64,000 nt of DNA from Pagrus major (lineage: Eukaryota; Chordata; Actinopteri; Spariformes; Sparidae). The translations under genes were made by a program, and so were the position numbers. Positions 1-64,000 of this stretch are shown piece after piece (the stretch's first letter is position 1; each line of letters starts with the position of its first letter). The notes under the pieces were generated by a model. The model saw nothing but the letters and a program-made list of their open reading frames with translations, ran no database searches and was not told the origin of the DNA. The stretch spans positions 28,633,551-28,697,550 of the forward strand of contig NC_133230.1 in the NCBI RefSeq assembly GCF_040436345.1, written 5' to 3'.

Positions 1-2240
1 TGCTGATGACTGGTGACATAGTGAAAAGCCCAGAAAAGCCAGCTGGAGACACCCCAGAAAAACACTGATTACACAAAAAAATCCAGGACAACCACTTCTT
101 ATGCAAGTGTAGTTACTTCCTTCTATGTCTGAGGCTGCTGGTAAAAGATTTAGATTTGTATTCAATGTGTTTGATTTTGTTTCTGTACTGTTAAGCATCA
201 CTTGTTCCAGATTTTAGTGTCAGTTACCGTAATGATGCCGAGTTTCTGGTGCTGGTTTCATCTGACTGGTTTTCGGTCAAAATGATTCAGTTCCACCAGC
301 TCCAATCATATCGGCATCGTTTACACACGTTTGAACAGAAGAAGATGCCGAGGGTTTCCTGCCAATGTCCAACACTGTTGATTGACTTCAGCACTTACAC
401 GTCATACTTTAGATTGGTTGGATTACTCGTCAGGACGTCTGTATTGTCCACTACCCAGAAAAGAAGACATAACATAAAACGAAACTCTAAAGAAGGTCAA
501 AATGTAAAAATACACTGACTGACTTTTAATTCACAAATGGAGATTTGAATCTGTCTAAATTAATAAAGCTTTGTGCAAATGTGTGTAACTGCTTTGTTTC
601 TCCTTCCTCCTCCAGCCTGCTTTGTGCATTCCTTTCCTCCATTCATCTGCCTCATTCTGGTTCAAACAGAGGTCTTGTTTTCACTGTACATTCAGAGCTG
701 ATTATGATCAGCAGGCTAGACACACAGTATGTATTGAGAATGAAATGCGGCTTGTATAGTTCTATCATTCTTGCTCCAGAAACTGGGTTGCAGAGCAGAA
801 AAATGCAATTGTTTCACCTTGAATTTTTCTCAATTCAACATTGCGTAACATGGTAAATATCTGAATCTAGTTCATGATGCATGATATTCTTCACAGAAGC
901 TGTTTTCTAGTTGCAGCACTGCGGGTTTGCATGCATTTTCCTGACCAGAGTCCTAATATGTTGCTCAACAGTTGCTAACGTGACAGTAAAAATGTGCTGA
1001 GCCTCCCAGTCTAACTGGTCACACGGACTGAACAATGGGAGGTAAAAAACACGCCTGGAGTTTCCCTCAGGCCTACAGAACTTCACGTTCAACTTGTTGT
1101 TTGTTTTTAAAGGGATAGGTCACAGCCTCGTGAAGTCCTGCAGCCTGGTCGGGAACTTGGAGTGCTTCCATTTTATCTGCAAAAGGAACTGAATGAGTGA
1201 CTTGATACTGGGTTATTAAAGGCACTGCGACTCAATCAGTGGGAGTTTAATCCTCTTCTAAGGGAAACATTTGCAGTGGCATCATTTACTATTTTCAGAA
1301 ATAGTTGGCAGGATGCTGAGTACAGTTAGTAAATGCTTGTAACCTCTGACCTCTGCTTGCAAGATATTAATCCTTTTTTTTTTTTACACTAAATCTAAAA
1401 TCTATGTATGTGCACTGTCGCAACAGGCACAAACATACAGCACATATAATCTATTACAGTTGTATCTAAGGAGTTCCCCTGACTTAAAGAATCAAAGCTG
1501 TCAAAGTGAATTAGATCTTTAAAAGCAAACATAATGTTGACCATGGGGTTTAAGCTCTGCTGCATGAGGTGAGCTTGAGGAAAACTCAGACCCGTCTTTC
1601 TGTTCTTGCATTCATCATATTATATGCACGGCGTGGTAAACAAACCGAGATCACATTGCACACTTTGAGTTTTGGAGGAAACTCCTGTGCATGCTGCAGC
1701 CCCCCTCCCGCAGGTCTTCAAACCCACTCAAAACACAGAGGGGCGGCTGAGCAACATTCCCTTTCGTTCAAGTGATTCAGCAGGGACATAATGCTAACGA
1801 AGGTGCAGTTTGAGGACTTTCCATGCATGCATCCTCTACTCATGCCAGAACAGAAACTCATGTGCAGCCAGAGGGACAAATTTAAAAATAAAGAGGCTCA
1901 TGCTTCAAATTATTCTGATTTCCTGGACTTCAGTATTTCCCCTTATTGTGGAATTAACATTTGATTTGCTGAAGCACTGGTGTAGCTTTAAGGTGGATTT
2001 TATTAAACACTACAAGTTGTGTAAAATACAACATAGCTTGCATAATAGCTGAGAAGAATGTTTTCAACATAGCTAGTGATTTGAGGTGTAGATTGGAGAG
2101 AAATGCATGTGTTGTATTTGAAAACTCTTACACGAGGCCTGACATACTGCAGAAATGTGTACTTTATATGCAGCAAATGTAGCCTGCAAAAGTACTTTGC
2201 TCTGTTGGTGACAAACTGAAGAGTGTATTTATGTGTCTCA
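1..2240. other. Upstream intergenic region, no gene seen
   Basis: No exon with convincing splice sites or a recognisable protein was found on either strand. The short open frames here lack family resemblance. It contains ordinary AT-rich non-coding DNA up to the nfkbia promoter. Confidence 0.6.
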
Positions 2241-2242
2241 AT

Positions 2243-2252
2243 AGAAATCCCC
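2243..2252 (-). promoter_or_regulatory. Possible weaker kappaB site upstream of nfkbia
   Basis: The plus strand reads AGAAATCCCC. Its complement GGGGATTTCT differs from the NF-kappaB consensus GGGRNNYYCC only at the last base. It lies 60 bp upstream of a perfect site and about 180 bp upstream of the nfkbia start codon. Function is inferred from position. Confidence 0.4.
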
Positions 2253-2302
2253 TCCTGGAGCCAGCAATCTGTATGCTGTGTTATTCTAAGTGACAGTTTT
2301 GT

Positions 2303-2312
2303 GGAAATCCCC
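2303..2312 (-). promoter_or_regulatory. kappaB site in the nfkbia promoter
   Basis: The plus strand reads GGAAATCCCC. The complement GGGGATTTCC fits the NF-kappaB consensus GGGRNNYYCC at every position. It lies about 115 bp upstream of the nfkbia start codon. Vertebrate NFKBIA promoters are known to carry such sites, so that NF-kappaB induces its own inhibitor. This site is the likely basis of that feedback here. Confidence 0.7.
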
Positions 2313-2427
2313 CACCTAGTTGTTAGCCCCGCCCCGCTGCAGCCGCCACACAGAGGGCATTTACAGACTGCTGCTCGGCTCCGTCAGAAGACATCCGCAC
2401 GCACCTCGTCTCGAACAACAAACCAAC

Positions 2428-5400
2428 ATGGACCTCCACCGGACCAGTATATTAAACCAAATGGATTATAGCCGAGAGTCTAAAGAAGGGAAGCAGTCGA
2501 CAGATGAGCGGCTGGACAGCGGCTTGGACTCGCTGAAAGAGGAGGAGTACCAGGCTGTGGCGGCCGAGATCCGTCGGCTCCAGCTGGAATGTGAGCCGCC
2601 GCAGCACAAACAAGCTCCGGCTGTAAGCGGAGAGCTGCACGAATGGAAAACACAGATCACGGAGGACGGAGACACGTAAGTTAGCCCGGGAATAACGTTA
2701 CAGTGTTGAGCACGGGGGTATTTATAAGCTTCGTAGGTACAGCTTGGCTTGTAGTATCGCCTGAGTAGGCCCAGCTTGGCTCTCGGAGGTAATTTGATCC
2801 TTTCCTGTGGGGAATGTCTTCCTCTAGCTTGTCATTACAATTTACAGGCCCGGGCCTAACCAAGTCCACACTGGGGCTTAACTTCTAAGCATTGGGGCTT
2901 ATAAAAGTACGCCGCTGCGGTGTTAAAACACAGAACGGGTGTCCGGTTTTGATAACGGGACTGGCTGTGGCCAGACACGGCTGTATTGGACGTAAACAAA
3001 AGGCTATTATCAGCAGGGAATCTACTATGGCCGCGGGTCAGACTGGGAAAGTCCCGGGCGCGCCGCCAAGGAATCCGACCGAAGCGCGCTCCCGTGGAGC
3101 GAGAAGAAGGAAAAAAAGTAGAAAAAAGTACCTTAAGTAACACAAACGTAAGTCTGTGGAGGCTGAGGCCGAAACTCTGCTCTGCAGTACGTGTCTGCGG
3201 TTTGTTGTTACTATTATAAAACCAGGGGGAATAACATTATGAATGACTCCAAGTGTTATTCTTGTTATAATGCAATTCTTCCACCGGGAAATGTAGTTCT
3301 AACTCCGCACAGAGCTCTGCAGTGGCCTCAGAGTCTCATATAGTGCACACATGAACAACGTGGGTTCATCGATATGGTCCGGAAGACCGCAGCTGTCTCG
3401 TATTAATCAGTGAAGCATAAAACCATGTTTCAGTGATTTAACCAGAGGACACACACCAGAGGGCTGGCTCTCAGTGTGGGGGCAAGGGAGCACCGGCTCA
3501 TCAGCAGCTTCTAGAGGAGTTAACTTTATTTATTTACATGGATTTATTGTAATGGCATTCTCAGAACATTATCCCCTTTACACCAAGTGGAAAACTGCTC
3601 TTTTACAAATTGATTTAAAAAAACATTATTTAATATGAGAAGCTGCATTGAGAGGTTATTTTCTGCTTCAGAGGACGTCAGTAAAAGTCAGATATAGGGT
3701 ATTCAGCATTTTCAGGGCTGATTTCTCGTTCTGTGCAATTATATAATAAATGAATTGAAGCCTGCACCTGATTTAGCACACAGTAAAACTTGCTTTTCTA
3801 TACGTTCTGTATTTGCTGTTCTTGCCTACTAAATGTCAAGTGACTTTGTGTCACTGCTTCCTTGTGGAAATTCTTCCTTTTGTCCTGTAGCTTTGGTTGT
3901 GTTGTGTACGTGCATTGTAACAGGTTTTCTATCCTCTCTCTGTCTCTACAGGCTGCTCCACCTGGCCATCATCCACGAGGCCAAGGACTACATCAGAACA
4001 ATGATAGACCTGTCCAGGAACACAGACTTCCTCAACACACAGAATGACCAGAGACAGGTATGAAAGAGCTGCCTCTGAGGAGGACTTCATCCTCCCCTCC
4101 CCTCTGCCTTTAATCACCTCCACTTAATTCAGTTTACTTACTCTATCTAGACTCTCCTTTCCACCAGGATGTAGCAATAATAAAAATTACACTGTGTCTT
4201 TACTATCAAAATGTCTGCTGACTCAGTAACTCACCTGTCTTCTCCTCACTTCCTCCCATCCCAGACTCCTCTCCACTTAGCAGTAATAACAAACCAAGCA
4301 GACGTGTGTCAGCGCCTCCTGGTATCCGGCTGCGACCCGACGCTGGTGGACGACAGCGGGGACACACCTCTTCACATCGCCTGTCGCCACGGTAACCTGC
4401 CATGCTTCAGCGTCATCACACAGAACTGTCAGCCGGAGCATCTACACACAGTGATGGCTGCCTGCAACTATCATGGTGAGATTGTAGGACAAGAACAGTG
4501 TTTCTCTCCTGAGCTGATGTGGTTTTGAAGTTGTTCCTGTTCTATTCCCCCTTTGGACACCCTGAAGTTTTCACAAAGAAAACATTTCTGATAAAGGCTT
4601 CAGTTGTCAACAGTATAACTACAGTTGTTTACATGTTCAGGAATAAATATGCTTGAATTTAGCAGTGGCAGGTCTAAATTTCAATGTTTGTACATCATAA
4701 TAATATATTCCGTAGTAGTGGTGATTTCCATTATGTGGTGGCCCACCCTTGGTGCATGGAAACAGATGAGACACTGACCAGTCTGCTGCCTGTCTCCGCT
4801 ACTATTTAAAAGAAGGAGTGGTGGGCACGAGAAGAGAAATTTCTGCCGCCCATTATCCCTGAACACTATGGTTAGGAGGAAGGAAACATTTATGCAAGCA
4901 AGGGGAATGCCATAGCCATTCACGCCATCACATCCTGCTGAAAGCCCATCTATTACATGGCACATAATGTTAGACGCTGAGGCTCTAAATTTAAATGTGC
5001 AGGATTTCAGTTTTAGACTTGTGCGTAGACATTTTGAAGTCTCAAGTATGCCGTTGTTGGCTGGCTTGCAGACTTCTTTGAGGAACCGACCAACCAACTT
5101 AATTTGTTGTATAAAATAAAAATGACTTTAGTAATCTGGGTTAACGTGGCAGATTAATATAAATCCACATATAGCTAATAGACCCACGTTTGATCCCGGG
5201 CTTTTCTTTGAAAACAGCAGGTATGAAGTAAGTGGCCTGGTGTCAGCTCTTAAGCCCTTTTCTCTGATGTTTTTACAGGTCAGAACTGCCTCCACCTGGC
5301 CTCAGTTCAGGGTTTCCTCTCACTGGTGGAGAACATGGTGGATCTAGGAGCTGACGTTAATGCAAAGGTAAACGACACACACACCAAATGAGAATACACA

Positions 5401-5904
5401 CTCTAATTACACAAAATGTATGTACATTTAAAATAAATCCCTCTTGAGCCCTTTTATTTTGTATTTACACCCTGTGCTAATTACATCGTGTTCTCTTCCT
5501 TTCCTACAGGAACAGCGTAATGGTCGCGGTGCACTTCACCTGGCCGTGGACCAGCAGAATTTCTCACTGGTCAAACTGCTGCTGAAGAAAGGAGCAGACC
5601 CCAACCTCCTGACCTCTGGAGGGCACACTCCCTTCCACCTCACCTACGGCCGCGACAATGACGACATCAGGAAAGAACTGTACTCGCTGACCAAACCGGA
5701 CCTGAGGGAGCTTCCTGACAGCGAATCGGACGACAGCGAGGAAGAGGAGGAGGAGGAGTCTGATGAGGAGGTGTGTGTGTGTTGAAAACGCGGAGATTCC
5801 ACTCTAACGTTAAAAGTTGCTTTCCGGCCAGGGTGTAACCATTTTTTCTGTCCTCTGTGTGTTTCTAGGTGGGTTATGACGATATTCAGTGGAATGGACA
5901 TTAG
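2428..5904 (+). CDS. nfkbia: NF-kappa-B inhibitor alpha (IkappaB-alpha)
   Basis: Cytoplasmic inhibitor that masks Rel/NF-kappaB dimers until it is phosphorylated, ubiquitinated and degraded. Six coding exons with GT/AG borders: 2428-2675, 3952-4057, 4265-4475, 5279-5367, 5510-5770, 5869-5904. They total 951 nt, 316 residues, against 317 in human. The N-terminus has the IKK phosphodegron DSGLDS (Ser31 and Ser35) with candidate ubiquitin-acceptor lysines 19 and 22. Ankyrin repeats begin near residue 83 (TLLHLA) and recur as TPLHLAV, NCLHLAS and GALHLAV. The tail is an acidic PEST-like stretch (ESDDSEEEEEEESDEE) ending DIQWNGH. The first ATG after the kappaB site is used; Met12 is an alternative. 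A frame-open upstream ATG at 2320 is judged to be 5' leader. The neighbour psma6 matches the human arrangement. Identity is certain. Confidence 0.97.
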
Positions 5905-5909
5905 CAGGA

Positions 5910-5913
<4 letters not shown>

Positions 5914-5941
<28 letters not shown>
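5914..5941. repeat. (GA)n microsatellite in the nfkbia 3' UTR
   Basis: About 14 GA units start 10 bases after the nfkbia stop codon, so they lie in its 3' UTR. Length variation there is likely. Confidence 0.9.
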
Positions 5942-5946
<5 letters not shown>

Positions 5947-6606
5947 AAGTTACAGAGGCTGCGGTGATGACTGTAAAGGACAAGAGAAATGGCTCGGCAT
6001 GTCGACTGCTTCCTGCAAAAACGTCACATGAGCCCGGTAGAGTGGGTGACACGCCGCGGGCGTGACCGCTGACAAATCGGATGGACAGGCAACTGCAATG
6101 GAGAACCAAACGGAGACTGATGGTCGAATAAACCGATGAGTCTGCTCCAGGCTGCAGGAGAGCAAACGCACGCCGAGATGTGAACACATGACACATTATG
6201 ATGGGATCGCTTTATGATAAAGAGGATTGCTTGTATTTTGTGGACCCTGCGAATCATTTGTCACAAAAAACATCCATCCACACAGACGTACCTGCAACAG
6301 CTCTGTTGTATGATATTGTAAATGCTGTGTATACAAGATGTATTTTTTATGGAAGCTGTGAATGTGTACAGTTGAGCAGGTTGTATATGTCAGGCAGCAA
6401 ACAGTCCAGCACACTCCAGTTAAATTAAAAACACTCATATTTAACAGTAAACACCTGTGTGAGTAAATTTGTGGATTGGGGAGTGTAAAGGGGAAACAGA
6501 CAGCATGTGAATGGAAAATTGCAGCTGGATGCCGACCAAGGCACTAAGTTTGGACGAGAATGCTTTCACATGTGTACATTAGATGTCATAATTCTGGTAG
6601 TATCAC

Positions 6607-6612
6607 AATAAA
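6607..6612 (+). terminator. Candidate polyadenylation signal of nfkbia
   Basis: AATAAA lies about 700 bp after the nfkbia stop codon. A weaker ATTAAA at 6424-6429 is an alternative that would give a shorter 3' UTR. No transcript end can be seen directly. Confidence 0.45.
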
Positions 6613-6995
6613 GATCATACAGACTCCAGCATATAATCGACAGCGCATGACAATATTACAAGGCTGCAATTACACGGGAAATAACCTCAACCATGTGCCT
6701 TCATGCTGCCGTCAGTGCGTCTGTGCTTGTAGAAATACCTCCATCCAAGCGTAACAGCTGACTAAGTTCAGAACGGCTCTTTATTTTCATGTAATGCATG
6801 TCATTCAGGGAAGTGCTGATAACCCGACAACTCGTTTCCACTGAAAGAGGAACTGTCGGCAAGTTGAATTCCTCCCAGCGTTTGCGTAGAAAGAGATAAG
6901 AGGCGGAGGGACATTGTGTGTGTGTAATGAGGCTGATTGCTCGGTCCTCTAAATCAGGAAGTTTTTGGGAGGGTGGAGCCAAGGGGGAAGGGACA

Positions 6996-7005
6996 GGAAA
7001 TTCCC
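6996..7005. promoter_or_regulatory. kappaB-like site downstream of nfkbia
   Basis: GGAAATTCCC is a near-palindromic kappaB motif, about 1.1 kb beyond the nfkbia stop codon, in a GA-rich stretch between nfkbia and psma6. It could be a downstream enhancer element or chance. Confidence 0.35.
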
Positions 7006-7233
7006 AGGAACAACACTCAGCTGTTCGCAACATTCCTGCCTCTTATTCCTCCAAAGAAGGGAATCTCCGCTGAATAACAGGATGCTTCAGTCAAGTTCGG
7101 AGCAACAGGGAGGAAGGGAGTTTTACTGAAAATTCAGAAAACATCAAAAGTCAATGTTAAATAGAGTTATGCAATTCTATGATTGTCATATAGATATGCT
7201 CTTCACATTTAAGTTGTAATAGACATTATACTT

Positions 7234-7643
7234 AAAGGATAAGTTCACCCAAAAATGAAAATTCTGTCATTATCTACTCAATACCATGTCAAGGATGACA
7301 GGTGAAATGTTGTGGTTCAGAAAACATTTGTGGAGCTTCACAGCAAAACAACATTGCGGCATTCTCCTAAAAAACTGAAGAAGATGGGGACGCCAATCCA
7401 ATCCAAGTCTCTGGAATCCCAAACTGTTAGACGCTTGTAGGTTAGCAGCTACAGTGAAGATTTCAGCCTTTTTTCACATTTTAAAACAAGTCCCCAGCTA
7501 CTTCAGTTGTTTAGGAGAATGCTGCAATGCCGTGTTGCTGTGAGGCTCCAAAAATGTTTTGAGGACTTCACCAAACTTGTCATCTGCAGGAGGGTTAGTG
7601 AATAATGACTGGATTTTCAGCTTTGGCTGAACTTGTCCATTAA
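7234..7643. mobile_element. Foldback MITE, about 0.4 kb
   Basis: The two halves are inverted copies of each other. The left end AAGGATAAGTTCACCC pairs with the complement of the right end, AATGGACAAGTTCAGCC. The pairing continues inward through 'tgaaaat', 'gtcattat', 'catttttggagc' and 'gcattctcctaaa'. No coding capacity is seen. This is the layout of a non-autonomous DNA transposon common in fish intergenic DNA. Confidence 0.8.
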
Positions 7644-8850
7644 CGCTATAATAAAACAATAGTATCTGTAATGTGGTGGACTGTACAACAAAATACTAAT
7701 ACTATTATACTAATATAATACTACAATACTAATATATTTTAAATATTTGCAAGACCCTTATTAATCAGGGCCTAGATTCTTGTGTAGAAGCCAAACATTT
7801 TTCTTCTCAATTAAACGGATTGCCACGCTTTGCATTGAAAAGCTGCTCATGGTTGACAATTTAGAGTAAAAGCAGCTGACAAAAACAAAAACTGATAAAT
7901 ATGTGCAATCTTTGTCCAACAAAAGTGGGACATTAAAAGTCTGTTTTACATGAAAATATGATACCAGCAGTGCAGCTTTTAAAGTAATGTTTTTCCACAT
8001 GACTCACTTCACCCACCTCACCCAAAAGCTCAGTATTAAGGTTGGACCTGGTAATATTTGTCTCCTTCCAGAACAGCACAAATAGAAATTGATTGAGCAT
8101 CACAAGGTTAAATTCTACAAAGAAAAGGACACAAGGGAACGCAAGTAATCGATAAAAACATTGTGTTTAATAGAAGAGCAGTAATGTACAGCAGAGAGGA
8201 GGAGGATCAAAACACAAGGGAGAGGATGAAATAATTAGAGACTCGTTGACCTGAGCGGACCTCAGCAGGGGTGTGACGATGACTGTCGCAACGGGAGAAT
8301 TCCCACAGCTGTTCCCTGGGTTTTTATCACAAAGTACTTTAGAGCATAAACATCAGAGGAGACTTTAAAGCAGATGAATAAAATGAGAGAGATACACGTT
8401 GTGGCAGCCCTGAGTAAAGATTTGAAGCACTGATTGAACACAGTGACTCAAGAAGCTGCAGGACCACCAAGTCCGTACAAAGTAAGAGGTATTGTGCTGT
8501 AGTTGTAGTGGTACCACACCCCTGTCCTCCAATCTGCTCATGTCACACTCATCAACTGAAGTCATTTGGGCTAAGCTCTATCCAGAGAGGAAACAATGGC
8601 TGACACCATCCGCGACCAACGACTCATGTTGACAGATATGAATGTCCAGCATCTTTCCAAGCTGTGTGTCATCTGGCAGATGCCTGTGGTGAGGATGTCT
8701 CAGTGAGGTGAGAAGGAAAATGAATGGAGGGGTCAATATGTGAGAACAGGGTGTCCAGTGAGGTCCCGGGTGTGACCAGAGGATGAAGGAGGGGTAAGTG
8801 CCGGTGCAGATGGGTAATGTATTCCACCCACCTGATAAAAATGACCAAAT
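7644..8850. other. Intergenic spacer between nfkbia and psma6
   Basis: No exon, RNA gene or clear repeat was recognised. psma6 mRNA probably ends near 8856, so this is untranscribed spacer between the convergent nfkbia and psma6. Confidence 0.5.
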
Positions 8851-8855
8851 TGTTC

Positions 8856-8861
8856 TTTATT
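8856..8861 (-). terminator. Polyadenylation signal of psma6
   Basis: Minus-strand AATAAA lies about 140 bp beyond the psma6 stop codon, a typical spacing for a short 3' UTR. Confidence 0.65.
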
Positions 8862-9001
8862 GTTCAGTTTTTAGTTTATCTCGAGCTCACTCTTCTGAAC
8901 AAGATGATACCAACTCCTCCTTTACATTACTTCTGGACAAGGCCTTTGTGTGGAGGAAACACGATTTTCTGTTGTCGCAGCAAAATGGCTGCCAACTTTC
9001 C

Positions 9002-12993
<3,992 letters not shown>

Positions 12994-13199
12994 CTAACAT
13001 CTACTACCGGATGTGATTGGTCCGTTTGAAGGCTTTCACTTCCGGGTCAGCTTTGTAGTTTACAGACGTCACCACTGAATACAACCTTCTGCTCCTTTGC
13101 ACTTTGTTTATGATTGTCATTATTTTTAAAGGAATATTTTCCCCATGTTTTAAAGTCACATTAAAAAGCAAAGACCAGTTAGTTATATGTGGTAAATGT

Positions 13200-13205
13200 T
13201 TTATT
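13200..13205 (-). terminator. Polyadenylation signal of prorp
   Basis: Minus-strand AATAAA only about 50 bp beyond the prorp stop codon. It lies within the 0.34-kb gap that separates prorp from the downstream psma6 start. Confidence 0.6.
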
Positions 13206-13254
13206 TACAGGTCCGTAGTCATAATCAAAGCATATGAGTTAGGAGTGTGGATGC

Positions 13255-16200
13255 TCAGTGCTTTCTGGTGAGGCAGAGCCATCTTTGTGGTACTTCATAG
13301 GTGCTCCTGTCCTCTGTGTCGTCGTAGGGAAGGTGCCACGAGTCCGCTGAAGTCTGGACAATGGTGTCATAGTTGGGAATACTCTAAACACAACACAGAT
13401 ACAGACAGTTAATTCATATGCTTCTTCCTTCAGCCCTCTCCCCTCACACCTCTGCCTGCTCCTTTCTCTTCCTCACCAGAAATCGGACTCTCCTGCCGGC
13501 TGCGACGTGTCCATCCACTACCAGCTGGTGGCCTCTCTGCCATTTGAAGAAGAGGCGTCTGGTGGCTCCGTCTGGCAGGCAGGCCTTGTGGTCCCTCATG
13601 AGGTCCCTGCTCACAAACTTACAGTGGTTCCCAGAATGTAAAGTGGCATACAGCAAGAAGGGGTCGTCCTCCGAACTGACAGACACACAGACCAAAAGGT
13701 GTAAGGTTGTTGATAAAAAAGAGGCACTGCTGAATACAACAATCATAAAAAAAAATCCTAATAACAAAATAACTGCTGTGTTTTATGTGTTTTCTGCGGA
13801 GTATATTCCGTATGATGTTTTTTTTATCATCAGGTGCTCACATGTTTTCAGTGAAGAAGCAATGAGCTTTCTGCCGGATGAGGTCCATGTCGTGTCTCTC
13901 CCAGAATCTGGACGGCCGCAGCATGTGTTTCCTCCCCAACACCAGAATAGTGTGGCCCTGACGCTCCAGCTCTGACACCACCGCCAGCAACTGAAAACAC
14001 ACATGCAAACACCTCAATACTTTGAATACATGAATATCTAATAACACAAATACCGGCCGAGACGCCAGCATGAAGCAGATAGATGACTAATACAAGTTTA
14101 AGACAGTTTGCGTGTGTGTGGTAGATCCTATAACATGTAATTATGTGTTAAAAGGATAGACAAAAGAGTTATACAAGTGAACTGGAATAGGTTTTGTAAG
14201 TTGCATAGCAACAACATGCAACAAAATCACAGTATTACAGATATGCAGGCCTATCTAAGTGACCACACCCCAAGTCATGCTTTTTGGATGTCTTTTTATA
14301 CAAGTCAAAGGAACAGGAAGAACATCTGTAAGTTGTTTCTGAGTGGACTCTTAGATATGGCTGAAACTAATTACTGTACCTCTCTCACTAATAATGCAAT
14401 GGAGCACTTCTGTCAACTACTTATTGCCTCAGCCAGAGCTACCACTCTTTACTTATGTAGCACTGAACCAAGAGTTTTGTTAAATAGAGCTGTGTGATGA
14501 GATGTGGGAAATTGATTCTTAAGATGTTTAGTGCGTCTGTGGGCCCTGGGGAAGCCTTAAGATGTCATCATTTTGTGTTATTGGACCTTAAAAGGGTAGT
14601 ACACGTATAATGACCTTAAACTTGTGTTATATGTTATGTTCACAATTATTAGCTATTCTAGTGGGGAGGCTCTATGGATGGCAATGATCCACTGACTGAG
14701 CTATTTTATGACCAAATACCTGCAAAACTATTGGCACCTCCATCAGCTGCAGCTGTACTTTGTGTTGAGTGCTAATAAGCAAATTAAGTTTAAGTTTAGT
14801 TGTGAACATGACAAATATTGCACTTTTACTGTGTTTTTTGATAATGACCTGCTTAGCAGCAGTGTTTGCATCGTCACTGTGAGCATGTTAGCATGCTGTC
14901 ATTAGCATTTAGCTCAAAGCATGGCTGCTGGGTGAAATTACAGCCGCTCAGCGTCGATAGTGAGGCAGCAGACTGTTCATCGTATGTTTAGCATGTATTT
15001 TCATATCTCATACATAACTGTGTAGCTGACCTCCGATTTCTTTCATGAAGCCGTTTGAATAACAGTTTCTGTCACTAAATTTTCATGACTTTTGCATTTA
15101 TTTTAATTATTCATTCAGCTTTCCCATGAACTAGATGACCAGATAGGGAAATAGGTTTGTCTGTGTGTGCTTCCCTTTGTCTTGCAGCCACTTTGAGAAA
15201 GATGTGACATATTTTAATGCAGAGAGACCGTTGACACTCACATCCTGATAGACAGACAGATGTGGGCACACAAGCAGACTAGGTGTTATTAAAATCAGGT
15301 ATTGGCCAGTTATAGCGGCGCTTCCTACACACATCTACTCACGCACACGGCAGGGTTAGTCATTGTGCAACCGTCAGAAAAGCCCCTGAGTTGGACAGAC
15401 ATACATGTAGGAAGATACCACTCAAATCTAGACTGTAAAACTGTGTGTCTGCATTTGCAGATATGATTCTGAATTTGCACCGTTGGACTCGTAGACACCG
15501 TACAATATTTAACTTAAACCTTATTTATATCACTGTTTGCACATGCGTCTGTCTGTTTGTTTTCTTACCGTCTCTGACTGCTTGGCTTTGTCCTTGTTGA
15601 TATTTGCTACATTTAATCCATCTACGACCACATCAAAAGCTGGCTTCCTCTTCACAAATGTCTTGAACCTCTCCAACTCCTGAACAGACACATAAACAGA
15701 AAGAAATGAACACAGAGATAGAGATAGAGAGCAACATACTGAACAAAAAATAGGCCAGTGAAGGAGTAGATAGAAAGAAACAGATAAAGAAAGGCACATC
15801 ATTCCTGGATATTGTGCCATATTGTACAAATACACTTCAGTTTACACTTCACCACATTACTGCTTTTTGCTATTTAACCATAGGAGCTCAGGATATTTAA
15901 TAGTCGTGTGTGGATGGTAACAGAAGCTTCTAAAAAATCTGAATTCATAGTGGCACGAGAGGAAAAGTGGATCACCAAATGTATTATAATTCATCCTCAG
16001 GGGCTCATGAAGTTTTAGTCCAATCCATTTAGTAGATGTGGAGATATTTCACTGAATATGTGATGAATTTGACCTGCTAGTGGTCCACAGGGAAAAGTCG
16101 GGATCACCAAAGTCAGCAGGATGTTAGTGATTCATCCACTGGGGAATGTCCTTAAAAAGTTTCATGGCAAATAGATGTTGAGATATTTCAATCTGGTCCA

Positions 16201-17856
16201 AAATGGTGGACAGAGCCATTCTGCTAGCATGGCTGAATTATGAAACAACGTGGCCATGAAATGTTGCAGTTCTTGATTTGGGCAAAGCAAAGTTAAGAAT
16301 GTGCTCTAACTGTTGCCTATATATTAGACCTGTTTAGTCTTTTCTAAGCATTTTAGTGCACTACTAGCCCGGAGCAAAAGTCCAATAAATTCACAAATAA
16401 GTCCAGAAAGCATTCACAAAATTTACTCTAACATTTTTCTTTTAGGTGAATAAAAAGCAGCAGACAGGCAAAAGCAGACAATACACATGGACATTTCCAT
16501 ATCGACTTCTAAGCATGTGTGTTCGATGTCTACTCATCGCATTATCTTAGTCAAAATCAGACTATTGACGTCAAGTTAGATTTGGGTATAAAGGCAGACC
16601 TGCTCATTTCCAGAAAATGCGGCAGCCTTAAAAGCTGACAGTTTGACTGGCTAGTTAACTGGATGTGTGACTTAATATGTGCAGTACTGAAAATTTACAG
16701 GAAAAGTCTGCAGATCAATCAAAGAACAACATCAGGGGCTTGTTCCTCATTATGGTCGAGGAACGCAACTGAACTCCACCTGTGAGTCCGCTGGTCTGAT
16801 GGTTGGCTGATTGTCTCACTGACTGATCAAAGGGCTGCCAGTAATAAATCTACCTGGACTTTCCTTCTCGTCACTGAGATGGCTGAGTGCCAGCTGGCCG
16901 CTTAACTGACAGAACACATTGCAGACTAATGATCTGATGACAAAATGTACATAAGTGTGCTACTGTCAGCTGTCTCTCAGCTCTAGTGTTTGTACTACAT
17001 TAAGTCACACTTTATTTTCACAGTCTAATACTCACACTAACTTCCTCTAATGGGGCTAATGTACAGTATGTAAGTACAAAGTCTAATGTGGCTGCAGGTG
17101 CTCGATGTCTGTCCTAAACTTAACTTTTTTATAACTTCAGCACCTAAAAATACAGCCAATAGTCTATGAAAACCACACGTTTTCTTTTGCACTGCAGGGA
17201 ATGAGGAAGGCTTCATCACTCTAGTCACTATATAGGCCTCCAGCACGTGAACAGTGTTAGTACTTTCGCTTTTAGATAGCGGCAGTATGGAAATAGGTTG
17301 CTGTGAATTCCCCTAGACTTGAAACTTGACTATGTGCACACTGTCACAGATGCACAATCAAAATGTGATAATCAAAATGTAAAAAAGGCTGTAATATTCC
17401 TCCTCTGATGGAACTGTTCTCCGGATTAAACGTCTGCCAAACCTTGTTGACGCTTCGGTATCTGTTTTGATTGCTTTAATTCAACCAACACATGCCCACA
17501 CGTACAGTATGGAACCATAACTAACCCTACCACAGCCGTGTAGTTTCACCTTGTAGGCTGGTCTTGGTTGAGGTGGGGGAGATTGTTTTTTGTTTTGGGT
17601 GAGATGGCAAAAGGAACTAGAGAAAAAGACTGAGGGTTGATGGACAGATGTATGTGTGTCGTGTGTTACGATGAAGAAAGGGTGCAAAAAAAGAAAAAAA
17701 AACAGAAATAAATAGATGTAATTGTCAGATAAAAAGAAAGAGAAAAGAGAGCAGGAGACGGAGGAAGAGAGAAAGTCCAGTATAATTATCCAGGGACTTT
17801 CCAGAGCTGATATGTGAAACCAGCTCATTGTGCCGCTGTGGATAATATGACTGCTT

Positions 17857-17909
<53 letters not shown>

Positions 17910-20900
17910 TTGCACCTGCATACATATCTTACAGTGCCGCTCATTATTACACAAAGGGCGATAGTATCCTGTAAACAACATACGCCATTACCAACGATGT
18001 ACAAAATCAAAATACAACAAAACATAACTGACTGCAGGATTCAGGCTATAATTAAATCTATTCATTTTCATTCAAACACTTAAATAGGAACTTCCTGCTG
18101 AGTTTAACACTTATTGTATCAAGTCCACCTTTGGTTATACATATATTTGGTTTATTTGTATGATAACATCCAAGATTATGCATTAAATAAACATTTTATA
18201 TTTGAGAATCCACATTTAAGTAAAGTTATGTCACAGGTAATGTTTGAAATAAATATGACTAAAACCATACATGTTAGTATCTATACCAAGCTAACACAGT
18301 GAGCAGCATGTTTGTTTAACCCCATCATTTTATACATTATACCACATCATAATGTGCTACTGCAATTCAAACTTCTATACTGAGGAAAAATCCTCTCTGC
18401 ACATACAGTAGAGCCTAGTATAGGCTGCATTACTTAGCATCATATTAAAGATAAGCATGTTCATTATTATATTACCATCACATATCTGTGCTCTTTAAAT
18501 TATAACTTGCTAAATTTCGGGGCAAATGTTTTATCCAAATTTCAATCAAGAGAAGAGAGAATCCCAAAGTGTTTGGTATAAGTGATTGCTATCAGCAGCA
18601 GTAATACCAGATCACAAAAAGAGAAAGCATTGTAGTATTATTCTGTTTCCTGTGATTGGGAAATGGGTTCAGATAAAAAAGCAGAAGGCTCTGTTGTGAG
18701 AAGGTCCATGTTGCAGTTGTCAAAATGCTAAAAATAGACCAAACTTCTCTTCTTGTTTTTGTATTTGAGGCATGTAGGCCTAACTGTGCTGAAATATGTT
18801 CAACTGGCCTAAAAAATGAACACATACATTTAACATACACATATCACATATTGTGTGCTGGAAGGTTACTTAGCTCCAACAGCATGCAGCTGAAAAAGAC
18901 AGAGGCAAATGTACTGGGGTCTAATGTAATGCAACAGAACAACAAAAATGCCACCTCTTAAAAATGTTCTGGTTTTTGTTTTCGGCATAGGTGTGAACAA
19001 AAATATTAGAAATTGCCTTTCATGTGACGCAAGGCAATACATCATCACTGAAATCTACAGCCTAAGAAATTTTGTTGAAATTGTGTGTCAGAGAGCAGTT
19101 AAACATACTAGTTTCAAAAAGCTGATATAAAATGGCTTTTCTGTTAGTTTGCATTAAATTGCACAGAGGTTTCTATTTTTCTGGTCACTCACTGTAGTGT
19201 TAAAATGCATGACTTGATCTCTGTCTGCTTTGTGTCTCAGCATCTATCTCTGATTCACCGCAGACAAACACGGCTCCTCTTCCTCTTCGTATCGACGCCC
19301 TGCCTCTCTTCCTCCATCTGTCTCCGTCCCTGCCTGCATCTGTTGCTTCACTGTTGTCTGTAGCACTCTGATTGCCCTTAAAATCAATTGCCTTCAATTG
19401 GGAATTAATCAAGTCGAGTTAAAACAGGATGTCTGTCTGTCTGACTGCCTTCCTCGGTCTGCCTCCCTGGCGTGAGGTAGTTTGTGTTCCAGATTCTCAT
19501 GGTGCTCCACACGCTGGAAATCCCCTCAATTTAACTAACAGTTGCACCAACAAACTCCCCCTGACTACCGAAAAACACAAAGGACCGCATGCAAACCTTC
19601 TCTGTGTTCATAAATTTAATGTGACATGTTATTAACAATGTGTTACTGATGTTGCCAAGTATCTTTTTGGAACTATTTCAGGTGAATAACCTTGTTTTTA
19701 AGTTTACTGTCATTGTCATTATACAGCCAGTACATTACAATTCACATACAGTGCACATGCAAGAAACAGTGATGGCTCATTTTCATTTTATATTTAATGT
19801 AGAATATTAACAACCAACTGCACAAAGCAGCAGAATATTTTACCTTGAATGAATAGGTTGACCTATTTGGAAATTATTCGCTTGGTTGCAGACAATTATT
19901 GAGTAGACTGATACCACTCTCATTCCTGTCAAATATTAAGTCATCACATTTACATGATAGACTTTGGTGCTCATGTTAATTAATGTGCATTGTCAATGCA
20001 AATAAACTAAACTAAACTAAAAAACTAAAAAAGTCAGACAACCTGTTTCCAGTCTTTTTGCTGAGCTAACCAACTGCTCGTGCTAGATACTTATTTATGG
20101 GACAGATATGAGAGTGGTATCAGTCGTTTCATTTAACTCTTGGGAAGAAACCAAATAAGAATATTTCCACAAATGTCAATCTATAACTTTAATCTATGTT
20201 TTTTGTTTCTAAGAAAATTGTGAGTTATGTTAATTATTAATTAAATGGGATTGTTGTCTATGAAAATGTTCTGCTAGCAAACATAGGAGTAAAAAAAACA
20301 ATTACTAAATAGCTGTACTCAGCAAGTGTCTGAATGGCTTTACCAACAAACAGACAGAAAAGAGATGACTGGGCACTAAATAGCGAAGTCATCCCAGTCC
20401 TGAGACATTAATCATTAAAGTTTTGTCAAATGCTAAACTTAACTTCCTTTAAAACAACTCCTTAAAGTGCATCACAATAAGATCTGTTATTTGGCTGCTT
20501 GACTCTCATCCAGATAATGAAAACATGTACTGGCGGGTTCAACTCAACCTCAAACAGCCTAGTGTTGCATGTGTACCAAGGACGCCATCTAGCAGAAGTT
20601 AGAGAGAGGGAGCTAGAAAGCCACTGTAACATGCTGTGACAGATAGGCCTTAAAATAGATATCTGATTTGGTGTTTAGAAAGGCCATTTGACACATTAGC
20701 AACATGGATTGTTATCTAAAATTCATTATTTCCAATTATTAAAAAAAACAAAAACTGACTGAGTACAATGTAATCATGTCCAGTATTAATTAATATGAAT
20801 GTTAATCACATTGAATGGACAAACTGCAAGTGCAAATCAATTAATAGCACTTAATATCACAAGATATATTGTAAATAATCTGCGTACAATGAAATTAAGT

Positions 20901-23283
20901 AAACAATAAACCTAAATACTATGTCTTCAAGTCCTACTAGAGGTGTATTTAAGCTACTGGCATGCTTCTTATTATGACCCTAGATTTGAATAATTAATCA
21001 ATACTTAATAGTTTTTAACTGGAAACCCTGATTAGCATGTGTGTGTGTGTTTTGTGTGTACCTCCGGTGTAGTCTTGTTGAAAACATCTCGTCCCTGAAT
21101 GATGTCAGTCATCACTCTGTCTTTCAGTTGTTGGTACTCCTCAGCAGTCAGCTGGATGGACTCTAACTCAGACCCACAACACCCACAAACACCCCTTAAC
21201 AAACACACACACAAACACACACACACACACAAATGATACATATATGCATACAAAACATACAGCTCAGCCCTTGCACAAATATGGATGAAAACACATAAAC
21301 CGCTGTAAAGATTCATGATGAGGTAGAAGGTGGAGTAATTACTTTGGGGTGGCCCTGGTCCAACTTCCTGTCCATCTTTGCCCTGTGAGACTGAGACAGG
21401 GAGGAAGAGACAGACAGAGAACAGAGAAATGAGAGTGACAAGTTAAAGTGGATAAAAATAGAAGGGAATGAGATCATGTTTAGTTCATACAGACAAGGGA
21501 AAATTACTTTGGGGAATAAAGCTACTTTTAAATTGTATCGTGTTTTTGTTTTTTTTATCAGTACAAAAACAAAGTAAAGAAAGAAGCCAAATCACTTAAA
21601 ATGTATTCAGAAGTTGAATCTAAATATATGACTGTTCCCCAAATGTTTATTGACACATTATTGTACATAATATCTGTTGTGTTTCATTCTGATAGACGTT
21701 TTTTGGGCAAATGATATCATGATAAAAGATGTTGCCACAGTTGAGAGAACCGACACTCATTATTCAGGAAATAGTATAAAGTGCATCCAGCCTCAGTTTC
21801 CCCCCTGACCCTCAGAATCTTTATCACTCTTTTGTACCTCTCAAACCAGGTCTTGATGCTGCTGGCGAGGCTGTTTTGGGGGTAAATCTGATTGTTCCTC
21901 ATGTAGAGCAGAATCTCCAGCAGCTTCTCCTGGTGCTCAGACTGAGACATGGCCTCTGCTTCTTTCCTGTTTTCCTCCTCAGTCTTCCTCACTCCCTTAA
22001 ACAGAGCATCCCAGGTCTCCTGGTGTGGGCTTAGCCCCTTTTCAATTAATTCATCATAAAGAGCCCAGGCAGTGGTAGTGTCACCGTGTAACATTGCTGC
22101 TGAGATGACATCGCCATAATTGCGTGTTGATGGGGAAAAGACCTGTTAGGGCAACAGTAAAACCAGGTGATGATAGAGTAGTGATGTCATGTCCTTCATC
22201 TCCAATAGGAGTTCACTAAGATTGCTACAACAACCTTCTTAAGCTCGGTCAGGATGTTGACAGCCTCCCTCCACCTTGCTGTCCGGCTGAAGGACTTGAT
22301 GAAGAGGCTGGAGGCTCCTGTGTCCAGAGAAGCGAAACTTCCACGCATGATGTCATAGACATCAAACACCTCAGCGTCATGGCCGCCACTCACACACAGC
22401 GTCAGGTACCGTAGGAGGAGCTCATAAGGTAGCGTCCCTGTTTCCATGGCTACAAAAGTCAACAGGGACCTGTGGCAGAAAGGTGCAGTACATGTTTGTT
22501 ACATACACAAGCTTTACTGATATTTCTTGCTATTTACAATTAATTTCTCACTTGGCGATATCCAGCTCTGCCTGGGAGGAGAACAATGCCAGCATCATCT
22601 GGATTTCAAAGCGTTGAGAATTTCCCAGAGACGACTCCTTCAGCTTCCTCCACTCTGCAGCAGATAACGGCCGTTCAGGAGGCTCTACCTTCCCTGTCAA
22701 AAAACATTCATGCATCAGTGAAGGAAACTGAAACAATGATTCCCACACACTTCCACAGAGTCATTTAGACTTTATACGGTCTTAGAAAAACATAATTTCA
22801 GTCCAAATGATTTCTGCACATTACTTTAACTAACTTGATCCAAAAAAAGGTCTGACCTGCTCCTCTAGTCACCCTCCCTTCAGGCTCCTCTTCATCCTGA
22901 GAGACTAGAGCGGGTTTCCTCATCATCATCTCTGCCGTCCTCTTTGCTGTCCCAGCAGCAAACACAGATTTGGGGAAGGAAGGTCTCTGTCGAAGAGTGG
23001 AGGTCTTACCTCTTCCCTTGACAGCATCATCCCAAGATTCCTCTTCCCTACGTCTGATGGTGGTGTTTTTTACTCCTCCCTGTCCACTGTTCCTTCTGTC
23101 TGCCTGTCTAACACCTGGGTTGAGGTTCGTGTCTCTAGTGCACAAAAAGCGTGCCGACAGAGGCTGCTGTGATGACTTACACAGAGAAGTCTTCAGTGTG
23201 GTGAAAGCTGAACTTCCTTGGTGAAAGAAAGGCTGCAAGGGTCTGTGGCATATTCTGACTGTTAATATCAGGGTGGAGCCCAT
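13255..23283 (-). CDS. prorp: Mitochondrial RNase P catalytic subunit (PRORP/MRPP3)
   Basis: Protein-only RNase P nuclease; in the matrix it cuts 5' leaders from mitochondrial tRNA precursors with the MRPP1/MRPP2 pair. Ten exons: 22857-23283, 22552-22693, 22235-22469, 21838-22142, 21343-21390, 21062-21194, 15569-15679, 13842-13990, 13477-13675, 13255-13383. They total 1878 nt, 625 residues (human 583). The N-terminus [18 protein letters not shown] is basic and hydroxylated like a mitochondrial presequence. A PPR-like helical region follows ([27 protein letters not shown]). The central zinc-site cysteines are in VCGCCGS (389-392). The NYN nuclease has Asp450 in [12 protein letters not shown], Asp520/521 in SEDDPFLLY and Asp541 in [22 protein letters not shown] and RWLCL supply the distal His and Cys. 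The intron after exon 3 has a weak donor (GTTGTT). A 5' exon may extend the protein by 17 residues. Confidence 0.95.
14700..14930. repeat. Interspersed-repeat fragment in a prorp intron
   Basis: The stretch runs from a 'gaccaaatacctgcaaaact' motif through 'cagctgtactttgtgtt' to 'gcatgttagcatgctgtcat' and 'agcatttagctcaaagca'. I recognise these phrases as a widespread fish dispersed repeat. There is no coding content. Family assignment is from memory and not certain. Confidence 0.55.
15955..16245. repeat. Second interspersed-repeat fragment in the same prorp intron
   Basis: Contains 'ggatcaccaaagtcagcagg', 'ttcatggcaaatagatgttg', 'agatatttcaatctggtcc' and 'aaaatggtggacag', a phrase set typical of the same fish repeat type as at 14.7 kb. 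The unit 'gatcaccaaa..gattcatc' occurs twice inside it (15970 and 16100), so it is internally duplicated. Confidence 0.55.
17860..17908. repeat. (CA)n microsatellite
   Basis: About 24 uninterrupted CA units within the large 5.4-kb prorp intron between exons 6 and 7. It creates spurious open frames of Cys-Val repeats on the minus strand. Confidence 0.95.
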
Positions 23284-24244
23284 GTTAGGATGTTTAACCT
23301 CTGGCCTTGTGAGAACTGAATATAGAGTTAGGTTATTCACTTATCTTCTCCTTCACTTCAGTTATAAATCAGCAATTATCCTTAACTTACAAACTTTACC
23401 GACACTTATTTTCCAACCACAAAACACATGCTGTTCGTTGCATGAATCACTAAACTGTGACACTAGTCAGTTAACATCGCTGTTTCCAAATACCAGTAGT
23501 TACCTAAACACAACTATCACTCTCTCATTGGCTCTATAAACCTTTAGTTTCGACTCACCCTTCACCTCGATATCCATATTTATTTAACTAACCATCAACA
23601 GCCTCTTTCCTTCTACAACTTCATGGTCAAAAACACAACTGTAGGCATGTCTCGAGTCGCACACTTTGACGTCATCATCGCTCGACAGCTCCGTTTGTCA
23701 ACTGCATCAAGTTTGTAAAGTTAACCAGAGGACGACCGGAACAAGCTATTTGGTTTTTAAACGAGGGCGCAAACTGTATCACTTGAAATAGCGGGAATAA
23801 GAATATTTCAGGAATATTTCAGGAAATGTTCCTATTAATTTCGAGAAGATTTTTCGCACATGAATATTATTTATTGTACTTTGGTGCTTGAGTACTTTTT
23901 GCTACCACTATGAGACTTCCTTTAATGATTGCAAGGATGGCTCTTCAATGAATATTGATTTTAATGGATAGCAAATGTAATTACCTTAGGCAAGTACTCT
24001 GCTGCTTATCTGGCCGGATTTTTAAGGGTTTTGCATTTTCCCAACGTGTAGAATTACGCTTTTATTTTGAAATAGAAAAAAATCAAACCGGAATTAGAGT
24101 TCTTCTTTATTGTGTAAATTGACGCTGTCCCATATTTTGGTAGCTTGGCTACTTTGTACACAGATGCTAAGACTACGTGACTGTTTTTGATGCTAGGGTT
24201 AGAAAGTTTATATTAAGACATATTAGATTAATGTCGGAGCAGGT
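23284..24244. promoter_or_regulatory. Shared head-to-head promoter region of prorp and ppp2r3c
   Basis: The prorp start (minus) and the ppp2r3c start (plus) are separated by 961 bp, or 668 bp if the candidate prorp first exon at 23559-23577 is used. Divergent housekeeping genes so close usually share a promoter. No TATA box stands out. That both genes fire from here is an inference. Confidence 0.55.
23559..23577 (-). other. Candidate alternative first coding exon of prorp
   Basis: Minus-strand ATGGATATCGAGGTGAAGG is followed by a GTGAGT donor. A plausible acceptor (TTCAG) lies just upstream of position 23315. Joining 23559-23577 to 23315 keeps the frame and adds 17 residues (MDIEVKVLTRPEVKHPN) before the presequence-like Met. 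The same join could instead be a 5' UTR splice, with translation from 23283. Confidence 0.4.
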
Positions 24245-27200
24245 ATGGCTGAAGAGCAACAGCCTCACTGGTCGGACATTTTGAAAAGGAGGATAGCAAA
24301 CTCCAAAAAAGGTGAGACAAAATGTAAACTAACGTCAAATACAGGCTAACGTTGGCTAGCTAACGAAAGTCGCCCTTTAGCTGTTAAGTCAACATTAACT
24401 ATCATCTTCCCTGTCGGTTACAGATGAGAGAAGCGAAGAGGAAAAGAAAGCAGAAGAAACTGAGCTGTTCACCAAATATTACACGGAGTGGAGGGGAGGA
24501 GGCGACAGAGACAAGTCCTACAAGAACATCCCAAGATTTTACTACAGGGTAATTATTATTTAACTATTCGGCATATGTGAACCCAGTGAAAACTGTCGTT
24601 ATTAATCTAACTTTGATTGTGTTATGTGACAAGACAGAGACCTTACCTCTGTGCCATCACTAAAGACCCATAACAGAATTTGCCTAGTAAATGTTCATTA
24701 TAAGAAAAAGATTACATTTCAAGGAACGAGCATATGTAGAAACAAGAGCTTTATGACAAGGCTGATTCTGGTCAGCTACTGTTTGGCAGGAAGGCCTACA
24801 TTTACTAATATTATATGAAGGGCTGCATTTTCTCATTTAACTGATTCATTGTTTGATCTACAAAGTATCAGAAAATGGTGACAGTTGTTTTCCAAAGCCC
24901 AAGATGATGATCGCAGGACTAAAGAAACCGGAAATTTTAAGATTTAATGATGAGTTATGGTAAAGATTATGATGTTGATTGTGTTATTACTGATGTGTAG
25001 TTGCCAGCAGTGTACAAGGTGCCGTGATACAGGCTTGCTGTTCAATGACAAAGATGTGCAGAAGTGAAAGTAACTCAGTTGATGATGATGATAACGATGA
25101 TGATGCTCTATAGCTACCAGCGGAGGATGAAGTATTACTTCAAAAGCTGAGAGAGGAATCCAGAGCCGTCTTCCTCCAGAGGAAGAGCAGAGAACTGCTG
25201 GATAATGAAGAACTACAGGTAAACACACACACACACACTTAAAGGTGAAATACAGTAAATGAGATTTTGAATAGTAACATAGCAGCAAACAGCTGTTTGG
25301 TATGTAAAGATATAGTGGAGTAATGGCATCCTGAGCAGAGTCACACTCCCTCACTGTTCTTTGTTTTATAGCCACACTGGCCGCGCATGTATGGTAGTGC
25401 TTGTTAGCGATTCTTGAGAAAGTGTCCGTCTACATTGTTGTCTTTTAATTTTTTGTTATCTTTCTTTAGAACCTGTGGTTTCTACTCGATAAGCACCAGG
25501 TGCCTCCTGTGAGTGGAGAGGAGGCCATGATCAGCTACGAAGCCTACCTGCAGGTGGGGGAGAAGGCCGGGCCCAAGTGCAAGTAAGTAACAGGTAGTAG
25601 AATTTCCTGGCAACAGCACAGTTTGGGTAAACCCCCCCTTGTGACTGTTTTGTTTTATAGCTCAATGTGTTCTTGTTTTTGCCAAGGATTCATGCTGGAT
25701 CAAAGGTTAATGATGGAAAATCCCCTGCCAGCTTGAATTTATATCCACCTGGCGTCAATGTGTCTTGTCTGATGGGATAACTGTATAATCAGATCGGGCT
25801 AAAACACCAATAATCATAATTGCATTGAAAATATGATCATTACCTCTGGAGGATGCCAGATTTGCATTTAAACAACCCAAGCTACATCAGCATTCTGTGG
25901 CCATAAAAAAATTTGCCTTTGAACCAGAAGGGGTCACATGATAAGCAGCAATTGAATATCAAAAATGTTTCAATTATGGCAAAGGAAATAGAAATCTGAC
26001 TTGGATTAAAATTCTCTGTCCTCCTTCAGAAAATTCTTCACAGCCAGGGTGTATGCAAAGCTGCTGAACAACGACCCTTACGGCAGGATCTCCATCATGC
26101 AGTTCTTCAACTACGTCATGAGGAAAGGTCTGGAGTATCTCCTAGCCCTGTTTACTCATCTGGATTTATCCATACCAGTGAATGTTTGTCACTGAATGTT
26201 TCTCATTTCGATTCTCTCTGTATATCCAGTCTGGCTGCATCAGACCCGTATAGGTCTGAGCCTGTATGATGTAGCAGGACAGGGCTACCTAAGAGAGTCG
26301 GTAAGCTTCTCCATCAATAACAACAAATGTTTCAGTTCAAGTTATATTCAACAAGTTTTTCCAACAATAGGAAAATAATGGTTTTCAGTAGTGCTCACAG
26401 AAAAAAAAATGCAGGAAGAGGCTGACACTCATTATCTTGTGTAGGATCTGGAGAACTACATCCTGGAGCTGATCCCCACTCTGCCTCAGCTGGATGGGCT
26501 GGAGAAGTCCTTCTACTCTTTCTACGTCTGCACCGCTGTTCGCAAGTTCTTCTTCTTCCTCGACCCCCTCCGAACAGGTGAGAGTGAACCACACACAGCG
26601 TGAAAATGTATCTCTGTAGTGAAATATTGAATAATACATATCAAAGTGTAGTGTTAACGCAGTACAGATGGAGTCAATGGGTAAAGACACATTTGTAGAG
26701 AGGACACTTGTGCTTTAATAGATCTGTGCTTATATGATCTTTGTTTTTTGTTTTTTTCATTTTGTTTTTTAGGAAAGATTAAAATCCAGGATATATTGGC
26801 CTGCAGTTTTCTGGACGACCTGTTAGAGGTAAGAATTTTTTCATCGCTCACACTTCTTAACCTATTCACTTAACCCTGTTTGTTTGTTTGTTTGTTTTCA
26901 TAACCCCTCCTTCAGTGTTAATTCATACTGTAATCAATTGTGTTGATGAATGCAATGGAGAAAGAATTATCAAGAGCCTTTACTTGTAGAGTGGTATTGA
27001 AAGTATTAGTACCACACTGCAGAAATGCTGTGTTACAAGTAAAAGTCCTGCATTTAAAAAAAGTAATCAATGCAAGAAAATGTCTCCTATTACTGTTAGG
27101 CTATTATGTATTAGTTCATTAGATTATTCTTCCCCAGACATCAATGTGTAAGCAGCATATTACTGTTGTAGTTGGTTGAGGTGAGAGTATATTTAACTAA

Positions 27201-29949
27201 TTATGTATATAATATAATATGTATACAGCTAATTATTATTTTCATTACGGATTATCGCCAGTTATTTTAGTAATTAATCAATGGATGGTTTGAAAAAAAT
27301 CACCAAGCAGTGGTTAAAACCTCAAAAGTTTTAAAATGAATTAATATTGTTGAAAGAATTTAAAGGAAAAGAAAAAATGTCTCACATTCCAAAAGCTAGA
27401 ACCAGGAAATGAAAAATAGTTGCCTGTTAATTTTCTGTCAGTCAACTAATAAACACACCAACTAACTATTGTGTAAACTGTTTGGTAGTTTGATTTTTCT
27501 GTACTGAAGAACAGTACTTGAATAAATTCACTTAGTTACATTCCACCAGTGTGTGTGTGTGTGTGTGTGTGTGTTAAAATGTTACTAGTTTATCATGTTT
27601 CACTACCAGCCTGCTGGTTAAAGGACCAATTTGATTAGTCTCCCTGACAGACATGAAATGGCCCAACATTTAAAGGAAAATTCATTGTGAAGCAATACTC
27701 ATGACAAGTGTGAAGACCAACTCATCTCCTGCTTCTCCTCTCTCACGCTCTCTTTCCCTCTCCCTGTGCGCTCCCAGCTGAGAGATGAGGAGCTGTCTAA
27801 AGAGAGTCAAGAGTCCAACTGGTTCTCAGCCCCCTCGGCTCTCAGAGTCTACGGTGAGAAAACGTCTGTGTGAGACTGTCATGTTTCCAATCTCACATCA
27901 AATGTCCATGATGTCAAATAACCTTGTTCGAGACCTTGCAGTGCAGATCATTTTAAGCACTTAATGATATCTATGCCAGATAAATGACAAGACTTTGGAT
28001 GAAGCGATATGAATCTATGATTTTCAGTTATTTCCTCTAATTTTTATTTTATTTTTTTAAATCACTGTGTCTTTATAGGACAGTACCTCAACCTGGATAA
28101 GGACCACAATGGCATGTTGAGTAAAGAGGAGCTTTCGCGCTACGGCACGGCTACGCTCACCTCAGTCTTCCTGGACAGAGTGTTTCAGGAGTGCCTCACC
28201 TATGATGGAGAAATGGTACAATCAGCAACAACACCAGGCGGCCTGCATGGAAGCATCTGCAGTTGTTATGCTTGTCCTCATTTACTCAGGGTTTTCTTTT
28301 AATTCCTCACCTGTATGTATGTTAATGTTCAACTTCTACACAGTTAATCTTCAGCTTCTCATTGAGGCAAAAACTGTGTCCTGTCTGGGCAGCTGACACA
28401 CACAGTTGATGGCACTTTTTATTGTTGAGGATATTGTTTTTCAATCCTGTTCCTGGTGGCGCCCTGCCCAGAATGTTTAAGATGTTCTCCTGCTCCAAGG
28501 CATCTGATTTAAATGATCTCCTTGTTATCAAGCTCTGCTGAAGCCTGATAACGACCTATTCGTTTGTATCAGGTGTGTTGGAGCAGGGAAGCATCTAAAA
28601 CATGCAGGGCAGGGGGTCCCCAGGATCAGGATTAATAAAACACTGAATGGGGCACCACAGTAGCTCAGCTGGTAGAGCATGTGTCCCATTTACAGAGGCT
28701 GCCTCCTCGCTGCAGCAGCCCAGGGCTCGAGTCCGACCTGTGGCCCTTTGCTGCATATCATCCCCCCTCTCTCTCATCCTGTTTCCTGTCATATCTCAAG
28801 CTGTCCTATCAGATAAAGCCATAAAAAGACCAACAAATACATAAAAACACTGAATTATTCCTCTAAATATCTCCTCCTTGCATAATTTCAGACTTCTGTG
28901 TGCGCGGTCTAAATTGGATATTTACAGTTACGCAATTGTGTTTCTCTTCTTGTCACAGGACTACAAGACCTATCTAGACTTTGTGTTGGCGTTGGAAAAC
29001 AGGAAGGAGCCGGCAGCGTTACAGTACATTTTTAAACTTTTGGATATGGAGAATCAAGGATACCTCAACGTCTTCTCACTCAACTATTTCTTCAGGGTAT
29101 CCGCTGCACACACATCACACAAACACGCCCTAATGACAGAATACCTCATCTGCATTTATTCCTTATATCCTTCATCACAATTTTCTCATCCTCGCTCCTG
29201 ACTATATAAGCCAGCCTTTGTTGTTTTTTTGGTATTTATATCCACTTACACATATTACAAACACACCTTCACACTCACTGTATTGTGTCAGTATTTCATG
29301 ACAATATCGTTCTGCAGGCCATTCAGGAGCAGATGAAACTCCACGGACAGGAGCCAGTCTCCTTCCAGGATGTCAAGGTATATTGTACATAAACACACTC
29401 ACACACCAGGGTTCGTACAAAGACTAGAAAATATGGAAAATGCTTAAATCTTATGTTTGCATACACAACTGTACGCACACAGTCCGACAAAGTTTCATAG
29501 ACACGTCAATACTTCTACAGAACCTTGCTTTCATTGTAAAAGTACTGTAATGTGATGGGTGCTTTGAATCCTTTGTTTATTTTCATTGATTGTTATTTTG
29601 ACAAAGCTAATGATGGGTCAGTCTTAGTCAGATTAACATTTCTTTTGGAAGACAACAGGTTCAACCACGCTGTATAAATTTTTAACCTATATCAAGAGAC
29701 ATTCTTAGTTTTGGGGTAAAACAGATACACATTTTGATCACCGTCTCTCCTCAGGATGAGATCTTTGACATGGTGAAGCCTAAAGACCCCTATAAGATCA
29801 CCCTTCAGGACTTGGTTAACAGTTGCCAGGGCGATACCGTCACCAGCATCCTGATTGACCTCAACGGCTTCTGGACCTATGAGAACAGAGAAGTGCTTGT
29901 TGCCAACGACAACGACAGCAGCAACACAGCTGACCTTGACGACACCTGA
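24245..29949 (+). CDS. ppp2r3c: Serine/threonine-protein phosphatase 2A regulatory subunit B'' gamma
   Basis: B''-type subunit (G5PR) that targets PP2A/PP5 catalytic subunits; in vertebrates it acts in lymphocyte survival and at the centrosome. Thirteen exons: 24245-24311, 24424-24548, 25114-25218, 25470-25582, 26030-26127, 26230-26300, 26445-26577, 26773-26828, 27778-27853, 28079-28215, 28959-29096, 29318-29377, 29755-29949. They total 1374 nt, 457 residues (human 453). Visible landmarks are ELFTKYYTEWRGG, NLWFLLDKHQVPP, GRISIMQFFNYVMRKVWLHQ, an EF-hand-like DVAGQGYLRESDLENYI, and a better EF loop LDKDHNGMLSKEELSRYG. The C-terminus ends in a Ser/Asn/Asp-rich tail, TADLDDT. Junctions are all in frame. 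The start codon follows a short leader and gives a human-length protein. Identity is certain. Confidence 0.97.
27549..27574. repeat. (GT)n microsatellite in a ppp2r3c intron
   Basis: Thirteen GT units, 200 bp upstream of exon 9. Confidence 0.85.
28647..28850 (+). mobile_element. tRNA-derived SINE in a ppp2r3c intron
   Basis: The head resembles a tRNA gene. It has an A-box-like TAGCTCAGCTGGTAGAGC at about 28662 and a B-box-like GGCTCGAGTCC at about 28724. The acceptor stem cannot close. A CT-rich body and an A-rich tail (AAATACATAAAAA) follow. This is the layout of a Pol III-transcribed fish SINE and not a functional tRNA gene. It is in the sense orientation between exons 10 and 11. Confidence 0.8.
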
Positions 29950-30246
29950 ATATGTTTCAGAGACACTCCTGATGCCAAAAGGTGAACGTTTCATCCTGAA
30001 ACCTGAAACCTGAAGCCAAATGTCCTGTTGAAGTGTCGGCACTGAACTAAAGTGAACTCTTAACTACTGTCTCAGGTCCCTCTGGTTATGTTTGAGAGAA
30101 ATGACTACAATGTTAAAACTTTGAGAGAAAAATGAAGGAGGAAAGCCCGACATGGTGCTTTGTGTGAATCTTGTTCTCTGTTCCTGCCCGTTGTGTCCTG
30201 TAAAAAAGACCTAATATAAATGTTTTTGTCATTGACCTTCTTAAAT

Positions 30247-30252
30247 AATAAA
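30247..30252 (+). terminator. Polyadenylation signal of ppp2r3c
   Basis: AATAAA lies about 300 bp after the ppp2r3c stop codon and is the first good candidate. Confidence 0.6.
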
Positions 30253-30259
30253 TGATTCC

Positions 30260-31345
30260 TTTTCATGCCTTTTCTGAGAATGCCTAAATGTTTGACTTTA
30301 CTTTGTATAATGGAAACTCCCTCTCATTTTCACCCACTGAAATCAAACAGGCGTGAGAAAATCAAAAAGCCTGAATACAAACGTATAATAAACTATAATT
30401 ATTACTTTTATATAAACACTGAAAAAAAAAACAGCTGTGTGTAATGTGAAAGGGGTCACTCATATTACTCATATACTAATCATCTGACTATTAAGTGTCT
30501 TTCAGCTCACCGTTTTGCTCTTGTCGTGTCATTTTCAACTGAAGCAGGCCGATGTCTGCAGCAGAAAAGCTGTAAAAACTCAAGTGTCCTACCTGCCGAG
30601 TACAACACACCAAGCAAGCAACTAGCTGATGAGAAAAGTGGAATGTTTAATGAGCTTAAGTGCCAGATACTTCCCTCAGGAGTTAACTGAGACTAAAAAC
30701 AGCTAAAAGAGTGAATGTATAACCTACATCTACCATGTGGGCAGAAACACTTATAATAACACAAATATTAATGTTGCTTTGTAATTGCTGGTTGTGTGAA
30801 TAAGTAACCGTTTGCTAACGAGTTCGCTATATCACCTTAAAAGGTTATGTCAGTGTTTTAACCTTACTGTCTCAAGATTACATTTTCACCATTAGTGAGG
30901 ACAAAATAATGTTATAATTGTTTATAATAAAAGTTGTTTTGGGAGCATTTTTCTAAAATTTGTTCTGAACTGTAGGTAGACAGAATACACTCTCATCCCT
31001 TTCTGCCTTGAATTTGATGTTTTATCACATTATTCTGACGCTGAGAGTAAATAGAAACCATGTTTTCAGACTTCATGTTGAAACAAGTCAAAAAAACTTT
31101 GGATTGGGTGATTAACAAGTAAATCAAAACTCCAGAAAGCCGGATCCGTCTACATGACGTTTATTCGAGAAGATGGTTGGATTGTTACAAAAACAACCTT
31201 AATGATTTTAATGACTTGTTTTTGGTGGTAAAGCTTCTATTAATAAAACTCTAGGAAGTCAAACAGATGGTTACTGTAATTTAAAATAAAACACAGCTGA
31301 CTTACTGTGAAAATAAAATACAAAATCCAACCTTTTGATTATTCA
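30260..31345. other. Spacer between convergent ppp2r3c and fam177a1
   Basis: AT-rich non-coding DNA. No exon, RNA gene or clear repeat was recognised. It separates the likely 3' ends of the two convergent genes. Confidence 0.5.
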
Positions 31346-31350
31346 AAGGT

Positions 31351-31356
31351 TTTATT
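31351..31356 (-). terminator. Candidate polyadenylation signal of fam177a1
   Basis: Minus-strand AATAAA lies about 2.2 kb beyond the fam177a1 stop codon. If it is used, the stretch 31350-33529, which holds no other gene, is a long 3' UTR. Nearer, weaker signals may exist. Confidence 0.4.
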
Positions 31357-33529
31357 AACACAGAGAAAATATAAATAGTATATATACAGTCATTAAAAGT
31401 TTGTTAAAATAACCAAAAACATTTGCATATGTTGGGCCTTTTTACAAAGAAAAAGGCAAGAATAATATTCTACATTGACCCACCAAGTATTAACATACCA
31501 TACACTTTATGTCCAGATAATATTGCTATTGCCTTTCAGTTTATCTTTGAAGCCCGTTTTGAAAAGGTGTGTGTAATTTCTCTGCATGTGGTCTGTCACC
31601 ACACTACACAACCATATCAGTGGATAAAAATAACTAATAAGAAGCTTATGACAGCTCACTCTGAGCATTAAGCCCACTGCACAGCTAAACGCTCATATGA
31701 ACACAAGGACACTTAAAGAATGAGCCCTTAACACACATACAGGTGGTAGCACTGTATGTGGACAACCATTAACGCCAATGTAGATCATCCTTCATCAATA
31801 CATTTGAGTTTCAATTTTCAAAGATCCGAACCATAGTGATATTGTTTAATGAACATTGGCTAAAAAACCTGATCTTTTGACATACACAAGATATGACAAT
31901 TAGTGCTACTTCATGTAAGTTGTCTCCGTTTGTCAACAGATTCAAGTGTCATCACAGAAACATTTGTATATTGTGAAAAGCAGAAAACAGTAAAGGTGAA
32001 TCAGTTCAATGACAATAACTTAGAAATCAATTATCTTCTGCGTCTTGTGTGCTTCCACAATTCCTTAACTCAACCTGCACCTGAGTGGTGCTGTGACACC
32101 TCCAAACATCGGCGTATATGAACAGGAGGATTTCCAAATCTACCAATACACTACGCAAATGGACCTGTGGCACTATGGCTTATCAATTACAGTCGACAAC
32201 TGTGAGTTTATTCACTTGCAGTGGAAGTGATTGACCACAGAGTCAAGTATTGTACTACAATCCTAGCTGGGACAGTTACAGAACACCATTTGCAACGACT
32301 TAGCTATAATGCCTAGCCTAACAGGAGCGCCACAAAAAGAAGTAAATATGTGCTGATAATTTCATAAACTGCCAATTCAAACAAATCTACAAACATCTTG
32401 TTTCCCTCCAGAGCATACGATCTCCCTTCACAGATGTGGTGTTTTGAAAATATTAGTTTGACTCCGCAACAGTGAACCATGGCTAATGCCCCTGTGTGCA
32501 ATCGACCAATTAAGTTCAAACACAGGAAGTCCACATATTACATGTGTCCCGTTTAAAAAGCAGAGAGGTGCAGCAGCCTTGAGGAAGGATTCTTGAGCAC
32601 TAAAAGGCAGCAGGAGATGAGTTGTCATACTGTATGTATTTGGGTATCACATTAAAGATATAAGGTGCTGTTTGGTGAAACTCAAGGACTCAAAACTATG
32701 TTTTCTGTTAAATCTTGGCATTCATTAATAAATGTTTCAGATTATTACTCATCTGTACTGTGAGGAATTTAAAAAATGTAAGTATAGATATTTTCAATGA
32801 GTAAATGAGTCATTTCAGTGCCGTCTGTTCATCTCTGTAACCTTTTCAACTTGTATTTCTAAATTCCAGAGATGACAGTACAGCGGTAAAGGCAGCGATG
32901 GAGAGTAAAACACGTTCCCAGTGCACCAGTTCTGGCTTCTTATGTCACTACCTGCTCATTTTCACAGCCAGGTGCAGACAATGATGGCAGAAACAAGAAA
33001 AACAGGATGAGACAGAGCAGAAATGGCTCAGCGGTGCCAGTATCAGGCCCTGCTGTTACAAAACTGGCTGAACTTGTGAAATGTCTTTGCATATTTACGG
33101 CAGCAGGATCAACACATGCCTAGTAGATTTATCACGTGTCCACTGATGCCGCTGCTTATCCCAGGGGTCCCTCCATTTACTTAGAATTAAAGAACAAACT
33201 GAGATTGATTTCTATTTCTCAGTAAGATTCAAATCCAGCATTTATTTCACCTTCTCAAGAGTTGAGCCCAGTCCCAGTTTGGTCTACACAACTAGCTCAA
33301 TAATACATCTCAGTCTTGCATATGATTTCACACTATATACAAATTAACATTCACAGATAAGGCCAGTGCTGCCACTTCCACAGCCCTTTAATTAGTCCCT
33401 GCACTGTGTACTAAGATCTCCATTTATAAAATAAAAACATAGAAAAATAACAATATTATTAATCTATAAAGCTAAGTAAATGAAGGTTTTGCCAACTGAT
33501 AGAAATGTATGAATGTCAGCGGTTAGTTT

Positions 33530-35647
33530 TCAGGAGGGGAGGGGAGATGGGACTCTGTTGGTGTCTGTGGTGTTGAGAGGAGGCTCTGGCTCCAGATCAA
33601 AGCTGATGTTTACAAAAGAAGCTCCCGATGCTTCCGGCTGCTCCACAGTAGCAGGATGAGGATCGTCCTGCTCACCTCTCTGCTGCTCCGCAAAGCGACG
33701 CTCCGCCATGTCAGACAGATGGTTCTCCTCCTCTTCCTCCTCCTCCTGCAGGAGACCACAGTGCGTGTAGCATTTAATACCGTCTGAGAGTTCATGTTTG
33801 TGTTCTTGCTCCTGCCTCAGTGTAAACAGCTTTTAAAGGTGCGGCTTTATTCCTATTTACACATGAAACTGACATATGAAACTCAAGGATGTGTGTGTGT
33901 GTGTGCACGTGTCATACCTCTTTCTTCATGCGGTAATACTCGTCGATGGCATACTGGTATTTAGGAGTAGTGATGCCGAACAGAGAGGCCAGTCTCTCTC
34001 CCATGTAGTCACACACTACAGGACACATACACATTCAACAAAGATTATTATGAAGGTGCCCAAAAACAACCAAATACGACTGAAGTGCGAAACAAGCTAT
34101 AAAATACACTGTGATGCATTTCTGTAAAGCATCTCATTCGTGTTTACTGTTTAACTGTAAAATATCCTGCCTCTGTAACAAGTCTTTGTCACAAGTGTTT
34201 AGTAATCACATCTGAAGGATCATTGTGAAAACGGTGTGTCTATTGGCTGATATATCAATACTGGAATTTTTTACTCCCCTATATTGGCATCGTCATTGGC
34301 CCCAGAAAACGAGTATCAGTCCAGGTGAACTATTAGGACCCAGTGAGATGTGACTGGTCCTTGCTAGCATGAATGCCATCTGTGACAGAAGCCTCCTTTA
34401 CCTGAGATAGTGGAGGTGGTCATTCTCCACATTTGGAACCAGAAATATGGACCCCAGGTCAGTTTGGACTAAAACACAGGAGAAGAGAACCATGACAATT
34501 AGAACACACATCTGCTGGTCAAACACAAAAGAACAAATATTACCCAAGATTATTGTCAAGCATCATTTAAGGGGATATCAGGGTGAAGAGGGATAGGGAA
34601 AGACATGCAACAATGGTCCCTTGTTTAAAGCACACCAGGGACAGGAGAGACACTGTGATTCATGATCAAATGTGCAAACACAGGTACAATGGCTCAGCTG
34701 GGACAGCATGTTACGTGGCATAGTGACCTAATAATACATATGTAGTTCAATTGCACATATGTATTGAAAAGGATTTACCAGTGACAGGCCATTTCTGTTT
34801 TGATAAATAAAGGAAATGTCTCCTAACACAGGCCTGAGAGAAGGTTCGCTCTGATGCAAACACGCCCACAGGATATGCCCTACATCTGAGGCTGTTTAAC
34901 ATCTATAAAGTCCTGGTGGTTTCCGGCAAGTGACTGTAAAACTTTTTGATCTCAGCCTACCGAATCTACAGTAGTGACATCTTTCTTCACAAGCTCCTCC
35001 TCTTCTTCCTCTTCATCGGTGCTGTACTCCTCCATGGTCTCTCCACTGGCAAAGTAGATGGTCCTGCGGGGAACCTTCACCCTCACCTGTGGTCTCCCTG
35101 CAGAGTCGTCCATCTCCACACTCTCAAAGTCTGCCTCCTCTCCTGGACACTGACAACAGATAATACATGTACATGAAGCCATAACATAAAGTAATATCTT
35201 GTTATATTTATCAGAATAATATCATGTAAATATATATATATATATACACATACATGCATACATACATACATACATACATACATACACACACACATATATA
35301 TATATAAACCTAACAAAGTTATTTAACTAAAGTTAAGTAACTGGAATAATTTATGTCATATACTGTAATGTTAAGAGGTAAATAAAGAGAAGTTTATGAC
35401 CAAATGTAAACATTAGCACTGCAAAGCTCAGCTGCGTTTATTAGCTTACTTTAGCTACTTTTTGTTTGTTGGCTGTTAGCTTCTCAGCTAAGGAAGTAAT
35501 TCTCCTTTAATATAGAAAAGTCTCAGCTTATAATACACAAACACGATCAATGGCGACAGTTGTATCACACCGACTAACCTTATCAGTTTCCATAGTTTGT
35601 CCCAGTGAAACGTTGACATTAGTCAAATACAACGACAGATTCGCCAT
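33530..35647 (-). CDS. fam177a1: FAM177 family protein (FAM177A1)
   Basis: Conserved vertebrate protein, reported from Golgi membranes, with no established biochemical activity. Five exons: 35579-35647, 34961-35149, 34402-34468, 33918-34015, 33530-33745. They total 639 nt, 212 residues, close to human. The FAM177 core is visible as VPRRTIYFASGETMEEYSTDEEE, then SKLTWGPYFWFQMWRMTTST and CDYMGERLASLFGITTPKYQ, then YAIDEYYRMKKEEEEEEE, a predicted charged coiled-coil-like helix. The first exon gives MANLSLYLTNVNVSLGQTMETDK. Met19 (METDK) is a possible downstream start, since the first 18 residues are not obviously conserved. Its position next to ppp2r3c matches human. It transcribes toward ppp2r3c. 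Confidence 0.93.
35228..35307. repeat. Compound (TA)n-(CATA)n microsatellite in fam177a1 intron 1
   Basis: TA dinucleotides, then CATA tetranucleotides, CA and again TA over about 80 bp, 80 bp upstream of exon 2 on the minus strand. Confidence 0.9.
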
Positions 35648-37080
35648 CTCACTCACTCCCCTCACTACGAGCTTGTTGTCTGTGTAGTGCTGGCACCACT
35701 TCCGGTCGGACTTCTTCAGAATAAAAGCTTTTCTGCACAAACGCCGGGTTGTTTGACAGTAAAATTCAGCCACACTGTATTTCTTGTGTTTGGTGGTAAC
35801 TTTTCTGCACAATATAGATTCTTTTCCCTCTTTCCAAAGAGTTTACGTACACTTACTAAAGTAATGCCTTTTATGGATATTATCGTTATTAATATGACTA
35901 GAAACATACATTAGTTCCATTGTTGATCAATATATTTACACACATAAGTGAGAACAATTAGTGTACATAAAATACATAGATGAATAAATAATACAATTAG
36001 TTAGACATTTGGTGGAAGCAAGACATATGCCAAGAAATAGATAACTATTAACACTACTCAGGTACTGTGCCCATCAGATGACCATAAAACAAGACATAAT
36101 ACCCCAGTCATCCTCCAGCCTCCAGGCTGACTGACTGCTGCTCTGTCAGATGATGGAAGGAAGAGAGAGACAGAGCCTAGTGCCCTACTCCCTCCTATTG
36201 GTTGTCCTCAATCACCCAGACTGCTTTCACCTGGGAAGACAGGAGCATCAGCCACAGTTGTGCGTCCTGGCCAGCAGAGGGGAGCATGTAACTCTGCAGC
36301 TGTCTCAGCCAAACATCATGGAGGAGAGATCCTTCGTTAAAAGTATACAAACCATGCACATGTCACAAATAAACACAGGAAACAAAAAGCCAACCGTCCC
36401 TCCTTCTCTCACTTCACACATAATAACAGTGCTTTGAATTGTGCCACAGTTGTTTCCTCTTAAAGACAGCTGAAGTGTTTCAACATGGCAGACTCTCATC
36501 ACTGCTGTCCAGTGTGCTGATCCTGGAGCTATCCGGGGTACCAGCCATTCAACATGGTGGGTCGTTTAACCTCTCACACAGACTGAGTATGTGTTAGATC
36601 AGATGAAGACCTCTGTCAGTCCCACATCAGCTGTTTGTATTAGTGTTAAGCTGCTTGACCTCATTCGACTGGGCACAAGTGTTACACCCTGTTCAGCAAC
36701 ATCAGTACATTCCAGATGTTTTTATTAAATTAGCCAGTTATCAACAGGTCAGAAGGACTGTTTCTATAGAATTATAGTGCAATTACCATGTAGATGTTAG
36801 TGAAGGATGAGCACCAAACAGTCAGGAATCACACAGAAACAGGTGATATTGATTATTTAGAGTATTATATAGTAACATTTAATCATTTTCTCTGAGGGTA
36901 CCTCTGTATTCAATCATTTCTATTATTGTTGTATGTTGCTTATACATTTAATTTATGTTAACTGACAGCTCAAATCACTGCTGTGAATAAACATGTTTCA
37001 ACGTGTATCTCACTCTGAGTCTCTCAGTTTGTTTTCCTGAAAGCTTTTGACAGTATTAGCCTCACACTGTTGCATTATTT
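35648..37080. other. Intergenic DNA between fam177a1 and the MHC class I gene
   Basis: No coding exon was recognised. Short frames here have no family resemblance. The conserved synteny block ends in this stretch. Confidence 0.5.
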
Positions 37081-37099
37081 TTTTTCTAGAAACCAGTCA

Positions 37100-37780
37100 G
37101 TCAGATTTTTAGTTGTCAGAAAGCTCCTTTAACAGAGATTCTGGCTCTCTGTTTAATCTCCACTTCCTGTGTTCATGCTAAGCTAAGCTAACCATGTCTG
37201 GGAGCTAACTCTGGTCAGAGTTAACATTGATATCAATCTCCTCATTCAAATCCTCTGTGAGAATACTGAATGTTCAGGTAATATATTGAAGCGTAGTTAC
37301 AAATGAGCATGTGGACCAAACTTTTTAAAATGTGAGGATTTTAATGGAAAGACAAACATCAGCACAAAAAGAAAGAACAGTACATTTGAGTTTTAACATT
37401 CATTCATGATCATCAATGTAAAGGAATTGACATGTTTAATCTCATGAGTTCATAGTTGTAAATGTTTCGATATACATCTCCCACTCTGCTCACTGCTCAT
37501 ACAAGAGACGCACTGGCTCCATGCTAGACCAAACTTCATATTCTCCTATCTATGGAGTGGTGCAGCAATAACATATTTTTGGAGGCTAACCCTGAAGTAA
37601 GCATCGATCTGGTTCCCTCCAAAAAAAAGTCTACAGGATTTTTGAATTGGATTTTAGAATATCATAGATAATAATCTCAAAATCAAACATTTTTTTTACA
37701 TGTTTTGTTAGTAAGTCTGGTCATACGCTGCCCCCTGGTTGTTTTGAGTATGAATTCAACAGAAAACAACAATCAATAAA
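37100..37780. repeat. 3' flank of the MHC class I gene, copy 1 of a duplicated segment
   Basis: Several blocks recur in the same order and orientation at 45.5-47.5 kb. Examples are 'gttcatgctaagctaagcta' (37173), 'acaaatgagcatgtggacca' (37300), 'gaatttgaattggatttt'-type sequence (37640) and 'gaattcaacagaaaacaaca' (37752). It lies just beyond the class I stop codon at 37937. Confidence 0.7.
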
Positions 37781-37936
37781 ACAATCAGAGCCATAGAACA
37801 TAGAACAGTCCCACCTTTTCAATCAGTCCTTTTTATATAACTTCACTGTTATTGCAAGAAGCCATCCTTTACTGTCTTTTAGTTCTGCAAAGCTAAATAA
37901 AGTGACACCAGGAGAGTCACTGAGTGTGTTTGTCAT

Positions 37937-40900
37937 TCAGGTCTCTGGATTCAGCTGCTCACGGAGCTCTGTGCTGTTGTCAGGAGCTGTAGGTCAGAAA
38001 CAAGCAACCCATATTGAACTTTTCTAAAGAATAAATACAGGAAACAGTCTTGAAAAGGTTAATCTGCACAATAATGTGAAACATTTTTTAATCTAAAACA
38101 TGAATTGTGAGTCAGATCAGCTGAAATAGAACCAAAGTAAGTTTTACTTACAAGATGGTGGGCTAACGGCTGAAACTAAAACAAAACACAAATAATTTCA
38201 GTCACAGTTGTAAATGCCAGATTATCTTTAGTCACTTTATTGCTCTCTTCTACCCACTCAAACTGAGTATCTGTTCATACTCATGCTTGTTTTAATTTTG
38301 CAACTTGAATTTTAAAAAAATCAACTCACTGACTGAAATCAAAGTACTGAAATCTTTCCTTTTTCTCACTCACCTTTCTTCTTTTTGGAAACGATGAATC
38401 CAGCAGCACCGATGAGAATGAGAGCAAGAACAACCACTGCAGCAGTGATGGGGACGGTCATGTCACTGGGCTTTACTGGTGAATAAAATACAATAAGACT
38501 GGTGCAGATGTAGCAAGTTAGAGCAAAGCAAAAATGTTTATTAAGTTAATTATTACTGTTTATTTCCAAGATTATTCCCATGCACTCCCCTTCAGCACCC
38601 TCTGATCCCACTCTTACCCCTATTGGACCTGATCCGATCTTTTTCCAATTTGGTGATGATGTCGTCCTCCACACCATAGAGCTGAAACACACAGTCGTAC
38701 CTCGTCCAGTCTTCTAGTGTGACTGATGAATGGATCAGGTGAACACTTATCTGGAAGGTTCCATCGTGGTTGGGGAGGATCTCTCCGTGGTCCACCTCCT
38801 CATGAAGCTCCTCTCCATCTTTCCTCCAGATGAGTGAGGCTCTGTGAGGGTAGAAACCTGTAGCGTGGCAGCTGACTGGAGAGGAGGGAGTCTTCTGGAG
38901 GAGAGACACTGAGGGAAGCTCTGGAGAGAGTTCAGTGAAACTATTTCCAGTTTGAAACACTGAGACAGCAAACTTACTTAACTCATGCTAAGTGTACACT
39001 GGCTATCACAGTCATGAGCAATAATGGAAAGAAATTTCAGAACAGCCAAAATGTCAGTGTGTACTGAATGGTCAGGACAACATTGAATCATTGAATCACT
39101 ACAGAAAATAAACAGAGAAAACAATGTAATGTCAGACTGACTGGAGTGATAACACAACAGCAGTTCAGTCTGAGCAGACTGTATGAACATGATTGTGTCC
39201 ATTAAACTACATCAGGTCATGTGATTCTACCTGTTCTCAGCAGAAAGCTCCTCCCATAGGCCAAATACGTCTTCAGCCACTGAGGGTAAATCACTGTGAG
39301 GTAATACTGATCAAATCTCATATTAGCTTTGTCAGCATCCCATCTCAGTTTGGTGATGAAAGCCTGTGGTTTTTGAGCGATCCATGTCATTGTCTTCATG
39401 TCAAATGAAATTAAGTCTTCTCCATCATAACCATACTGAATAAAACCAATAACCTCTCCAGTCTCATCATCCCACTCACAGCCACTCATCCTCTGTAAAA
39501 TGTGGACACCTGAGACAGAGACAGAGAAAGAAACACCTCACCTCATCACTTTAAGGTTTAAGATGCCAACAATGAACAGAGATGCAGCGTCTCTTGTTTG
39601 AGTCCAAACTATTATAACGGGGACTAACAAAAAAACAGTTTTCTCTAGTTTTGTAGTATAATAGTTATATTCTCTGTGTTAAAAAATGTCACGTTGAGTG
39701 TCAGTTCTGTGAGGCTTTGACTGGGTGAAGAGATTCACCTACATGTGTGCAGGGAAGGAGTTTAGTAAGGGGAGGACATATATGCTGGGTGTGTCCTGTA
39801 TGTTTCTCTGTGTGAGACCATGCTGCCACATGTTAGTTTGTTTGAAGTTATTTTGCCAATTTGTTCCTGATACGTTGTTGTTGTATCCTTTAAGTTATGT
39901 GTACATGCATCCAGATGACGTATTGTTTATATCTTTTAGGTTATGTTTAAATGGAACCAGTATTTATAATGTGTCACTGTCTTCCCACCAGACTGTGGTG
40001 TATTATTTGGAGTTGTTTGATTCCTACTTCCTCTCCTGTGAGAAGCTTAACCCTGTAAATATGACTCATGATGTATATTTAGATTTACAATCATTGTGTA
40101 TTGTTATTCTGTATTTACTTTTTGTTTTTAATAATAGAATCACAGTGAAGGATCACATAATATTTATCCTTCATGGATGCATTAATAATGTAAGCTAACT
40201 TTGTTCTCATGCACTTTTTGTGTTACTTAGTTTTGGCATGTATGCATTGCATATATATATTGATCTATATTTGCCGTTGTACAGAAATCTTCCATCTTGT
40301 CATTCATCCATCCATCTGATCAAGCATTCCCAACTCAATAAATGATCTAAAGGTTCTTGGATTCTCGTGTTTAAATGTGCACACTAATCAGATGTTCTGT
40401 GGTCCAGTCATCCCCTGAAACAGCTATTAGTCAATAAAGTATTCAGTCTTTTTAACTATGCATGATGAAAACTTTCTTTCAGCCCAGGGAGGCTGATGAA
40501 ATTAATTCCGAATATTTTTGATACAAATCTTTGTATGAGAAAAATTTTGTCTGATCAAAATTATTTTTATAATAATAAAGAACAGTTCATGAAATAAAAG
40601 GTGAAATATAACATAGTACATACTGTACCTCCACCCTGGTTGAAGCGCTGTTTCAAACTATTGATTTCGGCTCTAAAATGATTTGGCACTTGCTCAAAAC
40701 ATGCTCCTTTGTAGTCCTCCAAGTGGCGAGGATCATCATCGTATATTTTTTTCACCCAGTCGTGTTTTGGTTGGATTATCTTTTTGCTGCCGTCGCAGTA
40801 AAGCACTAGATTTTCATCAACCATTGCAGCTGCAAAAAACTCCGGGAAGTCTGGGAGTCCAGAGGATGCAGTGAAGATATACTTCAGGGAGTGTTTCTCT

Positions 40901-41979
40901 GCAGGACAGAAGAGGTTTATACATTCAGTATAAATACACACGTCATCATCACACTCATAAATATGATGTCATGGTAACACTTATGATTATGGCCTGCCAT
41001 CTACAGCATGATTCTTTTTATCTAACTTATCTATTACCCATTCTATCATTACAGGGTACAGCATGTGCAGGGCTAGCCCCTAAAACTTGGAGTAAGAAAT
41101 GTTGTTATTCTAAAGTTTTTGTTCGTCTTTGACAAGGTTAAATAATGTCCACAACCTATCCGTAGTTTGTGGTTTAAAATGTATATATGTTAAGGACGAA
41201 AATGAAAACACCCCCGCTTAGCAAATTGTATCATCCTCTTCTCACCGCTACTTCTCCTCTGTACCTGCACCACTCCGCAGCCCGACCGTCGTCCAGCGCG
41301 ACAAACACGCAGAGTGAGAATCCGTTTAGTTGTAGTGTTGTAAATCGACTAAGTAAGTTGCTCCAAAGCTGTGTCTCACACTTCTTTCCTTTTACCTAGA
41401 GTTGTTTCGATTCCGAGACCATACCGGTGTATCGGTGAGTACTGGAGTCCAGACACCGTTTATCAGTTAGCTCCGTTAGCGCCATTAGCGCGGCTACAGT
41501 ACTACTGGAGCTGTCCGTTTATTAAACAAAAACAGCAGCAATAAACTGCGTACCTGTGTCTCTGTTGTTGAAGTTTATCTTACTTTGAGACTCATTTTAA
41601 CAATCGGGTCAACAGTCATTTAAACATGACGTCACGCGCGTCTTTTCTGGTCAGTCGTCATGGAAACATGAAGCCCTGCCAGTGGTGCGGCGTTTGGACC
41701 AGAGTGAAAACAAACGTGTGTACGAGCTGAAAACCGAAACGACATATCACTGTATACCACCAGTATGTGTGAAAACACTCACTGTGGCTTTTTAAATGAA
41801 TTGTTATTTATTCCTAGATTTATATCTGTTATTTTTCAGTTGTGTCTGACTATCAAACTAGACAATAAAAGAAAGTTAAATGTTGTTCTTTTGCTGTATT
41901 CATTCATGTTTTACAGAGGATTTAACCTGAACCAGGCTTTGCAACATAATAATCACATCACTTTCATGCAGGTGTAGTA

Positions 41980-42045
<66 letters not shown>

Positions 42046-42122
42046 CAGGTCTATAGGCTATTTATAACACACAGGTATGAGATGTGTGAAAGATAACTCC
42101 TAGCATTACTCTCTCTCTCTGT

Positions 42123-42192
<70 letters not shown>

Positions 42193-44705
42193 CCTGCCAG
42201 TGACCAATGGACATACGACAGTTCTTTAAAAGAAAAAAGACAGATTCAGGTGAGAGACTAGGGACAGTCCATAATGACCTCTGTCTTGTTTTTTCTTCTT
42301 CTGAAAAGTGTTAAGCTAAAGTAACAGATAATATAAACCAGCTATCTGTATGTTGTATCAAATTACTTATGTAGGCAATGGTCCCCTGCTTTTATTTATT
42401 TATTTATTTTTATTTCAAACTCACAATGGAAAATACAACTTCTCTTGTGAAAGGAATTTGTGATTTAAAAAATTATTGTGTTTCTAAGCCCAATAATAAT
42501 AATAATAATAATAATAATGATAATAATAATAATAAAGATATTTAAAATGACACGCCTCTGTGTGCCTTTTGATCATATCCTTAGAATCTGTAAATGGTCT
42601 CCATAACATTTCTGTGACATGACAAACTGACCTCAACTCTCCTGCCTACAAAATATTTGTGTATGATTGTCAGTGGCAAGGGAAAGAGAGAAAAATGGAG
42701 ATGGAGAAGTAAAAGTAGAGTGTATTACCCGCATACCTTACCTCCCTCTTTTTCTTTTTTTTATATCTTTACTTTCTAAGTATTTTCAAGACCTGGGTCA
42801 ATAATCTGGATTTTTTGGACTTTTTGGTTTTACCTTCTTTTTTTTCTTTTTTTTTTTTGCTCTTGATGTGAAGCTTGTTTTATTATTAATTATTGATGAC
42901 ATATTGGTTTATGAAAGTTCAGACAGGTGTGCATTGCAACCAAGTAGGTTAGAGATGGCCATTTGTAAATAATTTACAGAAGATGACTTGCATTTTGTTG
43001 TCCAAGTACCTGTTACTTTGTTCAATGACAATAAAGTTGAATCTAATCTAATCTAATCTAATCTAATGACTGTTGATACAAAAAGAGGCACATGGAGTTA
43101 ACGGTCAGGAAAACCAGCTGAGTGAAGAAGGTTTTGTGTTTGTTACAGGGGGCTGTCTGTGTGAACTGTCACAATAAAGCTGGTGTTCTGGAAAGGTCTC
43201 CAAAAAAAGAAAAAAATTCTGGATTTTGGAGTTAGTTGAACCAATGTTAAAATGATAAAGTTATTTTTCAATAGACATATTCTTTGTTTTTGTGTGAAAA
43301 AAGGGTGGGTGGTGGCAGTGGGGCTCATTGGGTGCTCAGCACCCCTAAAGCTCTGACCCTCGACTCGCCCCTGGGGTACAGTACGGCCCACCAACTACTG
43401 AGAAGCATTTTGGTGTTTGGATAGACTTTAAAGAGAAGTTACACTCAAAGTACTTTTAACTATTGGGACCCCCTTCTAATATGAATGTGAGCATCCTTTA
43501 TGGCTGCAGTATATTGATATTATACCGTTACTATGATATGAGAGTATGTGTAATCTTAGATTGTGGATATTGTTATATCATGATATAAGTGTTGTCTTTT
43601 CCTGATTTTGAAGGCGACATTACTTGATGTCATTTTCTTAACTTACCAGACTGTTCTACTTGTTCTAATACTTGTCTTTACCAACGTTGTCATTATACCC
43701 ACATTACTGGTGATTATTGATCAGAAATCATTGTGTTTATTTTGTTTATTTTTCTAAAATATTGTTGCAATATTGATAAAGGTATTTAGTTAAATATACT
43801 CTGATACTTCATTTTGTTATCCAGTCCTAGCATTAATGTGTTTTTAAGGGTATTTTTTAAAAATATTAAGATATACTTATTTTGTAAAGTAAAACAGCCT
43901 ACAAATATCGTGGCATTATTTTAAGGTCATATCACCCAGCCCTGCCATCCTTGAGAGACACACAGAGGTCACAAACCAGTGACCACCAGCAACATTTGTT
44001 GGTGAAGTTGAGTGAGTTTACTGTTAGAAGACACACACTGAGTTTGAAAGTTATACAATGAACTGTGGTTTATCTTTTCATACTGTATGTTTGTTATTGT
44101 GCAAAGACTTTCAATAAAGTTTCTTAATGACTGTTGTTTTTCAGTCCTCTACTGTTTATGACAGTTGTTCTGATCCTGTGACAGAGCAATACAATTGATT
44201 ACCTTCTATAACTGCCTCATCATAAAGAAGCTTTTCTTCTTCCTGTACTCCATAAAAAACAAAGATGAACTCTGTGTAACAGCAATGTCAGTCTACATCT
44301 ACCTAAATCACCTCAGGCTTCTGAAGTCCCCTGTCCCCTATGTTTTACCCCATACTTACAACATACAGCCTCCAATAACACAGCACAGTAATGCAGGCTT
44401 TATGACTACAGTATGTTCCTGACAATAGACTTGGATCTGTGCTTGTTCCAAAGTTAAACACAAATCAAAGTTATTCAGGAACTATAGAGGCACATCCTAA
44501 TTCATAATTAGATTATCTGAACCCTGAGCTGGACAGACTTGTTGATCTAAAATATAAAGATAGGCAGCCTCCAGCTTCAGGTCACTAGTTTACTGGTGAA
44601 CTGTTCTGTGTTTCATAAACTGCTTTCAGGAAATAATTCAAGGAAAGTTATCTCACCTGAAAATGCAAAGTGCCACGAGAGAAGCACGAGAATGAAGATC
44701 TTCAT
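37937..44705 (-). CDS. MHC class I alpha chain, divergent (U-type-like)
   Basis: Type I membrane protein expected to pair with beta-2-microglobulin. Seven exons: leader 44657-44705; alpha-1 40629-40898; alpha-2 39231-39509; alpha-3 38618-38920; connecting/TM 38374-38475; tail 38152-38175 and 37937-37986. They total 1077 nt, 358 residues. The signal peptide is MKIFILVLLSWHFAFS. Alpha-1 begins EKHSLKYIFTASSG. Alpha-3 has the Ig cysteines in PVSCHATGFYP and RYDCVFQL. The TM is VVVLALILIGAAGFIV. Mature alpha-1 keeps Tyr7 but has His59 where classical molecules have Tyr, plus Cys35 and Cys67. Alpha-2 keeps Cys in SGCEW, but the partner position reads Tyr (TVIYPQW). Thr143, Trp147, Tyr159, Trp167 and Tyr171 equivalents remain. 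All frames are open, so it is likely expressed but non-classical. Intron 1 is 3.8 kb and microsatellite-rich. Confidence 0.92.
41980..42044. repeat. (CA)n microsatellite in class I intron 1
   Basis: About 32 uninterrupted CA units, 75 bp from a (GT)n tract with which it is complementary. Confidence 0.95.
42110..42190. repeat. (CT)n-(GT)n microsatellite in class I intron 1
   Basis: A short CT run, then about 34 GT units interrupted once by GTTT. It is the reverse complement of the (CA)n tract just upstream. Confidence 0.95.
42491..42536. repeat. (AAT)n microsatellite in class I intron 1
   Basis: About 15 AAT units with one GAT variant. Confidence 0.9.
43000..43067 (+). mobile_element. 3' tail of a LINE-like retroelement
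   Basis: The sequence 'caatgacaataaagttga' followed by five TCTAA units is the usual 3' end of fish L2/CR1-type LINEs or dependent SINEs. The body could not be traced upstream, so it is a 5'-truncated insertion. Family assignment is from memory. Confidence 0.5.
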
Positions 44706-45470
44706 GTTTTCGGAAGTAAGTTTTATCCACTTAACAGCTGAGTTGAGTCTTCTTGGAGTTGAGTCTTCATGGTGTGATTAAAGGGGAGATGTGTTTTCTA
44801 TTTGGATAACACACCTTCTTCCCTCCCCCACTGTGTCTTTAGCTCCCCCCAGTGGGGATGAGACGTTTAGACAGGGGTAAAAGTTCTTCAAAAGGTTTTC
44901 CGGTGGTCTTTGGTTAACTCAAAATAAATTGAAGTTCTTGTCCTCAAATAATGTAGTGTCAGATAAAGAGGTGTATATAGATATAGACATAGATATAGAT
45001 AGAGGTGTTAAACATTATTTGATGGCAATTCAACTTCAAGAAGGACAGCTTAACACATTTAGTGTATGTGTGTCTGAACTTTGTCTTTATTACGCCACCC
45101 TTCAGTTGTAGCATGAGATCAACTGAATTAACTGAGTGAGTTCAGAATGGAAATTGGCTAGTAGAAAAGCTTTTCTTTAAAATGTAAAAGAAATAATGGT
45201 TTGTCTTATCTCTTTAAATTACCTGACATTTTGTTACCTGTATGTATTCAAAATCTGCCTCACTCCACAGTGAACAGTCAGTTTTTCACTTTATGTTGAC
45301 AGAATTTCATAATATCAAACAGCCTAACAGTGAAACAGAGAAGCATCAGTGCTGGTTTGGACTGGCCTGGCTTTGTCTTTGACAGGTACAGTATCAAAGC
45401 AAAATGTATATCTGTTTCAGTGGCTGAGGAGGACTTTAACACTGGACCAGTGTCAAACTGTAAGTATTGG
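44706..45470. other. 5' flank of the MHC class I gene
   Basis: No exon was recognised. The class I promoter should lie in the first few hundred bases (to about 44950). I see C-rich boxes ('ctcccccactg', 'agctccccccagtgggga') but no perfect ISRE or enhancer-A motif that I would name. Confidence 0.4.
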
Positions 45471-46700
45471 CCTCACATTGTTGCATTTTATCAGCCTTTT
45501 AGTTGTCAGAAGGCTCCTTTAAAAGAGATACTGGCTCGCTGTTTAATCTCTAACTTCAGTGTTCATGCTAAACTAAGCTAACCTTGTCTGGGAGCTAACT
45601 CTGCTCAGAGTTAACATTGATATGAATCTCATCATTCAAATCCTCTGTGAGAATACTGAATGATCAGGTAATATACTGAAGTGTAGTTACAAATGAGCAT
45701 GTGGACCAAAATTTTAGAAATATGAGGATTTAATTGGAAAGACAAACATCAGCACAAAAAGAAAGAACACCACATCTGAGTTTAACATTCATTCATGTTC
45801 ATCAATGTAAAGGAATTTACATGTTTAGTCTCATAAGTTTGTTGGGACCCTCACCACATGGTTCTGACAATAGAGCATCCTGTGTGTAGACCAAAGCTTA
45901 AATGCAGCCTCCTTGCAACAAAGCTAAAAAAGCCTGTTAAGCAAAGGAAAATGCACTGACCCTAATGTCCAGTAGGTGGCGCCTGATTGTCACAGTCCAC
46001 CCAGGTTTGAAAACTCCCATCTGTCTGAGAGTGCACCTGAACACATCATCAGTTCCACAGTGACCGGATACATGGAGAAGATAAAAACAGCTGCACGTCC
46101 ATTTCAAAGCAGTCCCATCGTAACATGTTGCTGGATGCATCAGATTTCGCCTGTGCAGCTGTTACTAAAAGGGAGCACACAAACGTTTGGATTTTACCCG
46201 CCTAGGCTGCAGTCTTTAACCTCGCTAGATGAGCCAAAACTTCCCCATGTTTACCAAACACGCTCCGGATCCAGAGAAGAGCTGCGCAAACCCCAGCTCT
46301 CTCATCCCTGCAGAAGGAGGTCTCCCCTCAGAAAACGCCTGCTTTGACCCATTTTCTTTGCCCATCTCGACTCCACTGTTTGAACAGCCACCGCAGGATG
46401 CTGCACCGCCTTTAATCAACAGGAAGTGAGCTGGATTAAAGAAAACAGGCACTACAAGTGAGGCTTAATTAGTATCTGGGCAGGTACTAGAAATTAGCGT
46501 GTATTGTATTCTTGCACTTGCTCTACCATTAATTCCAACATTGGTGCCCCGTGTGAGGATTTGATCATTCATTTTGATTAATTTCATTTTAATAATTACT
46601 ATCAATGATTATTAATTTCTAATAACCACATATGCCCTACCATCTACAAAAAGTCTATGGGATTTTTGAATTGAATTTTTGAATATCACTGAAAATAATT

Positions 46701-46740
<40 letters not shown>

Positions 46741-47525
46741 TATATTATATATATTATTATATTATTATTTATATTATATATTTATTTGTACACGTTTTGT
46801 TCATCAAGATAATCTTCACAACACAATTTTTGTGATTTTCAAAGCCTAAATTAAATCTCTATTAGTGAAAAGCTAATGCTAGCCTGTAAACAGACTACAT
46901 CACGGTCACATGACTTAAACGTCACCACCACTAAGTGTCTTACTACACAATTACTATACATGTTTTCTACAAACTGATCAATGTACAAGTTGTAAAGTTA
47001 AAGTTAGAATAGTTTGTAACTAAAGTCGGCCTGTAAAGACGGACTAGTGAGTAGATGAGTCTCCATGTTTGCTGTGATGACATTTAATGTCCCCGACAAC
47101 CTCTTTAGTCTCATTTAGACACTTGTTAGCAATCGCCGTTTTTGAGACATGTAAGAGCCTTATAAATAAACTGTGGGACATTTAATGATGTGTTTTATGT
47201 CTTAGAGCAAAATGTGTAAATATCTTCAGCCTGTGGTAACCACACACTTTATTTCAGACATTTAACTGAAAACCAATCAAAAAAACTAAGACTTTGAGAC
47301 GAAGGAACCAGATATGCAAAAATGCAAAATGATTTCCAATTTTTAGGACTACAGACTACACCACTCTATTACAATGTGACTAAGGTAAACACGTTTCCAG
47401 AGTATTCAGCAGCAGCAGTTAGCAGTTACTCTGGTCGTACACTGTCCCGATGGTTTTGAGCATGAATTCAACAGAAAACGACAATCATAAAACAACCTGT
47501 AGTGGAAAATACTGCACATGGGACA
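45470..47525. repeat. Decayed second copy of the MHC class I 3' flank
   Basis: Matches 37.1-37.8 kb in the same orientation and order: 'gttcatgctaaactaagcta' (45561), 'acaaatgagcatgtggacca' (45690), 'gggatttttgaattgaattt' (46660) and 'gaattcaacagaaaacgaca' (47465). The copy is interrupted, chiefly by about 0.8 kb at 45.85-46.6 kb and by about 0.7 kb between 46.7 and 47.4 kb. No class I exon survives at the matching place. Confidence 0.65.
46700..46785. repeat. (TA)n-(TATTA)n AT microsatellite
   Basis: A long run of TA and TATTA units, able to form DNA cruciforms, within the decayed class I flank. Confidence 0.9.
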
Positions 47526-48110
47526 TCCTTTAATCGACTGACTCCTTATAACACTTGTTTTGGACATAACTCCTTACCCCCGTCAATATTGGCACCAGGA
47601 TTATGTCTTGTTTTCAAGTTTCTTATGTTATGTTATTATGTTAGTTTTCCTTTGCTGAAGTTAGTTTGAAACTTGCTGAAAGTTGTCCAGTGATGTGGAA
47701 ATCCTCACTGTGGTTTTCAGCTTGTGGTCTGCTCTGATCAGATGCCAGGAGTACACATGCACATCAGTGTGCGCACCGCACACACACAAACACGTGCACA
47801 CAGACATGCACAACACAAAAACACACACACATTTTGGCGGAAGTGAAGAAGCAATAATACAACCAAGTAGTTCCAGATAGCGACTAGAAATGCGAACGGT
47901 TTCCACTCGCACTGAGGTACACCAACCTGTAACAGTCCAATTGCTTGACTTGCTATTTTTCTTTGTTTGGGCTGATTTTCCTTATGACTGATTGCAGGGG
48001 ATTCAGAGCACCTGTGCACGGGTGGGGATAAACACAACGCGTTCCGATGTGCTCTCAGTCGCTCTGCTGCTCTGGCTGAATTATCTCGACCTGATCACTG
48101 TTGAATATAC
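47526..48110. other. Non-coding stretch before the transposon nest
   Basis: It contains an impure (CA)n run at 47776-47830. No gene was seen. Confidence 0.45.
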
Positions 48111-48127
48111 TCGGCCAAAAGTGAGTC

Positions 48128-48407
48128 ACTTAAAATAGAGTCGCATTATAGAAACACTAATAAAGTAACTCAAGACAGCACAAGTACAGTATTTTTATTT
48201 TACATTAATAATAATATTAATAATAAAAATCATCATCATCATATGTCCCATTGTTACACACTACATCTTTAGCCTCACATTCATCACAATACTGAATCTC
48301 AATACTAACATATCACCAAGTCATTAGCATTGCTGCACTTGTGCTGCCTTCAGTTACTTCATAACTGTTTCTATTGAGCAACTCTATTTTGAGCGACTCA
48401 CTTTTGT
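48128..48407. mobile_element. MITE with about 70-bp imperfect terminal inverted repeats
   Basis: The left arm begins GTGAGTCACTTAAAATAGAG at 48121-48140 and continues through 'agaaacactaataaagtaac' to 'gcacaagtacag'. The right arm, complemented, reads GTGAGTCGCTCAAAATAGAG and continues through 'agaaacagttatgaagtaac' to 'gcacaagtgcag'. The core is AT-rich with ATT/ATC repeats. There is no coding capacity. Confidence 0.8.
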
Positions 48408-48844
48408 TAGAGTTTATTCAGTATAAACAGATGACTCATATTTATCGGCAATGTTGTCCAGAGTTTGACACTAAATGATAAAAACTCAATACGAAAACTA
48501 AAAGGCAACCAGTGTGAATACTTTAAAATAGGCGTAATGTGACGTAACTTTGGTTTGTTTATCTTCAGTTTTAAACCATCTAGCCTCTAATCAAGAAGGA
48601 AATAATGTACTGTACACTTCTGATGGATTCTGACTTCTGATCTCATTCCCAAGCAGGGAATGAGATTCAAAAATCAATATTTCTTACAAATAGGACCTTT
48701 AGTCGGAGTGGTAGGAAGAAGAGTGTATCACTGCATCGTTTTCATCCCAACATCTAACTACAAGTAACTACCTCATGTCTCATCAGTGGCGGTTCTAGCT
48801 CGTGTGACGCCCTGGGTTGAACCTCACCTTCAGCTAAGCTCAGG

Positions 48845-49025
48845 TTAATCTTCTTCACTGACAGAGAAAATGCTCTTAGAGCTTTTCATTGTTTTCTGTC
48901 CTCTCATCGCAATTTTGTCTTTAAACGACCCGAAGACTTCACAGCACCCCTAAAAAGGGTTTAAGGTCACACTGATTGACTCAATGTTTACTTTCATCAA
49001 TAAAATCTTCTCACACACAAGAGTA
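48845..49025 (-). repeat. Inverted copy of a 0.17-kb segment also at 54.3 kb
   Basis: The stretch from 'gacagagaaaatgctc' through 'cccgaagacttcacagca', 'cacactgattgactcaatg' and 'atcaataaaatcttctcaca' is the reverse complement of 54355-54505. Part of it also recurs at 62010-62050, upstream of an Ig-receptor gene. Confidence 0.75.
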
Positions 49026-49149
49026 TTTGTGTATTTACTCCTTGTTTTGCATTATCTCTAACTTGTTTGAATAAAGTCTTGAAAATGATAATTGCCTTTC
49101 CTTTATACTTCCAGCATAAACAACCAATTTTACCAACAACCTGTTTTAA

Positions 49150-50235
49150 ATTTGACCATTTAAAACAGGGGGAACGCATCCTGACAGCTTGGAGTATTAC
49201 TGTCAGATACTGTTCCCCCTCTGTTCAATATGACAGGAGGCTCACACATCTTTCAAATTCATACTGCTGACTTCTTTCCCCACAACAGATAAGTCCTGTG
49301 ATTTCCAGGCTGATATCATTACATTTGACCATTTACAACAGGGGGAACGCATCCTGACAGCTTGGAGTATTACTGTCAGATATTGTTCCCCTTCTGTTCA
49401 ATACTAAAGGAGGCTCAGCCAAGCATTAAAGACTTTAATAACATTAAACAAAAAATAAATAGTGTATAATTACTTTTTAGAACATACAATTATTATTCAA
49501 ATTCAATAAATACAAAATTAAATGGCAAAATGTGCAATATTTAACACATCAACAAAAACATCAAAATAATTTAAAAAATGAAACATTCAAAATCAAGGAA
49601 AAACTACCTGTCAATAGAAAATTTCTTATTGATACATGAACTTTAAGTTCCTTTCCTTCAGCATGCTGCACATACACATTTGTCCTCTGTCTTTGGCCTT
49701 CCAACACATGCATGGTGGAACCACCGTCCACAGGATATCTGTAGTGCAAAAACATTTTAACACTGCATGAAATACATGCATAATATAATAAAATAAATAA
49801 TACCCATGTCAGCTCTGCCTCTTCACTGTCATCTGCATTTTCCTCCCCACAGTTGAAGCAAAGGTTTGTCAGATCGTCTGTCAGAAAAATAAGTATATAT
49901 AAGCATATAAAGTATTTGAAAGAAGTCAACATTTGTGAGGACAAGATGATTTCTTTTGAGTCTGATCCCCGGCAATTGTATTTTTTGTAATTTTCAGAGA
50001 TAATAACCTGAGTAGTCAAAGATGTTTTCATATAATATTCCAAGCTGTCAGGATGCGTTCCCCCTGTTGTAAATGGTCAAATTTAATGATATCAGCCTGA
50101 AAATCACAGGACTTATCTGTTGTGGGGAAAGAAGTCAGCAGTATGAATTTGAAAGATGTGTGATCGTCCTTTCATATTGAACAGAGGGGGAACAGTATCT
50201 GACAGTAATACTCCAAGCTGTCAGGATGTGCTTTA
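49150..50235. mobile_element. Inverted-repeat element carrying a PHD-finger-like remnant
   Basis: Left arm (about 49150-49420) and right arm (about 50040-50235) are inverted copies at least 190 bp long. Within the arms, a subunit starting ACAGGGGGAACGCATCCTGA occurs twice on the left, at about 49165 and 49338. On the right the unit is met in complement at about 50050 and 50220. Each unit contains nested palindromes (GGGGGAAC/GTTCCCCC and CTGACAG/CTGTCAG). The central 0.6 kb holds minus-strand coding remnants. The layout fits a DNA transposon of unknown superfamily. Confidence 0.65.
49658..49877 (-). pseudogene. PHD-finger-like C-terminal fragment (transposon-borne)
   Basis: Two putative exons on the minus strand: 49804-49877 and 49658-49738, joined by an acceptor (CTACAG) and a donor (GTATTA). 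Together they read NLCFNCGEEN..., then AELTW, then ISCGRWFHHACVG, then KCVCAAC and stop. This has the spacing of a C4HC3 PHD zinc finger (CxxC, W-x-x-C-x-x-WFHxxC, CxxC). The third zinc cysteine is missing, since only one Cys precedes GRWFHH. No upstream transposase exons are seen inside the element. PHD fingers recur at the C-termini of several fish DNA-transposon proteins. It could be a remnant of such a protein or a small expressed fusion; the first is more likely. Confidence 0.45.
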
Positions 50236-50474
50236 CCTTATAATGGAGCTGGATTTAAGACAAATATGATAAAATAGCGATTTATATTTAGCCTATAAAT
50301 GAGCATACTTTCTTCCAAAAGTCCATAATATTCAAAATGAAAAGCCATTCACAAATAGTTTTTATTGATAGAAATAACAGTAGTTGGTTGTGTTAATAAA
50401 TGGATAAAGTAGAAAAGAAAAAATATAAACAATTTTCAAGCTCTCATCTGAGCATGGTAGCTGCTATTTATCAA

Positions 50475-50896
50475 GGATACCTAAAGTACATAAGTGTTAT
50501 GGTTTAAGTGCTACGGGTAAGAACATACAAGTGCATATACTTTTTTATTTTATTTGATATTTTAATTGCTGTATGGATGTTGAGAGATTTTCTACAAATA
50601 CAATTGGTTTTGAACAGAATTACCAACCCCAGCTTTAAGTGGATTTTGTTAAAAGTCTCAAACAGCTGTGTAGCTTTCACAGGAGGCTGGTTTGTGTAGT
50701 TGGTATGGGGCCGTCCACTGGGGCTGACTGGGAGCGAACAGTATAAACAGGACATGATATAATAAATAACACTGTGATGGAAGATAAGGGATCGCTGCTT
50801 GTTTTGTTTCCTGAAGACATCTAACATGAGAGTGAAATAAAACCTTCTCAGCTGCAGTCATGTATTCATGTCAGCAGGTAGCGCCAGTGGTTACCA
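50475..50896. repeat. Direct repeat copy 1 (0.42 kb)
   Basis: Nearly identical to 52547-52975 in the same orientation. Visible differences are single-base changes (for example 'gctacgggta' against 'gctacaggta') and a small insertion in the second copy near 52877. No coding capacity. The unit ends in 'gcgccagtggttacca' in both. Confidence 0.9.
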
Positions 50897-51111
50897 GCTA
50901 CAAGCTTATCTGTGTCAATATTTAAGTTTCCTTCACACCAGGGGCCTGTTTCAGGAAGCAAGTTTAACAAACTCAAACTCAGAGTTTTCGGTTTCAGAAC
51001 AGGTGTTAACAATTAGTTCAATCAACTCTGAGTCAAGGTTACCCTGAGTGAAGCTCGTGCATGAGGATATAAAAAGCCCTCATCAGTGGAACGCAGATAA
51101 CATGATCCACC

Positions 51112-52328
51112 ATGGCAACAGGTGACAAAAGCCTCGATCCTCCTACTTCTCCCCAGTGGAGTTGGAAATATTAATGACTGCATATGCAGAAAATGAGCAT
51201 ATTTTCAAAAGAAAAGCAATACTGGGGCAGCAGCAAAATAGCGAGAGCTTGTGTGGCAGAAAATTGCTGACCGAGTCAAGGCGTGAGTATTAATTGGAGA
51301 AAAAAAAGAAATGTTTCGTCTTGAGTGTTCCACTCATTCAACATTTATATTCTATATGTGTGTTTGAGCGCACAGGTGCAACCCAACAGGCACAAAACGG
51401 ACTGCAACGGGCAGCAACTAAAGATGATATATAAAAATATAGTCCAAACAGGTAAGGTATAATTTAATTACAAGTAATTGTGGTGTTGTTATAGCCTGCC
51501 CTCATTAAACAGCATTCAGTGGCTACATTCAACATGTGATAGCGATATTTTAGTAATTAGGAAAATCCCCTAAACAAAGAAAAAGCCCAATCTTCAGCCA
51601 TCCCATCACTGCCAGTATTTAATATTGACTAATCTTCTTCTACCAGTTACTGATGGTGTAATCTGTCTCGTGGAGCCTTCTGCTATAAGAGACCTCCATG
51701 ATGTTGCAAGTACTCTTAATATTCCACAGAGTTGTCATGATGGGTAGAATATAACACAATAATTTCTTTTTATTACAGGAGGATGATGAAGACCGCCACA
51801 GAGAGGGAAGTTGCAGAAAGGCCCGTTGTGGTTCACACCTCTTTAAAATAACTTTGGTTTCAGTTAATGATAGTGTTGTTCCACAATGCAACTTGCAGCT
51901 TCTCTCTCTCTAACAGAGCAATGCTGGAAATTACAATGAGGAAGAGGGTCCATCAACCTCCACAGCACAGGTTTCCTCAGTAAGATGTTGTTCAGCATTG
52001 ACCCACAACTTACTATGACACTAAGTAGACATGGCACTGTGAAATTCAACATCATTTGTGTTCCTATAGCTCCCTGTGAAACAACTGTACAAGGTGTACT
52101 TGCAGACACAAATCAATAAGTCAAATCTGGAAATGGATCACATAAGGCTGCAGATCAAAAAGACACAAATGGAAATACAACTGCTGGATCATCAGTTAAG
52201 GGTGGGTGATGTGCCCACAGGTGGATGATTTTCAATTGTTTCAACAACAAAAGGTTAACTGTACAACATGTGTACTTCCAGGAAATAAAGAAGACCTTCC
52301 ATCTCGTGCATCAGCACGGGGGTTAGGA
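51112..52328 (+). pseudogene. Harbinger Myb/SANT-like DNA-binding protein, broken
   Basis: The frame beginning near the ATG at 51112 becomes recognisable after a shift as YFSPVELEILMTAYAENEHI. Another shift follows, then GAAAK, an in-frame stop, and RELVWQKIADRV. After an intron-like gap, CNPTGTKRT appears, with stops beyond it. A C-terminal coiled-coil exon lies at about 52070-52200 (VKQLYKVYLQTQINKSNLEM, then IRLQIKKTQMEIQLLDHQLR). This is the accessory DNA-binding partner of PIF/Harbinger transposases. Several frameshifts and stops make it non-functional. Confidence 0.75.
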
Positions 52329-52339
52329 TTATTGTCTGG

Positions 52340-52463
52340 ATCATCAGACCGCTGATAATGATAAAACATCCAATCGGGGTCTGATAATCCTCTCCCGACG
52401 GAGATTTCTGCTGAGTATTTGCGCTTCGACATCAACTGGCTCCTCGAGAAACGGACACGCCAT
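52340..52463 (-). pseudogene. Harbinger transposase N-terminal fragment
   Basis: From the minus-strand ATG at 52463 the frame reads MACPFLEEPVDVEAQILSRN then LRRERIIRPRLDVL, and stops after about 40 codons. MACPFL..P and RRERxIRPRxD are typical of the N-terminus of fish Harbinger transposases. The DDE nuclease domain is absent from this window. Confidence 0.75.
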
Positions 52464-52546
52464 GTCTGCCACTGCCTTCAGTCTGCAGGCTTCAACTTAA
52501 GAGCAGGGGAAACTCAGGGTTAGTTGAAGCAAACCTGCCAGCGAGC

Positions 52547-52975
52547 AGGATACCTTAAGTACATAAGTGTTATGGTTTAAGTGCTACAGGTAAGAACATA
52601 CAAGTGCATATACTTTTTTATTTTATTTGATATTTTAATTGCTGTATGGATGTTGAGAGATTTTCTACAAATACAATTGGTTTTGAACAGAATTACCAAC
52701 CCCAGCTTTAAGTGGATTTTGTTAAAAGTCTCAAACAGCTGTGTAGCTTTCACAGGAGGCTGGTTTGTGTAGTTGGTATGGGGCCGTCCACTGGGGCTGA
52801 CTGGGAGAAAACAGTATAAACAGGACATGATATAATAAATAACACTGTGATGGAAGATAAGGGATCGCTGCTTGTTTGTGTTTTGTTTCCTGAAGACATC
52901 TAACATGAGAGTGAAATAAAACCTTCTCAGCTGCAGTCATGTATTCATGTCAGCAGGTGGCGCCAGTGGTTACCA
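52547..52975. repeat. Direct repeat copy 2 (0.43 kb)
   Basis: Second copy of the sequence at 50475-50896, on the far side of the Harbinger element. The sequence that follows copy 1 (about 50897-50940, 'tgtgtcaatatttaagtttc') continues elsewhere at 53705-53750. So the flanks have been rearranged by duplication and not by simple insertion. Confidence 0.9.
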
Positions 52976-54305
52976 ATCTGTGACAACATGTGGATCAGGT
53001 GCTGCTGCTGCAGAGAAGATCAAACACATCATCAGCTGTGAGCTGCAGTTTGATTTACTCAGTCTGTGCAGGAAGAGGAGGATCAATGAAACATGAAGAG
53101 TGTGTTGGTCTTTGTTTCTTTACCTTAATGATAGCTGACAATATTTTGGACTTTATTAAAGAGTCTTATAAAACATGACACATATTGTTTGTAGGCCTGT
53201 AGTCGATTTTCCAACACATCACTTTGTGTTTCCAGTTTGAGTCTTCTTGAGAAAACATAAACTGAAGACAGTTACAAACTGCTTTACAGGTGACATAAAT
53301 GAGTAGTAACATCATAATGGTGAAGACTGCAGGTTTATAAACCACCATTTTACTGCTGCATCTCCAAACATTACTGATGTTAACATCCCTAAAGCACAAC
53401 TCAAGAGACAGACAGGTACAGGATCAGTTTTAGACCTGGACGTCACAAACAGGCCAGCAGCCTAAACACAAATTGAGAGGGACACAGACTTTGATCAACA
53501 CCCTTCCTCAGGTGTTGAAAGTCTTAAAGTTTTAAGGGAGGAGTTAGCAGTTCACTCCTCATTGCATTAACCAACAGCGCTCCCTAAAAACTGACCTTGT
53601 GGACCTTGTAGATGAGGCGTGACGGACCTGTCAGCTCAGGTCCCTTACACAGACCACTGTACTCTGTTGTCATCACAGTTTCATCCACACGTAACCGATC
53701 ACTTACAAGCTTACCTGTGTCAATATTTAAGTTTCCTTCGCACCAGGATGCCCTGCCACTCCATTAAGAAAACAGCCACCAGGAACACACTGGAGCTCCT
53801 CTCTGGACATAAACAACTCAAGCAAACACTTCAGTGTAGCAGCTTGTTCTTAACACACTCCTCTGTAGACAGAGAGGCCTTAAACCATGAACCTCAGCCA
53901 TAGACCAGTGTTCATAAGGGCTGCATGGTTATAAATGCCTGTTATAATAAAATAATAATAAAATGATGTGTTATGTTCCCTCATCTGGCCTGAACATGAT
54001 CCATTGTTAACTAGGTGACTATGGGCCCTGCATGGCACCACACCTTTGTTGATCTGAAGCTCCATTTGATGAGTTTTAATGATTAAATATCAGCAGGATG
54101 TAATGAAGCTTCAGGTTCCCATGTTTGTACATCAGCCGTGTTTACCTATAGCCATCTGCTTGCATAACATGATGAAATTACCATAAGCTGGCAGCGCTCG
54201 GCGGCAGAATAGGTAATAACAAAAGACCTGTATTCATCCTGTCAGACCTACACATGCAATCGTGGCAGGCAGGACTGTCTCCTCTGTCAGCTCAGGGAAA
54301 CCTTC
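52976..54305. other. Non-coding accessory DNA
   Basis: No intact gene was seen. Short parts match other places in the window: 53385-53440 ('ctaaagcacaactcaagaga') resembles 61218-61260, and 53705-53750 resembles 50900-50940. These are fragments of locally duplicated DNA. Confidence 0.45.
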
Positions 54306-54339
54306 ATCTCTGACAGAGAAAATGCTCGTGGAGATTATT

Positions 54340-54505
54340 GTTGTACACTTGTATAAATCTTGTGTGTGAGAAGATTTTATTGATGAAACTAAACATTGAG
54401 TCAATCAGTGTGACTTTAAACCCTTTTTAGGGGTGCTGTGAAGTCTTCGGGTCATTCGAAGACAAAATTGTGATGAGAGGACAGAAAACAATGAAAAGCT
54501 CTCGC
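54340..54505 (+). repeat. Plus-strand copy of the segment inverted at 48.85 kb
   Basis: Reads 'aatcttgtgtgtgagaagat', then 'ttgagtcaatcagtgtgact', 'aggggtgctgtgaagtcttc' and 'gacagaaaacaatgaaaagc', the reverse complement of 48.85-49.03 kb. The first 40 bases recur at 62010-62050. Confidence 0.75.
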
Positions 54506-54849
54506 AGCATTAAAGTCTCTGAAATCTTCTTCACAAGTCAGTGAAGAAGATTTACCTGAGCTCACAGTGGAGACAGTCCCAGCGGGTGGATCTGTAAAGT
54601 ATGATTTACGTTTCAGTTCAGCTCATCTGTCATCATTCAACATAACTTACTGTGCAAATGCAGCCATACATACATTTCGAAAAGCACCCAGTCTCGGTAA
54701 CAGGAGGGAACTGTTCCAGCTTTCTTATCAGTCTGCACGTCATGTTTTACATATCAGAATGTCGATTTACATGACGCAGCCACACTGGTTTGACTATCTA
54801 ATTGTGTTCTAGTTCAATGTTTCCTGCGCATGTTCAGAGTTAGAAAAAT

Positions 54850-55240
54850 GAGTTCCCCTTGTGCAGCCAAAACAGCTCTGACCTGTGAAGACATGGACTT
54901 AAGACCTCTGAGGGTGATCTGTGGTGTCTGGCACCAGGGCGTTTTATAGTGGATCCTCTGGGTCCTGTATGTTGGGGGGTGGGGCCTCCATGGATCAGAC
55001 CTGCTTCAGTACGTCTTACAGATGCTCGATCAGATTGGGATCTGGAGAATTTGGAGGCCCGGTCAACACCTTGGGCCCTTTATTGTGTTCCTCGAGCTGT
55101 TCCTGAGCAGTGTTTGCGGTGTGTCAGGGCACATTGTCCTGCTGGGGGGCCACTGCCATCGGGTAGTGTTGTTGTGACGAGGGGGTGTACTTGGTCCACA
55201 ACAGTGTTTGGATGGGTTCACTTCCAACTGCACTGATAAA
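54850..55240 (-). mobile_element. Tc1/mariner-like transposon relic
   Basis: On the minus strand the phrase WPPNSPDPNLIEHL matches the conserved (D)WPxxSPDLNPIEHLW block near the end of Tc1/mariner DDE transposases. It is followed at once by a stop where Trp is expected. The preceding part (QQDNVP-like, 'ggacaatgtgccctgacaca') fits the QQDNAPxH block. Frames are broken throughout. Only the transposase 3' part and the downstream flank remain. Confidence 0.65.
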
Positions 55241-55341
55241 TGTACAGTTCTAATGTGCCTGTGCAGGTTATTTGTAGAGCCTGCTCGATATGAGATTTTA
55301 ACCTGGCATACTCTACACTCATTTTCTCACCTTTCCAGCGT

Positions 55342-55343
<2 letters not shown>

Positions 55344-55396
<53 letters not shown>
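55344..55396. repeat. (CT)n microsatellite
   Basis: About 26 uninterrupted CT units, 0.2 kb upstream of a possible leader exon of the first Ig-receptor gene. Confidence 0.95.
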
Positions 55397-55403
<7 letters not shown>

Positions 55404-56021
55404 CTGTGACTGTATTACCGCTCCTCCTCCTGCTCAGTGTGGACACACGGACACCACCACGCATCATGTAGTTGACCAATCACGTGCGGCTTGAACAGAA
55501 AAAGAAACAAAGCGGCTCCGGCTCCCAGCAGGGAGCTGGACTGTGTGTCCTCTCATCATGATTTCGTATGCGAATGACCGAAGTCTCTCGACCTGACATG
55601 TGTAAGTGTTGATTTATGTTGTACTTGTCAGCTGAAGAGTTAAATTCTACCAGAAACTTAATTGCCTTTTCTAAAAGTCTTTTGTGTAAAGATGTTGTTC
55701 TTGACTCTAAACATTGATTCATATTGAGGACATGTTAAACTATAAATGACACATTAAACCATCTCAGCTGGAATAAAATACATTTTTAGACGGTTTTCAC
55801 TGTCAAACCAGACACGTTAGTTCATTAGATTGTTTTTATAATGAAAATCTTTGATATAAATATCATCCTCTATATACTTATATGTAAAATTCTGGTTAAA
55901 CTTTATTAAAGTCGATGTAAACGAGTCGATGATGGCGTCTGCAGTCAGTCTTTGTATGTGTGATCTGTACATAAGTGCTGCTTTCAGCACTGAGTTCATA
56001 CACTGTAATAAATTTCAGGCT

Positions 56022-56402
56022 GGTTTAACTTATAAACTTAAGTTCAAAAGCTGCCTTAAAAACACGAGTTAACTCAACTTAGAGAAAAGCTTTATTTCAA
56101 CTAAGGAAGGTAAGTTATATAAATTGCTTAATTAATGATCATTTATTGTTTGAACTTGATACTCTGAGGTGAAATTACTTACAATATTACATTGTGCATT
56201 AAATAAAACTTACTTTCTCTTGTTAACTTATGATTATATGTTGTTTCAACTCATAAAGTTCAGTAATACTAGTTATTTAACTCGTGATTTTGTACCATTT
56301 AAACCTGATAATTTGAGTTCAAACTACTTACTATATTGCATTTCAAGTTACTTTAACTCATGTTTTTAAGGCAGCTTTTGAACTTAAAGTTGCAAATTGA
56401 GC
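56022..56402. mobile_element. MITE with about 45-bp terminal inverted repeats
   Basis: The left arm reads 'acttaagttcaaaagctgcc' then 'ttaaaaacacgagttaac' (56035-56075). The right arm, complemented, reads 'ctttaagttcaaaagctgcc' then 'ttaaaaacatgagttaaa' (56345-56392). The interior is AT-rich and non-coding. Confidence 0.8.
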
Positions 56403-56512
56403 AAACTAATGTTTTTAAATAACTAATTTTGTCTTGACTCATAATGGCAAGTTAAACAGTTTACTAAAGATCACACTGAATAGACTTACAGTTCAAATAC
56501 ATTTATTGAACA

Positions 56513-56537
56513 AGGGTTAGGGTTAGGGTTAGGGTTC
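56513..56537. repeat. Interstitial telomere-type repeat (TTAGGG)4
   Basis: Four consecutive TTAGGG-type units. It lies 110 bp past the MITE and is too short to be a chromosome end. Confidence 0.85.
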
Positions 56538-57572
56538 GACGCTCGCCTGCTCCCCACCGATTTCTGCCACCTGCAGCACGTTGAGAAACGAGATCCGAGC
56601 AGCCGGTCGCGCCCTGATCTTGCTGATAAAAAGTAGTCCTCCGCCACTTCTCTTTTACCGTCCTCTATCTGCTCGACAACAAGTGTTCCTCTTCTTCTGT
56701 TAATTGGCAGCTGCAACCGGGTGGAGCTCCCGAAGTATTTTAAAAGATCTTACATGATACTTATTAATCTTTATCAGATCAAGACGAAATTTCAAGCACT
56801 GTTTTTTACGGCGCATTAATATTGCTAACTCATTAAGGGTCACGCTCAGTTCATGAGATTCAGTTACTGTTGGTAAAGTAAAGAGGAAGTTTTTCTTCCT
56901 CATCCAGTCTGGTTGAGTTCCCCATTTTTGATAAGATAAGACTTGTTCTCATTTCTTCTTCCACAAATGACCAAAGACTCACAAACTCATATGTATTTAT
57001 TTAATTTAACCCAGTGAAAACAAACCCGGATTTCAAAGTTGATTAACTGAAAGTTTAAGATCTTTTGTCTTTTCAACTGTTTAAAAAGCGTCAATTATTT
57101 TAATAATGTGGAAATATACAGGCAGTTTACTGCAAACAAAAAGCCTGCAGGACATCGCACAGTTTTGTGTTGTTCTTCACCAGATGGAGCCGTTGTTGCT
57201 TCCTGAGATGTCCACATACTTTTGGGCACTTAAGTGTTTTTATTATGAAGATAAATAATTTTCCTTTCTTTCATTTTAATCTGTTGGACCAAACAGCTGC
57301 TGATGTGTTTTTACTGAGCTGTTGAACTGAACTCTTCATCTTCACAGTTTAACCACTGGCGCCATCTTGTGTCAGATGTACAATACAGCAGCTTAGCGTT
57401 AGCATCAATCCTGTGTCCAGTCAGGAAGTCCTTGTGTGCAATGAGCAGGATAATAAAGACAGAGGAGTATTGTAAAGACTAAAGACAGACTGTAGATGTT
57501 TGTCGTGGTACATGTGAGGACTGAACTGTGATCACATGACTCTTCACCTCTGTCTCCTCTCACAGGGAGAAG

Positions 57573-58608
57573 ATGATCTGCAGGATCCTGCTGCTCATCA
57601 GCCTCAACTGTGTCTGTGGTTAGTTTACAGCTTCACTTTATTTCACTGTGATTCCATGAATCAGTTAAAGTAGCCACATGTGAGCAAACAGTTGATGTTG
57701 ATGAGCCTCTGCAGCTCTGAGACGTCACTACACTGTCCACAGAAACGTGTAGATGGCTGCCAAGTTAAAGTTGTCAGTGTGTCTGCTCCTCACTTTCCCT
57801 CTCTGTCTCCTCAACAGGAACATTTGTAGTGAATGTGACACAGACCTCCTATCAGGCAGAGGAGAACCACAACATCACACTGGAATGGATGTTCACAACC
57901 ACAACTCACATTTCCCCCAACTCCATTTATATCTTCTGTGAGATGAAAACTGATCACAAAGTCTCAGTCCTGTTTGAACTACGTAGAGGTGTTGTGGTCC
58001 CAGAGTCTCGGGATCAACAGTTTGTAGGACGAGTCCAGTGGGAGAAGGATGTCCTCAGAGACGGACGAGTCAGACTTCATGTGTCCAGACTCAGGACTGA
58101 GGACTCAGGCCGGTACATGTGTGATGTGAGGACAAACTATGGTGTGGACTTTGGTGAATGTTGGCTCAAGGTCTCTGGTAAGTTGGTTGAGTAGAACTTT
58201 CAGTAGAACTTTATCAACAGGTTCAATTCAGCAGCTTTTTTGGATCAATAAGAACCTGAAGAAAAGTATTGAGGATGACCACAATCCACAATCCTTCACT
58301 TCATTCTCACAGTATCTCAGAAATATGTCACAACTTCAGCTGTTCTGTTGTGTGGTCTCTTTACAGCAGCGAGGGATTGGCCCGAACCTGAGAGACCCAA
58401 CACAGACACACCTGAGAGACCCAACACAGCAAGTCGAGGATGGATTGTCCTCTACTGTGGACTGGGACTGACAGCAGCAGTGGTTGTTGTGTGGTTTGCT
58501 CGCCATTTATTTATTCACTGTTTTGCTAAGAAACAAAAGCCCAGCAGAGGATTTAAGAAAAGTTCCAGCTCAGCAGGACCAGAGGAAACAATTTTATCAG
58601 CACTGTAA
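57573..58608 (+). CDS. Single V-set immunoglobulin membrane protein (copy A), unnamed fish family
   Basis: Type I membrane protein of 215 residues from three exons: 57573-57618 (signal peptide MICRILLLISLNCVCG), 57818-58177 (one Ig V-like domain) and 58367-58608 (stalk, TM, tail). A 5' UTR intron ends 7 bases before the ATG. The Ig domain has NITLEW (Trp39) on strand B, SIYIFC (Cys56) on strand C and the classic EDSGRYMC (Cys117) on strand F. The usual B-strand Cys and C-strand Trp are thus exchanged. Cys130 lies in strand G. NVT (21) and NIT (34) are N-glycosylation sites. The stalk repeats PERPNT twice. The TM is LGLTAAVVVVWFA. The tail is Ser/Lys-rich with no Tyr motif. I recognise the family from fish genomes but know no accepted name. 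B7-like ligand or decoy roles are guesses. Confidence 0.88.
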
Positions 58609-58797
58609 ATGAGGCCATTAAAACACATCATGCCTTCATATTGTTCAGCAAGTGTCCATGATATAAGAGTCAGAGGAGATAAACGATAATGGAGTTGATG
58701 GAGGAAACGTTGTTCTTCACCTTCAGATCTGAAAACTGCTCTGTGAGAAAACCTAGAATACCATGTATATGTTACAACTGTATATATGTTACATTTA

Positions 58798-59050
58798 TAC
58801 ACTGTCGGGCCAAAAAAACGTCACCACCTGGATTTAACTAAGCAAATAGGTCAGAGCCATTCATTGGATAATTACTGCAGTGATTATATGTTTCAGTAAG
58901 GAATTTTCTGTAAGAAAATAAACTTTGCATTTCAATTCATGATCTGACTGTCAGCTGACCACAGTAGAATGTGGGACACACAGAATGCACCTGACAGTCC
59001 CTATAAATAATCGCTTGCCACCCATCACATAAGCTTCCCATCACCCACTT
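58798..59050 (+). mobile_element. Terminal fragment of a Tc1/mariner-like transposon
   Basis: Begins 'cactgtcgggccaaaaaaac' then 'gtcaccacctggatttaact', which looks like the terminal inverted repeat and subterminal part of a fish mariner-type element. No transposase and no matching right end were found nearby. Confidence 0.45.
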
Positions 59051-60810
59051 AACCATAGCAATCGTCCTGTGTTGTCTTTGAGAGAATCAATAACATTTTT
59101 ATGCCCCATAAACACATTCAGATGTAACTTTATGTCCTGTAAACACATTTATCCAGTTTTCTGTGATTATTATAATTTTTGCCATCAGCAGCCTAACCTG
59201 TTGGCCAACACTGATCTGTGTTTATAATCAGTCAAGAAACCTCTGGACGTCCTTCCTGTATGTTGTTTATGCTAATTGTACTGTATATTGTCTAAATGGT
59301 AAAAGAGTTACTATTTTTGTAGTGTTATTTATTTACATGTGTTCCAAAAAAATCAATAAACAAGAGTCTTACCTAATTCAGTTGTTATTATTAGTGCATC
59401 ATGTAAAGTGTAAGAACTGTAATGGGTTGGTTGTTTATGCTGGAGGTGTAAAGGAAAGGCAATTATCATTTTCAAGACTTTATTCAAACAAGTTAGAGAT
59501 AATGCAAAACAAGGAGTAAATACAGAAGGACAAATAAACAGGTGTCAGGCAGAGTTCAGCTCCAACGTAGTCCTTGAATTCTGCCTGTAAAGCAACAGAA
59601 GAGCAACATAATTAGATATTTTTATGGAACAGAGCTTGACTATCCTCAGCATACTATGAACATATACACTTTCAATTGTGAATACTTTAGACATTCCTGG
59701 ACAAAACTGTACAGATGCCCCAGTTTATATTACATTTTTTTGAAGTACCAGCCCTTTATCTTTCTTTTCATTTTTCTACTTGCTGTGTTTATTGTTATGC
59801 ACCAAAACACAAATTCAAAATGTGAAAAACTACATGGCAAAAAATGTGATTCTGATTAGGGCACTTGTGTGTCCAAGTTACATGCCTGGTCAATATACTG
59901 TACAAACACAAGTAGTTTAGTTGTAGGTGGTGTTTATCAGAAAAAAAGTAATGTTCTCCTTTAGATGCTGACCTGCTCATGTGTAATCCTTTGAGCTTGA
60001 TGATCTACTCAACGTATGAACATATGCTCCTTGACCTGCTTTGCCATATCTAATGTTACCATAGATAGCTGCTGCTAGCTAACCAGCAATAAGTAACAAC
60101 TTCAAAATATACACTTTCGAAACAATTTCTGAATGCTAACAAAGCTAGCTTGACAGCTATCAGTGCTAGCAATGGCTATGTTGGTTGTTTACGTTCAATA
60201 TCATAATATGAGGTGTTTACTTACAGGTGAATGAGACATGAAGTAGTGACTTGTAGTTAGATGTTGTGATGTAAACGATGCACTGATACACCCTCCTTCC
60301 CACTGCTTGTGAGGACTCGGACTCCATTGGCGGGATTCAGCAGTTGTTGGACGGTGCACGTTCATGGTTTGGGGGGAGAGGCTTTAGAGAGAGGCCTGAG
60401 TGCAGGGTGCAGGGTTAACTGGCTGGATACTTCTTGAAATCTAGCCTGGACGGGTTTATGTCTTACAAACCGCAGCTTTAAGTTTCGGCCATCTCCACAA
60501 AGTTTTCGGGAATATAAGGGGAACTTGACCGGCCAGGAGACGGTTTTCACTTCTCCATGTTCTCGCCATTGTCTCCTGTCATATGTATTTGACCCAAAGC
60601 CAGCACTTGCGGTTTAGTCACTAATTGCCAACCATGAAACATCTGCGTGACTGTGAAACTGAGAAGTGCTATAAGTGCTGCCTAATATTTGGCACTTGAC
60701 ATTGGCACTTCCTCCTTTATTTGATCAAACACCCCAGTGCGCACATTCAGCCTATTTGTGAAACCACAGTTGTTTATGTTGTTTGCTTTCCAGTCAATTA
60801 GATGATTTTA
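59051..60810. other. Non-coding DNA between the two Ig-receptor genes
   Basis: An open frame at 59163-59519 has low-complexity hydrophobic content and no family resemblance. It may be old transposon debris. The GC-richer part at 60300-60600 looks like a dispersed repeat, but I cannot name it. Confidence 0.4.
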
Positions 60811-60814
60811 TTTG

Positions 60815-60995
60815 ACCTGTTAAATCAAAACCATGTTAATTTTTTACCACTATAACATCTGCTAAATTATCAAACAGGCCCAAATAGTTAAGAATATGTT
60901 GCAGAGCAAAACAAAGATTATACAGTTTCTCTTAACACTACAAGACTCAAAATTGTGTGTTTTTATAATGGAGTCTGCTAACCAGGAGAAGCAGC
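60815..60995. repeat. Segment repeated at the right edge (63.79-63.99 kb)
   Basis: Shares with the right edge the blocks 'taccactataa', 'caaatagtta', 'tatacagtttctc', 'caagactcaaaattg' and 'agaagcagc', in the same order. It lies 1.2 kb upstream of receptor copy B. The edge copy therefore probably precedes a third receptor gene. Confidence 0.7.
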
Positions 60996-62089
60996 TCATA
61001 TTAGTTTACTGTATTTGTAAAATGTGACATGTTTACGTCAATTTGTTTTATTCCTTTGTACATGTAGTGTAAATGTTGAGGTACAGCTGCTGGGAGGTAA
61101 GAAACTCTTCAGAAATGGAAGCAGACAGACTTTGACAGCGATGAGGCAACAAAGTGACACTTTTTACAAAGAAAGAAACATAATGATGTTATGATAATGA
61201 AAAAAGTTGGTGTGACCCTAAAGCACGACTCAACAGACAGGCAGGTCCAGTTAAAGATAAGTTTTAAGCCTAAACAGGCAGTGGTCAGTACCAGACTGAG
61301 AAGAGAACAATGAGCTGCAAACTGCAGCAAGACTCAGTTATAATTCAGCTCAGTCATCAGACAGAGAGGCATCCAGTTCACTGAAGACATCTTCTACAAC
61401 AATGACATGAAGCCTCAGGGACTTTTCATTGGTCACAACCAGCTCTGCTCCTCTGGATACAATTAAACATAAAGAAAATTTCAGATCGAACTTCTTTCCA
61501 TCAGGAGAAAAGTCGAGTGTTTCCCATCATGCACTGTGTTCTGTGGAGAGAAGAGAAACATCTGCAGCTGTCTATGATTTAATTCTGATGCTTCAAACAT
61601 CGATATATACGAGAGAAAGCTGGAAAGAAAACAACATAAACTGTGATTTCACAAATAGACTGAATGTGCGCAGGAAACTTAGATCAAAACACTATTTGAT
61701 CAGACTACACATTGCTGCACACCAACAATATGCAAGGTCAGCCTGATAAAGGGGAAGCATTGGTTGACTGTGGTTTGAAGTGTGGGAAGTACAAACCACT
61801 CAGGCGGGTTCCCAATGGACACAACCTCCATCACCTTACATCATCTCAGTAAAGTGATCAAGCAGTCTTAGCAAAACCCAGACAAGACGACTGAGAATGA
61901 CCGAAGACTTCAGAAGCTCCTCTCTGTAAGTAATCGTGTTTGTTGAAGTCAGATGAGTCAGTCAGCTGTATGAGGGACATTCTACCAGAAACATCATTTC
62001 CATTTGTTTAAATCTTGTGTGTGAGAAGATTTTATTGATGAAACTAAACAGAGTCAGTGTTGATATTTGTTTGTTGTGGTACATGAGCA

Positions 62090-62285
62090 GGATAATAAAG
62101 ACAAAAGGGGATTGTAAAGACTACAGACAGACTGTAGATGTTTGTTGTGGTACATGTGAGGACTGAACTGTGATCACATGACTCTTCACCTCTGTCTCCT
62201 CTCACAGGGAGAAGATGATCTGCAGGATCCTGCTGCTCATCAGCCTCAACTGTGTCTGTGGTTAGTTTACAGCTTCACTTTATTA
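62090..62285. repeat. Tandem-duplicated promoter/leader segment of the receptor genes
   Basis: Nearly identical to 57448-57643, including 'gactgtagatgtttg', 'gatcacatgactcttcacct', the splice acceptor, the whole signal-peptide exon and the start of intron 1. The two copies are 4.64 kb apart. Confidence 0.9.
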
Positions 62286-63064
62286 TCCATGAAGAGAAAA
62301 GCCGAAATGCACTTTCAGCCTCACTTACAGATTTTAGTAAGAATTCAATCTCTGTCTGCATTTGACCAAGCACATTTTAATCTCTGTTCTCTCTTTTCTA
62401 CTCTCAGGATTGGTTGAGCCTCGTTACACAGGTCCAGTCTATCGGGCAGAGGAAAACCACAACATCACAGTGGAGTGGCGCTTCTCGTCCGAATCCAACA
62501 TTTCTATCCCCTCACTGAAGATCCACTGTGTGTTCGTGGTGCCTGAGCTGAAGGTGTTTTATCACCTGGACAACAGTGTTGACGAGCCTCAGCATGAGCA
62601 GTTCACAGGACGGGTGCAGTGCGACAAAGACGCTCTCAGAACAGGACGGCTCAGACTTCATGTGTCCACAGTCAGGACTGAAGACTCGGGCCTGTACCTC
62701 TGTAGGATGGCCACTGAATCTGGCAGGAAGGTCACACAGTTCTCACTCAACATCGCTGGTAAGTCAAGATCGTCATGTCATGTGAAACAGTTTAAACACA
62801 TCTGGTCAGTTAAAACAAACGTAGACTCAAACTATCAGCTACGCTGATTTAAGTTTGTGTGAACAGATAACTCAAACACACACACTGTTATTGCTCTTTA
62901 CAGAAACCACCTTGACGCCCAAACCGGTGATACCAGAACCAAGACCAAAGCCAAAGCCAGAGAGTCGGGGCAGAATTGGCCTGTTTGTTGGACTGGGACT
63001 GGTAGCAGCAGCGGCAGCTGGACTGACTGTCAGTCACTGGACTTTATCATCTCGCTCTACCTAA
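62215..63064 (+). CDS. Single V-set immunoglobulin membrane protein (copy B), unnamed fish family
   Basis: Paralogue of the gene at 57.6 kb, 185 residues from three exons: 62215-62260 (the same MICRILLLISLNCVCG signal exon), 62408-62758 (V-like domain) and 62904-63064 (stalk, TM, tail). The domain shows YRAEENHNITVEW (Trp39), SLKIHC (Cys56), FTGRVQC (Cys87) and EDSGLYLC (Cys114). It repeats the Trp/Cys exchange of copy A and adds Cys87, where copy A has Trp90. NIT34 and NIS46 are N-glycosylation sites. The stalk is Pro/Lys-rich (PKPVIPEPRPKPKPE). The TM, IGLFVGLGLVAAAAAGLTV, has no charged residue. The cytoplasmic end is only about a dozen residues, with no signalling motif. It resembles a ligand or adhesion molecule more than a signalling receptor. 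Confidence 0.88.
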
Positions 63065-63785
63065 AGTGAAACAAGTAGGACCCAGAAGTCGTGTCACATG
63101 AATGAAATGTTTCAGCTTCCTTTCTTCAGCCTCTGCTGCTCTGAAGACAGAATTGCTTCTCTTGTTTTATGACCACTGTTGTGCCAACTTAGACTTAAGA
63201 TGTTCTGTAATATCAAAGAGAGTACTGTAATTAAAGTTACTGTTGATGCAGAGTACAGACAATCAGTGTAGTATGAGTTCTGCTGAAGTTAAGATGCTGT
63301 TAAGTTCTCTGTCTTATTATCCTGACTTGTGATTAATATGTGCTATTATTTCATTTCCTTTTCTTTGCACAGCAGATATTGTGAGTTCAGCGTGTCCTTT
63401 AGGATAAGTTGTTTCTGAAAGCATTCAATGACAGATGCCTCCTAAGTAGCTCTCACCCTCTTGTTTATATTTTATGTCATTTATGTGTGTTTATAGTAAT
63501 ATATTATCAAGTCATAATGTCGTCAAACATCTGTCAAAGTTTAAAAAAAAATCTTCCAACCTGCTGTGATGATCAAACAACAAAATGTTCTAATAAAATC
63601 TGTTCATGTTGAATCTACAAGTTCAGATGGTTGTTTGTTGTTGTTGTTTGTTTTTTTTTAGATATTCTGCTGAAAGACAAAAAAAATTAAAATAACTGTA
63701 TGATGGAGAAAATCACATGACCAAAGACTGAAGCCTTTACAAAGTGAAACTGAACTTTGAGGCTGATGATTGACCTGAATTATAA
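63065..63785. other. 3' UTR and downstream DNA of receptor copy B
   Basis: No further exon was seen. AATAAA-type signals occur at about 63591 (TAATAAAATC) and are a candidate mRNA end. Confidence 0.45.
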
Positions 63786-63789
63786 TTGA

Positions 63790-63995
63790 GTTTTGAGTCG
63801 TAAAATAATGGTTAATAAAGATATTACCACTATAATCTTTGCCAAATTAACAGAAAGACTCAAATAGTTAAAAGAGTGTTGTAGACAGCATTTCACAAAG
63901 TTTATACAGTTTCTCGTAACGCAACAAGTCTCAAAATTGAGCGTTTTTGAAATGAAGTCTGGTGACTTTCTTTTTCTTTCTCTAAAGAAGCAGCC
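63790..63995. repeat. Right-edge copy of the receptor upstream segment
   Basis: Matches 60815-60995 in order and orientation. It suggests that the tandem receptor array continues beyond the window. Confidence 0.65.
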
Positions 63996-64000
63996 TATAT

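Follow-up and report, generated by a model that had tools for sequence, protein, structure and literature searches.

Exchange of the strand-B cysteine and strand-C tryptophan in a family of single-V-domain proteins of Pagrus major

Introduction

A disulfide between strands B and F, together with a packing tryptophan (Trp), is a textbook signature of the immunoglobulin (Ig) fold. A preliminary description of 64,000 nucleotides of Pagrus major DNA (NC_133230.1, positions 28,633,551 to 28,697,550; this whole stretch is called the window here) pointed to two tandem receptors in which the cysteine (Cys) of strand B and the Trp of strand C appear to have traded places. The range concerned, 57818-62758, starts where the V exon of gene 1 begins and stops where that of gene 2 ends. 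The locus raises three questions: whether the two residues truly occupy each other's sites, whether the exchange is maintained across relatives or reflects decay, and which bond would hold the core of such a domain together.

Results

Two tandem genes with a single V-set exon

The spliced reading gives two genes on the + strand whose starts lie 4.6 kb apart and which share a common plan: a leader exon, one V-set exon and a third exon. In both genes the third exon encodes a Pro-rich stalk, a membrane segment recognized by hydropathy and a short tail. The predicted proteins are 215 residues (gene 1) and 185 residues (gene 2) long. The features are as follows.

57432..57642, + strand: leader region, DNA match to 62074-62284 (95.8% identity over 212 columns)
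57573..57618, + strand: gene 1 exon 1, signal peptide MICRILLLISLNCVC(G), phase 1 (spliced reading)
57818..58177, + strand: gene 1 exon 2, encoding the V-set domain (uninterrupted frame with AG/GT borders; Pfam V-set match at 2.9e-7)
57886..57888, + strand: gene 1 Trp39, codon TGG, in place of the strand-B Cys (in gene 2 this column pairs with the PD-L1 Cys)
57937..57939, + strand: gene 1 Cys56, codon TGT, in place of the strand-C Trp (in gene 2 this column pairs with the PD-L1 Trp)
58120..58122, + strand: gene 1 Cys117, strand F, in EDSGRYMC (spliced reading)
58159..58161, + strand: gene 1 Cys130, strand G (spliced reading)
58367..58608, + strand: gene 1 exon 3, encoding a Pro-rich stalk that contains NTDTPERP repeats, a membrane segment (hydropathy) and the tail
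62215..62260, + strand: gene 2 exon 1, signal peptide as in gene 1 (spliced reading)
62408..62758, + strand: gene 2 exon 2, V-set domain (spliced reading, Pfam V-set, PD-L1 alignment)
62476..62478, + strand: gene 2 Trp39, codon TGG, at the strand-B Cys position (PD-L1 alignment, spliced reading)
62527..62529, + strand: gene 2 Cys56, codon TGT, at the strand-C Trp position (PD-L1 alignment, spliced reading)
62620..62622, + strand: gene 2 Cys87, in GRVQC, near strand D (spliced reading)
62701..62703, + strand: gene 2 Cys114, strand F, in EDSGLYLC (spliced reading)
62904..63064, + strand: gene 2 exon 3, Pro-rich stalk, membrane segment (hydropathy) and tail

The introns 3' of the V exons measure 189 bases in gene 1 and 145 bases in gene 2, too short for another Ig exon, so a single Ig domain stands between leader and stalk. 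The two leaders are identical as proteins, whereas the V domains share only 50 of 113 aligned residues (44%), against 95.8% identity for the leader DNA. A leader exon resembling that of gene 1 is present at 26 of the 33 family loci described below. Such homogeneity of the leader points to exchange between copies, and gene conversion is likely. The tail comprises about 30-36 aa in gene 1 and about 10 aa in gene 2. We looked for an ITIM in both tails and found none, the sole match to the pattern in gene 1 falling within the membrane segment. Because this motif is missing from both genes, the products would probably serve as a ligand, a decoy or a receptor dependent on a partner chain rather than signal inhibition directly.

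The two residues occupy each other's canonical sites

In the spliced reading both proteins carry Trp39 and Cys56, and the strand-F Cys is retained as C117 in gene 1 and C114 in gene 2, all at the numbering given in the preliminary description. The canonical V-set signature has Cys in strand B, Trp in strand C and Cys in strand F; in the window genes and their family the B and C residues are exchanged. Pfam nevertheless recognizes a V-set domain in gene 1 (31.1 bits, cut-off 26) and scores gene 2 at 24.8 bits (2.7e-5), slightly under the same cut-off.

When gene 2 was compared with the PDB by phmmer, PD-L1 was the best match (8.8e-9). The segment NITVEW...SLKIHC of gene 2 aligns to NMTIEC...ALIVYW of PD-L1 (6nnv), pairing Trp39 with the Cys of PD-L1 and Cys56 with its Trp; since there is no gap between the two sites, both map together. 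Gene 1 matched pIgR (1.1e-5) and PD-L1 (1.6e-5) about equally in the same kind of search. With a ten-row profile made of nine family exons and a sister copy (L061), pIgR and CD276 ranked higher as whole chains through several weak domains, and PD-L1 was the best match with one strong stretch.

Could the alignment have slipped, leaving Trp39 outside strand B and an ordinary Cys pair elsewhere? Fish V domains are divergent and our AlphaFold models are weak, which gives this reading some room. However, the PD-L1 alignment is gapless between the sites, with the 17-residue spacing common to PD-L1, and neither protein has any Cys between the signal peptide and Cys56. Moreover, in both models, weak as they are, all three residues (Trp, strand-C Cys and strand-F Cys) fall within strands (19-27, 37-44 and 99-105 for gene 1; 18-25, 37-43 and 95-98 for gene 2). 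The displaced Trp that the preliminary description had named as fatal to its own proposal is not what the PD-L1 alignment shows; a slip seems to us scarcely credible. The two models were built from the window sequences only, with two-row alignments (mean pLDDT 56.3 and 48.3), and were used for strand positions only. Foldseek with the first of them, whose pLDDT is poor, returned no hit with E < 0.001 and an uninformative mixture of folds, with PD-1 and Fab chains among enzymes.

The exchange is shared by a large family

We searched the 786 Mb Pagrus major genome with V1 and V2 as queries and scored the best 150 candidates, so that the counts are lower bounds. At least 46 matches were obtained with V1 and at least 36 with V2, in a genome that holds at least 150 V-set matches. 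The 46 V1 rows consist of 33 distinct family exons, five pieces on contig C11, the remainder of the broken copy L025 and seven more distant matches. L034-L060 and L070-L071 are second cuts of the places of L001-L030 and were not counted; L069 was kept out of the 33 and read separately among the decayed C11 fragments. The family, known here from this one genome, thus comprises at least 33 distinct exons spread over C22, C10, C4, C16 and C5. Fish databases commonly list predicted, uncharacterised proteins of a similar kind.

Among the matches listed, all 33 distinct family V exons carry Trp in strand B and Cys in strand C, and the strand-F Cys is present in every one of the 32 that extend to strand F. 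Judged from the retention of both residues in 33/33 exons, the exchange exceeds chance. The preliminary description had presented the pattern as common to two paralogues; it is indeed shared, but this was an understatement, for three divergent subgroups, about 44-50% alike, carry it. Among Cys and Trp residues, only the B-Trp, the C-Cys and the F-Cys are common to all three.

The spacing from Trp to Cys is 17 residues in 28 exons and 15 residues in five (L026-L030), which form the weakest subgroup and one of which carries a second Cys at 24. MAFFT set the Cys of these five exons two columns off. In our own reading of the alignment, their distance from the Cys to strand C' equals that of the gene-2 group, which implies a BC loop shortened by two residues and an unchanged place for the Cys.

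A tree that excluded L024 and L025 united the 31 family tips in one clade (support 0.84), with L061 as its sister. Eight distant relatives were read. Three of them (L065, L067 and L068) are canonical C-W-C domains with 29-33% identity over the matched part, four (L062, L063, L064 and L066) combine a strand-B Phe with a strand-C Trp, and the sister L061 has Trp in strand B and Cys in strand F, with Ile at the strand-C site. Relatives with canonical cysteines had been named beforehand as grounds for abandoning the proposal; the only ones among the relatives read are these three distant copies, which look like outgroups and not like contradictions of the exchange. A genome search with L061 as query found nothing else of this type that outranked the family matches, and a search for relatives in viral contigs gave nine pattern matches, none of them related.

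Cys and Trp codons are one transversion apart; therefore the exchange needs just two point changes. L061, with the B-Trp and without the C-Cys, hints that the change in strand B came first. Secondary loss of its Cys is equally possible.

Gene 1 has an MHC class I gene ~17 kb away. A general linkage of the family to MHC class I was rejected from the positions of alpha-3 exon matches: the 56 matches lie on C16, C3, C19, C14, C21, C1 and C5, and none on C22, C10 and C4, which hold the other family clusters, or on C11. On C5, the MHC class I match is ~14 Mb away from the family copy.

Constraint rather than decay

We then turned to the claim that the exchange is selected and not a product of decay, using 22 full-length gene-1-like exons that were chosen as intact. 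Four residues, W23, C40, C101 and C114 in exon numbering, are invariant in 22/22, with codons that are always TGG, TGT, TGT and TGT. Taken as pairwise NG86 means over 231 non-independent pairs, and subject to possible disturbance by gene conversion, dN/dS is 0.66 in positions 1-28 (strands A-B), 1.49 in positions 29-61 (BC loop to C'') and 0.83 in positions 62-119. In positions 29-61, 22 of the 33 sites vary, and Cys40 is therefore fixed in the most variable part of the exon.

The swap might also be the outcome of neutral decay that followed duplication of an ordinary V domain. The overall pairwise dN/dS of about 1 (median 0.99) would fit such a history, as would the broken state of certain copies (L024, L025 and L069). 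Yet both residues are kept in 33/33 other exons of three subgroups, and dN/dS is 0.66 in strands A-B and rises above 1 only in the putative ligand face. Conversely, the one decayed lineage that was read, on C11, has lost both residues: its three fragments read CGG (Arg) for the Trp codon and AGC (Ser) at the Cys site, followed by stops. As these fragments differ by 0-3 of 123 bases, they represent one decay event and not three controls. A neutral estimate of 7.5 stop-creating changes is an unfair test, since the 22 exons were preselected as intact. Overall dN/dS near 1, the kinship of the copies and likely gene conversion weaken the argument for constraint. Nevertheless, the retention in 33/33 exons and the loss at both sites in the C11 lineage led us to dismiss decay as the account of the exchange, and we hold it to be highly improbable. 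The preliminary claim is borne out in that the exchange is real, shared and constrained, both residues persisting while the BC-C-C'-C'' region around the Cys varies.

Discussion

A probable intra-sheet disulfide between strands C and F

We read the window genes as members of an expanded fish family of PD-L1/B7-like, single-V-domain type I membrane proteins whose core bond is probably an intra-sheet C-F disulfide, with Trp packing from strand B. In the available text of PMC12051499, the anchor positions of the strand-C Trp and the strand-F Cys are neighbours in one stretch of backbone of the GFCC' sheet, so a Cys at the strand-C anchor adjoins the strand-F Cys. Cys56 and the strand-F Cys would thus neighbour each other in this sheet and could form the C-F disulfide within it, while Trp39 in strand B would occupy the core space usually filled by the strand-C Trp. 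The bulky core residue would be retained but moved to the opposite sheet, and the two sheets would be held by packing instead of an inter-sheet disulfide. From the fold and the pattern of diversity, we suggest that a cell-surface or pathogen ligand may be bound via the diversifying BC-C-C'-C'' face just above the C-F bond.

Some evidence runs against the C-F bond. L061 suggests that a strand-B Trp can occur without it, the additional Cys130 of gene 1 and Cys87 of gene 2 would allow other pairings, and the 15-residue spacing in five exons needs a BC loop shorter by two residues. Cys56 might accordingly be free, bonded between chains or paired with the extra Cys (130/87), leaving a core without a disulfide as in CD2, which the available text of PMC12051499 cites as departing from the B-F bond. 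Each ectodomain has an odd number of Cys (56, 117 and 130 in gene 1; 56, 87 and 114 in gene 2), so that at least one must be unpaired or used between chains, and the sister L061 combines the B-Trp and F-Cys with no C-Cys. However, Cys56 and the strand-F Cys are common to the three subgroups and the extra Cys are not: Cys130 in strand G is kept in 22/22 intact gene-1-like exons and missing from the gene-2-like and third subgroups, and the Cys87 site reads W in 10, C in 8 and L in 4 of the 22 gene-1-like copies. The core Trp position also faces inward, which would make an inter-chain bond at the surface unlikely. We regard such alternative states of Cys56 as rather unlikely.

Alternatively, the C-F bond could act allosterically, by analogy with CD4 domain 2, as a labile switch that is reduced on the cell surface. 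The strand topology is the same as that of the cross-strand disulfide of CD4 domain 2, which is reduced in T-cell signalling according to the portion of PMC4354306 available. The invariance in 33/33 exons fits a structural bond equally well, however, and the same portion describes the CD4 bond as present in some mammals and absent in others. A redox switch of this kind seems improbable to us.

Returning to the structural C-F disulfide, we think the chances evenly balanced that the exchange arose once, by as few as two transversions, and was then fixed, the B-F disulfide being dropped for a C-F bond under the diversifying face, with L061 as a possible surviving intermediate.

Comparison with known Ig domains

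The preliminary description knew of no receptor class defined by such a swap. Among the open-access papers listed, covered through titles and the starts of abstracts, we likewise found no multigene family defined by a full Cys-Trp exchange, weak evidence that none exists; the C-F bond itself, however, has a precedent in CD4 domain 2. In primates and muroid rodents, this domain lost its strand-B Cys and then acquired an intra-sheet disulfide, Cys130-Cys159, that links strand C to strand F (PMC4354306, available part). Its PDB sequence has SVQC where the strand-C Trp would stand, and its strand F reads GTWTC, in our own placing of the strands. The fish family resembles it in sequence, with Cys at the C and F anchors and none in strand B. 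Unlike the fish domains, CD4 domain 2 is of the C type and has, in our reading, Leu at the strand-B site where the fish have Trp. It also arose independently in mammals and is not a multigene family, as far as the available part of PMC4354306 describes it. For CD4 and LAG-3, the available text of PMC10768021 reports that particular species have lost the B-F Cys pair or the strand-C Trp, and that tetrapod LAG-3 has a disulfide from strand B to strand G; a Cys-Trp exchange is absent from its descriptions.

PD-L1 (CD274) and the B7 V domains offer the closest solved relative of gene 2 by sequence, with equal spacing between the B and C sites. Of 34 family or sister exons, 28 have an NxT/S sequon immediately ahead of strand B, where PD-L1 has NMT. 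PD-L1 differs in having Cys in B and Trp in C, which the fish family has exchanged, and in possessing a second, C-type domain. The window genes have one Ig domain and not the V plus C-type ectodomain of PD-L1/B7 ligands. This single domain and the non-canonical core rule out a PD-L1 orthologue with its two-domain ectodomain.

NITR and NILT are likewise fish multigene families of V-domain proteins. In the parts of their descriptions available, they are presented with ITIM or ITAM; the window genes lack an ITIM, a distinction drawn from those descriptions.

Significance

Both a C-F bond and the loss of canonical Cys or Trp are already known from CD4 and LAG-3, as the available parts of PMC4354306 and PMC10768021 describe, and the CD4 domain 2 bond limits the surprise; the novel part would be a full exchange carried by a whole family. 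Annotation could gain, as gene 2 sits just short of recognition as a V-set domain. The family is also a natural test of how far stability, flexibility and redox control depend on the disulfide and the Trp. Should so large and diversifying an immune family retain its fold after such an exchange, it would show how an Ig core can be re-wired. If true, this would be a natural re-wiring of the Ig-fold core, with a possible intermediate, bearing the strand-B Trp and no strand-C Cys, within the same genome.

Genomic neighborhood of the tandem genes

The segment at window 2320-29201 carries the following Pfam-matched features, and a further stretch at 28.9 kb has no Pfam match but resembles PPP2R3C.

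5.4 kb, ankyrin repeats
10.5 kb, proteasome subunit
22 kb, PPR protein

We take this gene order to resemble the human NFKBIA-PSMA6-PRORP-PPP2R3C block. An MHC class I gene is found about 17 kb from the first tandem V-domain gene.

38592-38987, minus strand, MHC class I exon
40567-40968, minus strand, MHC class I exon

Together, the two exons match C1-set (5.9e-10) and MHC_I (1.4e-4, under the MHC_I cut-off). This copy is one of 54 alpha-3 matches with at least 67% identity genome-wide, many of which are located in the intervals C3:3.15-3.48 Mb and C16:9.97-10.37 Mb. From 56514, the window contains short GGGTTA repeats that resemble telomeric sequence at an interstitial site.

Leader and stalk

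The leader exons and their flanks (window 57432-57642 versus 62074-62284) are 95.8% identical while the V exons have diverged, a sequence pattern that points to gene conversion, or to an exchange of exons, in the leader region. The stalk is composed of NTDTPERP repeats (window 58367-58608 and family loci), with copies differing in repeat number.

Relatives of the Trp/Cys-exchanged family

The family has a single sister copy, L061 (C10:7142743-7144087), with Trp in strand B and Ile at the strand-C site. It also has two additional Cys, in GRAWC and in strand G, at positions that match the family's own two extra Cys sites.

In a further V-like group at C10:0.85-0.90 Mb (L062, L063, L064 and L066), Phe takes the place of the strand-B Cys, and three of the four copies have a Cys two residues past the strand-C Trp. 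Judging from these residues, the group possibly represents a second, independent departure from the usual disulfide between strands B and F.
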